Shown here: piece after piece, positions 1 through 64,000 of the stretch
Numbering within the stretch: position 1 is the stretch's first letter
Layout: every line of letters starts with the position of its first letter
Assembly: GCF_017876575.1 (NCBI RefSeq)
Contig: NZ_JAGIOE010000001.1
Location: 4,382,443 to 4,446,442 of the forward strand
DNA length: 64,000 nucleotides
Direction: 5' to 3'
DNA from: Paeniglutamicibacter psychrophenolicus
Lineage (GTDB): Bacteria > Actinomycetota > Actinomycetes > Actinomycetales > Micrococcaceae
The notes under the pieces: generated by a model
Seen by the model: only the letters and a program-made list of their open reading frames with translations
Database searches by the model: none
Told to the model about the DNA's origin: nothing
Made by a program: the position numbers and the translations under genes

Positions 1-803
1 GTGAGCACCGAGATGGTGGCCATGACCACGGCGATGACGATCAGTGCGATCTGCACCGAGGTGCCCTCGGGGATGCCGAACATGAAGTTCAGCCCGAAGT
101 TCAGTTGGGCCACGCCGATGCCCAGCGAGGTGGCGATGCCGAAGATGGTGCCCAGCACCGCGGCGATGTCCACGCCGTGGCCCAGCGGGCCGTGGATGCG
201 CTTGCCCAGGATCGGGTAGAGCGCCGAGCGGATCGACAGCGGCAGGTTGTGGCGGTAGGCGAAGTAGCCCAGGGCCAGGCCGATCAGGGCGTAGAGCCCC
301 CAGCCGAGGATGCCGTAGTGGAAAAGTGTCCAGGCCAGCGCCTGGCGGGCGGCTTCGACGGTGGAACCGTCCCCGGTGGGCGGGGCCAGGAACTGGGCGA
401 CGGGTTCGGAGACCGAGAAGAACATCAAATCGATGCCGATCCCGGCGGCGAACAGCATGGCCGTCCAGGTGAAGAGGTTGAACGTGGGGCGGGAGTGGTC
501 CGGGCCCAGCCGGGTCTTGCCGACCTTGGAGACCGCGATGGAGATGACGAATACCAGGACCATCACCACGACCAGCGAGTACCACCAGCCGAAGGTCGCC
601 CCGACCCAGCCGACCACTGCGGTGATCACGGCGTGGGCGCCGGCCTGGTCGATCATGGCCCAGAGGGTGAAGGCCAGGATCGTGGCGGCGGAGCCGAAGA
701 ACACGACCTTGTTGATGCGGTTGGGCCCCGCGTCGGGCGGGATTGCACTTTCCGTGTTGTTTATGGGTATAGCCGGGTCATCTGAATACTTGACGGCACT
801 CAT
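1..803 (-). CDS. BCCT family betaine/choline transporter (C-terminus outside window)
   Basis: Sodium- or proton-coupled uptake of betaine, choline or carnitine across the inner membrane, a usual osmoprotection function. The visible 267 residues start at an ATG (801-803, minus) and run off the left edge. They show several hydrophobic segments and BCCT-typical stretches such as GIGIDLMFFSVSEP, a WTLFHYG-like motif and RSALYPILGKRIHGPLGH followed by GTIFGIATSLG. The GIGIDLMFFSVSEP form is more like BetT/choline-type members than BetP. It stands alone; the neighbour on the right is also on the minus strand, 249 bases away. The substrate cannot be decided from this part. Confidence 0.9.
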   Translation of the reverse strand, partial: MSAVKYSDDPAIPINNTESAIPPDAGPNRINKVVFFGSAATILAFTLWAMIDQAGAHAVITAVVGWVGATFGWWYSLVVVMVLVFVISIAVSKVGKTRLGPDHSRPTFNLFTWTAMLFAAGIGIDLMFFSVSEPVAQFLAPPTGDGSTVEAARQALAWTLFHYGILGWGLYALIGLALGYFAYRHNLPLSIRSALYPILGKRIHGPLGHGVDIAAVLGTIFGIATSLGIGVAQLNFGLNFMFGIPEGTSVQIALIVIAVVMATISVL

Positions 804-1052
804 GTTTCGAGAGCCTAGCAATGACTTGTGCGCGTGCAGCCGCCCGGGCGCGTCTATCACACGCCCCGGGGTGAGATTCCCCACACGTTCGGCGGCTGGT
901 TCGGCGGCGGTTTGGTTCCGGCATTCCGCGGCTTTCCGGGCACAAAAAATGCCCCGCCGGAAGCAGCCGGGAACCGCTTGTCTTGTGCGTTCGGTTCCGG
1001 GCGTGTCCCCGGGGGCGGGGCATCGATGTCCCGGTGGCTGCCGGGGCAAGAA

Positions 1053-2165
1053 CTACAGGACGTCCATGACGCCTTCCTCCTTGAGCTTTTCCACGGTGGC
1101 CTTCACAGACTGCGCGTGCTCCTTGGTGGTGACCAGCAGCGCGTCGGGGGTGTCGACGACAACCACGTCGTGGATTCCTATCAGGGCGATAACGCGCTTG
1201 GAGTCGGTGACCACCACACCGGTGGCGTTGTCCGAGTACACGCGGGGGTTGCCGCCCACCACGGTGACGCCGGTCTTTTCGCTGGCGGGGTTCAGCCGGC
1301 CGATGGCCGCGAAGTCCCCCACGTCGTCCCAGTTGAAGACGCCGGGGATCACTGCCACGTCGCCGGCCGCCGCGGCCGGCTCGGCCACGGCGTAGTCGAT
1401 GGCGGTCTTGGGCAGGGTCGGCCAGATGCGGTTGATGGTTTCCACCCGGTCCCCGGTTTCCCAGGCCTGGGCGATTTCCATCAGGCCCGCGTAGAGCACC
1501 GGTTCGCTGCGCTGCAGGTGCTTGAGCATCAGGGCCACCGGGGCGACGAACATGCCGGCGTTCCAGAGGTAGCCGCCGTCGGCCAGGTAGCGGCGGGCCG
1601 TGTCCTCGTTCGGCTTCTCGACGAACTCGACGACGTCGCGGGCCGTGGGTGCGCCGGAGACCTGGAGCTTTTCCCCGGCCCGGATATAGCCGAAGCCCGT
1701 GGATGGCGTGGTGGGGCGGATGCCGATGGTGACGATCTTGCCGGTGGCAGCCGTGTATATGGCCTCGCGGACCGATTCCTGGAAGACCTCGACCGGGACA
1801 ATGACCTGGTCGGCGGCGAAGGAACCCATGATGGTCTCGGGATTGCGCAAGTAGAGGATGGCGGCGGCCAGGCCGATGGCGGCCGCCGAATCCTTGGGGT
1901 CCGGTTCCAGAACCAGGTTCAGGTCGCTGATTTCCGGCAGTTGGGCCAGCACCGCAGTGCGGTGGGCGCGCCCGGTGACCACCATGATGTTGTCACCGGC
2001 CAGCGGGATGAGCCGTTCGTAGGTGGCGCGAATCAGGGTCGATCCGGAGCCGGTCAGGTCGTGGAGGAATTTCGGGGCCGCGGCGCGCGAGAGCGGCCAG
2101 AGCCGGGTGCCGACACCACCTGCGGGGATGACCCCGTGGAATCGTGCCATGAGTTCAGCGTTCAT
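1053..2165 (-). CDS. manC: Mannose-1-phosphate guanylyltransferase (GDP-mannose pyrophosphorylase)
   Basis: Makes GDP-mannose from mannose 1-phosphate and GTP for cell-wall glycans and glycolipids. The N-terminus carries the nucleotidyltransferase signature GVIPAGGVGTRLWPLSR at about residues 11-27 with the following lysine (APKF, about K32), and an FVEKP motif lies mid-protein. The reading frame is open to 2300, but the extra upstream residues are not family-like, so the ATG giving MNAELMARF (2163-2165) was chosen; MARF three codons further on is an alternative. No clear ribosome site precedes it, but TAGCCT lies about eight bases upstream, which would fit leaderless transcription. About 370 residues, which is the short actinobacterial form without the isomerase domain. 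Confidence 0.92.
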   Translation of the reverse strand: MNAELMARFHGVIPAGGVGTRLWPLSRAAAPKFLHDLTGSGSTLIRATYERLIPLAGDNIMVVTGRAHRTAVLAQLPEISDLNLVLEPDPKDSAAAIGLAAAILYLRNPETIMGSFAADQVIVPVEVFQESVREAIYTAATGKIVTIGIRPTTPSTGFGYIRAGEKLQVSGAPTARDVVEFVEKPNEDTARRYLADGGYLWNAGMFVAPVALMLKHLQRSEPVLYAGLMEIAQAWETGDRVETINRIWPTLPKTAIDYAVAEPAAAAGDVAVIPGVFNWDDVGDFAAIGRLNPASEKTGVTVVGGNPRVYSDNATGVVVTDSKRVIALIGIHDVVVVDTPDALLVTTKEHAQSVKATVEKLKEEGVMDVL

Positions 2166-2432
2166 CCGACTAAGGCTAGTTGATGAAGCTGGTGATTGCC
2201 GCGTTCCGAACAAATGGAATAGGTCACTGGAATCTATTGTATTTCGGAAATAGTACCGGCATTCGGGCATTCTAACCTTTCCCCCGGTGACCCTACTCAC
2301 AGGTCAAGGCGAAACAATGGGCACCCTCGTCCAACGTGGTCTAAGATCGGGCAAAGGAACGCTCGCACTAAGGCGTCAATTTATTGTGTGGAAGATACAC
2401 ATGCGCCCTTGTGAGTCATGGAGGTTAATTCA
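2166..2432. promoter_or_regulatory. Divergent intergenic region between manC and sdhC
   Basis: This 267-base AT-richer gap must hold the promoters for manC (minus) and the sdh operon (plus). No operator could be recognised with confidence. The sdhC ribosome site GGAGG lies at 2420-2424. Confidence 0.4.
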
Positions 2433-2813
2433 GTGTCGAAGGCTTCGTCAGGCACCCTCTACCGCGGCCATGAAGGCATGTGGTCTTGGGTAGGGCATCG
2501 CGTAACAGGTGTCGTTATTTTCTTATTCCTTTTGGTCCACGTGCTCGACACGTCGCTGGTCCGGGTTTCCCCCGGCGCCTATGACGCGGTCATGTCCACC
2601 TACAAGAACCCGCTGATGGCACTGGGCGAAACCGCTCTGGTCGCCGCCATCGTCTTCCACGCGTTCAATGGCCTGCGCCTGATCCTGGTGGACTTCTGGA
2701 AGTCGGGAACCAAGTACCACCGCCAGATGCTCTGGGGCGTTTTGGCACTGTGGGTAATCACCATGGTGGCATTCTCGATTCGCCACCTGTCTATCGCCTT
2801 TGGAGGTCACTAA
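2433..2813 (+). CDS. sdhC: Succinate dehydrogenase cytochrome b556 subunit
   Basis: Membrane anchor and haem-binding subunit of complex II. The 126-residue protein has three hydrophobic segments and the family motif HEGMWSWVGHRVTG followed by a conserved histidine in LLVHVLD. The frame opens at 2418 (ATG), but the GTG at 2433 sits eight bases after a strong GGAGG and gives the usual short N-terminus, so it was chosen. It is the first gene of sdhCDAB; sdhD begins three bases after its stop. Confidence 0.93.
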   Translation: MSKASSGTLYRGHEGMWSWVGHRVTGVVIFLFLLVHVLDTSLVRVSPGAYDAVMSTYKNPLMALGETALVAAIVFHAFNGLRLILVDFWKSGTKYHRQMLWGVLALWVITMVAFSIRHLSIAFGGH

Positions 2814-2816
2814 CCC

Positions 2817-3263
2817 ATGTCGGCAGATATTGCTGCACCCCGCAGCCAACGGCTCGACCCGAAGTATGTCCGCGCGCGCAAGTCCCGCGGCAGCTTCGAA
2901 ATGATCGCATGGCTCTTCATGCGCCTGTCCGGCGTCGCGCTGATCGTGCTGATCTTCGGGCACCTCTTCGCCAACCTGATGCTCGGCGAAGGAATCTCCG
3001 GCATCAACTTCGGCTTCGTCGCCGGCAAGTGGGCCGACCCGGTCTGGATGTTCTGGGATCTTGCAATGCTCTGGCTTGCCATGCTCCACGGCACCAACGG
3101 CGTACGCACCATCATCAATGACTACGCCGAGAAGCCGGCCACCCGCGTGTGGCTCAAGGGCATCCTCTACGTCGCGACAATCGTCATTGTCATCCTGGGC
3201 ACCCTGGTGATCTTCACCTTCGATCCGTGCATCCCCGGCAGCACCCTTTCGGTCTGCCAGTAA
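2817..3263 (+). CDS. sdhD: Succinate dehydrogenase membrane anchor subunit
   Basis: Second membrane subunit of complex II, 148 residues with three predicted membrane helices. The N-terminal part (MIAWLFMRLSGVALIVLIFGH) and the later LWLAMLHGTNGVRTIINDY segment, with its histidine, match actinobacterial SdhD. It starts immediately after sdhC, so the two are surely co-translated. A 53-base gap separates it from sdhA. Confidence 0.93.
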   Translation: MSADIAAPRSQRLDPKYVRARKSRGSFEMIAWLFMRLSGVALIVLIFGHLFANLMLGEGISGINFGFVAGKWADPVWMFWDLAMLWLAMLHGTNGVRTIINDYAEKPATRVWLKGILYVATIVIVILGTLVIFTFDPCIPGSTLSVCQ

Positions 3264-3316
3264 TCTTCGGTTCCCGTTCGCCGAAGTAGAGAATTCAAGA
3301 AAAGAGAGCATCAGGT

Positions 3317-5104
3317 ATGCAGGTACACAAGTACGACGTCGTGATCGTCGGAGCTGGCGGCGCAGGCATGCGCGCGGCCATCGAATCCGGCCAGCGCGCA
3401 CGTACGGCCGTTCTCACCAAGCTTTACCCGACCCGTTCGCACACCGGTGCGGCGCAGGGTGGCATGTGTGCAGCACTGGCCAACGTAGAAGAAGACAACT
3501 GGGAATGGCACACCTTCGACACCATCAAGGGCGGCGACTACCTGGTTGACCAGGACGCAGCGGAGATCATGGCGAAGGAAGCCATTGACGCCGTGCTCGA
3601 CCTGGAAAAGATGGGCCTGCCCTTCAACCGCACCCCCGAGGGCAAGATCGACCAGCGTCGCTTCGGCGGCCACACCCGCGACCACGGCAAGGCCGCCGTG
3701 CGCCGCGCCTGCTACGCAGCGGACCGCACCGGCCACATGATCCTGCAGACGCTGTACCAAAACTGCGTCAAGCACAACGTTGAGTTCTACAACGAGTACT
3801 ACGTCCTTGACCTGCTGATGGTTGAAGAGGATGCCTTCCGCGAGGACGGCACCGCCTACAAGCAGAAGCGCGTTGCGGGCGTGGTCTCCTACGACCTGGC
3901 CACCGGCGAACTGCACGTCTTCCAGGCCAAGTCCGTGATCTTCGCATCCGGCGGCGCCGGCAAGGTCTTCAAGACAACCTCCAACGCCCACACCCTCACC
4001 GGTGACGGCATGGGCATTGCCTTCCGCAACGGCATCCCGCTGGAGGACATGGAGTTCTTCCAGTTCCACCCGACCGGCCTGGCCGGCCTGGGCATCCTAC
4101 TCACCGAGGGTGCACGTGGCGAAGGCGCCATCTTGCGCAACTCGGACGGCGAACGCTTCATGGAGCGCTACGCCCCGACCATCAAGGACCTCGCCCCGCG
4201 TGACATCGTTGCCCGCGCCATGGCCAACGAGGTTCGCGAAGGACGCGGTTGCGGCCCGGACAAGGACTACGTCCTGCTGGACCTGACCCACTTGGAGCCG
4301 GCCCACATCGAGGCCAAGCTCCCGGACATCACCGAATTCGCCCGCACCTACCTGGGTGTCGAGCCGTTCACCGATCCGGTCCCGGTCTACCCGACGGCGC
4401 ACTACGCCATGGGCGGCATCCCGACCAACGTCCAGACCGAGGTCCTGCAGGACAACGACACGATCATCCCGGGCCTGTTCGCAGCCGGCGAGGTCGCCTG
4501 TGTCTCCGTCCACGGTTCCAACCGCCTGGGCACCAACTCGCTGCTGGACATCAACGTGTTCGGCAAGCGCGCCGGCATCTCGGCAGCCAAGTACGCACTG
4601 GGCGCCGAATTCGTGGACCTTCCGGAAGACCCGGAGAAGTTCACCACCACGCAGATCGAATCCATGCTCTCCTCCACCGGAACCGAGCGCGTGGCACCGA
4701 TCCGCAAGCAGCTGCAGGACACCATGGACGCCAACGTCCAGGTGTTCCGCGACGAGAAGTCCCTCACCGAGGCCCTGAAGGTCATCGAGGAACTGCGCGA
4801 GCGCTACAAGAGCGTTTCGGTCCAGGACAAGGGCAAGCGCTTCAACCTTGACCTGCTCGAAGCCATTGAACTTGGCTTCCTGTTGGACATGGCAGAGGTC
4901 ATGACGACCGCCGCCATGCACCGCAAGGAATCCCGCGGCGGCCACTACCGCGAGGACTACCCGGATCGCGACGACGAGAACTTCATGAAGCACTCGATGT
5001 CCTACAAGGACGATTCGGCCACCACCGAGGGCATTTCCGGCATCCGCATGGAAACCAAGCCCGTTGTCTTTACCCGTTACCAGCCGATGGAGCGTAAGTA
5101 CTAA
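3317..5104 (+). CDS. sdhA: Succinate dehydrogenase flavoprotein subunit
   Basis: Oxidises succinate to fumarate using covalently bound FAD in the TCA cycle and respiratory chain. The 595-residue protein has the dinucleotide-binding motif VIVGAGGAGM at residues 9-18, the covalent-FAD motif RSHTGAAQGG with His at about residue 42, a substrate-site HPTG segment (QFHPTG), and the active-site region APRDIVARAM. The C-terminal RGGHYREDYPDRDD is typical. The stop overlaps the start of sdhB by one base (TAATG), showing translational coupling. Confidence 0.97.
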   Translation: MQVHKYDVVIVGAGGAGMRAAIESGQRARTAVLTKLYPTRSHTGAAQGGMCAALANVEEDNWEWHTFDTIKGGDYLVDQDAAEIMAKEAIDAVLDLEKMGLPFNRTPEGKIDQRRFGGHTRDHGKAAVRRACYAADRTGHMILQTLYQNCVKHNVEFYNEYYVLDLLMVEEDAFREDGTAYKQKRVAGVVSYDLATGELHVFQAKSVIFASGGAGKVFKTTSNAHTLTGDGMGIAFRNGIPLEDMEFFQFHPTGLAGLGILLTEGARGEGAILRNSDGERFMERYAPTIKDLAPRDIVARAMANEVREGRGCGPDKDYVLLDLTHLEPAHIEAKLPDITEFARTYLGVEPFTDPVPVYPTAHYAMGGIPTNVQTEVLQDNDTIIPGLFAAGEVACVSVHGSNRLGTNSLLDINVFGKRAGISAAKYALGAEFVDLPEDPEKFTTTQIESMLSSTGTERVAPIRKQLQDTMDANVQVFRDEKSLTEALKVIEELRERYKSVSVQDKGKRFNLDLLEAIELGFLLDMAEVMTTAAMHRKESRGGHYREDYPDRDDENFMKHSMSYKDDSATTEGISGIRMETKPVVFTRYQPMERKY

Positions 5105-5889
5105 TGAGCACGGAAGAACTTCCGGAACCAGCATCGAAGATCGAGCTGAAGCCCGGTGTTGGCGGCGGCGGAGAAATCCCGCAGTTCAACATCACCTTGC
5201 GTGTTCGCCGGTACCTGCCGGAGACCACCGCAGACGCGTACTGGGAAGACTTTGAGCTGACCATGTACGGCACCGACCGCGTGCTGGATGCCCTGCACAA
5301 GGTCAAGTGGGACATCGACGGATCGCTCTCGTTCCGCCGCTCCTGCGCCCACGGCATTTGCGGCTCCGATGCCATGCGCATCAACGGCCGCAACCGCCTG
5401 GCCTGCAAGACCCTGCTCAAGGACCTGGACCACTCCAAGCCGATCACCGTTGAAGCCATCAAGGGCCTGCCCCTTGAAAAGGACCTCATCGTCGACATGG
5501 AGCCGTTCTTCCAGTCCTACCGCGAGATCATGCCGTTCCTGATCAACAAGGGCCACGAGCCTTCGGCGGAGCGTTACCAGTCCGCCGAGGAGCACGCCAA
5601 GTTCGAGGACACCACCAAGTGCATCCTTTGCGCCGCGTGCACCTCGTCCTGCCCGGTGTTCTGGACCGATGGCCAGTACTTCGGCCCGGCGGCAATCGTC
5701 AACGCACACCGCTTCATCTTCGATTCGCGCGACGATGCAGGGGACATGCGCCTCGAGGTCTTGAACGACAAGGAAGGCGTGTGGCGCTGCCGCACCACCT
5801 TCAACTGCACCGAAGCATGCCCGCGTGGCATCCAGGTGACCAAGGCCATCGCCGAGGTCAAGCAGGCCATCCTGGCCCGCTCCATCTAG
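5104..5889 (+). CDS. sdhB: Succinate dehydrogenase iron-sulfur subunit
   Basis: Electron-transfer subunit of complex II, linking SdhA to the quinone site. All three cluster-binding regions are present: the [2Fe-2S] set CAHGICGSD with a later Cys in RLACKTLL, and the ferredoxin-like sets CILCAACTSSCP and CRTTFNCTEACPRG for the [4Fe-4S] and [3Fe-4S] clusters. At 261 residues it is of normal length. It is the last gene of the operon, and a strong hairpin follows at 5911-5941. Confidence 0.97.
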   Translation: MSTEELPEPASKIELKPGVGGGGEIPQFNITLRVRRYLPETTADAYWEDFELTMYGTDRVLDALHKVKWDIDGSLSFRRSCAHGICGSDAMRINGRNRLACKTLLKDLDHSKPITVEAIKGLPLEKDLIVDMEPFFQSYREIMPFLINKGHEPSAERYQSAEEHAKFEDTTKCILCAACTSSCPVFWTDGQYFGPAAIVNAHRFIFDSRDDAGDMRLEVLNDKEGVWRCRTTFNCTEACPRGIQVTKAIAEVKQAILARSI

Positions 5890-5910
5890 TTTCACGCTAG
5901 AGCCAGTTGT

Positions 5911-5941
5911 GGTCCGGTTTCCCCTCGCGGGAAGCCGGACC
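5911..5941 (+). terminator. Terminator of the sdhCDAB operon
   Basis: Two 13-base arms (5911-5923 and 5929-5941) pair with a single G-T mismatch around a 5-base loop, 21 bases after the sdhB stop. Only a short T run follows (ctttaa), which is common in high-GC actinobacteria. Confidence 0.75.
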
Positions 5942-6133
5942 GCAGTGCTTTAAGGGCATTTTGGCGGCTTCGCGGCATCCGGTGCCCCGCTTCCCCGGAA
6001 GGCTTGGGAAGGTGCCAAGGAACGAAGAGACACGAGAAGGGCATGCTTCGAGGCTTCGGGGAAGTCGTCCGGGAGATCCGCGCGGAGCGCAGGGAACGCG
6101 AACGCCTCCACCCAAGCGTTTGATGACCGCGCG

Positions 6134-7288
6134 TTAGGCGGTTCTGGCCAGCCTCCGCTGGATGTCTGCCGAGCGCACCGCAACGATGGACGCCGACAGC
6201 AGGTACACGTTGCTGAGCAGGTTGAACCAGACAAACAACCCCAGGATCACCGCGAAGGGCGCCAGCAGCGCGTTGTTGGTCAGCGAGGCCAGCAGCATCG
6301 CCGAGAGGAAGCGCAGGATTGTGGCCCCGCCTCCTGCCAGCAGCACGCCGGCCCGCAATCCCCCGTCAATGACCTTGGCCCGCGAGGCCACACGCAGCAG
6401 CACCCAGGCCGTGGCGCAGTCCAGGGCGAACATGGCCACGACAAACCCCACCCGGGTCAACGCACTGGTCCACCAGCCATTGAGGTTCAGCACCCCGGTC
6501 ACGGTCTCGATCATGGAGGAAGAGGCAATGGCCAGGGCGCTGGAGGCGACCAGGGCAATGGCCAGCACCACCAGCAGCAGGGCGTCGCGCAGCTTGGAGA
6601 GCACCGGGTTGGACCGGTCCCGCTTCAGGCCCAGGATCGTGCGAATGCCCTCGCGCAGCCCGGCCAGCCACCCCAGGGAGGTGAAGACCAGGGCGACCAG
6701 GGAGATGGCCAGGGTCAGCCCGTAGCTGTGGAAGCCCAGGAGCTGGTCGGGCGTGGCCAGTCCCCCGTGCCCGGTGTCGATGAGCCCCGGGGTGGTGGCG
6801 GCGACCATGTCGATCACCCCGTCGCGCAGCACCGGGTTGTCGGAGGCAAACAGGCTCAGCAGGGTGAAGCCGGCCACGAGCATCGCGGCAATGGAAAAGA
6901 ACATCCGGTAGGCGCCGCCGGCGGCCAGCAGCGGGCCGCGGCGCCGCACATACAGGTTCCACACCCGCATGGGGTAAAGGCAGTAGAACATGGCGGTGAG
7001 CAGGATGCAGAAGGACTTGAACCGCAGCCAGGGCGTGCCGGTGGCACGCGCCACGTAGAGTTCCTGGGCCTTCAGCCGGATGAAGGCACGCAGTGCCCGC
7101 GGCTCCAGCGGCGAGGGCGGGGCAGTGACGGGTGCGCCGACAAAGCGGCGGGCCACCACTCCGGGCGCGCGGGTTCCGCGTTCCTCGGCCACGGGGTCGT
7201 AGCCGGCGGGGCCGGCGTCGACTGGCTCGACGTCGTCGGTGGCGTCCCAGGCCGGCACGCGACCTATCTCAGTGCGACGGCCCGCCAA
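6134..7288 (-). CDS. YihY/virulence factor BrkB family membrane protein
   Basis: Integral membrane protein of unknown function; members were once annotated as RNase BN, which is wrong for the family. After a hydrophilic N-terminus of roughly 90 residues it has about six hydrophobic segments, including AYRMFFSIAAMLVAG and the C-terminal FAVILGLFVWFNLLSNVYLLSA, which are family-typical. The frame is open to 7429, but that part overlaps the upstream gene. A TTG at 7286-7288 lies seven bases after GAGGAG and overlaps the end of the RNA ligase gene by 20 bases, suggesting translational coupling; a GTG at 7256-7258 is the alternative. Confidence 0.82.
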   Translation of the reverse strand: MAGRRTEIGRVPAWDATDDVEPVDAGPAGYDPVAEERGTRAPGVVARRFVGAPVTAPPSPLEPRALRAFIRLKAQELYVARATGTPWLRFKSFCILLTAMFYCLYPMRVWNLYVRRRGPLLAAGGAYRMFFSIAAMLVAGFTLLSLFASDNPVLRDGVIDMVAATTPGLIDTGHGGLATPDQLLGFHSYGLTLAISLVALVFTSLGWLAGLREGIRTILGLKRDRSNPVLSKLRDALLLVVLAIALVASSALAIASSSMIETVTGVLNLNGWWTSALTRVGFVVAMFALDCATAWVLLRVASRAKVIDGGLRAGVLLAGGGATILRFLSAMLLASLTNNALLAPFAVILGLFVWFNLLSNVYLLSASIVAVRSADIQRRLARTA

Positions 7289-7826
7289 GTCCCAGCTCCT
7301 CGCGCAGCGACCAGGCCCCGGTGTCGTCAAGGCCGAAAAGGCCAATGCTCTGAACCATGAATTCCATGGACTCGCCCTTGAGTTCTTCCTGGGCCAGGTC
7401 CATGGCGGCGTCGTCGACCTCGTGGGCAATGGTCAGGTGCGGGTGGTAGCCATAGGTCAGTTCGTGCAGCAGCGGACCGGCGACCAGCGCATCATGAATT
7501 TGCCCGCAGGCCTCGGCTCCCTCGAGAACGTTGAGGAACACCACCGGGGAGATGGGCCGGAAGGTGCCGGTGCCGCGCAGGCTCACCTTGAATGCCTGGC
7601 ATTGCGCCGCCACCCTGCGCACGTGTTCCACGGCGGTCTTCCAGTTGGTGGTGGAGCCGGAGACCAGGGTGATGTGCGGGGCCACGGCCGCTGCCGTCTC
7701 CCCGCCGTAGCGCCGGCGCCAGTCGCGCAGCGAGGCCTCAAGCGGGGAAGGGATCTCAATGACGACCCCAAGCGCCGTCGCTTGCGCGACGGCACTTCCG
7801 GTCATCTCCCCCGCCTCGGCAGCCAT
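7269..7826 (-). CDS. 2'-5' RNA ligase / cyclic phosphodiesterase family protein
   Basis: A 185-residue 2H-phosphoesterase. The two HxT/S-type motifs that define the fold are visible: PHITLVSG at about residue 50 and HPHLTIAHEV at about residue 128. Family members hydrolyse or join 2'-5' or cyclic phosphate RNA ends; the true substrate here is unknown. The ATG lies two bases after the trpS stop, and the 3' end overlaps the yihY-like gene, so trpS, this gene and yihY form one transcription unit. That pairing with trpS is a common actinobacterial order. Confidence 0.85.
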   Translation of the reverse strand: MAAEAGEMTGSAVAQATALGVVIEIPSPLEASLRDWRRRYGGETAAAVAPHITLVSGSTTNWKTAVEHVRRVAAQCQAFKVSLRGTGTFRPISPVVFLNVLEGAEACGQIHDALVAGPLLHELTYGYHPHLTIAHEVDDAAMDLAQEELKGESMEFMVQSIGLFGLDDTGAWSLREELGLGGPSH

Positions 7827-7828
7827 TG

Positions 7829-9734
<1,906 letters not shown>

Positions 9735-9808
9735 CTTATCGATATTTGTTCAAGGGTTGTCGCCGGCACCGCCGGGGGTGTCGCCCTGCCGCGGGCGCCG
9801 CCGAAAAG

Positions 9809-10333
9809 CTAGTCGATGACCTCGCCGGTCATCGGCTCGCCGCGGCCGGAGGGCTTCATCATGTCGCGGGCGTTGGATGCCGTGATCTCGATGGTTTCCA
9901 GGGCGCGGTCGACCATGCCCTTGGCGTCCTCGCCGGCCTGGACGCGGTACTCGTTCACGACGCCGACCTGCACCTGGATGATCTTGAAGGAGTGGTCGAG
10001 CTTCAAGTCGCGGTTCCGGGTCGCCTCGTCCATGACCACCGGGCCGGCGGAGGGGCTCGGCTGGTGGCGTGCCGCTGCGGCCGCGGTGGCGGCCTTGAGC
10101 TGGCTGGTCATCTTGGCCGCGCCGCGCTTGAGACCGAAGACCAGGAATGCCGAGAGCAGCAACCAACCCAGCGAGATCACCACGACGATCCAGCCAATGA
10201 CATCGTTCTGGTTGGCCGCAAAGACGACTGCCACCAGGAAGATCGTGACCATGACGGCCAACGAGAGGGTCGAGGCATTGATGGTGATTTTTTTGCCCTG
10301 TGCCGGGGCCGAGCTGCTACCAAGGGGTTCCAT
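9809..10333 (-). CDS. Conserved two-TM membrane protein of unknown function
   Basis: I do not recognise a named family. The 174-residue protein has a short N-terminus, two hydrophobic segments (about residues 22-40 and 46-67), an alanine-rich linker, and a soluble C-terminus of about 80 residues. That tail contains VVNEYRVQAGEDAKGMVDRALETIEITASNARDMM, likely helical. The layout suggests a cytoplasmic tail held at the membrane. It is divergent from the large exoprotein at 10490. Confidence 0.65.
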   Translation of the reverse strand: MEPLGSSSAPAQGKKITINASTLSLAVMVTIFLVAVVFAANQNDVIGWIVVVISLGWLLLSAFLVFGLKRGAAKMTSQLKAATAAAAARHQPSPSAGPVVMDEATRNRDLKLDHSFKIIQVQVGVVNEYRVQAGEDAKGMVDRALETIEITASNARDMMKPSGRGEPMTGEVID

Positions 10334-10489
10334 GCTTTTATTCTCTCAAACACGCGGGGGCAGGATCGAATCCGAGTATGAATTACGCTTGTTAGCTTAA
10401 TCGGCCGACTCCTACACTCAAGCCAGATACGTGAGACTGGGGACGTGGTGCGGGAAAACCGCATGCGCATAATTCTTGGGGTAAAGAAG

Positions 10490-13400
10490 ATGGCATCGTC
10501 AATTGGATTTTTTGGGCCCATCCGTCGCATCTTTGCGGCTCCGAACCATTCAAAAGGCAGTCCACCGCCCCAAGTCCGAAAAACCAGACGATACCTCGCC
10601 CTGGCCAGTGCGTTGGCCATGGTCGCAGTCACTCTCACGGCTCCCAGCACGGTGGCGGCAGATCCCTGCGCGCCCGGGGCCAACAAGATTGTCTGCGAGA
10701 ACTCGAAGCCGGGAACCGACCCGGATGTGTGGGACATCCAGGGTGCGGGTGATGCCAGCATCCAGGGCTTTGCCACCGACATCAGCGTCAATGTCGGCTC
10801 CAGGGTCGATTTCAAGATCGACACCAACGCCAGCGCCTACACCATCGACATCTACCGCACCGGTTGGTACCAGGGCCTGGGCGCGCGCAAGATCGCCTCG
10901 GTGACCCCGAGCGCCTCGCTGCCGCAGAACCAGCCGGCCTGCCGCAACGACGTGGCCACCGAATTGGTGGACTGCGGGAACTGGGCGGTCTCCGCTGGTT
11001 GGAACGTCCCGGCAGATGCTGTCTCCGGGGTCTATGTGGCCAAGCTGCACCGGGCCGATCGTGACGATTCGAGCCACATCACCTTCATTGTCCGAGACGA
11101 CTCGAGCCATTCGGACATCCTGTTCCAGACCTCGGACCCGACCTGGCATGCGTACAACACCTACGGCGGCTCCGACTTCTATCAGGGCGCAGACAACGGG
11201 CGCGCCTACAAGCTCAGCTACAACCGCCCCTTCAACACGCGCGGCGGGATCGAGGCCCGCGACTTCTACTTCGGCAACGAATACCCGATGGTCAGGTTCC
11301 TGGAACGCAATGGCTACGACGTGAGCTATTTCAGCGGGGTCGACACCGACCGCCGCGGCAACCTGCTGACCAACCACAAGGTCGCGCTCTCGGTGGGGCA
11401 CGACGAATACTGGTCAGTGAACCAGTGGAACAACTTCGAAAAGGCACGCGACGCGGGCGTGAACCTGCAATTCCTTTCGGGCAACGAAGCCTACTGGCGC
11501 ACCCGTTACGAAGCCTCGGCCACCGACGGCACCGCCTACCGCACCATGGTCAGCTACAAGGAGACCTGGTCCAACGCGAAGATCGACCCGAACACCCAAT
11601 GGACCGGCACCACCCGCGACCCGCGCTTTGCCCCGGTGAGCGCCGGTGCCGCGATGCCGGAGAACGCGCTGACCGGTTCCCTGTATTTCGTGAACAACGG
11701 GGACCTGCCCGTGACCGTCAACGCGCAGGAGGGCAAGACCCGGCTGTGGCGCAACACCCCGCTGACGACGCTGACCTCGGGAACCAAACGTGCCCTGGCA
11801 CCGCACACCATCGGCTATGAGTCCAATGAGGCGCCGGACAACGGTTACAGGCCCGCCGGGCAGGTGTTCCTGTCAACGACCACGGGCCCCGTTCCGGAGT
11901 ACCTGCAGGACTTCGGCAACTCAGTGGCACCGGGCACCACCACGCACCACCTGAGCCTGTACAAGGCAGCCAGCGGCGCGCTGGTGTTTTCCGCCGGATC
12001 GATCCAGTGGACCTGGGGACTGGATGCGGAACATGACGGAGACGGCGCGCCCGCCGACCCGATCATGCAGCAGGCACAGGTCAACCTGCTCGCCGACATG
12101 GGCGCCCAGCCCGCAACCTTGATGGCGGGCCTGGTGGCCGCCACGAAGTCCACCGACACCACCGCACCAAGCATCAGCGTCACCACTCCCCCTCCGGCGA
12201 GCGCAAAGAACGGGACGAAGTACACCGTGACCGGCACTGCGGTTGACAGCGGCGGCGGCGTGGTCGCGGGCGTGGAATACTCCACCGACGCGGGGGCGCA
12301 CTGGCGCCCTGCCCAGGGCACCACCAGCTGGTCGTTTAGCTATGTGCAGCATGGCATCGATGGGGAGGCCCTGTGGGTGCGCGGCATCGATGACAGCGGC
12401 AACTACCCGGCAACAGCCACCGTCATTCCGCTGACCGTTGGCGGCCCCTACAGCGTCTTCGGGGAAACGGCGCCGGCCACGGCCGACTCCGGGGATGCCT
12501 CCGCGGTTGAACTCGGGTTGCGTTTCACCCCGACCACCGACGGCTATGTTGCAGGTGTCCGCTTCTACAAGAGCAGCGCCAACACCGGCACGCACACCGG
12601 CTCGGTGTGGTCCCTGGACGGCCAGCGCCTGGCCACCGTGACCTTCTCCGGTGAAACGGCCAGCGGTTGGCAGGAAGCCAGGTTCTCCTCACCCATCGCC
12701 GTCACAGCTGGAACCGAATACGTGGTTTCCTACTCGACGAACACCGGGCACTATTCGGCCAAGAGCTACCTCTTGGCATATTCCGGGATCAGCGTTGATC
12801 CCTTGCATGTGGCCGGCGGCTTTGGAGCCAATCCCGCCGGGGTCTACGACACCAATGGATCCATGCCCACCAGCAGCTTCGAACAAGGCAACTACTACGT
12901 GGATGCCATCTTCGAATCGGAGGATTCTTCCCCGCTGCGCGCCTACAACCAAAGCCCGCTGGACACCGCCAAGAGCGTACCGGCCGGCACGCCGATCGCC
13001 GTGACGTTCTCGCGCGCCGTGCAGCCGGGCACCGTGAACATTTCGCTCAAGACCGCCGCGGGCGCTTCCGTGGCCGGGACCACCGGCTACGACTCGACCG
13101 CACGCCGGGCAACCTTTGCCCCGACCAACGCCTTGGCCGCGGGAAGCAGCTATACGGCCACGGTGTCCGCACAGGATGCCCAAGGCAGTGCCGTCAGCAG
13201 CGGAACCAGCTGGAGCTTCACCACCGTGAAGGCCGATACCGCGGCCGGGGACTGCCCGTGCGGGCTCTACCAGGACTCCGTGGTTCCCACGACCGGCCTG
13301 GTTGACGACCGCACCCCGCTGACCCTGGGCATGCGTTTCACGCCCACCGAGAGCGGCAAGGTCACCGGCGTCGAGTTCTACAAGGACGCGGGGAATGTCG

Positions 13401-15157
13401 GGGCCCACACGGGCAAGTTGTTCTCCTCCGGCGGCACCCTGTTGGCTAGCGTCAATTTCACCAACAACAGCGCCTCCGGATGGCAATATGCCGCGTTCTC
13501 CACGCCGGTGTCCGTGGTTGCCAATGCCGAATACATGGTTGCCTACACCACAGATGGAACGTATTCGGTGACTCCCAACGGGCTGCTTGACGCCAGGAGC
13601 TTCGGTCCGCTGCGCACCGACGCCAATGCCGGAGTCTTCACCTATTCGTCGGGTTTCCCCAACAACGGAACCAGCACCGATTACCTCCTTGATGTGGCAT
13701 TCGTTCCCGACGGAGCACAAGCCATCGCGGTGGTCTCGCGGTCTCCGCAGCCGGGGGCACTCGAGGTTCCGGTCACGGCAAAGGTCGTCACCGTCCTGAA
13801 CCAGGCGGTTGCACCGGGGTACCAGTACACCCTGAGCAATCCTTCCGGATCCGTGGCCGGCACGGTGGCCACCTCGAGTGACGGAAAGACCCTGACGTTC
13901 ACCCCGGCCCAGGCCTTGGCCAACGGCCAGGCCTACACCGTCTCGTTGAAGAATGTCTCCAGCACCGGCGGCGCGCTGCTGGCCGACCAGAGCTGGTCCT
14001 TCTACACGGCCAGCTCCGACGGTTCGGTCTCTACGTTCCTGGGTACCCAGGTGCCCGCCAACCTTGACCCGCAAGATCCGGGATCCGTGGAGCTGGGCCT
14101 GCGCCTGCAGACGTCCCAGGACATCGATGTCTCGGCCATTCGCTTCTACAAGGGAACGCTGAACACCGGCGTCCACACCGGTTCGGTGTGGAGAGATACC
14201 GGAACCCGGCTCGCGACCGCAACGTTCACCAACGAGACGTCCACCGGCTGGCAAACCGTGGTGCTCAGCAATCCGGTGCGCATCGCGGCAAACCAGACGT
14301 TCGTCATTTCCTACCTGGCGCCCAACGGCGGCTATGCCTTCACCTCCGGTGACTTTGCGCAGCCGCGCACGGTGGGCCCGCTGAGCACCGTGGGAAGCAA
14401 CGGACTCTACGTCTACGGGGCAGGAGGGACCGTCCCGAGCAACAACTGGGGCAACACCAACTACTTCGTGGACCTCGTCTACAGCACGGTGAGCGCACCA
14501 GCACCTTCACCAACGCCCACCGTGACGCCGACCCCGACGGTCACGCCCTCGCCAACGCCAACCGTGACGCCGACACCTACTCCCACTCCCACTCCCACTC
14601 CGACGCCGACGCCGACGCCAACCGTGACGCCGACGCCGACTCCAACCCCGACTCCCACTCCGACACCGTCTCCGTCGCCGACAGCGACCCAGGTGAACCT
14701 GTTTGGTTCCACGCTTCCGTTGCTTTCGGACTCGTTGGATACCCGGTCGGTTGAGGTCGGGCTGCGGTTCAGCACCACGGTCCCGATCACGGCCCACGGG
14801 GTGAGGTTCTTCAAGGAGCTCACCAACACCGGCACGCACACCGGGAGCATCTGGAACAACAGCGGGCAGCGGCTCGGCACGGTGACGTTCACGGGTGAAA
14901 GCACCCGCGGTTGGCAAAGCGCCACCTTTGCCACCCCGTTGGCCCTGCCGGCGGGGACCTACACGGTCTCCTACCTGGCACCCCGGGGGCATGTCTCAAC
15001 CACGGCGCTGTTCTTCTCCAAGAAGTTCACCGACGGGACCGTCTCGGCCAACACCAGCAACGGCAGGTACCGCTACGGTTCGGGAGGCGTCATACCCACC
15101 TCCACCACGACGATGCGCAACAACTACTTCGTGGACCTGATCTACTCGCGGCCGTAG
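10490..15157 (+). CDS. Large secreted multidomain protein: dimethylformamidase-beta-like domain with four DUF4082 modules
   Basis: A 1555-residue exported protein. After an unusually long N-region comes a signal peptide (hydrophobic [17 protein letters not shown], ending near AAADP, about residues 30-58). Residues about 70-540 resemble the N,N-dimethylformamidase beta-subunit domain ([40 protein letters not shown]). An Ig-like segment follows at about 560-650. Four DUF4082 repeats lie at about 650-810, 920-1075, 1180-1330 and 1400-1555, each with VELGLRF-, VRFYK-, TGTHTGSVW- and GWQ-type motifs. Big_5-like domains separate the first three, and a Thr-Pro linker (about 1337-1400) separates the last. 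The start ATG at 10490 follows GGGG/AAGAAG; in-frame upstream starts at 10445 and 10463 are weaker. Amidase activity is not demonstrated; a glycan-linked role is an inference. Confidence 0.85.
14497..14690 (+). repeat. Low-complexity Thr-Pro coding repeat
   Basis: Short degenerate repeats of ACnCCn-type codons encode a (T/S)P-rich linker with a few Val residues between the third and fourth DUF4082 modules. Such linkers in secreted actinobacterial proteins are flexible and often O-glycosylated. The repeat is liable to slip and vary in length. Confidence 0.9.
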
Positions 15158-15188
15158 GCCCCTTGGCCCTTACGGGGGCATCCGATCA

Positions 15189-15236
15189 GTGGTCGCCCTT
15201 CTTCCAGTTCCTCAGCGCTGGATGGAGGGCGACCAC
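15189..15236. terminator. Inverted repeat between converging genes
   Basis: Arms GTGGTCGCCCT (15189-15199) and AGGGCGACCAC (15226-15236) pair perfectly, with a smaller inner stem TCCAG/CTGGA. It lies between two convergent genes and runs into the last codons of the minus-strand gene. There is no T run, so a role as bidirectional terminator is plausible but not certain. Confidence 0.45.
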
Positions 15237-16228
15237 GCATGTTCAATGAACATCTTCGGTGAGGCACCGGGAACCAGATCCAGGGAAAAGATGTCGGCAT
15301 CCCCGGGCGTCTCTTCCCGCGGCTGGCCAAAGAGCAGCGTGTTGTTGTCCAGCCATTCGAGCTGGTCGTCAAAGCCCGCTTCGAGCGGGTAGAGCGTCTC
15401 GGTCTTCTTCTCGATGTCCAGCACCGCGATATCCCATTGCGCCGGGTCGGAATCCGCCCGGCGCTTCTTGTAGGCAATGAGCTTGCCATCCGGGGAGATC
15501 GACGGGCATTCGGCGTTTTCGCCGATTGCGGTCAAGGTCTTGTCCCGCAGCGAGCCCTGCACCAGCCAGGTCTGCTTGCCCGAGGCCGCTGTGGCATAGA
15601 AGGTCTGGGCATCCTTGGCGAAGGTCACGCCCCAGACGTTTCGGTCCTCGGCGGTGAGCTTTGTCCCGCCAATGAGGATGTCGAAGTCCTGCAGGTTTCC
15701 GTAGTTGGTGCCGCCGGGAACGGCAATGACCGTCTCGGTGGAGAAGCCGACGAAGTCATAGGATTCGCCGGTGATGAAGGCGGTGACCCCGACCATGCCG
15801 GTCGGAGAAACCCGCGTGCGGCTCGGTTCCCCGGGCAGGGCCCTCTCGGCCAGCAGATGCCCGCCGATGCTGTAGACGGTCGAATCGTAGCTGGTGTTCA
15901 TGTCGCGCAAGGCGCTGAGGCAGGAGAGCATTCCGCCGGTGCGGTACACCCGGTCGCAGGACAGCCCCGTGTCGGTACGTGACCCGTTGGGGCTGTCCAG
16001 GGGCGCCCAGGCGACCTTCCCGTAGTTATCGGTGGCTCTGGTGTCTCGGAAGACCACGGCGCCCTCCAGCGGGATTTGGGCGATGCCCTCCGGGTTTTGT
16101 TGCGCCACGATGGCGGGGGCCTGGGTTCGTTCCTGGAACCCCATGAACGAGTTCACCGCGAAGCCCCCGGCAATCAGGACGGCGACCACGACCAAGGCAG
16201 CGAGGATGTACTGTCGCTTGGATTTCAC
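15212..16228 (-). CDS. Membrane-anchored TolB-like/PD40 beta-propeller protein
   Basis: A 338-residue protein with one N-terminal membrane segment (YILAALVVVAVLIAGGFAV) and an extracytoplasmic domain containing propeller-like blades. NAECPSISPDGKLIAYKKR is a clear PD40/WD40-like TolB motif, and QLEWLDNNTLLFGQ is another blade edge. No catalytic motif is seen. It starts six bases downstream of the 16234-16992 gene on the same strand, so the two form an operon; both are envelope proteins and may act together. Confidence 0.72.
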   Translation of the reverse strand: MKSKRQYILAALVVVAVLIAGGFAVNSFMGFQERTQAPAIVAQQNPEGIAQIPLEGAVVFRDTRATDNYGKVAWAPLDSPNGSRTDTGLSCDRVYRTGGMLSCLSALRDMNTSYDSTVYSIGGHLLAERALPGEPSRTRVSPTGMVGVTAFITGESYDFVGFSTETVIAVPGGTNYGNLQDFDILIGGTKLTAEDRNVWGVTFAKDAQTFYATAASGKQTWLVQGSLRDKTLTAIGENAECPSISPDGKLIAYKKRRADSDPAQWDIAVLDIEKKTETLYPLEAGFDDQLEWLDNNTLLFGQPREETPGDADIFSLDLVPGASPKMFIEHAWSPSIQR

Positions 16229-16233
16229 GTCGA

Positions 16234-16992
16234 TTACTTCCCGACCACGTAGGAACCGAATGCGGCGACCGTCGTGGCACCCGTGGGTGCAGTGCGGACG
16301 GTGGCAACCATGCTGTCGTCCCCGAAGCCCAGCGATATGCTCTTGGCCCCGTCTGCCGCCGTCCCCCGGGTGGCAACCCAGCCACGCTTGGCCGCCTGGG
16401 CCTCGTAGTACTTCAGGACGGCCTCGACGCTCAGCGAGGTGCGGTAATTGACAGCGACCTGGACGTTGCGTCCCTGCGTATTCACGGAGGAATCAACGAT
16501 GTGGGCGCCCTCCGGGATCGGCATGGCCTTGGTGGGGAATCCAGAAGTAAGTTTCCCCTTGGCTGTTCCCTCCTTGGGAACCGTTCCGGAAAGCACCGGG
16601 GCCTTTTTCACGGATTTCGGCAACGTGGTCACGCTGGGCTTGGTACTGGCCGGAACCTCGAGCCTTGGTGATTCGATCGCCGAGCCGGGCGCCGAGGTAC
16701 TCGGCGCCTTCGAAGATTTGGGTGCTTTGGTCGAAGATGCTGGCGGCTGGGACGAGGGGTCCTTTTCGGTGGCCGCGATCGACGCGGAGGCACTTTCGCT
16801 GCCGGGAACCGTCACACTTGGACTTGCCGAATCGGTGGGTCCTGCTGCGCTGTTGGACGCACTGGGACTGGGTTGTACACCGGCTTGCGTTGCTGCCGGA
16901 GTACGCGCCGCAACATTGAACGCGAACGAAGCCCCCACGAGCACGACGATGACGGCGAGCGCCCAAGCCAGCCACTTTTTGTTCTGCATCAT
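16234..16992 (-). CDS. Membrane-anchored Ser/Thr/Pro-rich protein
   Basis: I do not recognise a family. The 252-residue product has an N-terminal anchor (LAWALAVIVVLVGASFAF), a long Ser/Pro/Thr/Ala-rich spacer typical of cell-wall spanning linkers (about residues 35-135), and a compact C-terminal domain ending in TTVAAFGSYVVGK. The C-terminal part contains SVEAVLKYYEAQAAKRGW, a segment often seen in small lipoprotein-like domains. The frame opens at 17043, but ATGATG at 16987-16992 is preceded by GGTGGGG and gives the normal N-terminus. It is upstream of the propeller gene. Confidence 0.65.
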   Translation of the reverse strand: MMQNKKWLAWALAVIVVLVGASFAFNVAARTPAATQAGVQPSPSASNSAAGPTDSASPSVTVPGSESASASIAATEKDPSSQPPASSTKAPKSSKAPSTSAPGSAIESPRLEVPASTKPSVTTLPKSVKKAPVLSGTVPKEGTAKGKLTSGFPTKAMPIPEGAHIVDSSVNTQGRNVQVAVNYRTSLSVEAVLKYYEAQAAKRGWVATRGTAADGAKSISLGFGDDSMVATVRTAPTGATTVAAFGSYVVGK

Positions 16993-17119
16993 TCCCCACC
17001 AATGCGATTGGCCGCATTCGGTTTGCCACGGCCCCAAGCCCAATGTTCCCTGTGGTTAGCGTACAACCCGGCGCTTGCGTACGCCATGGCTGGTGCGCAA
17101 TGGCGAAGCCCAAGCTACT

Positions 17120-18361
17120 TCACGACTGCGAAGAATGCACGACTGTCGTACTTCCCACCTCGGAGCGGATGACGCAATACTCGGTGGCGTCCAATGCTTG
17201 GTCCAGTACCTGATGGAGATATGGGAATCCAGCATTTGGAGACGTAAATCCCGTGATGGCGATTCGCAGCTGAGTCCCGACATCGCTGAGTTTCATGCCC
17301 GCTGTACCCCTTGCCCTGACTCTGTGGCCGAGGGTACCAGTCGTGAACTCTTTGCGGACCGCTTCCAGAAAGAATCTTGGAGTGGGTACCAGCGCTGGTT
17401 CGGTCGTGGTCGGCGTTGGAATCCTCGCTGAGCTGGGCAATACGTCTGACGGTCCAGGCGTTTGAGCTGCAACGGGCTTGATGACTCCCAGCGCACAGTA
17501 AGTGTTCAAGAAATCGCTCAAGGTCTTGGAACCGCAAGCCTTGTAGCTGAGCTGCGGATACTCGCTGCGCAGTTTGCTGCCCAAGGCCGCGGCATTGACC
17601 CTATGTGCAACTACGAGTTCAGGGGTTTGCTTGATGATTGCCAGAATCGCTCTGCGCAATTCTGATACGGCATCGATCTTCGTCTGTTGCACTGTGGAAG
17701 CCGGCTGAGCGTTCTTTTCATTTGGTTTTGACGCGCACTGCTTCTGCTTCGCAGTTTCGGCAATGTTCGAATGTTCTTTGGCTGACGGAGTGTTTACTGG
17801 TGGGTCCTCATTCATTGGCTGCCGTGGGTCCGTCATTGACTCCTGCGACATCTGTATCTGGTGGTATTCATCGGCGACCGATCTAAGCAGCGCGTTGACT
17901 CCACCGGATCTCGGGGCATTTGTTGACACCACGATCACATACTTGTTCATGGCATGTAGCCGCCGGACAAGAGGCACAAACCCGCCATCCCCGGTGGCGA
18001 TCACGAACACATCTATCCATGGCGATTCATAGGCCACCGAGAGGACATCGACGCACAATTCGATGTCAGCAGCGTTTTTGATGTTCTTGTCGAATGAGAA
18101 AATCTGTACCGGTTCGACGCCATGCTCGAGTATCTCGCGTTGAAAGCCTGCCATCACAGGTCGCCCCCAATGCGCATAGGCTCGAACCATCGCTGAGCAT
18201 GAGCCCATTCCGGATTCCCAAACAAGGTTTTCGATGCCCCAGACGAGCTCACCCAATTTCAGCCCGCTGGCACCAGTTGGAGTTCCTCCAACAAGGTTTT
18301 CCATGTCAAGAAAAACAGCGACATTGCGACGCGTTCGTCTGGCATCCCCCATGCCCAGCAC
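17120..18361 (-). CDS. NYN-domain (PIN-like) protein with OST-HTH/LOTUS domain
   Basis: A 413-residue probable RNA-binding nuclease. Residues about 12-155 form a NYN/DUF88 (LabA-like) domain: NVAVFLDMENLVGG at the start, the acidic DIELCVDVLSVAYE, and the ATGDGGFVPLVRRL motif corresponding to the S/TGDxDF metal-site motif, here with Gly in place of the second Asp. A charged linker follows. Residues about 230-300 (SELRRAILAIIKQ ... CGSKTLSDFLNTY) look like an OST-HTH/LOTUS RNA-binding domain. The C-terminal 80 residues may be a second winged helix. Its base composition is less GC-rich than the genes to its left, and it marks the left edge of the accessory region. Confidence 0.75.
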   Translation of the reverse strand: MLGMGDARRTRRNVAVFLDMENLVGGTPTGASGLKLGELVWGIENLVWESGMGSCSAMVRAYAHWGRPVMAGFQREILEHGVEPVQIFSFDKNIKNAADIELCVDVLSVAYESPWIDVFVIATGDGGFVPLVRRLHAMNKYVIVVSTNAPRSGGVNALLRSVADEYHQIQMSQESMTDPRQPMNEDPPVNTPSAKEHSNIAETAKQKQCASKPNEKNAQPASTVQQTKIDAVSELRRAILAIIKQTPELVVAHRVNAAALGSKLRSEYPQLSYKACGSKTLSDFLNTYCALGVIKPVAAQTPGPSDVLPSSARIPTPTTTEPALVPTPRFFLEAVRKEFTTGTLGHRVRARGTAGMKLSDVGTQLRIAITGFTSPNAGFPYLHQVLDQALDATEYCVIRSEVGSTTVVHSSQS

Positions 18362-18688
18362 CTAATTCCTCTTGTAGTCAAGTAATGAGTTTCTTACCCC
18401 AAGAACCCGTGTTAATGACTGATCGTTCCATTCATCTTGGCAGAGAACTACCAATAATTGGGCAGTCGGGACGAATTGAATCTGACGGGCCGTCGAGATT
18501 GAACGCTTAAGGCCTGCATGGGGAAATAGCAAAAACTGCTCGTCACTGGCGAATGTTCCAGCGCCGATCCAGGCTTTCTCAGCCGCGTCATACTGAATGC
18601 TGCGGAGCCGTTGAATCTGCCAACTCCCAGCCGGAGGTCAGTACGACGAACTAATGGAGCGAGCACATCTGGTGCTTTGACAAGGAAA
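18362..18688. other. Non-coding gap upstream of the IS256 element
   Basis: AT-richer sequence between the divergent start of the NYN gene and the left inverted repeat of the IS256 element. No convincing gene or RNA was seen; the NYN promoter must lie in the left part. Confidence 0.4.
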
Positions 18689-18713
18689 CGTCCCGTGGAG
18701 AAGTGTAATTTCC
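18689..18713 (+). repeat. Left terminal inverted repeat of the IS256 element
   Basis: Pairs with the reverse complement of 23618-23642 at about 20 of 25 bases. It lies 92 bases upstream of the transposase start. Confidence 0.7.
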
Positions 18714-18804
18714 CAAGTCAGGGTACCTTTACCTTAAAGCGAAGCGCCACCGTGCGATGGTCAGTGAGTACCGATCAAAGAACTCACAAAGGACACACCA
18801 CACG

Positions 18805-19324
18805 ATGGCACCAGGCCAGTCTGCCCTGCTTGACCTCCTGCACCAACTCCGGGACACCGACGTGTCGGACCGGATCCGCACAGCGACCGAAACCCCCTGC
18901 CAGCAGCTCATCGACGCCGAGGCCACCGCGTTCATCGGCGCCGAGGCCACCGCGTTCATCGGCGCCGAGCCGTTCCAGCGTTCCGGGGACCGCACCGCCC
19001 AGCGCAACGGCACCCGCCCCAGGACGCTGAGCACCACCGCCGGGGACCTGAACCTGAAGATCCCCAAGCTGCGCACCGGCACGTTCTTCCCGTCCCTGCC
19101 GAGCGGCGCCGGCGGGTAGACTAGGCGCTCTACGCGGTGGTGATGGAGGCCCTACCCGCACGGGGTCTCCACCCGCAAGGTCGAGACCAAAGTCAAGGCC
19201 CTGGGCGCCGACACCGGCATCTCCAAGTCCGAGGTCTCGCGGATCTGCGAGGACCTGGACCACGAGGTTTCCGCGTTCCGCGCCCGGGACCTCTCGGCGA
19301 TGGACTACCCGTACGTGTTCCTGG
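18805..19324 (+). pseudogene. IS256-family transposase, 5' part (frameshifted)
   Basis: The ATG at 18805 begins MAPGQSALLDLLHQLRDTD, the usual actinobacterial IS256 start. LIDAEATAFIGAE, RTAQRNGTRPRTL and LKIPKLRTGTFFPSL are all typical. A 24-base tandem duplication repeats AEATAFIG. The frame then ends at a stop near 19117-19119, where intact homologues continue with an LERRRR segment. The sequence resumes in another frame with a VVMEA segment and then VKALGADTGISKSEVSRICEDLD before reaching YVFL, where the nested transposon begins. So the gene was already frameshifted or damaged besides being split. Confidence 0.88.
19320..19324 (+). repeat. Left target-site duplication CCTGG of the nested transposon
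   Basis: CCTGG here is repeated at 22831-22835. Joining the two flanks through one copy restores the IS256 reading ...TACGTGTTCCTGG|ACGCCACC (YVFLDAT), which independently fixes the insertion point. Confidence 0.9.
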
Positions 19325-19341
19325 TGTTGAGCGCCGCGTTA

Positions 19342-19376
19342 TTTGACGATGAAGCCGCCCCCGGGTTTGACGATGA
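19342..19376 (+). repeat. Left-end internal repeats (probable transposase-binding sites)
   Basis: TTTGACGATGA occurs at 19342-19352 and 19366-19376, spaced 24 bases. Related TGACGA motifs occur in the opposite sense near the right end (TCGTCA at 22714-22719 and 22783-22788). The second left site and the outermost right site lie 43 and 42 bases from their ends. Confidence 0.65.
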
Positions 19377-19388
19377 TCCGGTGATTGA

Positions 19389-19421
19389 AACGCCCCGCCA
19401 GGATGATCCCGGCGGGGCGTT
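19389..19421 (-). terminator. Terminator after the ATPase gene of the transposon
   Basis: An 11-base perfect stem (19389-19399 with 19411-19421, AACGCCCCGCC) lies 44 bases beyond the ATPase stop, close to the element's left end. It would stop transcripts leaving the three-gene operon. Confidence 0.65.
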
Positions 19422-19464
19422 CATGGTCATGGCGACGGCGTGATCCTCAGCAGTGCCGGACGGG

Positions 19465-20280
19465 TTATTCGCTGAATTCACTCACCGCCGACTGCGCCGC
19501 GGACTGATCTACGATCGCGTTTTGTGCCGCACGGGTCGCCATCAACGCGGCCAGCGCTAAATTGTTCACGGTCCGCGGATAGCCACGTGATGCTTGATGG
19601 ATGACGGTGACGGCGTCCTCGGAAAACAACGGATCGGTGCGACCGGCGAATCCCAGATGCCCCTTGATGTAATCGGCAGTGTCCTCCATATTCATTGGAT
19701 TGATCGTGTATCGGGTCCCGATACGTTGATCCAGGGCAGCGAGCACCGCCAGCTTCAACCGCCTGCGCAGCGTGGGTTGCCCGATGAGCAACAACGCGAA
19801 ATGCGACTCCGTATCAAGGTTCACGTTGCTAAGCATCCTGAGCGCTTCGAGGTCCTCATTGGAAAGCAGATGCGCCTCATCAACGACGATCACCGGCAGG
19901 CGGGAACGCTCATCAAGTTCTCCGGCGAGCAGGGACGCTGCCTGGGCGGCCAACGCCCCGGAGAAGAACGAGGGCGTGGCACCCAGGGCGGTGACGATCG
20001 CCGAACGGATCCCGCGAATGCCGATCGTTGGATCAGGAATATAGATGATCTGGTGGCGTGAGGGTTCCAACTGGGCCAGGGCCGCGCGGGCCGCCACCGT
20101 CTTCCCGGCACCGACTTCCCCGGCGATCACTCCCATGCGGCGTTCCTGGATGCACCAACGGATACGGGCCACCGCTTCGCGGTGCCCGGGATGCTGGGTC
20201 AGCGACGCCGGCGGGATGTCCCGACCAAAAGGCAGGCGGGTGAACCCAAAGTGGGTTTGCAGGGTGGAAATCGAACTCAT
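19465..20280 (-). CDS. TniB/ExeA-like AAA+ ATPase of the transposon
   Basis: Transposition regulator that in Mu, Tn7 and Tn5053 relatives (MuB, TnsC, TniB) binds target DNA and activates the DDE transposase. The 271-residue protein has Walker A GEVGAGKT at about residue 57 and Walker B PVIVVDEAHLL at about residue 130. A sensor-like ALLLIGQPTLRRRL follows, and then a typical ExeA-like C-terminal helical region (GYPRTVNNLALAALMAT). The ATG overlaps the transposase stop (ATGA), so the two are translationally coupled. Confidence 0.87.
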   Translation of the reverse strand: MSSISTLQTHFGFTRLPFGRDIPPASLTQHPGHREAVARIRWCIQERRMGVIAGEVGAGKTVAARAALAQLEPSRHQIIYIPDPTIGIRGIRSAIVTALGATPSFFSGALAAQAASLLAGELDERSRLPVIVVDEAHLLSNEDLEALRMLSNVNLDTESHFALLLIGQPTLRRRLKLAVLAALDQRIGTRYTINPMNMEDTADYIKGHLGFAGRTDPLFSEDAVTVIHQASRGYPRTVNNLALAALMATRAAQNAIVDQSAAQSAVSEFSE

Positions 20281-21875
20281 GGCTGGTCCTCTGTTTCCGG
20301 TGTCGTTTCGGGGATTTCCGGGGTGCTGCCCGGAGTCGGGTTCTGGGTGTCTGGGGTGGGGGTGTCGGCGAAGCTGATGGGTGCGCCCGTGAGCGATTCG
20401 AGGTGCCTGGTGGAGACCAAATCCAGGTAGTTGATGCCGGTGGTGATCAACGTGGCCGGGTCCTGATCTTTCACGGCGTTCAAGACCTTGGCGTGCACGT
20501 GACGCCCGATATCCAACGCCTTGGCGGTGCCGGCGGGTAGGCCCTGGTGATTGTTCACGGCGATGTCCCCGTCCAGGTCGAAGGGGTCATAGACCAGCTC
20601 GACCTTGGTGCCGGCCAGCAGCGGATCGACCTCGTAGGTGTTTGAATGCAAGGACACCGTCCCGGTCTTGGTGACCGTGCGGGTATCTGACCAGAGGAAT
20701 GCCGCCCGGATCTCCTCCAGGGACTTGCGGACCGGTTCCCGGTGCTCCCAGGACGCATCCCAGCGGGCCAAGGGTGTTTGCCCGGTGGTGGTGTGTTGCT
20801 GGTGGTGATAGACCATGTTCACCCACGCGGTGAACAGCGTGTTCAGTTCCTCCAAGGAACTGATTTGGGAGCCAGTGGCCGGGTCGGTGCCCGGAAGCAT
20901 GGGCGTGTCGGTGACGGTGATTTCCCCCAGGAACTGACTGGTGACCGTGTTGAAGATGCGCTCAATTTTTCCCCTTCCCTGGGGCCGGTACGGGGCGGAG
21001 TGAATCAGGCGGATGCCGAGTTTCGCGCAGGTCCGCTCCAAAGACTTGTCGATCATTGCGGCCCCGTTGTCGAGGTAGCAATTTTTGGGTATGCCGTAGG
21101 TCTCGAAGGCCGGGCGCAGGACCGCGCTCAGCCTGATGGCATCCTCGGCATAGGCCCAACGCGCGGCGGTGATCATCCGGGAATGATCATCCAGGAACGC
21201 GAACAAATACGTTTTCCGCCCATTGATCTTCGGCCCGTGCAGGGCATCTCCCACCCAGATTTCGTTGGAATGCTCCGCTTCAAAGCGGCCGGTGGCCACC
21301 GGCCGAACACCGGTGGAAATGTTCCTGGACCGAAAGTGGCGCAGCAACGTCGTCTCCGAGGGTGCCTGGCCCATGGTTTCGGTGATGATTCGTTTGACTT
21401 GGGCGGCGGTGCGGTTCGGTTTCTCGCGTTTGAGGGATTCGGCCAGCGCCAGCACCGTCGAATCGGTGACCGGGGTGCTGGCTCGTTCATCGGGTTTCAG
21501 CCCGTCGAAGCCGCGTAGTTGCCAGGCCTTGACCCAGCGGTCCAGGGTTTCGCGGGAGTAGCGGCGGGTGCCGCCGAAAGGCCACGGATGATCCAAGTCC
21601 GCCAGGGCGCGGACCATGGGCCCGCGTTGGCGGGTGCTCAGCGACGGATCTGCCGCACCGCGGATGAGTTGGTATCTGAAGAGGGCGATCTTCTCTCGGT
21701 GTTCCTTGCGCATCAACGGGGTGCCGGCTCGTGGGGCGGGGTTGGTCGGCACCGGGGAAACCCTCGGGCCTGCCTCCGGCAGGGAATGGTCCTCGAAAGT
21801 CGGAACCAGCGCGACCGGTGGTGTTGGCGGGGCAGGGTCGGGCTCGTGGGGCAGGTGGGCTGAGGCACTACTCAT
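20277..21875 (-). CDS. DDE (rve-type) transposase, Mu/TniA-like
   Basis: Catalytic transposase of the nested element, 532 residues. A proline-rich N-terminus precedes an HTH region (about 90-190, with ETLDRWVKAWQLRGFDGLKP). The rve integrase core follows: WVGDALHGP carries the first Asp, LDNGAAMIDKS the second, and PQGRGKIERIFNTV the catalytic Glu, within the SAPYRPQGRGKIER signature. A Mu-C-like beta domain follows (VSLHSNTYEVDPLLAGTKVELVYDPFD), ending in a Pro/Thr-rich tail. The start was set at the ATG 21873-21875, seven bases after GGAAGG, because the open frame up to 22064 overlaps the upstream gene. Confidence 0.9.
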   Translation of the reverse strand: MSSASAHLPHEPDPAPPTPPVALVPTFEDHSLPEAGPRVSPVPTNPAPRAGTPLMRKEHREKIALFRYQLIRGAADPSLSTRQRGPMVRALADLDHPWPFGGTRRYSRETLDRWVKAWQLRGFDGLKPDERASTPVTDSTVLALAESLKREKPNRTAAQVKRIITETMGQAPSETTLLRHFRSRNISTGVRPVATGRFEAEHSNEIWVGDALHGPKINGRKTYLFAFLDDHSRMITAARWAYAEDAIRLSAVLRPAFETYGIPKNCYLDNGAAMIDKSLERTCAKLGIRLIHSAPYRPQGRGKIERIFNTVTSQFLGEITVTDTPMLPGTDPATGSQISSLEELNTLFTAWVNMVYHHQQHTTTGQTPLARWDASWEHREPVRKSLEEIRAAFLWSDTRTVTKTGTVSLHSNTYEVDPLLAGTKVELVYDPFDLDGDIAVNNHQGLPAGTAKALDIGRHVHAKVLNAVKDQDPATLITTGINYLDLVSTRHLESLTGAPISFADTPTPDTQNPTPGSTPEIPETTPETEDQP

Positions 21876-21961
21876 CGAAAAATCCTTCCGGCGGGGTGAA
21901 ACATGGACCCGTGCCGCCGCCGGGAACCCGGAAACGACACGTATTGCCCACCTTCGCCCAG

Positions 21962-22609
21962 TTAGACTTCCGGCGGCAGGGCGGGTTGGTGTTGCACCCG
22001 ATCGGGCCATCCCACGGTGCTGAAGAGCCACGGGCCATGGGCCATGAGTGCGCCGTGGTGCCACGTCACGTTGAGAACGGCGCCCGGCGCCCGGAGTTGG
22101 TGCACGTGGGCCAGGACCCGGGCGTGGGCCATCAGCATCCCCAACGCATTGGCGCCGACCGTATCCGCCGGGGCCGGCCAGAATCCCAGGGCCTCGGCGG
22201 TGGCCCGATGCACGCGGGCGGCGAATGCCGACAACATGTCCGTGGCCTTGGCTTTCACGACGCGTAACCAGTCCCTGACGGTGGTGGCCGGGCGATCCAG
22301 GTTCGCGGCGATCTTCTGGAACCCGAGCCCCGCAGCAATGTTCAGTTCCACGGCATGGGCGATCACGGCCGCCTCATCGGCCCGGCGGGCAGCAAACAGC
22401 GCGGGCAACAGGATGTGGGTGGTGGCGCACTCGTTGCAACGTCCCCGGCGCGGGGTGAAGCGTTGGTTTTTTACCGGGGTTCCGCACCGGATGGTTCGTT
22501 GGGTCCCGAAGCCCCACGGTTTCAGGACTCCGGGGCATAGGGGGCAGATAAGTTCACGGCCCAGGAGGCTGGATTCGACAGCGGTGGGATCGTGGCTTAC
22601 GGTGAGCAC
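21962..22609 (-). CDS. Zinc-ribbon HTH protein of the transposon (DUF6431-like)
   Basis: First gene of the transposon operon, 215 residues from a GTG start. The N-terminus holds paired cysteines, CPLC at about residue 22 and CNEC near 58 with further Cys between, suggesting a zinc ribbon. It is followed by an HTH (LGFQKIAANLDRPATTVRDWLR) at about residues 97-118. The rest is helical with no known catalytic motif. I take it to belong to the DUF6431 family, seen beside DDE transposases in actinobacteria. Its role (end recognition, target choice or repression) is unknown. An 86-base gap separates it from the transposase gene. Confidence 0.72.
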   Translation of the reverse strand: MLTVSHDPTAVESSLLGRELICPLCPGVLKPWGFGTQRTIRCGTPVKNQRFTPRRGRCNECATTHILLPALFAARRADEAAVIAHAVELNIAAGLGFQKIAANLDRPATTVRDWLRVVKAKATDMLSAFAARVHRATAEALGFWPAPADTVGANALGMLMAHARVLAHVHQLRAPGAVLNVTWHHGALMAHGPWLFSTVGWPDRVQHQPALPPEV

Positions 22610-22711
22610 AGCGCGACTCGTTTCGCGTTAGAGCGACCTGGTGCGGCCTTAGAAACTGGCACCGGGTCGTTCGTCTTTAAGATCCGGATCAAAAATCCGG
22701 GATCAAGGGTC

Positions 22712-22830
22712 TGTCGTCAGCCTGACGCCGCCAATGAAGAACGTCAAGAGCCGTGCAGGGAATTCCGGTGCGGGAAGCCTCGTCGTCAGGCACCGTGACT
22801 ACCCACGGTCATCCACTGCGACGCGTAACA
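22712..22830 (-). repeat. Right transposon end with internal TGACGA sites
   Basis: The terminal AACA at 22827-22830 mirrors the left TGTT. TCGTCA at 22783-22788 and at 22714-22719 are inverted copies of the left-end TGACGA sites. Confidence 0.62.
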
Positions 22831-22835
22831 CCTGG
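22831..22835 (+). repeat. Right target-site duplication CCTGG of the nested transposon
   Basis: Second copy of the CCTGG found at 19320-19324, directly after the element's terminal AACA. Confidence 0.9.
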
Positions 22836-23590
22836 ACGCCACCTACGTCCAAGGCGCGGGTGAACCGCCGCGTGGTTTCCCAGGCGATCGTGGTCGCCTT
22901 CGGGGTGGCCGCCGACGGGCGGCGGGAGGTGCTGGGATTCGACGTCGGGGACTTACGAGTTCGAGGCCTTCTGGACCGCGTTCCTGCGCTCCCTCAAAGC
23001 CCGCGGGCTCGGCGGGGTGAAGCTGGTGATCACCGATGCCCACACGGGCCTGAAAAAGGCCATTGCCACCGCGTTCCAGGGCGCCGCGTGGCAGCGCTGC
23101 CGGGTGCATTTCATGCGCAACGTGCTCGCCAACGTGCCCAAGGGCTCCGGAGGAAATGGTCGCCTCCATCATCCGCACCGCCTTCACCCTGCCCACCGCG
23201 CAGGAGGTCAATGAACAGTACTCGGAGGTCATCAAGATGCTCGGCTCCTCGCATCCCAAGGTCGTGGCGATGCTCCGGGATGCCCGCGAGGACGTGCTGG
23301 CCTTCGCCGGCTTCCCTCCGCGTCATTGGCGCAAGATCTGGTCCACGAATCCCATGGAGCGGGTCAACAAGAAGATCAAGTGGCGGACCAATGTCGTGGG
23401 TGTTTTCCCGAATCCCGAGGCCCTGCTGCGGCTGGCCGGCGCGGTCCTGGTGGAGCAGCATGACGAGTGGGAGGCCGGGGATCGGCGCTACCTTTCGGAG
23501 GGCTCCATGGCCGAGCTGATGGCCGTGGACCAGCAGGTCAGCGACTTGATTGGGGAAAAGATTTTGCTTCCCGAGCTCACGGCTGCATAA
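22831..23590 (+). pseudogene. IS256-family transposase, 3' part (frameshifted)
   Basis: Continuation of the transposase split at 19324. Blocks include LDATYV, RVNRRVVSQAIVVAFGVAADGRREVLGFDVGD, FWTAFLRSLKARGLGGVKLVITDAHTGLKKAI and, near the end, WSTNPMERVNKK. They lie in different frames: an extra base near 22851, a change near 22948 and another near 23150 break the reading. Only the last block, from about 23154 to the stop at 23590, is uninterrupted. The copy cannot make a working transposase even without the insertion. Confidence 0.88.
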
Positions 23591-23617
23591 TCAAATTACT
23601 GGCCCGCATGGTGTTGA

Positions 23618-23642
23618 GGAAACTCCACCACTCCAGGGGACG
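23618..23642 (-). repeat. Right terminal inverted repeat of the IS256 element
   Basis: Imperfect partner of 18689-18713, 28 bases after the transposase stop. Confidence 0.7.
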
Positions 23643-23757
23643 CAGCCATTCCTACTCGACATGCCGCTCCACCACCCAGTAACAATGCACGGGGTAGTTG
23701 CCCTACTAGGGGACAATGGCCAAATCATCAACGCATTTTTATCTGGGGGTATAAAGC

Positions 23758-24447
23758 ATGACAGAACACAACGGTTTCCCAGCAGGGGATCCAATACGCG
23801 GTGCCAAGGCACAGGCAAAAGCGGACAAGGCGTACAAGAAGGCCATGCGCCCCTGGTTCAAGAAGAAGCGGGTCATCCTGCCGTTAGCGTTGGTGGCCGT
23901 CATCGGCATCGCTAATCTCGCTAACGGGGGCGGCGACAAAGAAACCGACGCAAACGGTTCTTCCGTGGGATCCACCGTCCAGCAGGCGGAGGCTGCGACT
24001 CCTTCAAAGAAGACGGAGGATGCTGCCCCTTCAAAGAAGGCAGAGAAGAAGGCTCCCGCGTTCCCGGGTGCCGAGGAATCCGATGTCATCGGTAATGCCG
24101 GTGCAGCGCTCAAGATGGGAGATATCACCGTTACCTCTGCCGCCTTGGAACAGGGGAAATCCATACTAGGCGCGACGTTGTGTACCGCCGTGAGTGTGAA
24201 AAACGGTTCGGACGAGACCATCGATTTCAACTCGATGGATTGGAAGCTGCAGTCTCCTGGCGGCACGATCAAGAACATCACGTTCGGGGGCAGTGATGAC
24301 ACGATCGGCGGAGGTGAGATCGCACCCGGGGGAAGCACCAAGGGCGATGTTTGCTTCGAAGCAAAAAACGAAAAAGGCCAGTACATAGTCCTTTACGAGC
24401 CGGTCTTCAAGTTCTTCTCTGACCGGGCTGCCTGGATCAACAAATAA
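23758..24447 (+). CDS. Membrane-anchored DUF4352-like protein
   Basis: A 229-residue protein with a charged cytoplasmic N-terminus (about 40 residues with KKAMRPWFKKKR), one membrane segment (VILPLALVAVIGIANLA), a Lys/Ala/Pro-rich linker with two SKK(T/A)E repeats, and a C-terminal beta-rich domain. The last part (LCTAVSVKNGSDETIDFNSMDW ... GEIAPGGSTKGDVCFE) resembles DUF4352/telokin-like immunoglobulin-fold domains of extracellular proteins. The ATG lies eight bases after GGGGG. Function is unknown; it stands alone between mobile-element remains and a hairpin follows. Confidence 0.7.
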   Translation: MTEHNGFPAGDPIRGAKAQAKADKAYKKAMRPWFKKKRVILPLALVAVIGIANLANGGGDKETDANGSSVGSTVQQAEAATPSKKTEDAAPSKKAEKKAPAFPGAEESDVIGNAGAALKMGDITVTSAALEQGKSILGATLCTAVSVKNGSDETIDFNSMDWKLQSPGGTIKNITFGGSDDTIGGGEIAPGGSTKGDVCFEAKNEKGQYIVLYEPVFKFFSDRAAWINK

Positions 24448-24464
24448 CCGCTTGGCACTTCCGA

Positions 24465-25514
24465 TCAGGCGCAGTCTCCGGCATCCCGGGACTGCGCCTT
24501 TTGGGGTCGATATGGGAACTGTTCAGGAGGTGGCGGGGAGCCAGGGCTCCCCGCCAACAGGTCCCCGAGAGTCTCGAGGGCCTCGAGGACGTTCTTGCCC
24601 TGTTTGCGTGCGGCTGCCATGTAGGAGCGGGTGGCCAGGAAGTTGCTGGCTCCGTCCCACGAGCGCCAGGAACCGGAGAACTTCTGCTGCATCTTGACCA
24701 TGCGGATGTCTCGCTCGGCCTGGTTGTTGTCCCACGGGCCCCTGAAGTCGGTCGCGAAGCGCAGGACCTCCTCCCGGTAGTCATCCAGACGCCTGAGCAG
24801 GGAGCGGACCGCGCCCTGGGTGGGTCGCCCGCGTTTGCCGGTCGGCGGCGGCAAGGGGTTGAGGCTGATGCCCTCGCTGATGAGTCGGTCGTAGCGGCGC
24901 CGGTAGCCGCGCAGCATCCTCTTGTTCAGGCCGGACGCGCCGGCGGCCTTGGCCTGGTTGACGGCCACCAGCATGTGAACCAGCAACTCCGACAACCCGG
25001 TGGGCCATTGCTGCCCGGTGGCCTCGGCGATCCCGGCCAGCTCTCGGACGATTTGGGCATTGCATAATCCGTGCCTGACCGGGAATTTCCGGCAGGCCGG
25101 CAACCCGTCGTTGACCGCGACGCCGTTGAATTCGTGCCCCAGGATCCCACCTGCCTCAATGGAATCATTGCTGCGCCCGGGTGCCAGGTATAGCAGCGTC
25201 AACCCGGGCGTGCAGGCGCCGTGCACCCAGCGCAGGGCCCCCTCCACGCGGCCGCCGGTCTCGTCGAAGTGCACCACCGGTGCGTGCCGCACCTGGTGCC
25301 GGAGGGTCTCGAGAAACGGTTCGAGCAGTTTCTCCGCCCGCGTTTGCAGGGAGGCGAGCCACCCGGTGGAGACTGGTGCGCCGAAGGCGTCGGCGAGCAG
25401 CTCGACAGTGCGTGCCACCGACAGCATGGCAGCATGGCAGCAGCCAGGATTCAGCATGGGCGCCAGGATGTCGAGGAACTTGACTGACTGATCGTATGTT
25501 CCAGCGAAAGTCAC
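24465..25514 (-). pseudogene. IS66-family transposase remnant
   Basis: The catalytic and C-terminal part of an IS66 TnpC-type transposase. APVSTGWLASLQTRAEKLLE, VVHFDETGGRVEGALRWVHGA, a GRPTQG segment and PWDNNQAERDIRMVKMQQKFSGSWRS are all family-typical. The N-terminal coiled-coil and zinc-finger region, some 150 residues or more, is missing. Just after the start there is a slipped GCATGGCA repeat. At the other end the frame runs through the terminator of the opposite gene, so the original C-terminus was probably also lost near 24530. No tnpA/tnpB partners are present. Confidence 0.82.
24467..24503 (+). terminator. Terminator after the DUF4352-like gene
   Basis: A perfect 10-base stem AGGCGCAGTC/GACTGCGCCT (24467-24476 with 24490-24499) is followed by TTTT, 19 bases after the stop. 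Confidence 0.8.
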
Positions 25515-25876
25515 AGCCTGTTGCAGCTAGATCGACAATGGATGTTCCGGCTCTGCTCCAAGCCTTCCCGAATGCTCGGAATGGAAAGCTTCCAGGCCCC
25601 GCTCCAGTAGTGGTCCCCGGCGTAGATCCCCACGCACTTCTCTTCGCGTGTGAAAATCAGATATTCCAAGCACACGATGCTCAGCTCTACCCCACCATGG
25701 CATTGGCTGAAATCTGGGCATCACCCAATCGACGGTGGCTCAACAGGTCCAGTCAGGTAATGACGAGGCCCTCGGCGCACTCAAGACGTGGAGCAGTATC
25801 GGCCAAATGCGCGACGTCGATGTGCCAGTAGATGGCTTTGTTGAAGCAAGAAACTGCGCGAAAACAATTAATCTGG
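25515..25876. other. Gap without a supported gene
   Basis: Between the IS66 remnant and the VOC gene. Short open frames exist on both strands but none has a ribosome site together with recognisable protein character; decayed coding sequence is likely. Confidence 0.4.
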
Positions 25877-26233
25877 CTACCAACACACCAAGCAAAACGG
25901 ATGCTTCTGCGGGTCAAGGTACACGCGGTAACTTTTGGACCCTACTCCCATCGAAGTCGCGCCCATCGAAAGCACCTCTATTTCAGCGATGTCAAGATCC
26001 TTGACCCTGACATCGATGTGGGCCTGTTGCGGATGCACATGCCCCGGCCATTCCGGTGCCACATAGGGATCCACCCTTTGAAATGCAATGGCCGGCCTGT
26101 TTGGAGCATCTCCGATACCAACCCAGTCAACATCATTCTCTACGCGAACCATACCCAACAGTTCCTCATAGAAGATGGCCAGTGTATCGGGGTTCTCACA
26201 GTCAATAACCAATGCTTGCCACGAGCCAACCAT
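25877..26233 (-). CDS. VOC/glyoxalase-like domain protein
   Basis: A 118-residue single-domain protein of the vicinal-oxygen-chelate superfamily. The usual opening appears (ALVIDCENPDTLAIFYEELLGM), followed by AIAFQRVDPYVAPEWPG and the metal-region histidine in QQAHIDVRVKDLD. It ends with the typical YRVYLDPQKHPFCLVC. GGAAGG lies about ten bases before the ATG. Members include glyoxalases, dioxygenases and antibiotic-binding proteins; the specific role cannot be read from the sequence. Confidence 0.82.
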   Translation of the reverse strand: MVGSWQALVIDCENPDTLAIFYEELLGMVRVENDVDWVGIGDAPNRPAIAFQRVDPYVAPEWPGHVHPQQAHIDVRVKDLDIAEIEVLSMGATSMGVGSKSYRVYLDPQKHPFCLVCW

Positions 26234-26765
26234 GACCGCATGTCCTTCCGGATTCTGGTGTGTGTAGGTTCTCTTGCCCCACCATTATGCGCCGGCGAAT
26301 AGGTATCAGCCAGAGAAAGACGTGAGGGACGCCCTTGAATCGGGACTAATTATCAAGTCTCGGAATTCGCAAGGCGGCAACAACAAATCAATCTCGGCGG
26401 CGGATGTTGCCAGCCCGAACATCTTGGCCTTCAGCCAACAACGAGACTCTTTCGGACCAGCACCACAAACCCACCATTAAGTGAATCACTTCACAGTTGA
26501 ATACCACTCGCCGTATGATTTGACGAAACTGCAGGCAACAAAAAACAATTCCGTCGGGGTCTTTACAGATTCCAGGATCTCTCCTAGACTCCAAACTAGA
26601 TGCCAACGGTTGGGGAACCGTTTGGGGGGTCGTTACGGCGACGGGCATCGGATGGGGTCTAGAAACTTGGGGACCACTTCATTCCTCCATAATTTCTCAT
26701 CAAGAATGATTCGCTGGGGGGCGATAAATTTCGCACCTTCTTGACGTAGAAACTGGAGAAACAAC
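26234..26765. promoter_or_regulatory. Upstream region of the Tad pilus operon
   Basis: About 530 bases without a convincing gene. The right part must carry the promoter of the flp-tad operon, and GGAGA lies just before the flp start. No operator was recognised. Confidence 0.4.
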
Positions 26766-26987
26766 ATGAACACCTTGCTCGCAAACATCTTCCTTGCCCT
26801 TCAGACCGTCGGTGACAAGCTTCGCCGCGAGGAAAAGGGAGCCACCGCCGTTGAATATGGCATCATGGTTGCCGGCATCGCCGTGGCAGTCATCGCAGTC
26901 GTATTCCTCTTGGGCAGCACGCTTGACGGAATGTTCGAAGGCGTCGAAGCATGTGTGGCGGCACCCGGGACAGTCTGCGTACCGTAA
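26766..26987 (+). CDS. flp: Flp-type pilin (class IVb prepilin)
   Basis: Major subunit of the Tad pilus. The 73-residue prepilin has a basic leader and the processing motif RREEKGATAVEYG at about residues 20-32, with cleavage expected after the Gly and a conserved Glu at +5. The helix MVAGIAVAVIAVVFLLGS follows. The C-terminus has two cysteines, which could form a disulphide. GGAGA precedes the ATG by about seven bases. It heads the Tad operon. Confidence 0.93.
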   Translation: MNTLLANIFLALQTVGDKLRREEKGATAVEYGIMVAGIAVAVIAVVFLLGSTLDGMFEGVEACVAAPGTVCVP

Positions 26988-27107
26988 GGTCCGCAGGTCG
27001 CTTCCTATGGAGGCCTAGGGTGGGTGGGGCACGTCGCTGTGCCCCACCCCCCCACACACGCACACCAACTGAAATGACTTCAGTACCCACCTGGGGAGGG
27101 TAGGAGA

Positions 27108-27482
27108 ATGTCAAAAACGGATCAAAGAGGAGCTTCGGCGGTCGAATTCGCCATTGTCCTGCCACTATTACTTACTCTATTGCTAGGGATAATCGAATTC
27201 GGATTTCTGTTTAATCAGCAGATATCGTTGACACAGGCAGCCAGGGAAGGAGCCCGGGCCTACGCTATCCACCACGGCGAACTAGGTTTCAATCTGACAA
27301 CAGCCGCGCAGAACGCAGCGCCCTCGCTGGGGCCAGTCAATGCGGACGCGGGTGCGGGCTGTGATTCAGACAACATTGTTAGAGTCACCGTATCTCGTTC
27401 ATACTCTTCAATTACGGGCTGGTTTGATTTCCTGAGCATCACGAAGCTCGAGGGCAAGGGAGCCATGAGATGCGGCGGCTAA
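27108..27482 (+). CDS. tadE: TadE-like minor pseudopilin
   Basis: Tad minor pilin of 124 residues. The N-terminus (DQRGASAVEFAIVLPLLLTLLLGIIEFGFLFN) is the TadE motif, with a prepilin-like Gly followed by the hydrophobic helix and Glu at +5, and then TQAAREGARAYA. GGGGAGGG precedes the ATG. The 3' end overlaps tadG by 13 bases. Confidence 0.9.
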   Translation: MSKTDQRGASAVEFAIVLPLLLTLLLGIIEFGFLFNQQISLTQAAREGARAYAIHHGELGFNLTTAAQNAAPSLGPVNADAGAGCDSDNIVRVTVSRSYSSITGWFDFLSITKLEGKGAMRCGG

Positions 27483-28549
27483 ACATGAAGTTTGAGCAAA
27501 AAATGTCTTCCAAAGAAGATGGTATTTCCAGCGTTCTCGTGGCCATCATGTTGGTAGTATTGCTGGGATTCGCTGCGATATCGATTGATGTTGGCAAACT
27601 CTATTGGGAAAAAGCCCAACTCCAAAACGGTGCTGATACCAGCGCGCTGTCCATTGCCGCGATTTGTGCAAAAGACTTCGCCGACCCATTGTGCGTTCCG
27701 GAATCCACAGTTGCGCAATTGCTCGCGAACAGAAACGCCAATGACGTTGCATCCACCGTTGAGTCCGTTTCAATCCTAAGTAACGAAGTAACGGTCACTA
27801 CTGCTGCTTCAGAGGAGGGGGCTCCGGCCAATTCGATCTCCACCTGGTTCGCGAAGATCCTTGATCCAACTTTTGCAAGTTCGGAAGTTAGGGCCAGCGC
27901 AACCGCCATCTGGGGACCTCCAAAATTCCTTGGAACCAAATTCCCGTTAGCCTTCTCACAGTGCGAAATCGATTCATCGCCAACTTTCGACGGAAACTTG
28001 CAGTTTCTCATGAGTCACGGTGTCGATGACAAGGACAGTAAGAAGAATCCCGACGCTTGCCACAGCACCTCATCTGGGCATGAAATTCCTGGCGGCTTCG
28101 GTTGGCTCACACAGGAACCCTTGGATAGTTGCTCGGTTGATACGATCATCGGCGAGTGGGAATTTACCGATGTTGGCAACGATTTCAAGGACGGATGCAT
28201 GCTGACCCTAAGCAAATGGAAGGACATGCTTGAGGCGGGCGAAACAGTCATTGCATTCCTACCGGTCTTCGATGATGTCAGAGGCACCGGTGCCGGCGGT
28301 GAGTTCAAGATCTACTCCTACGCGGCAATCGAGATTCACGGTTGGCATTTCAAGAATGACAAAAAGCCTGAAGCGGTGCTGGATTACCAGCCCCCTGCGG
28401 TAGCGAAAGTCATTAAGGACGGCGATTACAAGAACTCGGATCTGGGATTCGTTGGTCGATTCATCAGATACGTCTTCGACGATGAAGACGCATCGGGAGG
28501 AGGCGGCACGGATCACTACGGTGCTGGAGTTGTCAGACTCAGCAACTAG
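27470..28549 (+). CDS. tadG: TadG-like pilus assembly protein
   Basis: A 359-residue Tad protein with the TadG/Flp-assembly N-terminal motif: DGISSVLVAIMLVVLLGFAAISIDVGKLYWEKAQLQNGADTSALSIA contains the membrane helix and the typical D-G-x-L-Y...R/Q-x-Q-N-A/G-A-D segment. The rest is an extracytoplasmic domain with several cysteines. The ATG at 27470 follows AAGGGAG with seven bases spacing and lies inside tadE; a second ATG at 27485 is less well placed. Probable role in pilus assembly or surface exposure. Confidence 0.85.
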   Translation: MRRLNMKFEQKMSSKEDGISSVLVAIMLVVLLGFAAISIDVGKLYWEKAQLQNGADTSALSIAAICAKDFADPLCVPESTVAQLLANRNANDVASTVESVSILSNEVTVTTAASEEGAPANSISTWFAKILDPTFASSEVRASATAIWGPPKFLGTKFPLAFSQCEIDSSPTFDGNLQFLMSHGVDDKDSKKNPDACHSTSSGHEIPGGFGWLTQEPLDSCSVDTIIGEWEFTDVGNDFKDGCMLTLSKWKDMLEAGETVIAFLPVFDDVRGTGAGGEFKIYSYAAIEIHGWHFKNDKKPEAVLDYQPPAVAKVIKDGDYKNSDLGFVGRFIRYVFDDEDASGGGGTDHYGAGVVRLSN

Positions 28550-28615
28550 GGTAATAAGAAATTAAGCGACGGCTTCTTCCCGCCGCAAATAACGAATCAT
28601 GACTGGGGGCAATTC

Positions 28616-29359
28616 ATGAAAACACGGCTGCTGGGGGGCATTGCCGCACTAGTGTTGGCTGTAGTTGGTGCCGTACTCCTTTACACATATGTTAACGCCG
28701 CTGATGCACGCGCACAGGCCGCACTGGAACCTGTTCAAGTCTTGGTTGTCACCAAAGACGTACCTGCAGGAACGCTGGTAAAAGACTTGGGTCAATCCTT
28801 GACGGTAACGAGCCTGCCAGCTGCAGCAGTTTCGGACAGCGCGTTAAACTCGCTCAACGACCAAGACGGAAAGGTCGTCGCTCAAGACATGGTTGTTGGT
28901 GAACACCTGCTCGCGGCAAAACTTGTTCCCGCAGATTCGCTTCTGATTCCTGGAACTGTCGCTGTTCCCAAGGGCCTTCAAGAGGTGACCGTACTTCTGG
29001 ATCCTGCACGTGTGGTCGGTTCGATGCTTCGGGCAGGAGATACTGTTGGAATTTTTGGTAGTTTCTCCGATGCCAAAGCCGAAGGTGAGACGACAGAATC
29101 GAGCAAGGTCACTAAGCTGCTCTACGACAAGGTCCTAGTCACAGCAATCCAGGTTGCTCCACAGACTCAGGACCCGCAGAGCAAGGATGTCGCGGCGTTG
29201 CCTTCAGGGTCCGCGTATGTGACCTTCGGAGTTGATTCGAACCAAGCTGCAAAGATTGTCTACAGTCAAGAGTTTGCAAGTATCTGGCTGACCAAACAAA
29301 ATGAAGATACACCGGCCGGGAACACTAGTGCGGTCACTATTAAAGAGGTGCTCAAATGA
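28616..29359 (+). CDS. cpaB: CpaB/RcpC-type Flp pilus assembly protein with SAF domain
   Basis: A 247-residue protein with an N-terminal membrane helix (GGIAALVLAVVGAVLLYTYV) and a SAF domain beginning VLVVTKDVPAGTLVKDLG. The RcpC-type region is VTVLLDPARVVGSMLRAGDTVGIFGSF. In other systems RcpC/CpaB helps pilin maturation and anchors to peptidoglycan. GGGGG lies six bases before the ATG. The stop overlaps tadZ (ATGA). Confidence 0.9.
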   Translation: MKTRLLGGIAALVLAVVGAVLLYTYVNAADARAQAALEPVQVLVVTKDVPAGTLVKDLGQSLTVTSLPAAAVSDSALNSLNDQDGKVVAQDMVVGEHLLAAKLVPADSLLIPGTVAVPKGLQEVTVLLDPARVVGSMLRAGDTVGIFGSFSDAKAEGETTESSKVTKLLYDKVLVTAIQVAPQTQDPQSKDVAALPSGSAYVTFGVDSNQAAKIVYSQEFASIWLTKQNEDTPAGNTSAVTIKEVLK

Positions 29360-30552
29360 GTCGCTTTCTCTTGCTCACCGATCTGCCTGACTTCGAAAAG
29401 GTTGTTGAACTGGCTATTCGTGGCGCGTTGCCAGGCAACCTGCAGAGGATACCAGCTGCAGCAGTGCAACTCACACCGGAAGAACTGCTCACCCGTAGTC
29501 TCGGTGAGATAACCGATGTCTTGTTGCTCGGGCCCGACGTAAATACAGCTGCGGCATTGGACTTGGCTACGGCAATGGACCTGCTCCATCCCGATATTTC
29601 GGTGGTTTTGACCGCGTCGGGAGACTCAGAATTGGTCATGACGGCCATGCGCGCCGGTATCCGCGACATTGCCGATCCGGGCGCCGAACCGGAACAATTG
29701 CGTGTCCTTCTGGAACGTAACTGCCTGATCACGGAAAGCCGACGTCGCCAAACCGGTGACGGCATCCATGAACGCCAACGCGGACGAGTCATCGCTGTCA
29801 TGTCGCCAAAGGGCGGGGTAGGAAAAACCACGATTGCGACCAATCTAGCCGTTGGTTTGTCAAAGATCGCGCCTATGGGCGTGGTCATCCTAGATCTCGA
29901 TCTACAGTTCGGGGATGTTTCTAGCGCACTCAATCTTGATCCTGAACATACGATTACAGATGCAGTGTTTGGAGCCGCAGCCCAGGATTCGATGGTTCTT
30001 AAAGCCTATCTCAGCGTCGGTGAAAGCGGCGTCTATGCGCTTTGCGGGCCCAAGAACCCTGCGGATGCCGATCTCATTACAGCTGAGCAGGTTGCCATCT
30101 TGGTGAGCCAGCTTGCGGCCGAATTCCAATACGTTGTCCTGGATACTGCGCCCGGGCTTGGTGAACACCTATTGGCTGCGCTGGAGCTGACAACTGATGC
30201 AGTTTGGGTATGCGGCATGGACGTACCAAGTATCCGCGGTCTAAACAACGGTCTTGCAGTTCTACGTGAACTCCAGTTGATCCCCGAAGGTCGCCATGTC
30301 GTATTGAACTTCGCCGACAAACGAAACGGGCTGACCGTTCAGGACATAGAGCTATCAATCGGTTTGCCGGTTGATGCCGTCATTCCAGTCTCGCGATCAG
30401 TCTCGTTGAGCACCAACAAGGGGATTCCGCTTCTCGCCGAGAAGACGAGGGGCCCAGCCTGGAGAAACCTCCATCGTTTTGCGCTTCGTTTCGATCCGAG
30501 TTCAAAGGATTCCCAGCGCAAAAGCGTGCATCGGCGGGAGGTGCTCCAGTGA
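29356..30552 (+). CDS. tadZ: TadZ/CpaE-type ParA-like ATPase
   Basis: Polar-localising MinD/ParA-family protein of the Tad system, 398 residues. An N-terminal receiver-like domain without obvious phosphorylation site (residues 1-130) is followed by the deviant Walker A SPKGGVGKTT at about residue 150. DLDLQFGDVSSALNL and YVVLDTAPGLGEHLL make up the rest of the ATP site. It overlaps cpaB by four bases and tadA by four bases (GTGA). Confidence 0.9.
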   Translation: MSRFLLLTDLPDFEKVVELAIRGALPGNLQRIPAAAVQLTPEELLTRSLGEITDVLLLGPDVNTAAALDLATAMDLLHPDISVVLTASGDSELVMTAMRAGIRDIADPGAEPEQLRVLLERNCLITESRRRQTGDGIHERQRGRVIAVMSPKGGVGKTTIATNLAVGLSKIAPMGVVILDLDLQFGDVSSALNLDPEHTITDAVFGAAAQDSMVLKAYLSVGESGVYALCGPKNPADADLITAEQVAILVSQLAAEFQYVVLDTAPGLGEHLLAALELTTDAVWVCGMDVPSIRGLNNGLAVLRELQLIPEGRHVVLNFADKRNGLTVQDIELSIGLPVDAVIPVSRSVSLSTNKGIPLLAEKTRGPAWRNLHRFALRFDPSSKDSQRKSVHRREVLQ

Positions 30553-32099
30553 ACCTCTCGGATCGGCTTAATGCCATACGCAATGAAATCAATCCACCCT
30601 CAGAAGTTCCTGTTCCTTTGGCTGTGGACGAGGTTTCTATCGACCAAAATACAGTAGTGCAAGAGGCAACATCCGATGATACTCCCTTTGCGGAGCCGGT
30701 CGCTGACCCAACGCATCCCGAGACAGTTAAGCCAAACAGTATGATGGCTCGAATGAGCGGTACCGCAACCACGCCTACCCAACCACGCAACCACGTTGAC
30801 GGCTTAGCCGCGCTCAAGTCACGTGCAGGTGAAGAGCTGTTCAGGCGGCTTGGTTCGCGTATCACTGATCCGTCCATGACCGAAGAATCTCTTAGGAAGA
30901 TGGCGCGCGAAGAGCTTAGTCAGGTCATTGATGCAGAGAACGTTCCGCTGTCTCCTGAGGAACGCCGGCGGCTTATTCGGGACATCGGCGACGAGGTCTT
31001 GGGTATGGGACCCTTGCAGAGGCTGCTAGATGACCCGGAAATCACCGAAATCATGGTGAACCATTTCCAACAGATCTACATCGAGCGGAACGGCCAGTTG
31101 GAGCTGGTGGACGCCAGGTTCAGTTCCGAACAACAATTGCGCCGAATCATTGAGCGAATAGTTTCGCGCGTAGGCCGGCGTATTGACGAGTCTTCGCCAC
31201 TTGTTGATGCGCGTTTGGAGGATGGTAGCCGTGTCAATGCCATAATTCCTCCCCTTGCAGTCAACGGTCCCAGCCTAACCATTCGAAAATTTGGCCGTGA
31301 TCCATTGACCGTTCGAAATCTCATCGATTTAGGGACGTTAAGCACGGACATGGCTCACCTCCTTGACGCCTGCGTGAAGGCACGGTTGAACATCATTGTT
31401 TCTGGTGGAACGGGAACTGGGAAGACCACTTTGTTGAATGTACTCTCGGGCTTCATCCCCAATAACGAGCGTATCGTTACCATCGAGGACGCCGTTGAAC
31501 TTCAGCTACAGCAGGAACACGTGGTTCGCCTCGAAAGCAGGCCGCCGAACATTGAGGGGAAGGGCGCCGTTAATATTCGTGACCTGGTCCGAAATTCACT
31601 TCGAATGCGACCAGACCGGATTGTCGTTGGTGAGGTTCGCGGTGGGGAAGCATTAGATATGCTCCAGGCGATGAACACCGGCCACGACGGTTCGGTGTCT
31701 ACCGTCCACGCGAATACCCCTAGGGATGCGATAGCTCGGTTGGAAACCTTGGTGCTCATGGCTGGCTTCGACCTTCCGTTACGTGCCATACGTGAGCAGG
31801 TTGCTTCCGCAGTCGACCTGATTGTGCACCTGACTCGTATGAGGGATGGTACCCGAAGAGTCACCCATGTAACCGAAGTCCAAGGGATGGAGGGGGATGT
31901 CGTCACACTGCAGGACGCGTTTGTCTTCGACTACAGTGCCGGTGTGGATGCCCACGGAAGATTCCTCGGTAAACCAATTCCAACTGGTGTCCGTCCTCGA
32001 TTCATAGAACATTTCCACAACGTTGGAATCTCGGTCCCGGCAGGTATCTTTGGAACGACGTTCACCGGTGGTAATGCCAACGCTATGGGGAGGCGATGA
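30549..32099 (+). CDS. tadA: TadA/CpaF-type secretion ATPase
   Basis: Motor ATPase that powers assembly of the Flp pilus. The 516-residue protein has a variable N-terminus (about 100 residues), the CpaF helical domain (EIMVNHFQQIYIERNGQ), Walker A SGGTGTGKTTLLN at about residue 286, and the Asp box/Walker B region RPDRIVVGEVRGGEALDMLQAMNTGHDGS with its conserved histidine and DGS motif. It starts at a GTG inside the tadZ stop (GTGA). Confidence 0.94.
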   Translation: MNLSDRLNAIRNEINPPSEVPVPLAVDEVSIDQNTVVQEATSDDTPFAEPVADPTHPETVKPNSMMARMSGTATTPTQPRNHVDGLAALKSRAGEELFRRLGSRITDPSMTEESLRKMAREELSQVIDAENVPLSPEERRRLIRDIGDEVLGMGPLQRLLDDPEITEIMVNHFQQIYIERNGQLELVDARFSSEQQLRRIIERIVSRVGRRIDESSPLVDARLEDGSRVNAIIPPLAVNGPSLTIRKFGRDPLTVRNLIDLGTLSTDMAHLLDACVKARLNIIVSGGTGTGKTTLLNVLSGFIPNNERIVTIEDAVELQLQQEHVVRLESRPPNIEGKGAVNIRDLVRNSLRMRPDRIVVGEVRGGEALDMLQAMNTGHDGSVSTVHANTPRDAIARLETLVLMAGFDLPLRAIREQVASAVDLIVHLTRMRDGTRRVTHVTEVQGMEGDVVTLQDAFVFDYSAGVDAHGRFLGKPIPTGVRPRFIEHFHNVGISVPAGIFGTTFTGGNANAMGRR

Positions 32100-32101
32100 C
32101 A

Positions 32102-33046
32102 ATGCAGATATGGTTAGCCGTCGGCGGAATGGTTTCGGCTTTAGGTGCCGTCCTCTTGGTTGTATTCCTAGTCTTTCGGCCGGCCAGCGCCGGTATCTCG
32201 TTGAAGCGCCGCCGCCAAGGCAACGTGGATCAACGATACTCAATGCTGACCCGTTTTAGTGGTGCAGCTGTGGGCGCTGTTGAACGTGGTGTCGGTTACC
32301 AGGGTGGACGTCTCTTTAATCGTGCCGCGTTGGAGGAAGCCGGATTGAAAATGGCACCGGCAGAGTTCCTAGTGCTCTTGATATCCGGCTCTGTCGTTGC
32401 AAGCTTGCTTGGCTTCGTCGGAATGGGACCCGTAGGTGCAATTTTTCTTGCACTGTTGGTTCCTGTTATCGGCTGGGCCGTGTTGAACATACGAACTTCG
32501 AAGAGACGCAGTGCCTTCGATATCCAATTACCAGACCTCCTCATGACTCTTTCGGGTAGCCTCCGAGCAGGGCACTCTGTAATGCGTGCGCTGGATTCCG
32601 CGATTGCGGAGTTTGAGCCACCTATGTCAGAGGAGCTCAGCCGAATAGTTAATGAGGCCCGTGTTGGACGGGACCCTGAATCAACCATGATGGATATCGC
32701 TCAACGCATGGAATCCGAAGACTTTTCTTGGATTGCAGAAGCTATCTTGATCAACCGAGAAGTTGGTGGGGATCTCGCTCAAGTACTCGACCAAGTCGGC
32801 GAAACCATCGGCGAACGTGCCCAAATCAAGGGACAGGTTAGGGCCCTTGCAGCAGAAGGCAAGCTTTCGGCCTACATCTTGATTGCTTTGCCGATCGGGG
32901 TGTCGTTGATGCTTGGGCTGATCAATCCTACGTACATCGGTACACTCTTCATTCATCCCGTTGGAATCGTGATGCTTGTCGTAGGAGTGGTCATGCTGAT
33001 CATCGGGTCCTTTTGGATGAGCCGCACTATTCAAATCAAGTTCTAA
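32102..33046 (+). CDS. tadB: TadB-type inner-membrane platform protein
   Basis: One of two T2SF-domain proteins forming the Tad inner-membrane platform, 314 residues. It has an N-terminal helix, a paired helix region (FLVLLISGSVVASLLGFVG), the GspF-like core (QLPDLLMTLSGSLRAGHSVMRALD ... EVGGDLAQVLDQVGETIGER) and two C-terminal helices. The frame opens at 32096, overlapping tadA, but the ATG at 32102 is eight bases after GGGGAGG and is favoured. Confidence 0.9.
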   Translation: MQIWLAVGGMVSALGAVLLVVFLVFRPASAGISLKRRRQGNVDQRYSMLTRFSGAAVGAVERGVGYQGGRLFNRAALEEAGLKMAPAEFLVLLISGSVVASLLGFVGMGPVGAIFLALLVPVIGWAVLNIRTSKRRSAFDIQLPDLLMTLSGSLRAGHSVMRALDSAIAEFEPPMSEELSRIVNEARVGRDPESTMMDIAQRMESEDFSWIAEAILINREVGGDLAQVLDQVGETIGERAQIKGQVRALAAEGKLSAYILIALPIGVSLMLGLINPTYIGTLFIHPVGIVMLVVGVVMLIIGSFWMSRTIQIKF

Positions 33047-33058
33047 GTGGGGGACAAT

Positions 33059-33949
33059 ATGGGACTCGAAGTTATTGGTTGGGCAGCAATTGCACTTTTG
33101 GTGTTTCCAATGGCCTTTCTAGTTTGGGGCTTTGTCTCGGTGGACCGAAACCAACTTGTTCTCATCAAGAAAAACCTAAGTAGAACATTGCAGGGACCCG
33201 GCGAGGAAATCGAGCGTAAATCCGACTTTACGGCGCTGGCGCGCCATCTGACCTCCGGCTCGTATGCGGCCAAGCTGGATCGTCTGCTTGCCATGGCAGG
33301 CCGCCCAGCTTCATGGCCGTTGGATCGCGTGATTGTTGCCAAACCGATCACAGCCTTGGCACTGGGGGGAATCGGGATACTGTTGTTTTTAGCCAACCCA
33401 GTGCCGCAGCTATTTGTCATGGCAGTCGCTCTGCTTGTCCTTGGCTTTTTCCTGCCTGACCTGTTGGTCTACAATCAGGGAATCAAACGCCAGGAAACCA
33501 TCCAGCTCGAACTGCCAAACGTCTTGGACCAATTGCTCATTTCCGTTGAAGCAGGGCTTGGGTTCGAGTCGGCTATGGCCCGTGTTGCGGCAACCAATCC
33601 TGGTCCAATGGCCCAAGAAATGAGTAGGGCGCTTCAGGAGATGCAGCTCGGACGGTCACGAGCAGATGCATACGCCGCTTTGGCCCATCGATCCTCAGTT
33701 GCAGATTTGAAGTCCTTCGTTCGGGCAGTGATCCAAGCAGATAGATACGGAATTGGCGTCGTGAGAGTATTGAAAGTACAAGCCTCACAAATGCGAATTA
33801 AGCGGCGTCAGCGGGCCGAAGAGAAGGCTATGAAACTACCCGTCAAGATCCTCTTCCCACTGCTATCATTTATCTTCCCAGTGTTGTTCATTGTCATTCT
33901 AGGACCCGCTGTTATCAACATTATTGAAAGCGGTTTTTTCGGTAAATAA
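33059..33949 (+). CDS. tadC: TadC-type inner-membrane platform protein
   Basis: Second T2SF-domain platform protein, 296 residues, with the core QLELPNVLDQLLISVEAGLGFESAMARVA and the later RYGIGVVRVLKVQASQMRIKRRQRAEE and a C-terminal helix PLLSFIFPVLFIVILGPA. The ATG at 33059 follows GTGGGGGA with a four-base gap; a GTG at 33047 is possible. It is the last gene of the operon. No prepilin peptidase (tadV/cpaA) or TadD gene lies in this window. Confidence 0.9.
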   Translation: MGLEVIGWAAIALLVFPMAFLVWGFVSVDRNQLVLIKKNLSRTLQGPGEEIERKSDFTALARHLTSGSYAAKLDRLLAMAGRPASWPLDRVIVAKPITALALGGIGILLFLANPVPQLFVMAVALLVLGFFLPDLLVYNQGIKRQETIQLELPNVLDQLLISVEAGLGFESAMARVAATNPGPMAQEMSRALQEMQLGRSRADAYAALAHRSSVADLKSFVRAVIQADRYGIGVVRVLKVQASQMRIKRRQRAEEKAMKLPVKILFPLLSFIFPVLFIVILGPAVINIIESGFFGK

Positions 33950-34614
33950 GCAAATTTACTAACAATTATCCAATGAAGTTTCATGGTTCCGGAAACGACC
34001 GCATTAGAATGCTCGAGGGGTGCCTCCGATGAGATCCTAGCTCGTGGGTTTGTGAACATTCGACAACCCCTGAGCTGGGTTTCATTGACGTCCCAGCAAT
34101 GTGGTTGACGTGGCGCTTTGACTTTATATCACGATTTCCCTGCCTATTTGATCACGTGATTTCTCGTCGGCAGTTTCAGGCGTAATCGGAATTCCAGATA
34201 AAGAGCATCGTATTACTAGTGGTCATCTTTCCGCTCTCGTGAAAGGCTAGGACAATTTTCCTGCCAGGTTCTCTACCGGCATCTAGTGCTCAGTCTCGTC
34301 AGCCGGGGACTGACACAGAATCTCCCCGCCGATCAGCGCCACACTAACACAGGCCCCCGAAAAGCGATCGATGTCTCCGGTGACTTGTTATTCAAGGCAT
34401 CGGTATGACGCGCCGCGATTACTTATCACGTGGCGTGAACGGCGTCGATTCATCGATCCTAGATTCGGTGAAACAGGAAATTCGGGCAATCGACTTCAAC
34501 AGGCTCATTATGAGCCTTGAAAAGTAGGCTGAGAAACCCCGCTCGAAATCTGCACTCGGTGTTGGTCCGCTGGCTTGTCACTCGTCCAGCGTCAAGCAAT
34601 GTTCGGTACCTTCC
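33950..34614. other. Gap after the Tad operon
   Basis: About 660 bases of AT-richer sequence between the Tad operon and the end of the iron transporter operon. I see no gene, no clear RNA and only a weak hairpin (GCTGGG...CCCAGC near 34072-34095). Confidence 0.45.
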
Positions 34615-35739
34615 CTAATTCACGGCCTTCTCAGCTGGGAAAGCAACTCCCTCACCGATGACTCGAAGGTTCAATTCCATGCCGGGGCGCGCCATCGACG
34701 CGTTCCAGTGGCGGATGGTGATGACCTCCCCGCCGCCAACCAGGCCTGGCACCGGGGAGAGCTTGATTCGCACCGTGGTCTCCGGCCCGAAGAACACCGT
34801 GTCCACCACGGTCCCCCTAATCGGTCCGTCCGCTGTGATCCGGATCTGCTCCGGGCGCAGCATCAGCCGCACCTGGCCCTGAACCGTTGCATGCCGCACG
34901 GGAATGCCACCCAGCGAACATGTGGCCAACGAACCTTGAAGCAGCGCGTCAAGCATGACCGCATCGCCCAGGAACTCGGCCGTGTCGAGGTCCGCCGGGC
35001 GGGTGTAGACGGAGAACGGCGTGCCGGTCTGGGCCAGCCTTCCCCCGCGCATGACCGCCACCTGGTCGGCGAACGACAGTGCCTCGCCCTGGTCGTGGGT
35101 GACCAGGATCGTGGTGATTTCCGCCGCATGCAGGACATCTGCCACGGCCTTGCGCGTGGCCACGCGCAGCCCGGCATCCAGGGCCGAGAACGGTTCATCC
35201 AGCAGCATCAGCTTGGGCTTGCGGGCCAGGGCGCGGGCCAGGGCCACACGCTGCTGTTGGCCGCCGGAGATCTCGTGCGGGCGCCGCTCCCCCATGGAAG
35301 CCTCCAGGGAGACCATCTCCAACAACTCGGCCACGCGCCGGGTATTCGCCCTGCGACCGGCAACGTTCCAGGAGCGATCCAGCCCAAAGGCAATGTTCTG
35401 GGCCACGCTCAGGTGCGGGAAGAGAGCCCCGTCCTGGGCTACGTACCCGATCTCCCGCTTGTGGGCAGGCACCCACGCGTCCCCGGCCACCGGGCGGTTG
35501 TTCAGTTCGATGGTTCCGGAATCCGGGTTCTCGAAGCCTGCGATCAGTCGCAGCAGAGTGGTCTTGCCGGATCCAGAGGGTCCGACGATGGCGGTGGTTC
35601 CGCCCTCGTTCAGGGCGAGGTCGACCCCCTTGAGGACTTCCTTGTTGCCAAAGCTCTTGACCAGGTTGCTGGTGCGCAGGAACTTGACGGCTGGCATGAG
35701 CCCGTAGAACTTGTGGGCCTGGGGAATTTGGGTGGTCAC
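34615..35739 (-). CDS. fbpC: Iron(III) ABC transporter ATP-binding protein
   Basis: Energises import through the permease encoded just upstream. The 374-residue protein has Walker [11 protein letters not shown]-loop YVAQDGALF, signature [15 protein letters not shown], Walker [13 protein letters not shown] and the H-loop [10 protein letters not shown], followed by a TOBE-type C-terminal domain ([12 protein letters not shown]). The GTG at 35737-35739 overlaps the permease stop as GTGA, which fits coupled translation; the ATG at about 35697 is the alternative and starts nearer the usual N-terminus. Confidence 0.9.
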
Positions 35740-37328
35740 TGTCCGGCTGCTTTCTTTGACTGTTGGAACAGCAGGTAGGTCATGGGCAAGGAAATGAGGA
35801 TCATCAACAAGGCATAGGGTGCGGCGCCCGCGTAGTCGATCTCGCTGCTCTTGGCCCAAAACGCGGTTGCCAAAGTGCGGGTGCCGTTGGGTGCCAGCAA
35901 CAAGGTTGCCGTCAATTCATTGACGATGGCCAGGAACACCAGCGCCACTCCTCCGGCCGCCGCCGGGGCGCTCAATCGGAGGGTCACCCGGAAGAAGGCC
36001 AAGGCCGGGGACCTGCCCAGCGAGCGGGCCGCTTCTTCGAGTTCGCGCGGTGCCTGGGAGAGCCCTGCGCGCAGGTTCACCAGCGCACGCGGGAGGAACA
36101 GCAACACGTAGGCGGCCAGCAATACGTAGGCGCTTTGGTAGATCCCGGGGACCAAGCGGATGGCAACGGTGACAAAGGCCAAGCCGACCACGATCCCGGG
36201 CATCGAGCTGGTGATGTAGTTGGACAGCTCCAAGAGCTTGCTGAACCAGTTGGGGTGGCGCACGGCAAGGAACGCCATGGGGAAGGCCACGACGCAGGTG
36301 ATCAGGGCGCCGGTGAGGCCGTATCCCATGGTCTGGGCCAGCGCCGGGAAGAACTCTGTCGGGTCCCAGATTGCCGCTCCCCCGGCGACCAGCCAGCGAA
36401 CCACCGAATACAGCGGCACGCCCAGGGAGAGCACGAACAGCGCGAGCAATGCCAACTGGGCGGCAATCTCGTGGCGTCCCAGCCGCAAGCGTGTGGCCAG
36501 TCTCTGTGCCCCGACCCCGACGCGTGAGTACCTCGCGTTGCCGCGGGTCTTGGCCTCGGCCAGCAGGAGCAACATGCACAGCAGGACCAACACGCTGGCG
36601 AGCATGTTGCCTGCGGCACCGTTGAAGGTGGACTGGAACTGGATCATGATCGCAGTGGTGAAGGTGTCAAAACGGATCATGGCAAAGGCACCGTATTCCG
36701 AGAGCAGGTGCAGGGCCACCAGGAGCGAGCCGCCGGCCATGGCAATGCGAAGCTGTGGGAGCACCACGCGGAAGAACACGGCCCAGGGGCCCAGTCCCAG
36801 CGAGGCCGCGGATTGCTCAATGGCCGGGTCCAGCCGTCCCAGGGTTGCCGCGACGGGGATGTACACCAGCGGGAAATAGGACAGCGTGGCAATCAGCGTG
36901 CCGGCGCTAAGCCCGGCCAGCGAAGGAATGGTCGAGGCCCAGGCGTAGCTGTTGACGAACGCAGGAATCGCCAGCGGGGCGGCCAGTGCCAGCGCCCACC
37001 AGCGGTGGCCCTGCAGGTTGGTGCGTTCCACCAGCCAGGCACCGCCCACGCCCAGCACGAGGCACAGCGGCAGCGTGACGAGCACCAGCAAGATGGTGTT
37101 GAGCAGCAGCTCACCGACACGCGGGCGGACGATGAGTTCGACGACGGTGTCCCAGCCGGTGGCCACCGTCATGTAGATGACGTAGCCCAGGGGAACCAGG
37201 GAGAACAAGGCAATCAATGTTGCCAAGATGACGAGCGTTGAAACGCCCAATGGCGGGCGGGGCTTGGTGCCCCCGCCCGCCATCTTCGGTTCCCGGTATT
37301 TCGCGGGAACCAATTGAGTCTTGCTCAT
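35736..37328 (-). CDS. fbpB: Iron(III) ABC transporter permease (fused double permease)
   Basis: A 530-residue permease with about twelve hydrophobic segments and two binding-protein-dependent transport domains, as in FbpB/SfuB/AfuB proteins. The EAA-like loops are visible as [23 protein letters not shown] in the first half and [22 protein letters not shown] in the second. It lies between the binding protein and ATPase genes, five bases from fbpA, on the same strand. Confidence 0.92.
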
Positions 37329-37333
37329 CTGGG

Positions 37334-38368
37334 TTACAGCAGTCCTGCCTTGGTCATGAGGTCGGTGACCTTGGCCGAGTCGAGCTTGGCCGGGTCAACG
37401 GTCGGAGCCTGGAGCTCGTTCAGTGGTACCAGTTTCTCATTGGAAGCCACCTCGGACCCAACGGCGTACTCAAACGAAGTGCCGTCCTTGAGGATTTCCT
37501 GGCCCTTCTTGCCGGTGACGAACTTCAGGAATTCCTGGGCCTGCTCAGAGTGCTTCGAGGAGGCGAGGACGCCGCCGCCGGAAACCGAGACGAATGCTCC
37601 CGGATCCTGGTTCTTGAAGTAGTACGAGGTGACGTTCTTTGAGTTTTCGCCGGTCTTGGCCTGGTCGCCATAGTAGTAGTAGTGGTAGATCAGCGCGGCG
37701 TCGATTTCACCGGCGTTGACTGCCTTCATGGCGGTGGAGTTGCCCTTGTAGGCGGTGAAGTTTTCCTTCATGCCCGCAAGCCACTGCGTGGTAGCTTCTT
37801 CGCCCTTGAGTTCCAGCAGTGCTGCAACGATGGCCTGGAAGTCGGCGCCGGTCGGTGAAGCTGCCCACTTGCCCTTCCACTCCGGCTTGGCCAGGTCCAG
37901 CATGGACTTGGGCAGCTGGTCTGCGCTGATCTTCTTGGGGTCGTAGACGAACACGGTCGAGCGTGCTGCGATACCGGTCCACTTGTTGGTGGACGGGCGG
38001 AACTCGGCGGGCACCTGGTCGATGGTGGCCTTGTCGATGTCTGAGAAGAGACCGGCATTCTCAACCTGCGTCATTGCGGGAGAATTCTCGGTCAGGAAGA
38101 CGTCGGCCGGCGAGGCCTTGCCTTCCTGGATGATCTGGTTGGACATTTCGGTGTCCGAGCCGTTGCGTACGGTGACCTTGATGCCGGTCTCGGCGGTGAA
38201 GGCGTCAACCCATTCCTGGGTCAGGCTTTCGTGCTGTGCGTTGTAGACCGTGATTCCTCCGGCATCCGATTCTCCGGCGGCCGGTGCGTTTGCGGAGCAT
38301 GCGGTCAAGCTGAGGGCGGCGGTGGCAATGAGGGCCATGCCAGCCAGCACATTTTTACGAATCGTCAT
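37334..38368 (-). CDS. fbpA: Iron(III) ABC transporter substrate-binding lipoprotein
   Basis: Extracellular iron-binding lipoprotein, 344 residues. The signal peptide ends in the lipobox LTAC with the modified Cys at about residue 24. The mature part has the family start [24 protein letters not shown] and the iron-ligand tyrosine cluster [13 protein letters not shown]. It is the first gene of fbpABC. An IdeR/DtxR-type palindrome lies 75 bases upstream, so expression should rise when iron is scarce. Confidence 0.93.
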
Positions 38369-38442
38369 GGATCGGCGCTTTCTTATGGAGTGAAGGTATC
38401 CGGCGGGTCAGAAAGATTCTTGAGCGAGCCCGCCCACCTAGC

Positions 38443-38461
38443 TTAGGTATGACTTACCTAA
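38443..38461. promoter_or_regulatory. IdeR/DtxR-type iron box upstream of fbpABC
   Basis: TTAGGTATGACTTACCTAA is a 19-base palindrome with only the central positions unpaired. It matches the known IdeR/DtxR consensus TTAGGTTAGGCTAACCTAA at the arms. Its place upstream of an iron importer fits repression by Fe(II)-loaded IdeR. Confidence 0.85.
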
Positions 38462-38508
38462 TTCACCAAACAAAACAGGGGCCAATGCCCGTCGCGCAGG
38501 GAAGCCTG

Positions 38509-38520
38509 AGCCTAACCTAA
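38509..38520. promoter_or_regulatory. Second partial iron box
   Basis: AGCCTAACCTAA equals the reverse complement of the first 12 bases of the IdeR consensus, but the other arm is degenerate. It lies 48 bases beyond the full box and could be a weak second operator. Confidence 0.45.
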
Positions 38521-38735
38521 CGCGACAGGCTCGAAAACCCTTGCAGTGCGCTGAATTTGAGGAAGATTCCCATGCCTGAATTCAGCCTACTGAGCAGACC
38601 TTTTATACGAACCCCAAGGCCGCACTCCGAACACTTTGATTCACCAGCGAGCCAGCCTGTGAGGTGCACCACGCAACTTTTCGCGCTGTCACAATTTGCC
38701 GCAAACCACCGCTCAGGGCTGTTTGGCCCCTGAAC

Positions 38736-38778
38736 GAACATAGCCCCCGGTGCCGAAAAGGCACCGAGGGCTATGTTC
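38736..38778. terminator. Strong terminator after the desaturase gene
   Basis: Nineteen-base arms (38736-38754 and 38760-38778) pair with one mismatch around GAAAA. On the minus strand it follows the desaturase stop by 38 bases. Confidence 0.85.
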
Positions 38779-38816
38779 AATATGTGGTTTTCAGCGGTCG
38801 TCCGCCTGGCCGAGGC

Positions 38817-39929
38817 TTAGTGCTGGCGGAACTCGGTGATCATCGGGCAGTCAAACGGGTCGCGGGCCGAAAGGCCGACCTTGTTCAAGTACGTGATGAC
38901 CTGCGCGTAGGACTGGGTTACGGAGGTGACCGTGTACGGGACCTTGAGCTCCAGGCAGTACTCGCGCACGATCTCGGCGACACCGGCGAGGTTGGCGCGG
39001 GGCATCGAGGGGAACAGGTGGTGCTCGACCTGGTAGTTCAATCCGCCGAAGACGTGTGAGAGAACGCGGTTGCCGAAGGTGGAGCGGGCCATGACGTTGC
39101 GGCTGGTCAGCACCTGGCGGGAGAAGAAGTCAATGCGCGACTCCTTGGGGATCAGCGGCATGCCCTTGTGGTTGGGGGCGAACGAGGCACCCATGTACAC
39201 GCCGAAGACCGCGAGCTGCACGCCCAGGAAAGCCGAGCCGATGCCTACCGGCAGGAAGATGTAGATGGCCGCCACGTACAGGGACAACCGAATGATGATG
39301 GAGATGATCTCGCGCCGGCGGTCCTTGACCCGGTCGCCGGTGAACAGGTAGATCATCGACCGCATGTGCAGGTTGAATCCCTCGAGTGTCAGCAACGGGA
39401 AGAACATGTAGCCCTGGCGCTCGGTGAGCCACTTCAGGAAACCCTTTTGCCTTTGGGCATCCTCGGTCTGGAACGAAATGGTGTCCCACTCGATGTCCGG
39501 ATCCTTGCCCACCGTGTTGGGCATCGCGTGGTGCTTGTTGTGCTTGTTCATCCACCACTGGTAGCTGATGCCGACCACGAAGTTGGCCAAGAAACGGCCG
39601 ATCCTGTCGTTTGCCGGACCCGATGTCAGGATCTGGCGGTGCGAGGCCTCGTGGGCGAGGAACGCGAACTGGGTAAGAATGATGCCAATGGCAGCGGCAA
39701 TAAGTAGCTGGAACCAGCTGTGCCCCAACAGAACAAAGCCTGTGACAGCACCACCAAGCAGGACCACCAGAACACTGACAAGCCCAAGGTAGTGGCCCTT
39801 GCGACGGCCCAGCAAACCGGCGTCGCGGACGCGGATTTTCAGGTGGCGGTAATTGTTGGCTCCGGCCGAACCACGCGATACACGTTGCTCCGGGGCCGAG
39901 GGGGACAAAGTGGAACTCATACTGCTCAA
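38817..39929 (-). CDS. Membrane fatty acid desaturase
   Basis: Di-iron acyl-lipid or acyl-CoA desaturase of the inner membrane, 370 residues. The three histidine boxes are present: HEASH (H93-H97), HNKHH (H130-H134) and NYQVEHH near residue 300. Four or more hydrophobic segments lie between them. The domain order matches the linoleoyl-CoA/delta-6-like desaturase group common in actinobacteria, often tied to membrane fluidity. It stands alone with its own terminator. Which bond is desaturated cannot be told. Confidence 0.92.
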   Translation of the reverse strand: MSSMSSTLSPSAPEQRVSRGSAGANNYRHLKIRVRDAGLLGRRKGHYLGLVSVLVVLLGGAVTGFVLLGHSWFQLLIAAAIGIILTQFAFLAHEASHRQILTSGPANDRIGRFLANFVVGISYQWWMNKHNKHHAMPNTVGKDPDIEWDTISFQTEDAQRQKGFLKWLTERQGYMFFPLLTLEGFNLHMRSMIYLFTGDRVKDRRREIISIIIRLSLYVAAIYIFLPVGIGSAFLGVQLAVFGVYMGASFAPNHKGMPLIPKESRIDFFSRQVLTSRNVMARSTFGNRVLSHVFGGLNYQVEHHLFPSMPRANLAGVAEIVREYCLELKVPYTVTSVTQSYAQVITYLNKVGLSARDPFDCPMITEFRQH

Positions 39930-40275
39930 GGGTCACTCCCGATAAGCGAGTAGGGCGACGATTTCAGTCGAAAGAACTGAAAGTCTCGGTTCCTATGTGT
40001 ATGAGCTTACGTGCTACGCATGTGAAGCACCTGATCGTTGCATGTTGATACAAAATATTTGGATTCAATTCGGGGTATGAACCCCGCACCAATATGGTCC
40101 AATAGGCGCTTTCGCCCGTGATTCAGGGATTTTTCGCAATCGCTTTGAATGCGCGACATATAACACCTGGGGCATTTGTTGCCTGGGTCACGTAACTGGA
40201 AATTGCTCCGCAACGAACCGAAGCACGGGTTGAATCCACCCGTGGTCCGGTTCCGATCAGCGGTATTCGAAAGAC
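39930..40275. other. Gap between desaturase and SHOCT genes
   Basis: About 345 bases, AT-richer than the flanks; it must carry the desaturase promoter. No gene was recognised. Confidence 0.4.
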
Positions 40276-40548
40276 TTATTTTCGATTAGCGCGCAACACT
40301 TCCAAGCGCTGCCGGTACTCGGTCTCATCGATCTCTCCGCGTGCGTAGCGCTCGCGCAGCACGCCCTCTGCGCTCGTGGGATCGCCCTGGATGCGGTGGC
40401 GCCAATACATGCGCCGGCTGAAGAAGATAAAGAAGCCAATGAGCAGGATCCAGAAGATCGGGATCAGGATGAACCAGCCCGGTCCGTATCCCGGTCCCCA
40501 GGCATGTGCCGGCATGGCTGCCAGTGCGGGAAGAATCGTGGTTGTCAT
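40276..40548 (-). CDS. Small SHOCT-domain membrane protein
   Basis: A 90-residue protein with one membrane segment (GWFILIPIFWILLIGFFIFFS), a short basic stretch and a C-terminal SHOCT domain (AEGVLRERYARGEIDETEYRQRLEVLR). SHOCT is a short oligomerisation motif of otherwise unknown role. It lies 157 bases downstream of the response regulator gene on the same strand and may respond to it; this is inference. Confidence 0.85.
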   Translation of the reverse strand: MTTTILPALAAMPAHAWGPGYGPGWFILIPIFWILLIGFFIFFSRRMYWRHRIQGDPTSAEGVLRERYARGEIDETEYRQRLEVLRANRK

Positions 40549-40705
40549 TTTGGGTTGCTCCTCAAAGCATCGATTGCGGATTGCGAGGCCATTTGCCTCA
40601 TGTATCCACTTTCGTTCCTTGGGGTCCTTTGCCGCATCGGCCCGGTGGAGGCACCTTGGACTGCGCGGCGTACTCCACCCGGTGCAGTTGCCGGTGCCAC
40701 CCGGA

Positions 40706-41407
40706 TTACGGTCGGTCGCGTCGAGGCGCCTGCGTGGCCGGCAGCGCGCCGGGCGTGATCAGTCCGCTTTCGTAGGCGATCACCACAAGCCCCGTCCGGT
40801 CACGCACGCCCATTTTCCCGATGATCCGGGAGACATGGGTCTTGGCCGTGAGCGGGGTGATGAAAAGTTGCTCGGCGATTTCGGCGTTGCTCTTCCCGGT
40901 GCCAACGAGCAGCAACACCTCGCGCTCGCGTTCCGTCAGCACGTCCATGGCCGCAGGTCTCTTGGTGGTCGGCGGGGGCTGGGTGGCGGCAACCTGGGCC
41001 AGGAGCTTGCGGGTCACCGAGGGCGAGAGCAGCGAGTCCCCCGCCGCGACGATCCGCACGGCCTGGATCAGTTCCTCCGGTTCGGTGTCCTTGACCAGGA
41101 ATCCGGAGGCCCCGGCACGGATGGAATCGAGGATGTAGTCGTCGAGTTCGAAGGTGGTGAGCATGATGATCCGGGTCTTGGCCAATGCCGGGTCCGCGGT
41201 GATTGCTGCCGCGGCCGTGATGCCGTCCCCCTGGGGCATGCGGATGTCCATGAGCACGATGTCGGGTTTCAGGGCGCGGGCCTGGGCCAGGGCCTGTAGG
41301 CCGTTGGAAGCCTGGCCGAGCACCTGCATGTCGTCCTCGGCGCCCAGCAGCGCGGAGAAGCCTGCCCGGATCAACGATTGGTCATCAACAATGAGAAGGC
41401 CGATCAT
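40706..41407 (-). CDS. NarL/FixJ-type response regulator
   Basis: DNA-binding regulator paired with the kinase upstream. The 233-residue protein has a receiver domain with the acidic pair DD at residues 8-9, phospho-acceptor Asp at about residue 54 (IVLMDIRMPQGDG) and Lys in FLVKDTEP. The LuxR-type HTH is LTEREREVLLLVGTGKSNAEIAEQLFITPLTAKTHVSRIIGKMG. The frame opens at 41527, but ATG 41405-41407 gives the canonical receiver start. It lies 37 bases after the kinase gene. Confidence 0.94.
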   Translation of the reverse strand: MIGLLIVDDQSLIRAGFSALLGAEDDMQVLGQASNGLQALAQARALKPDIVLMDIRMPQGDGITAAAAITADPALAKTRIIMLTTFELDDYILDSIRAGASGFLVKDTEPEELIQAVRIVAAGDSLLSPSVTRKLLAQVAATQPPPTTKRPAAMDVLTEREREVLLLVGTGKSNAEIAEQLFITPLTAKTHVSRIIGKMGVRDRTGLVVIAYESGLITPGALPATQAPRRDRP

Positions 41408-41444
41408 GGGACTCCTTGGCTTCGTATCGTGGCGTGCCCAGGTT

Positions 41445-42572
41445 TCAGGCACGCGTCGTTCCCGGTGCCGGCAGCCAGGCGCTGATCCTGGTTCCGGGAG
41501 TCGGAGCCCCCGGGGCATTTGCCGCATCGATCGTCAATGTGCCGCCGTGTGCACCCAGACGTTCGCGCATGCCGCCGATTCCGTTTCCCTCGTTGCCAAT
41601 GCCAAGACCAACTCCGTCGTCGGTTACGGTGACCGCGGCGTGCGCATCATCCAGGTGCACGGCGACCACCACGCGGCTCGCCTTGGCGTGCCGCACGACA
41701 TTGGTCAGGGATTCCTGCACCACCCGGTAGAGGATGTTCTCCACTCGCTCATCGACCCACCCGGGCGGCGGCAACGCCGGCGGAGTGAAGATGATTGCCA
41801 CGTTGGCGCCGCGGACCCGCTGCACCAGCTCGTCGAGTTGTTCAAGCCGCTGGCTGGGAACCCGTGGCGCGTCCTGGCGCAGGACGGCCAACACCTCACG
41901 CACCTCGGAGAGGGCTTCCTTGGAACCGGTCTTGATGTTTTCCAGGGCCTCGTACATGCCTTGGGTGTCGCCGCCATTCTTGGCCAAGTGAAGGGCCACG
42001 GAGGCTTGCACGTTGATCATCGACAGTGAATGCGCCACGACATCATGGATGTCTCGTGCCAGCACCAATCTTTCCTCGTCACGCTGGTGTTTTGCGCGTT
42101 CCATGGACGCCCTGCGGTACTCGTCCCGCCGAGTCTTGGCGCTACGCCCCAGCTCACCCACCAGCAATACGACTATGAGCCACACCAGCACAAAGAAGAC
42201 CCGTGTGCTTTCACCATGCTGCATGGCCAGCAACAGGAATCCGACACCGGCAGCCGCAGCACTCCCCCACGCCCACCACCGGGCACCGGCAAGGACTGCC
42301 AGGACGAGCCCCACGGCAAAGGAAAGGGGGAAAGGCCCCCAGGGGAAACCTGCCGCTACGTAGCCGACGGTCACCAAGCCGATGCCGGCGACCATGGGGC
42401 CGGGGGCGCGTCGGCGCAAAAGCAGCAGGGCCGGACCCGCCAGCAGCAAAAGAACAGCGAACCAGGGAAGCGATTCGTTGAATCGCTGCGCTGCAAAGTG
42501 GGTGCCCACGACCTGGACAACCGCCACGGCCACCGGCAGGATGCCCAGCGGCGGACGGCGTCGATTGATCAT
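41445..42572 (-). CDS. Sensor histidine kinase (HPK7 family)
   Basis: Membrane kinase of 375 residues. About five or six hydrophobic segments fill the first 145 residues, with no large extracytoplasmic loop. A coiled linker leads to the HisKA_3 motif ARDIHDVVAHSLSMINVQAS with the phospho-His at about residue 176. The HATPase region has a TNVVRHAKAS-like N box and VTVTDDGVGLG. It is first in a kinase-regulator operon. Such intramembrane-sensing pairs often answer to envelope stress; the signal here is unknown. Confidence 0.93.
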   Translation of the reverse strand: MINRRRPPLGILPVAVAVVQVVGTHFAAQRFNESLPWFAVLLLLAGPALLLLRRRAPGPMVAGIGLVTVGYVAAGFPWGPFPLSFAVGLVLAVLAGARWWAWGSAAAAGVGFLLLAMQHGESTRVFFVLVWLIVVLLVGELGRSAKTRRDEYRRASMERAKHQRDEERLVLARDIHDVVAHSLSMINVQASVALHLAKNGGDTQGMYEALENIKTGSKEALSEVREVLAVLRQDAPRVPSQRLEQLDELVQRVRGANVAIIFTPPALPPPGWVDERVENILYRVVQESLTNVVRHAKASRVVVAVHLDDAHAAVTVTDDGVGLGIGNEGNGIGGMRERLGAHGGTLTIDAANAPGAPTPGTRISAWLPAPGTTRA

Positions 42573-42966
42573 GAGACGAGACTACTCGCAGTCGCTATCG
42601 GTCTTCATCCGGCTACGGCCGTAGCGGGACATACAACATGGGGAGTACATGCCACAGTGGATTTGGAAACCTTTCATGCATGGTTCCACGGACCGTTTCA
42701 ACATCACGGCATCACGGGTCCCGCTGCTTGTTTCCGTTTCCGCTGACGCAATCGGATTTACGAGACGAGTTTCGCCATGCAGCGCCGGATCGCCAACCAC
42801 ATATCGTGGAAGGAATTACCTTCAGGCCCCGAAGCGGCAATAGAAGCACAGCGAAACCTTCTCAGGAATGCTGGCGGCGAAGCACCGATGGAGTCTTCAC
42901 CGCGTGAGAGCGGTTCATTGGATCATGCGCGTGCCGAAGCAGGGAAGGCAGCTGAGTACGTCGGTC
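42573..42966. other. Gap upstream of the sensor kinase
   Basis: About 390 bases between the kinase start and the end of the next minus-strand gene. Small open frames exist but none has convincing protein character. Confidence 0.4.
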
Positions 42967-43575
42967 TTACTCAAGCAACACTCGAATTCCCTGGCAGGAA
43001 AGGACCCACGGTTCGGAATCTGTTTTCAGGGTGCAGTCTTCGCTCTGGACATATCTTCCCGTCCGGAAGCTGCTGTCGGGCAGTTCCGCATACATGAACC
43101 GCGAATGCGGAACCCAGATGGAGAGGACGTCTCCATCGACCGCACTGCGGTCCAGGAGTACCCGTTTGCCATCCGTTGCGGTGACCGGATCCATCGAACC
43201 CATCCCGGCACCCATCATGATGAGAAGGCACGCCACCGCCCAGATCAGCAACGCCACGATGCCCACGGCAAAGAGCAACAGCTGAACAATGACAAAGACT
43301 GCGGTGTTGCGTATTCGTGCGACTGGTGGCCCGACCAGCAGCAGCAACACCGTCCCGACGGCCAGTCCCCCGAGTACGAAAGCCAGTGCCGCGAAGTCCC
43401 CATCTTGCCAACCCAGGTAAAAGACCAGCCGGTTGCCCGACTCGTCGTGGATCCTTCGGTCAAACAACCAGCCGAAGACCGTGTAGCAAACCGCTGCGAA
43501 CGCCAGCAGCCCGATGACCCACCGAAGGCGTTCCGGCGCGATCCGTCGAGGGGCCCGCGCGGTCTCGGTGGTCAT
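42967..43575 (-). CDS. Four-TM membrane protein of unknown function
   Basis: I do not recognise a family. The 202-residue protein has four hydrophobic segments (LRWVIGLLAFAAVCYTVFGW; DFAALAFVLGGLAVGTVLLLLV; a long TAVFVIVQLLLFAVGIVALLIW and continuing LLIMMGAGMG). After these comes a 70-residue extracytoplasmic tail with two cysteines (SEDCTLKT ... VLSCQGI) that may be disulphide-linked. It lies 76 bases downstream of the 721-residue exported protein on the same strand. Confidence 0.65.
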   Translation of the reverse strand: MTTETARAPRRIAPERLRWVIGLLAFAAVCYTVFGWLFDRRIHDESGNRLVFYLGWQDGDFAALAFVLGGLAVGTVLLLLVGPPVARIRNTAVFVIVQLLLFAVGIVALLIWAVACLLIMMGAGMGSMDPVTATDGKRVLLDRSAVDGDVLSIWVPHSRFMYAELPDSSFRTGRYVQSEDCTLKTDSEPWVLSCQGIRVLLE

Positions 43576-43651
43576 GGAGCAATCCTATGCAAGGATCCTC
43601 GGCGTCGTTTCCATGAAAGTGCCCGGAGGGTGCCTCTCGGGTGTGCAGCGG

Positions 43652-45817
43652 CTACCGGTAGGTCGCCGTGTACGTTCCACTTGCCCCGGTGAAGATTACG
43701 TAGTCGACGCCCTTGATCGTTTCCCTGTCTAGGTCGATTGCCAGTCCCTCGGACCGGATACCGGTGAGCGTGCCTTGGTTCGACTCGATAGGCAGCATCG
43801 TCTTGAGCATGCCGTGCGTCTTTCCGGTGATATCCAGTTCGAACGACAACTCGCCATCTTCCCAATTCAGGGTCTTGAAGCTCGAAGCATTCCTGGCATC
43901 CGTCCATTCCAGGAGCTGCTTGGCGGAGATCATGGGTATGGAATGGCGGATGGCCATGTCCATCAGGTCGATATCGAAACCCGTGCTGAAATCCACGTGC
44001 GTTCCGAATGCTCCGTAGAAGCCCTCGGGACCCGTGGCACGTTCCAGCAGCTGTTCCACCGCCTCGGGATGATCCGCAAAAACCTCATCCACCAGGTGAG
44101 TCTCTTGCTGGTACACGTTGATGAGGTTTCCTTCCGGGTCGCTGAAACGCATCGGGAATCCCGATCCGGTCATGAATCCGGCCCGCTGCCGGATCCAGTC
44201 GCCCGGCCAGTAGTAGTAATTCATGTCGATGCGCATGCCCCAGCTACGCTCGGTGCTGGCTTGCGTCGACCACTGGCTCCAGGCGATGCAATGCAGCCGG
44301 TTTCCCGTTTGGGCAGGAAGTCCGGGGTACTTCTTCCTGAACTCCCCCAGGGATTGGGAGAACGCCAGTGTCAGCGACTTCGCGTCCCAGTCCTCACACC
44401 CCGTCGTCACATGTGCACCGACATCGAATCCACTATCGGAGTAAGACTCGGCGTTTGCGGGAGTCAGCCCCGATTCCGGATACAGCCACGATGTTGCCCG
44501 CAGGCATTCCCACTGTTCGACGGAACAGTCCTTCGGGCTCAGCTCGCTGAGCCGCTCAAACATCCTGCGCGTTCCATCTACTGTGCCATGGTCGTCCGCG
44601 GCCATGACCAATGCCGCCTTGGAAAAATTCGGGAGGTACCAGAATTTCGGCATGGGCCCGTTGCCCTGATTCACATATCCAATGAGGTTGGCGAGCAACC
44701 GCAGATGCTCGTCAGCCTGCGGGATGTGCACCTTCTCCAAGTCCAGGTAGTCGCTCTCATCGCCACCAAAGAACAAATCGTCAGGGCGTATGGGCGCGAT
44801 GCCGTCCCGTTCCTGGCCGGCCCATTCGGGGTTCCCCTGCCGGGTCAGGACCGTTGACTTGGCCAGGTTGAAGGAATACGCGGCGACGGTGCCTCGCCCG
44901 TCGATCCCCGGCTTCACCGTGACCGCCGGGCGGCCGCCGGTACTCCACGCGGTGGAACCTTGCGAAGCGATGGCACGTGTGCCGCTCTTGAGCTCCAACC
45001 GCGAAGAGTCGCCGTGGAATTGGAGGGAATCGGATGCTATGCCCTTGCCCGGTGCTTGTGACGTGTCGATGTGGATGTATCCGTCGGAGACATCCGGTCC
45101 GTGGTTCACGACCCCGGCGAGCTCTGCGATCTGTCCGGTTGGTTCCATGGCAATGAGGTTGCCGTTTTCGTGTTCGACCCAGTCCGAGAACATCTTGGCC
45201 GTTCCCGCGCCCACCGTGCCGGTGGCCAGGATTACCAGCTCATGGGCATCCAGCAACTGCGGTGTGAGGTCCTCAACCGTGGTGGTTTCGAAGCTGTTCA
45301 GTCCCTCCATGCGGAGTATCTCGGCGTAATGTGCCGAGAATTCACTGGATTCGTCGACGACCAGCAAGATCGAGCCACCGGGCCCTTGGTCGAGGGAGGG
45401 TTTTTCCGGCACGGAAAAAGTCCATGTACCGAGCTCAGCGCCGCTTGCGGACGGTGCTGCCGTGGCATTCAGCGAGGCGAGGTAGCTTCCGGGGGCCAGT
45501 GCCGAGGCCGGTTCGAAGATGATCGATTCCCGATCGGCACCGACTTCGAGCGCACCATCAATCGCGTTCCCCTGCTGGTCCTGCAGCTGCAGGCCCAAAT
45601 CACCGCTAACCTCATCAATCGGCCGGTCCATCCACGCCACCACATGGGCTGTCCGGGAAACGGACTTTGCCCCGTCACGGGGGAAATGCGACACAATCTG
45701 TGCTTCTCGCGGCTCTTTGGGGTACCCCGCGGTCCCGGCAATGACCGCCACGAATCCCAGGCACGCGACGATCAACAGCACAATGCGCTTTGTTGTTCCA
45801 TGCAAATGCAGACTCAT
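43652..45817 (-). CDS. Exported protein with Ig-like domain and polysaccharide-deacetylase-like domain
   Basis: A 721-residue protein with an N-terminal membrane or signal segment (RIVLLIVACLGFVAVIAGTAGY) and a Big_5-like Ig domain (SHFPRDGAKSVSRTAHVVAWMDRPID ... GTWTFSVPE). A Rossmann-like middle follows (SILLVVDESSEFSAHYAEILRMEGLN, then VILATGTVG). From about residue 405 comes a region resembling the NodB/polysaccharide deacetylase fold: ALVMAADDHGTVDGTRRMFERL holds the Asp pair and His, and DVGAHVTTGCEDW and GFYGAFGTHVDFS supply later histidines. A carbohydrate-modifying role is inferred. The middle domain resembles the glutamine-amidotransferase-like domain seen in secreted glycan enzymes. 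Confidence 0.72.
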   Translation of the reverse strand: MSLHLHGTTKRIVLLIVACLGFVAVIAGTAGYPKEPREAQIVSHFPRDGAKSVSRTAHVVAWMDRPIDEVSGDLGLQLQDQQGNAIDGALEVGADRESIIFEPASALAPGSYLASLNATAAPSASGAELGTWTFSVPEKPSLDQGPGGSILLVVDESSEFSAHYAEILRMEGLNSFETTTVEDLTPQLLDAHELVILATGTVGAGTAKMFSDWVEHENGNLIAMEPTGQIAELAGVVNHGPDVSDGYIHIDTSQAPGKGIASDSLQFHGDSSRLELKSGTRAIASQGSTAWSTGGRPAVTVKPGIDGRGTVAAYSFNLAKSTVLTRQGNPEWAGQERDGIAPIRPDDLFFGGDESDYLDLEKVHIPQADEHLRLLANLIGYVNQGNGPMPKFWYLPNFSKAALVMAADDHGTVDGTRRMFERLSELSPKDCSVEQWECLRATSWLYPESGLTPANAESYSDSGFDVGAHVTTGCEDWDAKSLTLAFSQSLGEFRKKYPGLPAQTGNRLHCIAWSQWSTQASTERSWGMRIDMNYYYWPGDWIRQRAGFMTGSGFPMRFSDPEGNLINVYQQETHLVDEVFADHPEAVEQLLERATGPEGFYGAFGTHVDFSTGFDIDLMDMAIRHSIPMISAKQLLEWTDARNASSFKTLNWEDGELSFELDITGKTHGMLKTMLPIESNQGTLTGIRSEGLAIDLDRETIKGVDYVIFTGASGTYTATYR

Positions 45818-45981
45818 GACGTAATTTCCCCAAATTCACGACAAGCCCCGTCCCCCAAGGAACCGAGTCCCCTAGAGATTATCCACCGAACGCACAATTA
45901 TCAACGTTGCGGCCAAGCTCATGAACGGATTCCGTCGATGCTTCGACCATCCCGGGAAGCTTAGGAACGGCGGAAAGCAAG

Positions 45982-46029
45982 CGGCCCGTGTGTGGTCCCC
46001 TTCAATTGAAGGGGACCACACACGGGCCG
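45982..46029. terminator. 48-base perfect palindrome, terminator of folD
   Basis: The 24-base arms (45982-46005 and 46006-46029) are exact reverse complements with no spacer, centred on AATT. It lies 24 bases after the folD stop and 165 bases upstream of the exported-protein gene on the same strand. It should form a very stable hairpin; there is no T run. Confidence 0.8.
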
Positions 46030-46052
46030 TTGTCGTTCCGTGGCGGACTTGT

Positions 46053-46934
46053 CTACAGTCCGGCCGCGCGCTCCGCGGACTCGACCACGTTGGCCAGCAG
46101 CATGGCACGGGTCATCGGGCCCACGCCGCCCGGGTTCGGGGAGATCCAGGAAGCCACCTCGTGGGCTGCCGGTTCCACGTCTCCGGTGACAACGGCCTTG
46201 CCGTTCTCGTCGTTGACGCGCGAGACGCCCACGTCCAGCACGATCGCGCCGGGCTTGAGGTCCTTGGCCTTGATCATGTGCGGTTGTCCCGCGGCGGCAA
46301 CCACCACGTCGGCCTCGGCGAGGTGCTTGGCCAGGTCCTTGGTGCCGGTGTGCGCCAGGGTGACCGTCGCATTGATGTCGCGGCGGGTCAGCAGCAGCCC
46401 GATCGGGCGGCCAATGGTCACCCCGCGGCCCACGACCAGCACGTTCTTGCCGTTCAGGTCGATGCCGTGGCGCTCCAGGAGCACCACGCAGCCCTTGGGC
46501 GTGCAGGGCAGCGGCGAGGTCATCGGGCGGTTGACGTTGGCGACCAGGCGGCCCAGGTTCATCGGGTGCAGGCCGTCGGCGTCCTTGGCCGGGTCCATGG
46601 CCTCGAGGATGACGTCCGTATCGATGTGCGCCGGCAGCGGCAGCTGGACGATGTAGCCGGTGCATTCCGGGTTCTCGTTCAGCTCGCGGACCTTTGCCAG
46701 TAGGTCTTCCTGGGTGGTGTCCTCGGGCAGGTCCACGCGGATCGACTTGATGCCGACCTCCGCGCAGTCCTTGTGCTTGCCGCCGACGTACCAGGTGGAT
46801 CCGGGGTCGGATCCGACCAGGATGGTGCCCAGGCCGGGGGTGACGCCGCGTGCGGCCAGGGCCGCGACGCGTTCGGTCAGTTCGGCCTTGATGGCCTTTG
46901 CGGTTGCCTTGCCGTCAAGGATCTGTGCAGTCAT
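46053..46934 (-). CDS. folD: Methylenetetrahydrofolate dehydrogenase / methenyltetrahydrofolate cyclohydrolase
   Basis: Converts 5,10-methylene-THF to 10-formyl-THF, with NADP. The 293-residue protein has the family motifs [22 protein letters not shown] with the catalytic Lys in the YVxxKxK-like region, [15 protein letters not shown]-like [12 protein letters not shown], and the Rossmann motif [16 protein letters not shown]. The C-terminus has [16 protein letters not shown] and [10 protein letters not shown]. The frame opens at 47123, but ATG 46932-46934 gives the normal start, after a GGAG. It follows glyA by 82 bases in one operon. Confidence 0.96.
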
Positions 46935-47016
46935 GGGTGGTGGTGCTCCGTTCGGGAAAGTGGTTGCGGGCGCACGCTGTAGCGGCGGCCGTGCCGGGTT
47001 GGGGGCCGGTGGCCGA

Positions 47017-48303
47017 TTACCAGTCTTCGAGGCCCTCGTAGAGCGGGAAGGCCTTGGCCAGGGTGTCCACGCGTGCGGCCAGTGCGGCTTTGTCGGCGTT
47101 CTGCCCGTCGCGCAGTGCGACACCGATGATGTCGGCGACCTCGGTGAAGGCCGCGGCGTCGAAGCCGCGGGTGGCCAGCGCCGGGGTGCCGATGCGCAGT
47201 CCCGAGGTGGTCATCGGCGGGCGCGGGTCGAAGGGCACCGAGTTGCGGTTCACGGTGATCCCGATTTCATGCAGCAGGTCTTCGGCCTGCTTGCCGTCGA
47301 GTTCCGAGTTGCGCAGGTCCACCAGGACCAGGTGCACATCGGTGCCTCCGGTCAGCACCGAGACGCCCGCGTCGGTGACATCGCTGGCGGTGAGGCGCTC
47401 GGCCAGGATCTTGGCGCCCTCGAGGGTCAGGACCTGGCGCTGCTTGAATTCCTCGCCGGCGGCGATCTTGAAGGCCACGGCCTTGCCGGCGATCGCGTGC
47501 ATCAGCGGTCCGCCCTGGTGGCCGGGGAAGACGTTGGAGTTGATCTTCTTGGCCAGGTCCGGATCGTTGGTCAGGATCAGGCCCGAGCGCGGACCTGCAA
47601 GGGTCTTGTGCACGGTGGAGGTGACCACGTCGGCGTACGGGACCGGGTTCGGGTGCAATCCGGCAGCGACCAGCCCGGCGAAGTGGGCCATGTCGACCCA
47701 GAGCTTGGCGCCAACCTCGTCGGCAATGGCGCGGAATTCGGCGAAGTCGAGCTGGCGCGGGTAGGCGGACCAGCCGGCGATGATGACCTGCGGCTTCTCG
47801 GCGATGGCCTGGGCACGGAGCTTGACCATGTCCACGCGGAAGGTTTCCGGATCGACCTCGTAGGCGGCGACCTTGTAGAGCTTGCCGGAGAAGTTCAGCT
47901 TCATGCCGTGGGTCAGGTGTCCGCCGTGGGCCAGGGACAGGCCCAGGATCTTGTCGCCCGGTTCGATCATGGCCGAGAGGGCAGCGGCGTTTGCCGAGGC
48001 GCCGGAGTGCGGCTGGACGTTGGCGAACTTGGAGCCAAAGAGGGTCTTCACGCGCTCGATGGCCAGGTTCTCGGCCACGTCGACGTGCTCGCAGCCGCCG
48101 TAGTAGCGGCGTCCCGGGTAGCCCTCGGCGTACTTGTTGGTCAGGACCGAGCCCTGGGCCTCGAGGACGGCGCGCGGGGCGAAGTTCTCGGAGGCGATCA
48201 TTTCCAGGGTGTCGCGCTGGCGGCCCAGCTCAAGCTTGAGGACCTCGGCGATTTCCGGATCGATCTCTGCGAGGGACTGGTTGGTCACGGGATTCTTGCT
48301 CAT
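47017..48303 (-). CDS. glyA: Serine hydroxymethyltransferase
   Basis: Makes glycine and 5,10-methylene-THF from serine and THF. The 428-residue protein has [39 protein letters not shown] near the N-terminus and the PLP-lysine motif [15 protein letters not shown] at about residue 230. The [12 protein letters not shown] segment and C-terminal [17 protein letters not shown] are also typical. The ATG at 48301-48303 follows GGAG by nine bases. It heads the glyA-folD operon, and a ZTP-type riboswitch lies in its leader. Confidence 0.97.
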
Positions 48304-48367
48304 TGTGTTGAACTCCAGTGGGTGAGGGTTGGTCTTCGGGCAGGTACACATTGCGAAACATTCAACC

Positions 48368-48450
48368 CCCGGACCCAGGCGCGCGGTCCGTGGTTAGCTC
48401 ATGTGCCGCTCCCCGGTGGTTCATCCCACCCAACGCCAGTCGCGACACCA
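48368..48450 (-). ncRNA. ZTP (pfl-motif) riboswitch in the glyA leader
   Basis: Read on the minus strand, the leader has the pfl/ZTP consensus blocks in order: GTCGCGACTGGCG, then GTGGGATGAACCACCGGGGAGCG (a hairpin with the conserved GGGGAGC side), a variable linker, and CCGCGCGCCTGGGTC. The linker and second stem match the known pseudoknot arrangement. ZTP riboswitches turn on 10-formyl-THF synthesis genes when ZMP/ZTP accumulates, and glyA-folD is a classic target. The limits are approximate. Confidence 0.88.
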
Positions 48451-48545
48451 TTCAATATTAGTCGGAATAGTCCCGCGGTTGGGACTGTTACACACTAAGA
48501 ACGTTGAATCTTCAACTGATACGTCCTTGTAGGAGGGACCCGGGA

Positions 48546-49652
48546 ATGCAGTCCACGAGCAAGCAAATGCGCACGGTAGTCATCGGTGCCGGGCAGGCAG
48601 GGCTCTCGGCGGCCCACCATTTGCGGCGCAAGGGCCTTGTTCCCCATGAGGACTTCGTGGTGCTTGACGCCAATGACGGGCCCGGCGGGGCTTGGCGCCA
48701 CCGCTGGGATTCATTGACTTTTGACCGCGCCCACGGGCTGCACTCCCTTCCCGGCATGGACCTAGCCACCCCGGACCCACGCGAGCCGGCCGCGGCGGTG
48801 GTTGCCCGCTACTACGGGGCCTACGAATCGGCCTTCGCACTGCCGGTGATCCGGCCCTTCAAGGTGCGCAACGTCACCGGTTCCCTCGAAGACGGATTCA
48901 CGATCATTTCCACCGGCGGACGCGTCATCCGGGCGGCCACGGTCATCAACGCCACCGGAACCTGGGACAAGCCGTACTGGCCGTTTTATCCCGGACAACG
49001 CGAATTCACCGGGCGCCAGCTGCACACCCACGACTTTGTGGCGCCGGAGCAATTCCTGGGACAACGCGTGCTGGTGGTGGGCGGCGGCACCAGTGCCGCC
49101 CAGTTCCTGCTGCAGCTTTCCACGCATGGCATTGACACCCTATGGTCCACCCGGCGAGCGCCGCAGTGGCGGGAAGCACCTATGGACAAGTCTTGGGGCA
49201 TAGAGATCGAGGCGAGCGTCAACGCCCGCACCCATGTGGGCCTGCCGCCGCTGTCGGTGGTCGGGGCCACCGGACTGCCGCTGACCGACTTCTACCAGGA
49301 GGGTATCGATTCCGGGGTGTTGGTTTCCCATGGCGGCATCGACTCGTTCTCCGCCCAATCGGTCACCTTCACCGACGGCAGCACCGAGGAGATCGATGTG
49401 ATCCTCTGGGCCACCGGGTTCCGGGCATCCCTTGACCACCTGGCGCCATTGGGCCTGCGCGAACCCGGCGGCGGGATCCTCATGGGCGAGGATTCGGTGA
49501 GCGTTCCCAAGGTGCCGGGCCTGTTCCTGGTGGGCTACGGAGCCTCGGCATCCACCATCGGGGCGACCCGTGGCGGGCGTGCCGCCGCGGTTGCCGCCGG
49601 CAGGCTCCAGGAAGCTGCGGCCGCCGAACACGCGACGGTCGATTCCCTGTAG
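48546..49652 (+). CDS. Flavin-containing monooxygenase-like NAD(P)/FAD oxidoreductase
   Basis: A 368-residue protein with two dinucleotide-binding motifs, VVIGAGQAGLSAAHHL at residues about 10-25 and VLVVGGGTSAAQFLLQL at about 180-196, and the C-terminal FAD motif ATGFRASLDHLAPLG. DGPGGAWRHRWDSL is the FMO/BVMO-like GG-W segment. Members hydroxylate small substrates or remove quinones; the substrate is unknown. The ATG at 48546 lies nine bases after a perfect AGGAGG. It is divergent from glyA and 61 bases ahead of purU. Confidence 0.85.
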   Translation: MQSTSKQMRTVVIGAGQAGLSAAHHLRRKGLVPHEDFVVLDANDGPGGAWRHRWDSLTFDRAHGLHSLPGMDLATPDPREPAAAVVARYYGAYESAFALPVIRPFKVRNVTGSLEDGFTIISTGGRVIRAATVINATGTWDKPYWPFYPGQREFTGRQLHTHDFVAPEQFLGQRVLVVGGGTSAAQFLLQLSTHGIDTLWSTRRAPQWREAPMDKSWGIEIEASVNARTHVGLPPLSVVGATGLPLTDFYQEGIDSGVLVSHGGIDSFSAQSVTFTDGSTEEIDVILWATGFRASLDHLAPLGLREPGGGILMGEDSVSVPKVPGLFLVGYGASASTIGATRGGRAAAVAAGRLQEAAAAEHATVDSL

Positions 49653-49713
49653 TTGTGTCCGCATTCCCTTCGCCGGATTCAGCCGCGGCGATACCTGCAT
49701 GTAGCGTGAATAC

Positions 49714-50562
49714 GTGACCACCAACGAATTCATTGTCTCCCTGTCTTGTCCCGACCGTCCGGGCATCGTCCACGCCGTTTCCGGAGCCTTGCTGAGCGCG
49801 GGTTGCAACATCACCGAGTCGCAGCAATTCGAAAGTCCCGAGACCCACAACTTCTTCATGCGCGTCGCAGTGGCCACGGCCCAGGACCTCGATGCGGTGC
49901 GCAACGCATTGGGTCCGGTTCGCGAGGAATTCGGCATGGAACTGGGCATCACGGCGGCCGGTTCCCGGGTGCGGACATTGATCATGGTGTCCAAGGAAGG
50001 CCACGCGCTCAACGACCTGCTCTTTGCCCAGCGTGCCGGGACCTTGCCGGTGGAGATTCCGGTCATCGTCTCCAACCACTTGGACTTGAAGCCCATGGCC
50101 GACTTCCATGGCATCGAATTCATCCACATCCCGGTCACCGCTGCGACCAAGGCACAGGCCGAGGCACAGCTGCTGGCGCTGGTGGACGAGCACGACATCG
50201 AGCTGGTGGTGCTGGCCCGCTACATGCAGATCCTGTCGGACGATTTGTGCCGCGCGTTGAGCGGGCGGGCCATCAACATCCACCACTCGTTCCTTCCCTC
50301 TTTCAAGGGGGCCAAGCCCTACCACCAGGCCCACGCCCGCGGCGTGAAGCTCATTGGCGCGACCGCCCACTACGTCACCGCGGATCTGGACGAGGGGCCG
50401 ATCATCGAGCAGGAGGTCATCCGGGTGGACCATGCCCGCACCGCCGGTCAGTTCGTGGCCATGGGTCGCGACGTGGAGGGTCGCACGCTCACCCGCGCCG
50501 TGGCCTGGCATGCCGAGCGCCGGGTCATGCTCGACGGCTACCGCACCGTGGTGTTCTCCTAA
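49714..50562 (+). CDS. purU: Formyltetrahydrofolate deformylase
   Basis: Hydrolyses 10-formyl-THF to THF and formate, balancing the one-carbon pool. The 282-residue protein has an N-terminal ACT domain (FIVSLSCPDRPGIVHAVSGALL, about residues 5-85) and a formyltransferase domain with the key motifs VVLARYMQIL, NIHHSFLPSFKGAKPYHQA and VTADLDEGPIIEQEV. It starts at a GTG. Its place beside the glyA-folD operon, transcribed away from it, is functionally coherent. Confidence 0.95.
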   Translation: MTTNEFIVSLSCPDRPGIVHAVSGALLSAGCNITESQQFESPETHNFFMRVAVATAQDLDAVRNALGPVREEFGMELGITAAGSRVRTLIMVSKEGHALNDLLFAQRAGTLPVEIPVIVSNHLDLKPMADFHGIEFIHIPVTAATKAQAEAQLLALVDEHDIELVVLARYMQILSDDLCRALSGRAINIHHSFLPSFKGAKPYHQAHARGVKLIGATAHYVTADLDEGPIIEQEVIRVDHARTAGQFVAMGRDVEGRTLTRAVAWHAERRVMLDGYRTVVFS

Positions 50563-51996
50563 GTACCTTGGGTCCTCCAAAAGGCACGGGCCGACAACAA
50601 GATTTCTTCCTGCTGCCCGCTCATGCTTGCGCTGCATCTGGGTAGCGTTCATCTTCACCGACAACTCGCAATTATCCGGAAGGCGGGTCCCCGCCGTTTT
50701 CTCTGGTTCCCAGGCCGCCAGGAAATTCCGCAGACAACATGCCGATGGTTGTGACCAGCGTCTGCTTGTTCCCCGCGTTCAAAGGGCCCAACGGCCATGG
50801 ACGGGGATCTCGTTCAAAGGAGCCCCAAACGACCCTCCAACCCGACCCACAAAACGTCCCAGCAAATCTCACTTCACTTGAGCCAGAAACTTCGCCCAAG
50901 TTAGACACCTGATCCGGAACAGGCGAAACCGCCGGTTTCACCGCAGCCAACGCCAACGCGCGGATTCAAATCCCAATCGAACCGCGCTCGCCGGTGGGCA
51001 TGTCGCGAAGGTTGCTTTCGCAAGCGTCCTGCGAGACAGCGTTGTCAATAAGTTTGAGGGCAAGGGTACCGAGTCTGACTGCGACCTTGAAAAGGCTTCG
51101 CTCCATGGCAGGTAGCTAATTGTTGCAGGAGGGTGCTGTACTGGCCGGGCTTCGTGGCCATATCCGTGTCGTTGCTTATGCCCCGACACGGCGGTTTCTG
51201 TATGCGCGGCCAAGACGGCACCGCTCTATTTAGGGGTCATAGGGCTGAAGATTCTATGCACAGATAAATCGTGAGATGTGGACTTTGCTTTTTGCATGGC
51301 CGCACGTCCTGCATTCGCACTGGTAGCAGCACATGAGATAGGGCAGGAAGCACATGGAAATTTTGCCCGGTTGGGTGGTGAGCCAAGATTGGAGTGAGGA
51401 TAGTGTGGTGCATTTTTGTGCCTCGGCCCAAGCCATGTCGATTCAACTCAGTCTTCATCTCCGATGCCATCCCTGACGCGTTCCACCTGTATCGGCACAG
51501 GTGACAACCCTAAATTCAAATCACGATCGAAAATAGGAGTGTCGTTGATGGGAGTACCCACTCATAACAGCGTGACCGGACACTCGCGAACCGGCCCGAT
51601 GCGACCGGCGCCAGATACTCGCGCTGGATGGACGCACTTCCGGATTCCGCACCGAATAGTACAAATGGCACGACTCCACCAGTGTCTACGACATCAAGTG
51701 GCTGGCCAGCCAAGCAAACTGTAGCAAACGTATAAGGATCCGGTTGGATAAAATCCAACCGTAGCCTCACTTCGACTCACTGCAGAAAATACAAATGTTT
51801 CACTGTGTACAAGAGAATCCTCGGTGGCCTCTGACTCCAGTGACCGCTCTGATAACATGTGCAACTTTGCTAAAAGTCTGGTGGCTCTGATAAGGATCGT
51901 TAGGATTTGCTCGCTTACTGCTGTTAGATGGATAGAAGCGGTCTCTCCGCGCGGTAATTCTTTTAGCGCGCGGATCGTTGAGGGAATGGTGAATTT
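50563..51996. other. Long gap without a convincing gene
   Basis: About 1.4 kb. The left half is GC-rich and contains open frames on both strands, none of which reads like a protein or has a good start. From about 51.2 kb the sequence is clearly AT-richer. It probably contains decayed or foreign sequence next to the HicA-like pair. No tRNA was found. Confidence 0.5.
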
Positions 51997-52242
51997 ATGG
52001 GGAGTAGTGATTTTCCCTCCATGGATGCAAAGAAACTGCTACGGATCGTACGGAAGCTCGGTTACGCTTCAAATGGGAATGGTAAAGGTTCCCATGACGT
52101 TATGTCTTGTACAGGACGGCCAAATATTACGTGGGCGTTTCATGCAAGCAAAGAAGTCACCGGGGGACTTGTAAAAAAGGTCCTTATGAAGGAAATTGGT
52201 CTCACTAGAGAAGAAGCGAAGGAGGCACTTCGTGGTAAATAA
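51997..52242 (+). CDS. hicA: HicA-like mRNA interferase toxin
   Basis: An 81-residue protein with the HicA double-stranded-RNA-binding-like fold pattern: a short N-terminal helix (SMDAKKLLRIVRKLGY), the catalytic His segment NGKGSHDVMSC, a strand NITWAF, and a C-terminal helix (KKVLMKEIGLTREEAKEAL). HicA toxins cleave mRNA independent of the ribosome and are held by HicB antitoxins. GAGGGA lies about 12 bases before the ATG. The next gene overlaps by 11 bases, the toxin-first order typical of hicAB. Base composition is lower in GC than the chromosome. Confidence 0.72.
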   Translation: MGSSDFPSMDAKKLLRIVRKLGYASNGNGKGSHDVMSCTGRPNITWAFHASKEVTGGLVKKVLMKEIGLTREEAKEALRGK

Positions 52243-52849
52243 TGCGCAGATGATCATCACCCTATGGGGAAGTGATGTCGCATGTTCTGTTTCAAGCCCC
52301 CAGCTGCCTGGCATTGTGGCAGCCTATGATGAGCAGCCTGGCCCTTTGGAGCTCCATACTCTTGCTGTAACCGCCGGACTCAACCCCGGTGGAACTTTTG
52401 ACGTACACGTTGAGTGCGCCATTGAAGTTGATGACGTTACTTACTTTGTCCGCTCTCGTAGCGATTACTATTCTAGGCAGCGTGCGAAAGTTGCCGAGTC
52501 GATTGCCACTGCCGTAAGAAATAACGCTGGCCTTCGTAAATATGCCGATGCGGATGACTTGGATGACGTATTGTTCATTGCTGCCTTACCGAGTGATCGG
52601 ATCAAGGACGTCATGGCTACACGCTCCGAAGGGCAGCCCCTGACTGTCGGAATGGTCGATGACCAAGGCGTTTGGTCGTTCGTCGGGCTTTCCAGTGGCA
52701 ATGACGAAACCGGACGTAGAAGCATGTCCGATTTTGGTCTTGGGCCGGAATCCACTGTTGGCGATCTTTTTGACCGCATTGAGGGTAAAGAAAATGGTCC
52801 GCTTGTGGACCGCGCCCGAGTAAGAGAGCACCTTTTAGTTTCAGCCTAA
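52232..52849 (+). CDS. Probable HicA partner (HicB-like antitoxin with extended C-terminus)
   Basis: A 205-residue protein starting at a GTG six bases after GAAGGAGG and overlapping hicA by 11 bases. The N-terminus (VACSVSSPQLPGIVAAYDEQPG) resembles the strand-turn region of HicB antitoxins, where PDLPG is conserved. The length is far above the usual HicB (about 70-140 residues), and no HTH or RHH DNA-binding segment is evident in the C-terminal 120 residues (ADDLDDVLFIAALPSDRIKDVMATR ...). The overlap and gene order support a toxin-antitoxin pair, but the assignment rests on weak sequence likeness. Confidence 0.55.
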   Translation: MVNNAQMIITLWGSDVACSVSSPQLPGIVAAYDEQPGPLELHTLAVTAGLNPGGTFDVHVECAIEVDDVTYFVRSRSDYYSRQRAKVAESIATAVRNNAGLRKYADADDLDDVLFIAALPSDRIKDVMATRSEGQPLTVGMVDDQGVWSFVGLSSGNDETGRRSMSDFGLGPESTVGDLFDRIEGKENGPLVDRARVREHLLVSA

Positions 52850-52870
52850 GAGCATTTGAACTACATGTGT

Positions 52871-52902
52871 CGGCGCTTCTTCGAAACATCGAAGAAGCGC
52901 CG
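52871..52902 (+). terminator. Terminator of the HicA-like operon
   Basis: A perfect 14-base stem (52871-52884 with 52889-52902, CGGCGCTTCTTCGA) around a 4-base loop is followed by ACTTTGTT, 22 bases after the partner's stop. Confidence 0.85.
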
Positions 52903-53070
52903 ACTTTGTTGCTCCTAGTGGCAGCCAGAACAAGAAGTACATGCACTCGGACACTTGACGTGCTCATCGACTTTCCTCTGCCTGCCGCGTAGCGGTCCGG
53001 TTCACAGCACCAGGTCAGTGCTCCACGTGCACGTATCCGCTGCCAAGCATTGCAAGCAGCCTTGCCTGTC

Positions 53071-53532
53071 CTACTTTTGGGTTTGCCCGGCGTCGCCGAG
53101 CACCACATGGACCTCGTTCGTGACGGGAGTACCACGTTCCACGGTCCGTGACACCGTGCAGTACTTCTCGTGCGAGAGGTCCACCAGTCGCTCGACCATG
53201 CCGGCGGCTTTGCGTCCCTCGGCGGTGTCCGGGAATGCCACGTTGAAGGACAAGTGCAGCCCGTCCACGCGGCTGGCACCGTCCTCAACCACCTTGCGGC
53301 CGGTGGCCGCCACCCGGAAGTCCGTGGGCTCGGCACTGCGGGCCGTCACGGTGTCGACGTCGATGGACGAACAGCCGACGATCGCCGCCAGCAGCAACTC
53401 CATCGGGTTCAGCAGCCCCTCGCCCTGGCCAAATTCGATTTCCGCGCCCGCGGCATTGCGCACCGTGTAACGGCCGGTGGCCGTGCGGGTCAGCTCGACG
53501 GAACGCAGCATGGGATCTTCGTTTTCGCTCAT
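53071..53532 (-). CDS. OsmC family peroxidase
   Basis: Thiol peroxidase-type protein that reduces organic hydroperoxides, 153 residues. Two conserved cysteines are present in VGCSSIDVDTV (about residue 57) and SHEKYCTVSRTV (about residue 122). The open frame continues to 53640, but the ATG at 53530-53532 gives the normal start. It lies close to a divergent permease gene. Confidence 0.9.
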   Translation of the reverse strand: MSENEDPMLRSVELTRTATGRYTVRNAAGAEIEFGQGEGLLNPMELLLAAIVGCSSIDVDTVTARSAEPTDFRVAATGRKVVEDGASRVDGLHLSFNVAFPDTAEGRKAAGMVERLVDLSHEKYCTVSRTVERGTPVTNEVHVVLGDAGQTQK

Positions 53533-53603
53533 GGGTTCATCATGCCACCAGCGAACCGGGCGATTCCGTATGCGACATGCGGGGTGTGGTGCAGAATGAC
53601 CCC

Positions 53604-54971
53604 ATGGACGAACAGGCATCCGCACCGGCAACCGGAACATTGCGGCGCAGCATCTCGCTGGGCCAGCTCATTTTCTTCGGGCTCGTCTTCATCGGGCCCG
53701 CGGCCGCCGTGGGGATCTTCGGCACCCTGGACGCGAAGACGTCCGGCGCGGTGGCCACGGTGTACATCATTGCCACCCTGGTCATGGGTTTCACCGCTCT
53801 CAGCTACATGCGGATGTCCCGGGAGATCCCGCGGGCCGGTGCGGTCTTTGCCTACGCGGGTGCGGGCATCGGCCCGCGGGCCGGATATGTTTCCGGCTGG
53901 ATGATCCTGCTGGACTACCTGCTCATTCCCTCCGTCGCCTACATGTTCACGGGGATCGCCCTGAATTCCCTGTTCCCGGCCATCCCCATCTGGGCCTTCG
54001 TGGCGGTGGCCGTTGTTGCCACCACGGCGCTGAACCTCGCGGGAGTGCAGCTCGCCTCCAAGGTGATCACCGGCGTCGTCCTGCTCGAGGTGCTCATCCT
54101 GTTGGTGGTGCTGGTGTGCGGTGCCTGGGTCTTGGCGACCCACGGGGCAACGCGGCCGTGGCTCAGTCCCTTCACAGGCATCGGCGACTTCTCGACCACC
54201 GCAGTGCTGGCGGCGGTGTCCATTGCCGTCCTGTCGTTCCTCGGCTTCGATGCGCTGGCCACCTTCGCCGAGGAGGCCAAAGGCGGTGCCAGGATGGTTG
54301 GCCGGGCGACCATGCTGTGTTTGGTCATCGCCGGTGTGCTGTTCGTGGCGCAAAGCTATGTCGGGGCGCTGCTCTCCCCCACCACCCCGGCCGAGCTCGC
54401 CGCCAACCCGGGGCTCGAAGGTGCCGCCTACTACAACGCCGTCGCCACCGGCATCGGGCCGTGGCTGCATTGGCTGCTGGCCCTGTCCAAGGCCGCCGGT
54501 GCGGCTTTCGCCGCCATGGTGGGGCAAGGAGCGGGCAGCCGCATCATCATGGACATGGCCCGCGAACGACGGCTTCCCGGATCCCTGGCCAAGGTGTCGG
54601 TACGGACTGGGGTGCCGGTGCGCAGCATCCTGCTCACCGCCTCCGGCAACATCGTCGTGGCCCTCTGGGCGGCCACCCGCGGCGACGGCCTGGATATCCT
54701 CAGCTCGGCCGTCAACGTCGGGGCTTTGAGCGCATTCATCATGCTGCACGCCTCGGTCATCGGATATTTCCTGATCAAGAAGCTGGCTCCCGGGCCGGGA
54801 AACTGGTTCCTGCACGGGGTGGTGCCAGCCATCGGGGCCGCATTGCTGGTGGTGGTCCTGGCGTCCGCCACGCCCCTTGCCCTGGGAGTGGGGCTCGGGT
54901 GGTTTGTGCTGGGTCTCGTGGTGGCCGCGCTCATGTACCGGCGGCGGACCGGCGTTGAAACCGTCGCGTGA
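53604..54971 (+). CDS. APC-superfamily amino acid permease
   Basis: A 455-residue integral membrane transporter with about twelve hydrophobic segments. The first segment holds the APC motif SLGQLIFFGLVFIGPAAAVGIFG, and further family features are AYAGAGIGPRAGYVSGW and VLSFLGFDALATFAEEAKGGARMVGRA. The substrate is probably an amino acid or polyamine, not decidable here. ATG at 53604 was chosen; an in-frame ATG at 53577 is upstream but adds only nine residues. Confidence 0.9.
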   Translation: MDEQASAPATGTLRRSISLGQLIFFGLVFIGPAAAVGIFGTLDAKTSGAVATVYIIATLVMGFTALSYMRMSREIPRAGAVFAYAGAGIGPRAGYVSGWMILLDYLLIPSVAYMFTGIALNSLFPAIPIWAFVAVAVVATTALNLAGVQLASKVITGVVLLEVLILLVVLVCGAWVLATHGATRPWLSPFTGIGDFSTTAVLAAVSIAVLSFLGFDALATFAEEAKGGARMVGRATMLCLVIAGVLFVAQSYVGALLSPTTPAELAANPGLEGAAYYNAVATGIGPWLHWLLALSKAAGAAFAAMVGQGAGSRIIMDMARERRLPGSLAKVSVRTGVPVRSILLTASGNIVVALWAATRGDGLDILSSAVNVGALSAFIMLHASVIGYFLIKKLAPGPGNWFLHGVVPAIGAALLVVVLASATPLALGVGLGWFVLGLVVAALMYRRRTGVETVA

Positions 54972-55044
54972 CGGACGGTTCCAAGGTCCGGGAATGCCGT
55001 GTAAACCCAACGGCAGTACGAGGCCTGATCCCCAGCTGTTCCGG

Positions 55045-55632
55045 TTAGCTTTCGGTGGTCCACTGTTCGTGTTCGTCCAGGTGGTGGCGTTCGCTGGCCT
55101 CCGGTTGTGTCCCGGTAGCCGCAAGTTCTTCCATGCGCGCCATCAGGTCCACCGCGACCGTCCAGGTTTCCAGCGTGGAGGGCGGATTGACGCCGGCTGC
55201 CCGGGCGATCTTGTTGCGCCACTTGTTGGTGAAGCCCAGGACCTGCTCGCCACTGATATTGCGGTCCCAGAGCCAACGGGCCAATTGCCTGGCCTTGGTC
55301 AGCCTGTTGGCCTCGGCGTGTGCGCCATGGCGGAACGGGTCGATGGCGGGCTTGGCGGCGGCCGGGGCGGGTTCAGCCGGTTCAGGTTCGGCCACCACGG
55401 GCTCGACCACTGCGGGTTCGACCGGAGCCAACTCGACTGTCTCGGGTGCGAGGTCCGGGAGACCCACCGCCACGATTTCGGCGCCTGTCTCGATGGTGCG
55501 GACCGCGCCTTGGATGATTCCTTCCAGCCGCTCGCGGACCTGGGGCGGAATGTCCTGCGACTGCCCCTCAAGGGTGCGCCGGAGTTCTGCGACCATCCGC
55601 TCGTAAACCTCAACCTTGTGCTGCGGCCACAT
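55045..55632 (-). CDS. Conserved hypothetical protein with Pro/Ala/Glu-rich linker
   Basis: I do not recognise a named family. From the ATG at 55630-55632 (MWPQHKVEVYERMVAELRRTL) it has 195 residues: an N-terminal helical part of about 60 residues, a linker rich in VEPxVxEPEPAEPAPAAA (about residues 70-105), and a C-terminal part with RQLARWLWDRNISGEQVLGFTNKWRNKIARAAG, probably an HTH-like fold. A DNA- or protein-binding role is possible but unproven. The frame is open to 55704. Confidence 0.55.
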   Translation of the reverse strand: MWPQHKVEVYERMVAELRRTLEGQSQDIPPQVRERLEGIIQGAVRTIETGAEIVAVGLPDLAPETVELAPVEPAVVEPVVAEPEPAEPAPAAAKPAIDPFRHGAHAEANRLTKARQLARWLWDRNISGEQVLGFTNKWRNKIARAAGVNPPSTLETWTVAVDLMARMEELAATGTQPEASERHHLDEHEQWTTES

Positions 55633-55913
55633 TGTCCCGGCTGCTCCTATTCTGCTGTGTCCGATCCCCATGAAATACCCTGTAGTCCCATGGTGCGGAG
55701 CCAAGCATCAACACTATCTGTTTGCGCCGGTCGGTGGCCACCACGCACCGGTCCCGTGCATCCTGCCGACCGGGCATGACCGTCTGGCTACCCACCTGGC
55801 AACAATCTTGGGCGCATGGCCCCGGCGAGGTCTCCCCCGGTCCCGCATACGCCATCGAGTACGTCGTGTCGCGCAACCAAATAGCCCGCAGGGCACCGAC
55901 TAGAGTGGGTGTC

Positions 55914-56438
55914 ATGGCCCACATCATCACCATTGATTCAGTAACCCCGTCCGTCGATCCCACCGCTTTCGTGGCACCAACCGCAACGCTTTCCGGGGAC
56001 GTGTCCCTGGGTGCGAACGCCAGCGCCTTCTACGGCGTCTCGGCCCGCGGTGACTCCGACACCATCACCGTCAAGGAGGGCACCAACCTCCAGGACAACG
56101 TGGTGCTGCACGCCGACACAGGTTTCCCCTGCACCATCGGCGAGCGCGTTTCGGTGGGCCACTCGGCCGTGGTCCACGGGGCCACCGTGGGCAACGACTG
56201 CCTCATCGGCATGAGCGCGACCATCATGAACGGTGCGGTCATCGGGGAAAATTCCCTGGTTGCCGCCGGCGCCCTGGTGCTCGAGGGCACCCAGGTACCG
56301 CCGCGCTCGCTGGTTGCTGGCGTCCCGGCCAAGGTGCGCCGCGAGCTCAGCGACGAGGAAGTCGAATCCCTGAAGGAAAACGCCGCCCACTACCTGGTGC
56401 TGGCGGCCAAGCACCGTGAGGCAAACGCCGCACGTTAG
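55914..56438 (+). CDS. Gamma-carbonic-anhydrase family protein
   Basis: A 174-residue left-handed beta-helix protein of the gamma-class carbonic anhydrase family. It has the repeating hexapeptides (LGANASAFYGVSARGD) and the three metal-ligand histidines in VVLHADTGFP and VGHSAVVHGATVG. The conserved NGAVIGENSLVAAGALV repeat and a C-terminal helix follow. Many members bind metal but lack carbonic anhydrase activity. A TAGAGT hexamer seven bases before the ATG and no ribosome site suggest leaderless expression. It is followed by a Gfo/Idh/MocA gene after 43 bases. Confidence 0.88.
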   Translation: MAHIITIDSVTPSVDPTAFVAPTATLSGDVSLGANASAFYGVSARGDSDTITVKEGTNLQDNVVLHADTGFPCTIGERVSVGHSAVVHGATVGNDCLIGMSATIMNGAVIGENSLVAAGALVLEGTQVPPRSLVAGVPAKVRRELSDEEVESLKENAAHYLVLAAKHREANAAR

Positions 56439-56481
56439 GTCCACCCACCCAGCCCAATACTGCATAGGGAGCACACTTACG

Positions 56482-57540
56482 ATGGTTCGTTACATCCAGG
56501 CACCACCCGCCGCCCATTCAAGCGCCCCCTCACCAATCAGGGCCACGGGCCGCTCGCTGAACTGGGGCATTGTCTCCACCGGGCGCATTGTTGAAAATGT
56601 CATTGCAGACCTCCAGTCCCTGGAGGACGCCAACGTCATTGCGGTGTCATCCCGCAGCGAGGAACGCGCCCGCGCGTTCGCCGACGAGCATGACATCGAA
56701 TGGGCCTACGGCTCCTACGAAGCCATGTTTGCCGAGCCGGAGATCGAGGCCGTCTACATCGGCACCCCGCACGGGCAGCACTTCGAGATCGCCATGGCCG
56801 CGTTGCGGGCCGGCAAGAACGTGGTGTGCGAGAAGTCCTTGACCATCAACGCCGCCGAGGCCCGCGCCCTGGTCGCCGAGGCCGAGGAACGCGACCTTTT
56901 CTTGATGGAAGCCGTATGGTCTCGCTTCACCCCGGTATTCGCCCGGGCCATGGAGATCCTGGAGTCCGGTGAGCTCGGCGAGCCGTCCTGGGTCCAGGCG
57001 GACCTGGGATTCCTGGCACCCTACGACCCGACCTGGCGCCTGTATGACCCGGAGGCCGGCGGCGGCGCACTGCTGGACATGGGGGTCTACCCCCTCACCT
57101 GGGCCATCGGGGCCATGGGCTTCCCGACCTCGGTGCAGGCCAGCAGCGACCTCAACGACGACGGAGTGGACATCCAGACCGCCATCACCCTGGGTTACTC
57201 CGGGGTGCGCCACGCGCAGCTGATGGTTTCACTGACCAGCTCACCGACCAAGGAAGCACGGGTGGCTTGCACCGGTGGCTGGCTGGGCACCAACGCCCCG
57301 CTGCACAACCCCACCAAGCTCTTCATCCACCCGGTCAACGGACCGGCACGGACCGAGGTCTTTGAACCGGTGGGCGCGAACTACACCTACGAGTTCCGCG
57401 AAGCGACCCGCTGCATCCAGGAGGGCTTGAACGAGTCCCCCACCATGCCGTGGGAGCACTCGGTGAACACCATGGCGATGTTCGACGGGATCCGCCACCA
57501 GCTGGGGATCCGCTACCCGAACGATGCCTACGTGAAGTAG
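56482..57540 (+). CDS. Gfo/Idh/MocA family oxidoreductase
   Basis: A 352-residue NAD(P)-dependent sugar or polyol oxidoreductase. The Rossmann start is LNWGIVSTGRIVENVIADL at about residue 28, and the family segment AVYIGTPHGQHFEIAMAALRAGKNVVCEKSLTINAAEARALV includes the EKP-like catalytic lysine (here EKS). GGGALLDMGVYPLTWAIGAMG is the C-terminal domain motif with the invariant GGGxLxDxGxH/Y segment. GGGAG precedes the ATG (56482). The open frame upstream (to 56416) overlaps the carbonic anhydrase-like gene. Confidence 0.9.
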   Translation: MVRYIQAPPAAHSSAPSPIRATGRSLNWGIVSTGRIVENVIADLQSLEDANVIAVSSRSEERARAFADEHDIEWAYGSYEAMFAEPEIEAVYIGTPHGQHFEIAMAALRAGKNVVCEKSLTINAAEARALVAEAEERDLFLMEAVWSRFTPVFARAMEILESGELGEPSWVQADLGFLAPYDPTWRLYDPEAGGGALLDMGVYPLTWAIGAMGFPTSVQASSDLNDDGVDIQTAITLGYSGVRHAQLMVSLTSSPTKEARVACTGGWLGTNAPLHNPTKLFIHPVNGPARTEVFEPVGANYTYEFREATRCIQEGLNESPTMPWEHSVNTMAMFDGIRHQLGIRYPNDAYVK

Positions 57541-57560
57541 CAGCAAGCAGGGCAAGACGG

Positions 57561-57607
57561 GGTTTCGCGGTGTCGGAGAATTTTTCGGCACCGCGAAACC
57601 TTTTCTT
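57561..57607 (+). terminator. Terminator after the Gfo/Idh/MocA gene
   Basis: A 14-base stem (57561-57574 with 57587-57600, GGTTTCGCGGTG... ) with one G-U pair is followed by TTTTCTT. It is 20 bases after the stop. Confidence 0.9.
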
Positions 57608-57638
57608 CCCGGTTCCCTCCCCGAAAAAGGAAGCCTCC

Positions 57639-58235
57639 ATGCTGGCCCGTGACTACATCGGCGAGGAATTCCGTTCGCTACGCCTGCTGCGGCTCTTCCT
57701 GCCCGCCCATGACCACAGCGACGCCCCTCTCCGGTGGTCATCCTTGCTTCCGTCCGGGGCCGGGTTGGAGGCCTCGGCGGATTGCAACGAGCTGTGGAGC
57801 TCGTATCTGGAGGAGCATCCGGACGCCTATCCACCAGATGCCCCCCTGGGCCGGTTGGACCGGGAAACAGCCGCTGTCCTGCGTGAGATCTTGGGCGCAC
57901 ACCTGGGCACGGATTTGCTGCTGAACACCCGGAGCTGGGTCGGGCGCTCGCGGCCCTTCACACCCCAGGCCACGACCAGCAACTTTTACGGCCAGGAATA
58001 CCTCCATGAAGACCTCTGCATCGAGGAAATCATTTTCCGCGGGGTCCGCGACCAGGTCCCGGATTTCGTCGAGGATCCCAACCATTCCTTTGCCTGGGGC
58101 ACCGGCCTTTATCCGGATTCCCTGGTCATTGCCGCTTCGCCCGACTTGTTCCGGGCGTTGCACCAAGACCTTCGATTGGAAGTCGTGTCCATCGTTCCGC
58201 ACCGCGACGTGTTGCCTGCACCGTTCGAAGGTTAA
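57639..58235 (+). CDS. Conserved hypothetical protein
   Basis: I do not recognise a family. The 198-residue soluble protein has no signal or membrane segment. It shows SLRLLRLFLPAHDHSDAPLRW near the start, a Pro-rich DAYPPDAPLGRLDRE segment, and SNFYGQEYLHEDLCIEEIIFRG in the middle. AAGGAAG lies about six bases before the ATG. It is downstream of a terminator, so probably independently transcribed. Confidence 0.55.
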   Translation: MLARDYIGEEFRSLRLLRLFLPAHDHSDAPLRWSSLLPSGAGLEASADCNELWSSYLEEHPDAYPPDAPLGRLDRETAAVLREILGAHLGTDLLLNTRSWVGRSRPFTPQATTSNFYGQEYLHEDLCIEEIIFRGVRDQVPDFVEDPNHSFAWGTGLYPDSLVIAASPDLFRALHQDLRLEVVSIVPHRDVLPAPFEG

Positions 58236-58266
58236 CCGGGTCCGCAGGCTGGTCCCCGGCACCGAC

Positions 58267-59796
58267 TCAGGGTACGGTCCGGGCCGGAAGCGGCTTGATC
58301 GCCGGGCCTTGGATGACGGTTCCGTCGGTGGTGAAGCGGGAGCCGTGGCAGGGGCAGTCCCAGGTGGTGTCTGCGGGGTTGAATTCCACGGTGCACCCCT
58401 GGTGGGTGCAGATGGCCGAGACCGCGTGGACGACGCCACGGGTGTCCTTGTAGACGGCGGTGCTGGAGTCCCCTGCCTCGATGACCCCGCCCTGCCCGGG
58501 TGCCAGCTCTTCGCTGCTGCGGATGCCGGCCTGTTCCGCAGCAGGTCCGGCATCAGCTGCCACGGGGTCCCGCCCGGCGGAGGCTTCCTTGGTGCCCTCG
58601 GGGAGGGTGCGGTTGCTGTTGAACATCGCCGCCCACGGATTGTCCCGGCCCAGGATGGCATCGGTGAGGATCAATGCCGCGGCCGTCCCGTTGGTCAGCC
58701 CCCACTTGCGCAGCCCGGTGATGACGTAGAGGTGCCGGGCCTCGGGTGACATGGGACCGACATAGGGCAGTCCGTCGATGGGGATGCCGTCCTGAGTCGA
58801 CCACCGGTAGGCGATGCTTGCCGCTCCGAGCTTCTCGCGGGTGAACGTGGCCAGCCGGCGGTACCGCTCGGCCGAGTCCCCCGGTTCCGAGGCCCGGTGG
58901 CCCTCCCCTCCGGCGAGCATGTAGTTCTTGCCGTCCACGGCGACCGTCAGGATGGAACGCATGGGTTCATCTACGCTGATGAATGTCGCATCCAGCGGTG
59001 CGGAGTCGATAAGTCCGGCGACAAGGTAGGAACGGTGGGCGTAACACCGCTCATCGAAACGGCCGTGGTCGCCGAAGGGCACGTTGGTCGCGACGATGAC
59101 GTCGTTTGCCCTGATGCTGCCGTCCTCCAGGGTAACAACGCACGGGGAACCTTCCTGGATGTCCGCGGCACGCGACTGCTCAAAGACAAAGCTGCCCTCC
59201 CCCTGCACCGCCCGGGCCAGGCCCTGCAGGTACTTCACGGCATGGAGCTGCGCCTGCCCGTCAAACCGCACCGCGCCCTTGGTCTCGAAGGGCAGCGGGA
59301 CCTCGGTGGTGAACGTGGCGGGAAGGCCCAGTTCTTTGGCCAGCTCCGCCTCGGCATGCACCTTGGCCAGCGCGTCGTCCGATTCGGCGTAGGTGTAGTT
59401 GGCGACGCGGCGGAAATCGCAGTCAATGCCTTCGGCTTCCACCACCGCGGAGATGTGGCGCAGCGCCGCCTCGTTGGCCTGGCCGTAGGCGCGGGCGGTG
59501 TCGACCCCGTGGCTCTCGCGCAGTCCCGTGTAGGCAAGCCGCTGCAAGGAGGTGACCTTGCCGGTGGTGTGGCCGGTGACCCCGGTTCCCACGCGGGCGG
59601 CCTCAACGACCGCAACGCTCCGGCCGGCGCGCTTGAGGGCCAGTGCCGCGGCCAACCCGGCGATGCCTCCGCCGATCACCGCGACGTCCACCTCCACGTC
59701 CCCGCGCAGGGGCGGATAATCGGTGGTACCGCCGGTGGCCACCCAGAGGGAGACGGGTTCGCCTTCGGGCCGTTCACTGTTCGCTGCGGTGGTCAC
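58267..59796 (-). CDS. FAD-dependent oxidoreductase fused to a Rieske [2Fe-2S] domain
   Basis: A 509-residue fusion. The N-terminal part is a DAO-type amine/deaminating oxidoreductase: FAD motif [23 protein letters not shown] at about residues 37-59, [19 protein letters not shown], and the second flavin motif [21 protein letters not shown]. The C-terminal 90 residues form a Rieske domain with [26 protein letters not shown], holding the two Cys-His pairs. A linker of about 35 residues separates them. GTG 59794-59796 follows AAGGAG by about five bases. Substrate and electron partner are unknown. Confidence 0.9.
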
Positions 59797-60134
59797 GGCG
59801 TCTCCTTCGGGTTGCCCTGCACAATTGAATGGATTCCAGGTTGTCGCGGGCCCCGGGGTGTTCCGCCCCCGGCCCGATGGGTGCCGGGCCAAGCCCTTGC
59901 ACCTCATCGATTTCCCCGGGCACGTGAACCGATCGCGGCCTTGACCCGATCATGGCCCTTGGCCAGGGGTTTATCAATGGCAGCCCTGCTCCAGGCGTTT
60001 TCTACGGAACTCGACCGACGATACGTCGAACCCCCTCTGGTTGAATCATGGCACTGGCGCTTTTGCTTCTCATTCTTGGCCTGCTGCATTCCATGCATGT
60101 TCCCGTACGCGCACATCAGGCGTAGGCTGAAACC
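59797..60134. other. Divergent gap between the FAD-Rieske gene and hipBA
   Basis: About 340 bases without a supported gene. It must carry the hipBA promoter; autoregulatory operators are expected for such loci, but I could not identify a repeat with confidence. Confidence 0.4.
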
Positions 60135-60413
60135 ATGAAAAGGCGCTTTTTGGCAACAGTTGATGCGGTCGCCCAAGCCGTTCGCGAGGGCCGCAAGGAC
60201 AAAGGCTGGACCCAGGCGCAACTCGCCACCAACTCCGGCGTTGGTCGGCGCTTCATCGTGGAATTGGAAGCCGGACACATGCGTGCTGAGCTCGGCAAGG
60301 TCCTGGCGGTTCTTGAAGCCTTGGACATCCATGCAGTGGCGCTCCCATCAATCCCCAGCGGGAAACGCCTCGAAGACGTAGACCTGGAACAGGTGGTAAA
60401 GCGCTTTGGCTGA
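60135..60413 (+). CDS. hipB: HipB-type XRE antitoxin
   Basis: A 92-residue Cro/C1-type DNA-binding antitoxin with the HTH WTQAQLATNSGVGRRFIVELEAG at residues about 25-47, typical for HipB. It precedes hipA and overlaps it by eight bases (TTG inside the stop region), so the two are translationally coupled. HipB would repress its own operon and inhibit HipA. Confidence 0.9.
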   Translation: MKRRFLATVDAVAQAVREGRKDKGWTQAQLATNSGVGRRFIVELEAGHMRAELGKVLAVLEALDIHAVALPSIPSGKRLEDVDLEQVVKRFG

Positions 60414-61596
60414 GCTCTACGCCTTCTTTGGCAGGACACCCATAGGGCTGTTCCACCAATTTGGCGGGCGAATCACCTTTGAGTACGCCCCCGGGTACAC
60501 TGGAACGCCGCTGTCCCTATCCCTGCTGCCGAATGCCGTGCATGCCCCCGAAGCAGCCCTCGCCTACCTGGACAATTTGCTACCGGACCACACGGAAACC
60601 CGGGAACGTTGGGCCCGCGCGCGGAGCCTTTCCAGCGCGGACCCCTTCACGCTCCTATCTGCATACGGCGAAGACGTGGCCGGCGCAGTGTCGCTTTCTT
60701 CAGATCCCGGCCTGCCGCAGCGCGAAGCGGAACCATTGATCGAGGCCACCCAGGACGATATCGCCGAGCGCATCGCCTCGCTGCGCATCAATGACTCAAG
60801 CTGGTCCGACCCACGAGTAAAGCCCCGCATGTCCCTGGCAGGAATGCAGGGTAAGTTCACCTTAACGAAGATCGGCAACCGCTGGTTTTGGCCAACCTAC
60901 GAAACCCCGTCGACACATATACTCAAACCCCCCTCGAAAAAACACCGTTCGATTGAACGGTTCGAAAGCTTGGGGCTCGAGTTGGCCAGAGCGGTGGGTA
61001 TCGAGGCATCCCGTGCTGAAACGGTGGAGTTCTTGGGGCAACCAACGTTCATTGTCGAGCGATGGGACAGAGAACCTGGCCTCAGGCTACCGGCAGAGGA
61101 CCTCAATCAATCCCTGGGGCGCCGCACCTCGGAAAAGTACGGTGTCCGGGCCTCCGAGGTTGCTCGCCTGCTTGCACGTTTTGGCATGGAAAAGCGCTTC
61201 GTTCGCCAACTGGCGTTCAACGTCGCCTTCGGGAATTCCGATGCACATGCGAAAAACTACTCGGTGCTTCTTGCCGGAGAGCAAGTACAGCTGGCTCCCC
61301 TTTACGACACCGTTCCTGTGCATTTCTGGCCGGAGTTCGAGAATACTTTTGCCATGTCCGTGGGTTCCGCTCAGCACCCGGCAGAACTGGTCGAGGACAA
61401 TTGGAGGACCTTTGCCAAGGACTCGGGACTCGATGGGGACATGGTTTGCCACGAGGCGTTCACCGTCATGTCCAGGGTGGCCGAACGATATGAGGACATC
61501 TTTGGCGAAGGTGGCACCGATCAGGCCCGCATGCTGAAGCTTGCGAAGCATGTGAAGGTACTTCGCCGCGCCATCCCCCCACAACCTCCTCAATAA
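60406..61596 (+). CDS. hipA: HipA-type Ser/Thr kinase toxin
   Basis: A 396-residue HipA-family kinase. The N-terminal subdomain has ITFEYAPGYTGTPLSLSL at about residue 23, the P-loop-like SLAGMQGKFTLTK at about residue 142, and the catalytic loop NVAFGNSDAHAKNYS at about 275-287. It closes with the metal-binding LAPLYDTVP. HipA of E. coli phosphorylates GltX and causes persistence. The start is a TTG overlapping the hipB stop. All catalytic blocks are present, so an active toxin is plausible. Confidence 0.92.
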   Translation: MAELYAFFGRTPIGLFHQFGGRITFEYAPGYTGTPLSLSLLPNAVHAPEAALAYLDNLLPDHTETRERWARARSLSSADPFTLLSAYGEDVAGAVSLSSDPGLPQREAEPLIEATQDDIAERIASLRINDSSWSDPRVKPRMSLAGMQGKFTLTKIGNRWFWPTYETPSTHILKPPSKKHRSIERFESLGLELARAVGIEASRAETVEFLGQPTFIVERWDREPGLRLPAEDLNQSLGRRTSEKYGVRASEVARLLARFGMEKRFVRQLAFNVAFGNSDAHAKNYSVLLAGEQVQLAPLYDTVPVHFWPEFENTFAMSVGSAQHPAELVEDNWRTFAKDSGLDGDMVCHEAFTVMSRVAERYEDIFGEGGTDQARMLKLAKHVKVLRRAIPPQPPQ

Positions 61597-61641
61597 AGGT
61601 GGCCCTGGCGGCAACACCTTCGGCGGCAAGGAAGATCGAGA

Positions 61642-61941
61642 ATGGACACAGGGGCGGAACTGCATCGCAGGCTCAACGGGTGGTGCAAGGAGCACCGTTA
61701 CGGGGTGCGCAGCCGCAAGCAATGGAAAAACATGGCCTACGGAGCAGCCCATGACATGCACCAGGAACTTCTCGACCTGGGCTTTGCCCCGCTCAGTGAC
61801 AGCCACCTACGCAGGATCGCGACCAACGCCGAGCAGTGGTGGTGGAAGCAGAACTCCCGTAGCGCCTATGGGCGGGCACGCGCACGCCACAGCAAAGGCA
61901 ACCCGTTGAAGCCGACAGCCTTGGATGACGGCATCGAGTAG
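61642..61941 (+). CDS. Small basic hypothetical protein
   Basis: I do not recognise a family. The 99-residue basic protein (ELHRRLNGWCKEHRYGVRSRKQWKNMAYG, then EQWWWKQNSRSAYGRARARHSKG) has an AAGGAAG ribosome site before its ATG, 45 bases after hipA. It may be co-transcribed with hipBA. The charge suggests nucleic acid binding, which is inference only. Confidence 0.5.
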   Translation: MDTGAELHRRLNGWCKEHRYGVRSRKQWKNMAYGAAHDMHQELLDLGFAPLSDSHLRRIATNAEQWWWKQNSRSAYGRARARHSKGNPLKPTALDDGIE

Positions 61942-62060
61942 GCGGGAAGCCAGCATGAATAGGGTGCCAATACCGCGGAGCCAGGCAGGATGCCACATTC
62001 CGTATTTCATTTAGCCCGGCGTTTTCATGGGATGGGTTGTCATTAAGCGTCTCTAACGAG

Positions 62061-62132
62061 GAAAAGGTGAGCTGATCTGGGAAAATAGAGGTACCACACC
62101 TTATATTCCACCAGATCAGGACTCACCTTTTC
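62061..62132 (+). promoter_or_regulatory. Long inverted repeat in the IS1380 leader
   Basis: GAAAAGGTGAG-CTGATCTGG (62061-62080) is mirrored by CCAGATCAG-G-ACTCACCTTTTC (62111-62132), ending one base before the transposase start. The leader would fold into a stable hairpin over the translation start, and there is no ribosome site in view. This may limit transposase expression from outside transcripts, an inference from the known logic of IS elements. Confidence 0.7.
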
Positions 62133-62133
62133 G

Positions 62134-63570
62134 ATGCTTAACGATACCCGTGTTTTCCCCGCCGTTCCCGCAACCCTGACCGGCCAGTCGCTGGTCTCCC
62201 ACGCCGGGCTGAACGTGCTCACCTCCTTCCTGGACGCGACCGGCTTCGGTGCCCTGTGCGAGGACCGGCTCTCCCAGTTCGTCCCCGAACAGGCCATCCA
62301 CCGGCCCGGCGGGATCCTGGGCCCGCTGGCGGTGATGCTCGCCGGTGGCGGGGAACACGTCACTGACCTCGACACCCTGCGCGACAGCCCCGGCTTGTTC
62401 GGCCCGACGCCCTCGAACGCGACCGTGTCCAGGTTCGTGGCGCGTGCCGCCGAATCACCGGAGGCCTACGCCCACGGCTTCGCCACCCTCACCAAGGCCC
62501 TGCGCTCCAGGATCTGGGAAGCCTCCGGCCCACGGAACCCCGCCATCCTGGCCACTAGGCTGGACCCGCTGATCATCGATCTGGACGCGACCCTGGTGAA
62601 TTCCCACTCCGAGAAGGAATGGGCCGCAGGCGACTTCAAGGGCGGGTTCGGTCACGCCCCCTTCGTCGCCAGCCTCGACTACGGCAGGAGCAACGGCAAC
62701 GGCGAGGTCCTTGTCGCGGAACTGCGGGCCGGCAACAAGGGCGCTAACTCGGCAACGGACCACATCCGCGTGCTCGACAAGGCCCTGGACCAGCTCCCCG
62801 ATGCGATGCGCGACCAGCAGGGGGAACTGGCCGCCGAGAAGATCCTGGTGCGCACCGACAGCGCCGGGGCCAGCCGCGAGTTCCTGCACCACCTGCACGA
62901 CAGGGGGCTGCAGTTCTCCACCTCCTACGCCCTGCCGGTCCCCAACGAGCGGTTCATCCACTGGATCAACGACAAGACCCTGTGGGAGCGGGTCGTGGAG
63001 CAGGACGGGTACGAACGCCGCGACGCCTGGGTCATCGACGCAACCCAGGTCATAAAACTGAAGGATTACCCGCCAGGAACGCGCCTGTACCTCCGTGCCG
63101 AGCCGTTGCATCCCGGGGCGCAGGCCAGCCTGTTCGACGTGGACGGGCACCGGGTGACCGCGTTCCTCACCAACGCCCCGCGCTGGAACGTGGCGTTCCT
63201 CGACGCCCGGCACCGGGCCCGCGGGCGGTGCGAAAACCGCATCAAGACGCTCAAGAACAGCGGTATGGGGAAGCTGCCCTTCTTCGGGATCTCGGCGAAC
63301 CAGCTGTGGACTGACCTCGCGGTGCTCGCCATGAACCTCGTGGCGTGGATGCCGTTGGCGATCCTGCCCGCCGGGCATGACGCCGGTTCCTGGGACATGA
63401 AACGCTGGCGCTACCGGTTGTTTTCGATCGCCGGGAAAATCATCAGCAGCGCGCGGCGGAAACGGCTGCTGATCCCGCAATCCGCACCCGAATCGCCGCT
63501 GCTGATCGCGCTCCTGGATGGGACCGCCCGTCTGCGCCAGCGCTGGCGGCAGGGGCACCTCGCGGCATAA
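62134..63570 (+). CDS. IS1380-family transposase
   Basis: A 478-residue DDE transposase. Family features are LDPLIIDLDATLVNSHSEKE (first Asp), ILVRTDSAGASREFLHHL (second Asp), and the C-terminal NRIKTLKNSGMGKLPFFGISANQLWTDLAVLAMNLVAWM with the Glu (RCENRIK). Length is normal and the frame is intact. The ATG lies directly after the leader hairpin. Confidence 0.95.
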   Translation: MLNDTRVFPAVPATLTGQSLVSHAGLNVLTSFLDATGFGALCEDRLSQFVPEQAIHRPGGILGPLAVMLAGGGEHVTDLDTLRDSPGLFGPTPSNATVSRFVARAAESPEAYAHGFATLTKALRSRIWEASGPRNPAILATRLDPLIIDLDATLVNSHSEKEWAAGDFKGGFGHAPFVASLDYGRSNGNGEVLVAELRAGNKGANSATDHIRVLDKALDQLPDAMRDQQGELAAEKILVRTDSAGASREFLHHLHDRGLQFSTSYALPVPNERFIHWINDKTLWERVVEQDGYERRDAWVIDATQVIKLKDYPPGTRLYLRAEPLHPGAQASLFDVDGHRVTAFLTNAPRWNVAFLDARHRARGRCENRIKTLKNSGMGKLPFFGISANQLWTDLAVLAMNLVAWMPLAILPAGHDAGSWDMKRWRYRLFSIAGKIISSARRKRLLIPQSAPESPLLIALLDGTARLRQRWRQGHLAA

Positions 63571-63744
63571 GGACCCATGCCGCGAGAACCCCCTTCGAGA
63601 GAAAGAACAAGCCCTTTTCGGGAGTGGAACCCGACGCCCGGACCGGTGGCAGGTCTTCTTGCCGTGCCCGGAAACCGGTCGGGCCGCCGAATCCGGGAAA
63701 ACCATGGATCCAGCGGCCCACCGGCATCACATGAAAAATCCGGG

Positions 63745-64000
63745 TTAGTCAGCCAAGGGAGCTTCGGAGTTCTCCTTGTCAGGCAACTCATGTGTCGACC
63801 CTTGAACTGCCTCCGGGCCCCATTCCAGAGTCACTTTGAGTTCCTGGCCCCAAGCGTAATCAGTTGTGAGACGCTGCGCTTGCCCCAAGACGATGCTCGG
63901 TGCAATACCCAGCTCGGATGCAAGTCCACGAACGGCTGCAATATTTCGACTTCGTGGAAGCCGATCTTGGAACGCAGCAGGGATCAGCGTTCTTGAAGCG
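63745..64000 (-). pseudogene. Gene 3' part truncated by IS1380 (ImmA/IrrE-like C-terminus)
   Basis: A minus-strand frame enters from the right edge and gives LIPAAFQDRLPRSRNIAAVRGLASELGIAPSIVLGQAQRLTTDYAWG, then a tail ending EAPLAD and TAA. The block RNIAAVRGLASELGIAPSIVLGQAQ resembles the C-terminal segment of ImmA/IrrE-type metallopeptidase or HigA-like regulators (xxELGIAPGIVVGRLQ). The TAA stop (63745-63747) lies inside the terminal repeat of the IS, so the native C-terminus was probably displaced. The N-terminus is outside the window. Confidence 0.55.

Follow-up and report, generated by a model that had tools for sequence, protein, structure and literature searches.

The 64,000-nucleotide stretch of Paeniglutamicibacter psychrophenolicus DNA analysed here (the window) holds a 3.5 kb insertion in an IS256-type transposase gene, encoding a DDE transposase, an AAA+ ATPase and a zinc-ribbon/HTH protein. 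To what kind of mobile element do these genes belong, and what does the third protein contribute to a MuB/TnsC-type engine that seemingly needs no special target?

Limits, copies and spread of the element

The segment at 19325-22830 is a complete, cargo-free transposon with its own three transposition genes (Table 1), and its outer sequence reads TGTTGAGCG...GCGTAACA, i.e. TGTT...AACA. An earlier, sequence-only reading of this locus had given exactly these limits, flanked on both sides by CCTGG, and had described a transposon of DDE transposase, ATPase and zinc-ribbon/HTH protein with nothing else. The limits are seen directly, all three frames (on the - strand) are open, as it stated, and the description is right, as the end DNA beside the frames measures 140 bp and 221 bp, which leaves no space for cargo. 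Its claim that excision restores the IS256 gene stands in part: when the flanks are joined, reading continues co-linearly over the junction (FLD before it, ATYV after it, judged by eye), but the IS256 copy is itself broken by stops and a frame change. An uninterrupted site homologous to the host is found in the same-genus genome G002 (86% identity, query 1-400).

Table 1. Features of the transposon and its insertion site (window coordinates)
Feature	Coordinates	Strand	Remarks
Whole transposon	19325..22830	- (genes on - strand)	3,506 bp; limits shared with the genome's second copy
Target duplication CCTGG, left copy	19320..19324		Read in sequence; genus copies with duplication 16/16
Target duplication CCTGG, right copy	22831..22835		Read in sequence
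Interrupted host, broken IS256-type transposase gene, left part	18757..19324	+	Right part ~22831-23590
AAA+ ATPase, 271 aa, MuB/TnsC/phage-B3 class	19465..20280	-	Start overlaps transposase stop
DDE transposase, 532 aa, rve + Mu-transpos_C	20277..21875	-	First ATG; GTG start at 22064 possible
Zinc-ribbon/HTH protein, 215 aa, DUF6431-like	21962..22609	-	Conserved C22 C25 C58 C61 H65
Downstream end, two tandem transposase-type sites	19330..19376	+	19330-19352, 19354-19376; leave-one-out PWM
Upstream end, two transposase-type sites	22779..22825	-	~22803-22825; 22779-22801 by eye
Palindrome CGTCAGCCTGACG	22715..22727		104 bp from upstream end
Conserved hairpin just inside downstream end	19390..19420	-	12 pairs, 9 with compensatory changes, 25 elements

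A second copy, at C1:834639-838122 of the same genome, shares 79% identity and its terminal bases with the first, and is flanked by CGTCC on both sides. Chance is excluded because independent copies have the same limits and duplications of their own. Aligning the ends of other copies revealed neither differing limits nor a missing duplication, with perfect duplications in all 16 full genus copies tested, although the 5-bp length that had been claimed applies to 12 of them, the other four having 6 bp. Another 22 loci (19 genome, 3 plasmid) with ends and duplications came from 86 loci processed by a script that sought 5- and 6-bp duplications exclusively; owing to this restriction they illustrate ends and lengths, and cannot serve for a rate or an unconstrained distribution of sizes. 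These 22 remain from 29 scripted end pairs, with L101 dropped as spurious (inverted-repeat matches 10/20) and L055, L057, L060, L061, L063 and L064 as duplicates of genus copies. Copies with clear ends measure ~3.1-4.0 kb. Longer duplications occur at L215 (7 bp) and L133 (9 bp), L053 has one of 4 bp only, and L054 and L212 have inverted repeats with no duplication found; no ends were found at L213, and L214 gave a doubtful pair.

No shared target sequence emerges from 37 aligned sites (21 five-bp, 16 six-bp), where columns reach at most ~0.7 bit and the strongest represent a slight preference for G/C, in genomes rich in G/C. Of 10 open stretches next to insertions, 4 have Pfam names, each a different one (LysE, M23 peptidase, ABC transporter, DUF1801). 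Site-specific targeting was rejected on the basis of these 37 sites and their unrelated neighbours. The sequence-only reading had proposed the element as a model for how targeting evolves; it may be one, but its insertions have no target sequence in common. Genome G013 contains three copies identical along 3,460 bp and G012 four identical along 3,382 bp, and these multi-copy relatives show that the transposon family has been active recently. The same-subtype copies in G013, considered with regard to target immunity, are few in number and at least about 110 kb apart. The studied copy, which the sequence-only reading took to be possibly active, has one diverged sibling only in its genome.

The three genes travel together. 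Under strict criteria, 66 of 80 loci have the order zinc-ribbon/HTH protein, DDE transposase, ATPase, and so do all 9 plasmid loci fetched from Bacillota and Pseudomonadota, which answers the concern, raised by the sequence-only reading, that the genes might be scattered. The family is found in at least three phyla, and the plasmid records examined name its genes DDE-type integrase, IS481 family transposase, AAA family ATPase and DUF6431/hypothetical protein. None of the titles and abstracts among the literature matches listed describes this three-gene transposon family, which is apparently both widespread and unnamed.

Ends, palindrome and the third protein

Both ends carry two transposase-type sites. 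By leave-one-out PWM, the terminal and second downstream sites are present in 27/27 elements, as is the upstream terminal site, with the second upstream site in 26/27; these elements come from actinobacterial records, save for L097, whose record bears the title of a deltaproteobacterial MAG, and L052 was excluded. New here are a covarying hairpin and a palindrome some 100 bp inward of the ends. Allowing at most one mismatch, 24/27 elements have the palindrome at 92-105 bp from the upstream end and, less often, 7/27 have it at 100-121 bp from the downstream end, where about 0.1 per end is expected by chance. In 40 of 55 loci it lies no more than 150 bp before the third gene. It overlaps the -10 of a promoter-like TTGACG-17-CAGGCT (by eye; -35 at 22742-22747), while a promoter scan of the element found none. 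The transposase end sites have the half-site of the palindrome, TGACG, as their core too, and therefore the transposase itself may bind the palindrome. The covariation score of the hairpin was matched by 0/500 shuffles; it is possibly the operon terminator, and is not among the output of a terminator scan.

The third protein matches DUF6431 at 24.1 bits, slightly below the cut-off of 26.6, and among 60 homologues DUF6431 is found in 59 and HTH_23 in 57 (E up to 0.1). Its AF2 model (pLDDT 89.6) retrieves nothing from the PDB by Foldseek at E <=0.001, and in the literature searched DUF6431 occurs in one paper, as a table entry. Third-protein distances follow those of the transposase (Mantel r 0.93) and the ATPase (r 0.89; 0/999 permutations, 57 loci). 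With a dN/dS of 0.27-0.54 (8 pairs) it is the fastest evolving of the three (transposase 0.12-0.20, ATPase 0.07-0.21), a pace compatible with either role, regulator or subunit. Of its strong matches in the actinobacterial sample, 3/21 have no adjoining transposase. A cargo role was rejected given the fixed position of the gene, its co-divergence with the other two and purifying selection. The third protein is instead predicted to be a core DNA-binding part of the transposon.

How this part is played can be read in two ways. Our first guess is that the protein acts in transposition, either at the ends, with the palindrome near both as a candidate site, or as an adaptor for the ATPase; a regulator is a close second. 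Were it a transcription regulator only, it would bind the palindrome over the operon promoter and keep transposition low, and the transposase and ATPase alone would move the element, as in IS21. We regard this as a serious possibility, though not the expected outcome. The third gene comes first in order and adjoins the upstream end, the palindrome sits between that end and the gene in most elements, the HTH locally resembles sigma region 4 (E 0.8), and the transposase and ATPase genes overlap in 57/62, like a separate unit. However, the palindrome also occurs near the downstream end, which has no operon promoter, it shares its half-site with the end sites, and no intact transposase and ATPase unit lacking the third gene is found among the 80 loci, barring L114 and L132, which are cut at contig starts.

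Relation to known transposons

The transposase, with catalytic residues D210, D269 and E305 (DD35E), has relatives in several families. IS481 elements have one transposase gene, and it is unlikely that the element studied here is an IS481-family member with two genes added. Its transposase does score 151.7 bits against NCBIfam IS481 and 99% (hhalign) against the IS481-type transposase of the same genome, a Geobacillus relative is annotated "IS481 family transposase", and TGT/ACA ends such as these are common to IS481 (PMC11406308, in part). Yet the score is under the family cut-off of 224, and in a tree that took 35 family transposases from those at hand, all group in a single clade that contains no IS481 sequence (ultrafast bootstrap 87); unlike IS481, the element also has an ATPase and a third gene.

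Even less probable is a true Tn7/Tn5053-type element whose DUF6431-like protein is a TniQ altered beyond recognition. As in Tn5053/Tn402 (TniA, TniB, TniQ, TniR) and Tn7-like elements, the transposase is of TniA type (hhalign 99.1%, E 7.7e-19, against a profile of 4 TniA proteins), the ATPase is of TniB type, with a model that matches TnsC by Foldseek (7m99, E 2.8e-6, TM 0.50; ORC/Cdc6 folds slightly higher), and the TGT/ACA ends, repeated end sites and duplication are similar; TniQ, too, combines a zinc finger with helical domains (PMC10293859, in part). But hhalign of 60 third proteins against 6 TniQ gives 5% probability over 21 columns, TniQ is absent among the 25 of 28 Pfam families listed for these 60 members, the PDB search of the model gave no fold match, and PF06527 (TniQ) is not found in the studied genome at E 1e-10. 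Nor do the three proteins, whose genes fill 19465-22609, contain a TnsA or resolvase domain, and unlike these elements no preferred target site is seen. Of the label "Mu/Tn7-like" given by the sequence-only reading, the MuB/TniB-class ATPase is thus retained, while Tn7-like membership is given up because TniQ was not found and there is no space for TnsA or a resolvase. Compared by description, Tn5469, a cargo-free Tn7-like element apparently without target specificity (PMC11406308, in part), is alike in both respects, and differs in having TniQ in place of the DUF6431-like protein.

The ATPase belongs to the MuB/TnsC/phage-B3 class and is not an IstB. It matches Pfam AAA_22 and PHROG 296 (E 3.1e-21), and hhalign relates it to B3 (96%, the best profile match), MuB (94%) and TniB (81%). 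Among solved structures, the best sequence match of its profile is MuB, at a non-significant E of 0.056. The TniB/ExeA-like assignment made from sequence is thereby borne out as MuB/TniB class; the phage B3 ATPase is itself annotated as secretion-protein-A-like. An IstB-type helper was rejected at hhalign 1.2% (one IstB) and 12 of 200 bits for IS21_help_AAA.

This DDE and MuB-class ATPase pair is what the element has in common with phages B3 and Mu. The transposase matches that of B3 at 97% (PHROG 310, E 4.8e-54) and MuA at 6% only, although such single-sequence profile comparisons are a weak yardstick, with TniA and MuA, known relatives, scoring 1.2%. Unlike these phages, the element lacks phage genes and has exact ends 3.5 kb apart; its third protein scores 0.09% against B3, in a comparison with the B3 transposase alone. 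IS21 (IstA/IstB) is similarly cargo-free, with a DDE transposase and an AAA+ helper, and has two direct repeats per end ~23 bp apart, a 5-bp duplication and no clear target specificity (PMC10122671, in part). The two sites per end seen here, 24 bp apart at the downstream end, recall this arrangement, and the transposase profile is related to the IS21 IstA family at 86%, its score being 46.6 bits against a cut-off of 160. The differences are the MuB/TnsC-class ATPase in contrast to the DnaC-like IstB, the third gene and duplications of 6 bp as well (4/16 genus copies). In essence, the element appears to work like the IS21/Mu type, yet lacks a tested defining feature of each of Tn7-like elements, IS21 and IS481. 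That it is a dead remnant, or that unrelated genes stand together by chance, as the two diverged copies of the studied genome might suggest, is refuted for the family as a whole and scarcely credible for this copy, given its three open frames with catalytic residues, its perfect duplication, the unit in 66/80 loci and the identical multi-copy sets.

Proposed mechanism and meaning

The element is probably an autonomous transposon without cargo, similar to an insertion sequence and belonging to a distinct family that is widespread. The mechanism proposed is as follows. The DDE protein would bind both sites at each end, synapse the ends and nick the 3′ strands, while the MuB/TnsC-class ATPase would load onto nearly any DNA and offer it as target. 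Staggered joining would then create the 5-6 bp duplication. With TnsA and resolvase absent, either replication or host repair would finish the intermediate, and host recombination would resolve any cointegrate. We tentatively suggest, with the balance slightly against it, that the DUF6431-like protein is a transposition subunit replacing TniQ, a new and unrelated class of adaptor, perhaps bound to the palindrome, in minimal transposons across phyla. Such an adaptor would link transposon ends or target DNA to the ATPase.

ATPase-guided DDE transposons (Mu, Tn7, CRISPR-guided Tn7, IS21) are key to understanding how transposons choose their targets. If true, a subunit replacing TniQ would constitute a third way, beside having no selector (IS21, Mu) and having TniQ (Tn7-like). 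For DUF6431, a domain without known function, the family offers a concrete setting, and annotation would benefit, as the family's genes carry generic names in the plasmid records examined. With its exact ends, recently multiplied copies and a third DNA-binding protein with no detectable relationship to TniQ, this compact family provides a testable minimal system.

Limits, content and genus copies of the element

The sequence-only reading described a complete, cargo-free three-gene transposon. The lack of cargo holds, since the three open frames fill the element up to 140 bp at one end and 221 bp at the other (Table). Its 5-bp target duplication was right only in part: among the 16 full-length genus copies with both flanks, where lengths of 4 to 9 bp were tried, all 16 carry perfect duplications, 12 of 5 bp but four of 6 bp. 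The insertion host is an IS256-type transposase gene, and the proposal that removing the element restores it is likewise half sustained, as the joined flanks run on across the junction (by eye), but the gene is broken anyway. A homologous site without the insertion is present in genome G002 (86% over query 1-400). Elsewhere in the window, a 413-aa frame (17120-18361) has, by eye, an NYN/LabA-type look with a LOTUS-like tail.

Features of the element (window positions)
Feature	Position	Strand	Remarks
Whole element	19325-22830		first bases TGTTGAGCG, last bases GCGTAACA
Target duplication CCTGG	19320-19324 and 22831-22835
215-aa protein (third gene)	21962-22609	-	open frame
532-aa protein (transposase)	20277-21875	-	open frame
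271-aa protein (ATPase)	19465-20280	-	open frame; start overlaps preceding stop
Hairpin	19390-19420		inside downstream end; compensatory changes

The host genome carries one further copy (C1:834639-838122), with a full-length identity of 79%, the same termini and CGTCC on either side. Directly beside it (L004 7163-9400; G000 C1 about 838160-840400) lie genes whose translations, DUF3375- and DUF4194-like, resemble those of a Wadjet/Jet defence operon. The transposase was found in 4/15 genomes of the genus (E 1e-30) and 12/245 genomes of the family (E 1e-80). Genus copies fall into two subtypes, of about 3,450-3,506 bp and of 3,382 bp. Three G013 copies are identical across 3,460 bp, and so are four G012 copies across 3,382 bp. 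One subtype-B copy in G013 has its transposase gene split by a 2.57-kb nested insertion (L036 5942-8514).

Gene order and transposition engine among relatives

Nine diverse transposases, used as queries against genome contigs, yielded 199 relatives, and the analysis retained the best 80. By strict criteria, third gene, transposase and ATPase follow one another on one strand in 66 of these best 80 of 199, and the same order is found in all nine plasmid loci examined from Bacillota and Pseudomonadota, bearing out the expectation that the three genes occur together. The 14 exceptions comprise incomplete loci at contig ends (L056, L058, L117), split transposases (L077, L078), an ATPase displaced or not found (L076, L084), mycobacterial loci with a short ATPase and without the first gene upstream (L107, L108, L111, L112, L113), and contigs starting just before the transposase (L114, L132). 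Thirty of the 80 loci sit on contigs of 3.0-3.6 kb, about element size, in a sample of contigs of at least 3 kb; this is what collapsed multi-copy repeats would give, and is suggestive only.

Inverted repeats with duplications of 5-7 bp were seen in four of the nine plasmid loci (L052, L215, L216, L217). Some Bacillota and Pseudomonadota relatives have a small gene (about 75-85 aa) directly 3′ of the ATPase gene (L213 6128-6364, a DUF5348 protein; L215 6032-6289; L216 6118-6342; L217 6114-6350) that is absent from the window element. In two Streptomyces copies the transposase and ATPase genes are separated by an additional small gene (L050 5358-5579, L211 6045-6323). Mycobacterial plasmid copies are split or cut by other elements, namely IS256 and an IS1380-like frame in L049 (152-6240) and Tn3 and an integrase in L210 (4995-7000).

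The transposase has rve and Mu-transpos_C domains, with D210-D269-E305 invariant across nine diverse relatives. Its profile matches TniA (99%), the phage B3 transposase (97%), IstA (86%) and MuA (6%), and also two IS481-type proteins (99% and 97%). The 35 family transposases group as a single clade (support 87) in a tree of 54 sequences, in which the deep branches are long and the sister group is uncertain. The ATPase, an AAA_22 protein whose start overlaps the transposase stop in 57/62 loci, matches the phage B3 ATPase (96%), MuB (94%), TniB (81%) and IstB (1.2%). Low single-sequence profile scores do not exclude kinship, as yardstick pairs range from high to very low scores (TniB-MuB 93%, B3-MuB 43%, TniB-IstB 25%, TniB-B3 4%, TniA-MuA 1.2%). 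The AlphaFold model of the ATPase (pLDDT 84.5) resembles ORC/Cdc6 (E 2.8e-7) and TnsC (E 2.8e-6) structures at a TM of about 0.5.

End sites and the third protein

A leave-one-out matrix built on the terminal site of 27 elements located a second transposase-type site 24 bp further in at the downstream end in 27/27, and a second site at the upstream end, at one of two spacings, in 26/27. IS21 is similar in carrying a pair of direct repeats, spaced 23 bp, at each end (PMC10122671). Further inside the upstream end, at 92-93 or 103-105 bp, 24/27 elements carry the palindrome CGTCANNNTGACG (at most one mismatch), and a weaker copy lies 100-101 or 121 bp inside the downstream end in 7/27 (L068, L069, L073, L078, L097, L103, L119). 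The background is seven matches in 90.6 kb of element interior, or 0.004 expected per element in a window of the downstream-search size. The terminal-site matrix scores at 75-120 bp from the upstream end in only 1/27 elements, and the palindrome is therefore a different kind of site; its half, TGACG, is common to the transposase end sites. At both ends it is a candidate binding site. The upstream distance in L028 and L067-L070 is offset from that in other elements by roughly one helical turn (about 11 bp), perhaps because the palindrome is phased relative to the end sites, perhaps through no more than a single old indel.

The third protein combines a zinc ribbon and an HTH (DUF6431 in 59/60 members, HTH_23 in 57/60, E up to 0.1). 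The window protein falls below the Pfam DUF6431 cut-off: its genome has exactly two PF20020 matches, one per copy, at 26.5 and 26.2 bits, just under the curated 26.6. Its zinc-ligand residues are conserved; its model (pLDDT 89.6) found no similar solved fold at E 0.001, and profile comparison detected no kinship with TniQ (5% over 21 columns). The protein was found in 19 of 396 sampled actinobacterial genomes (E 1e-6). Of 21 strong matches (E <1e-15), 17 adjoin a transposase, one sits at the edge of its contig, and the remaining three lack an adjoining transposase; these homologues (L204, L205, L206, from two actinobacterial genomes) may be remnants or serve another use. Of the three proteins it diverges the fastest, although purifying selection acts on it. 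Across 57 loci its distances correlate with those of the transposase (r 0.93) and of the ATPase (r 0.89).

We see two roles for this protein at nearly even odds, as a subunit in transposition or as a regulator. A needed part is favoured because the palindrome also occurs at the other end, and because no intact transposase-ATPase unit without the third gene appears among the 80 loci. A regulator is favoured because the upstream palindrome overlies promoter-like sequence, overlapping the -10 of TTGACG-17-CAGGCT (by eye); a consensus promoter scan reported no promoter. The downstream hairpin, with compensatory changes at 9/12 pairs, 93% of cells paired and a covariation score reached by 0/500 shuffles, is read as a putative operon terminator; a terminator scan that requires a run of T did not report this hairpin.

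Target choice and a proposed mechanism

Target sites from the 16 genus copies and 22 loci selected by 5- or 6-bp duplications share no sequence among 21 five-bp and 17 six-bp sites; a separate search found longer duplications in L215 (7 bp) and L133 (9 bp). Of ten open stretches searched that abut nine genus insertions, four gave Pfam families (LysE, M23 peptidase, ABC transporter, DUF1801) and six gave none at E 1e-4. Because no target sequence is shared and the neighbours differ, the element appears untargeted. IS21 makes 5-bp duplications and shows no clear specificity for its targets (PMC10122671). According to PMC10293859, which surveys the target selectors of Tn7, no selector has been reported for IS21, and Tn5469, Tn7-like and cargo-free with one TniQ, is apparently without target specificity (PMC11406308). 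Among the paper listings and passages searched, none describes a transposon family that carries DUF6431.

The sequences themselves show the element's defined ends, its target duplication, the repeated sites at the ends, the class of its engine, the lack of a shared target and recent multiplication in relatives. By analogy with Mu, Tn7 and IS21, the transposase would synapse the ends, the ATPase would capture a target, and staggered joining would be followed by replication or repair. In elements that lack TnsA, cointegrates arise and are resolved by a resolvase or by host recombination (PMC11406308, PMC9527255).
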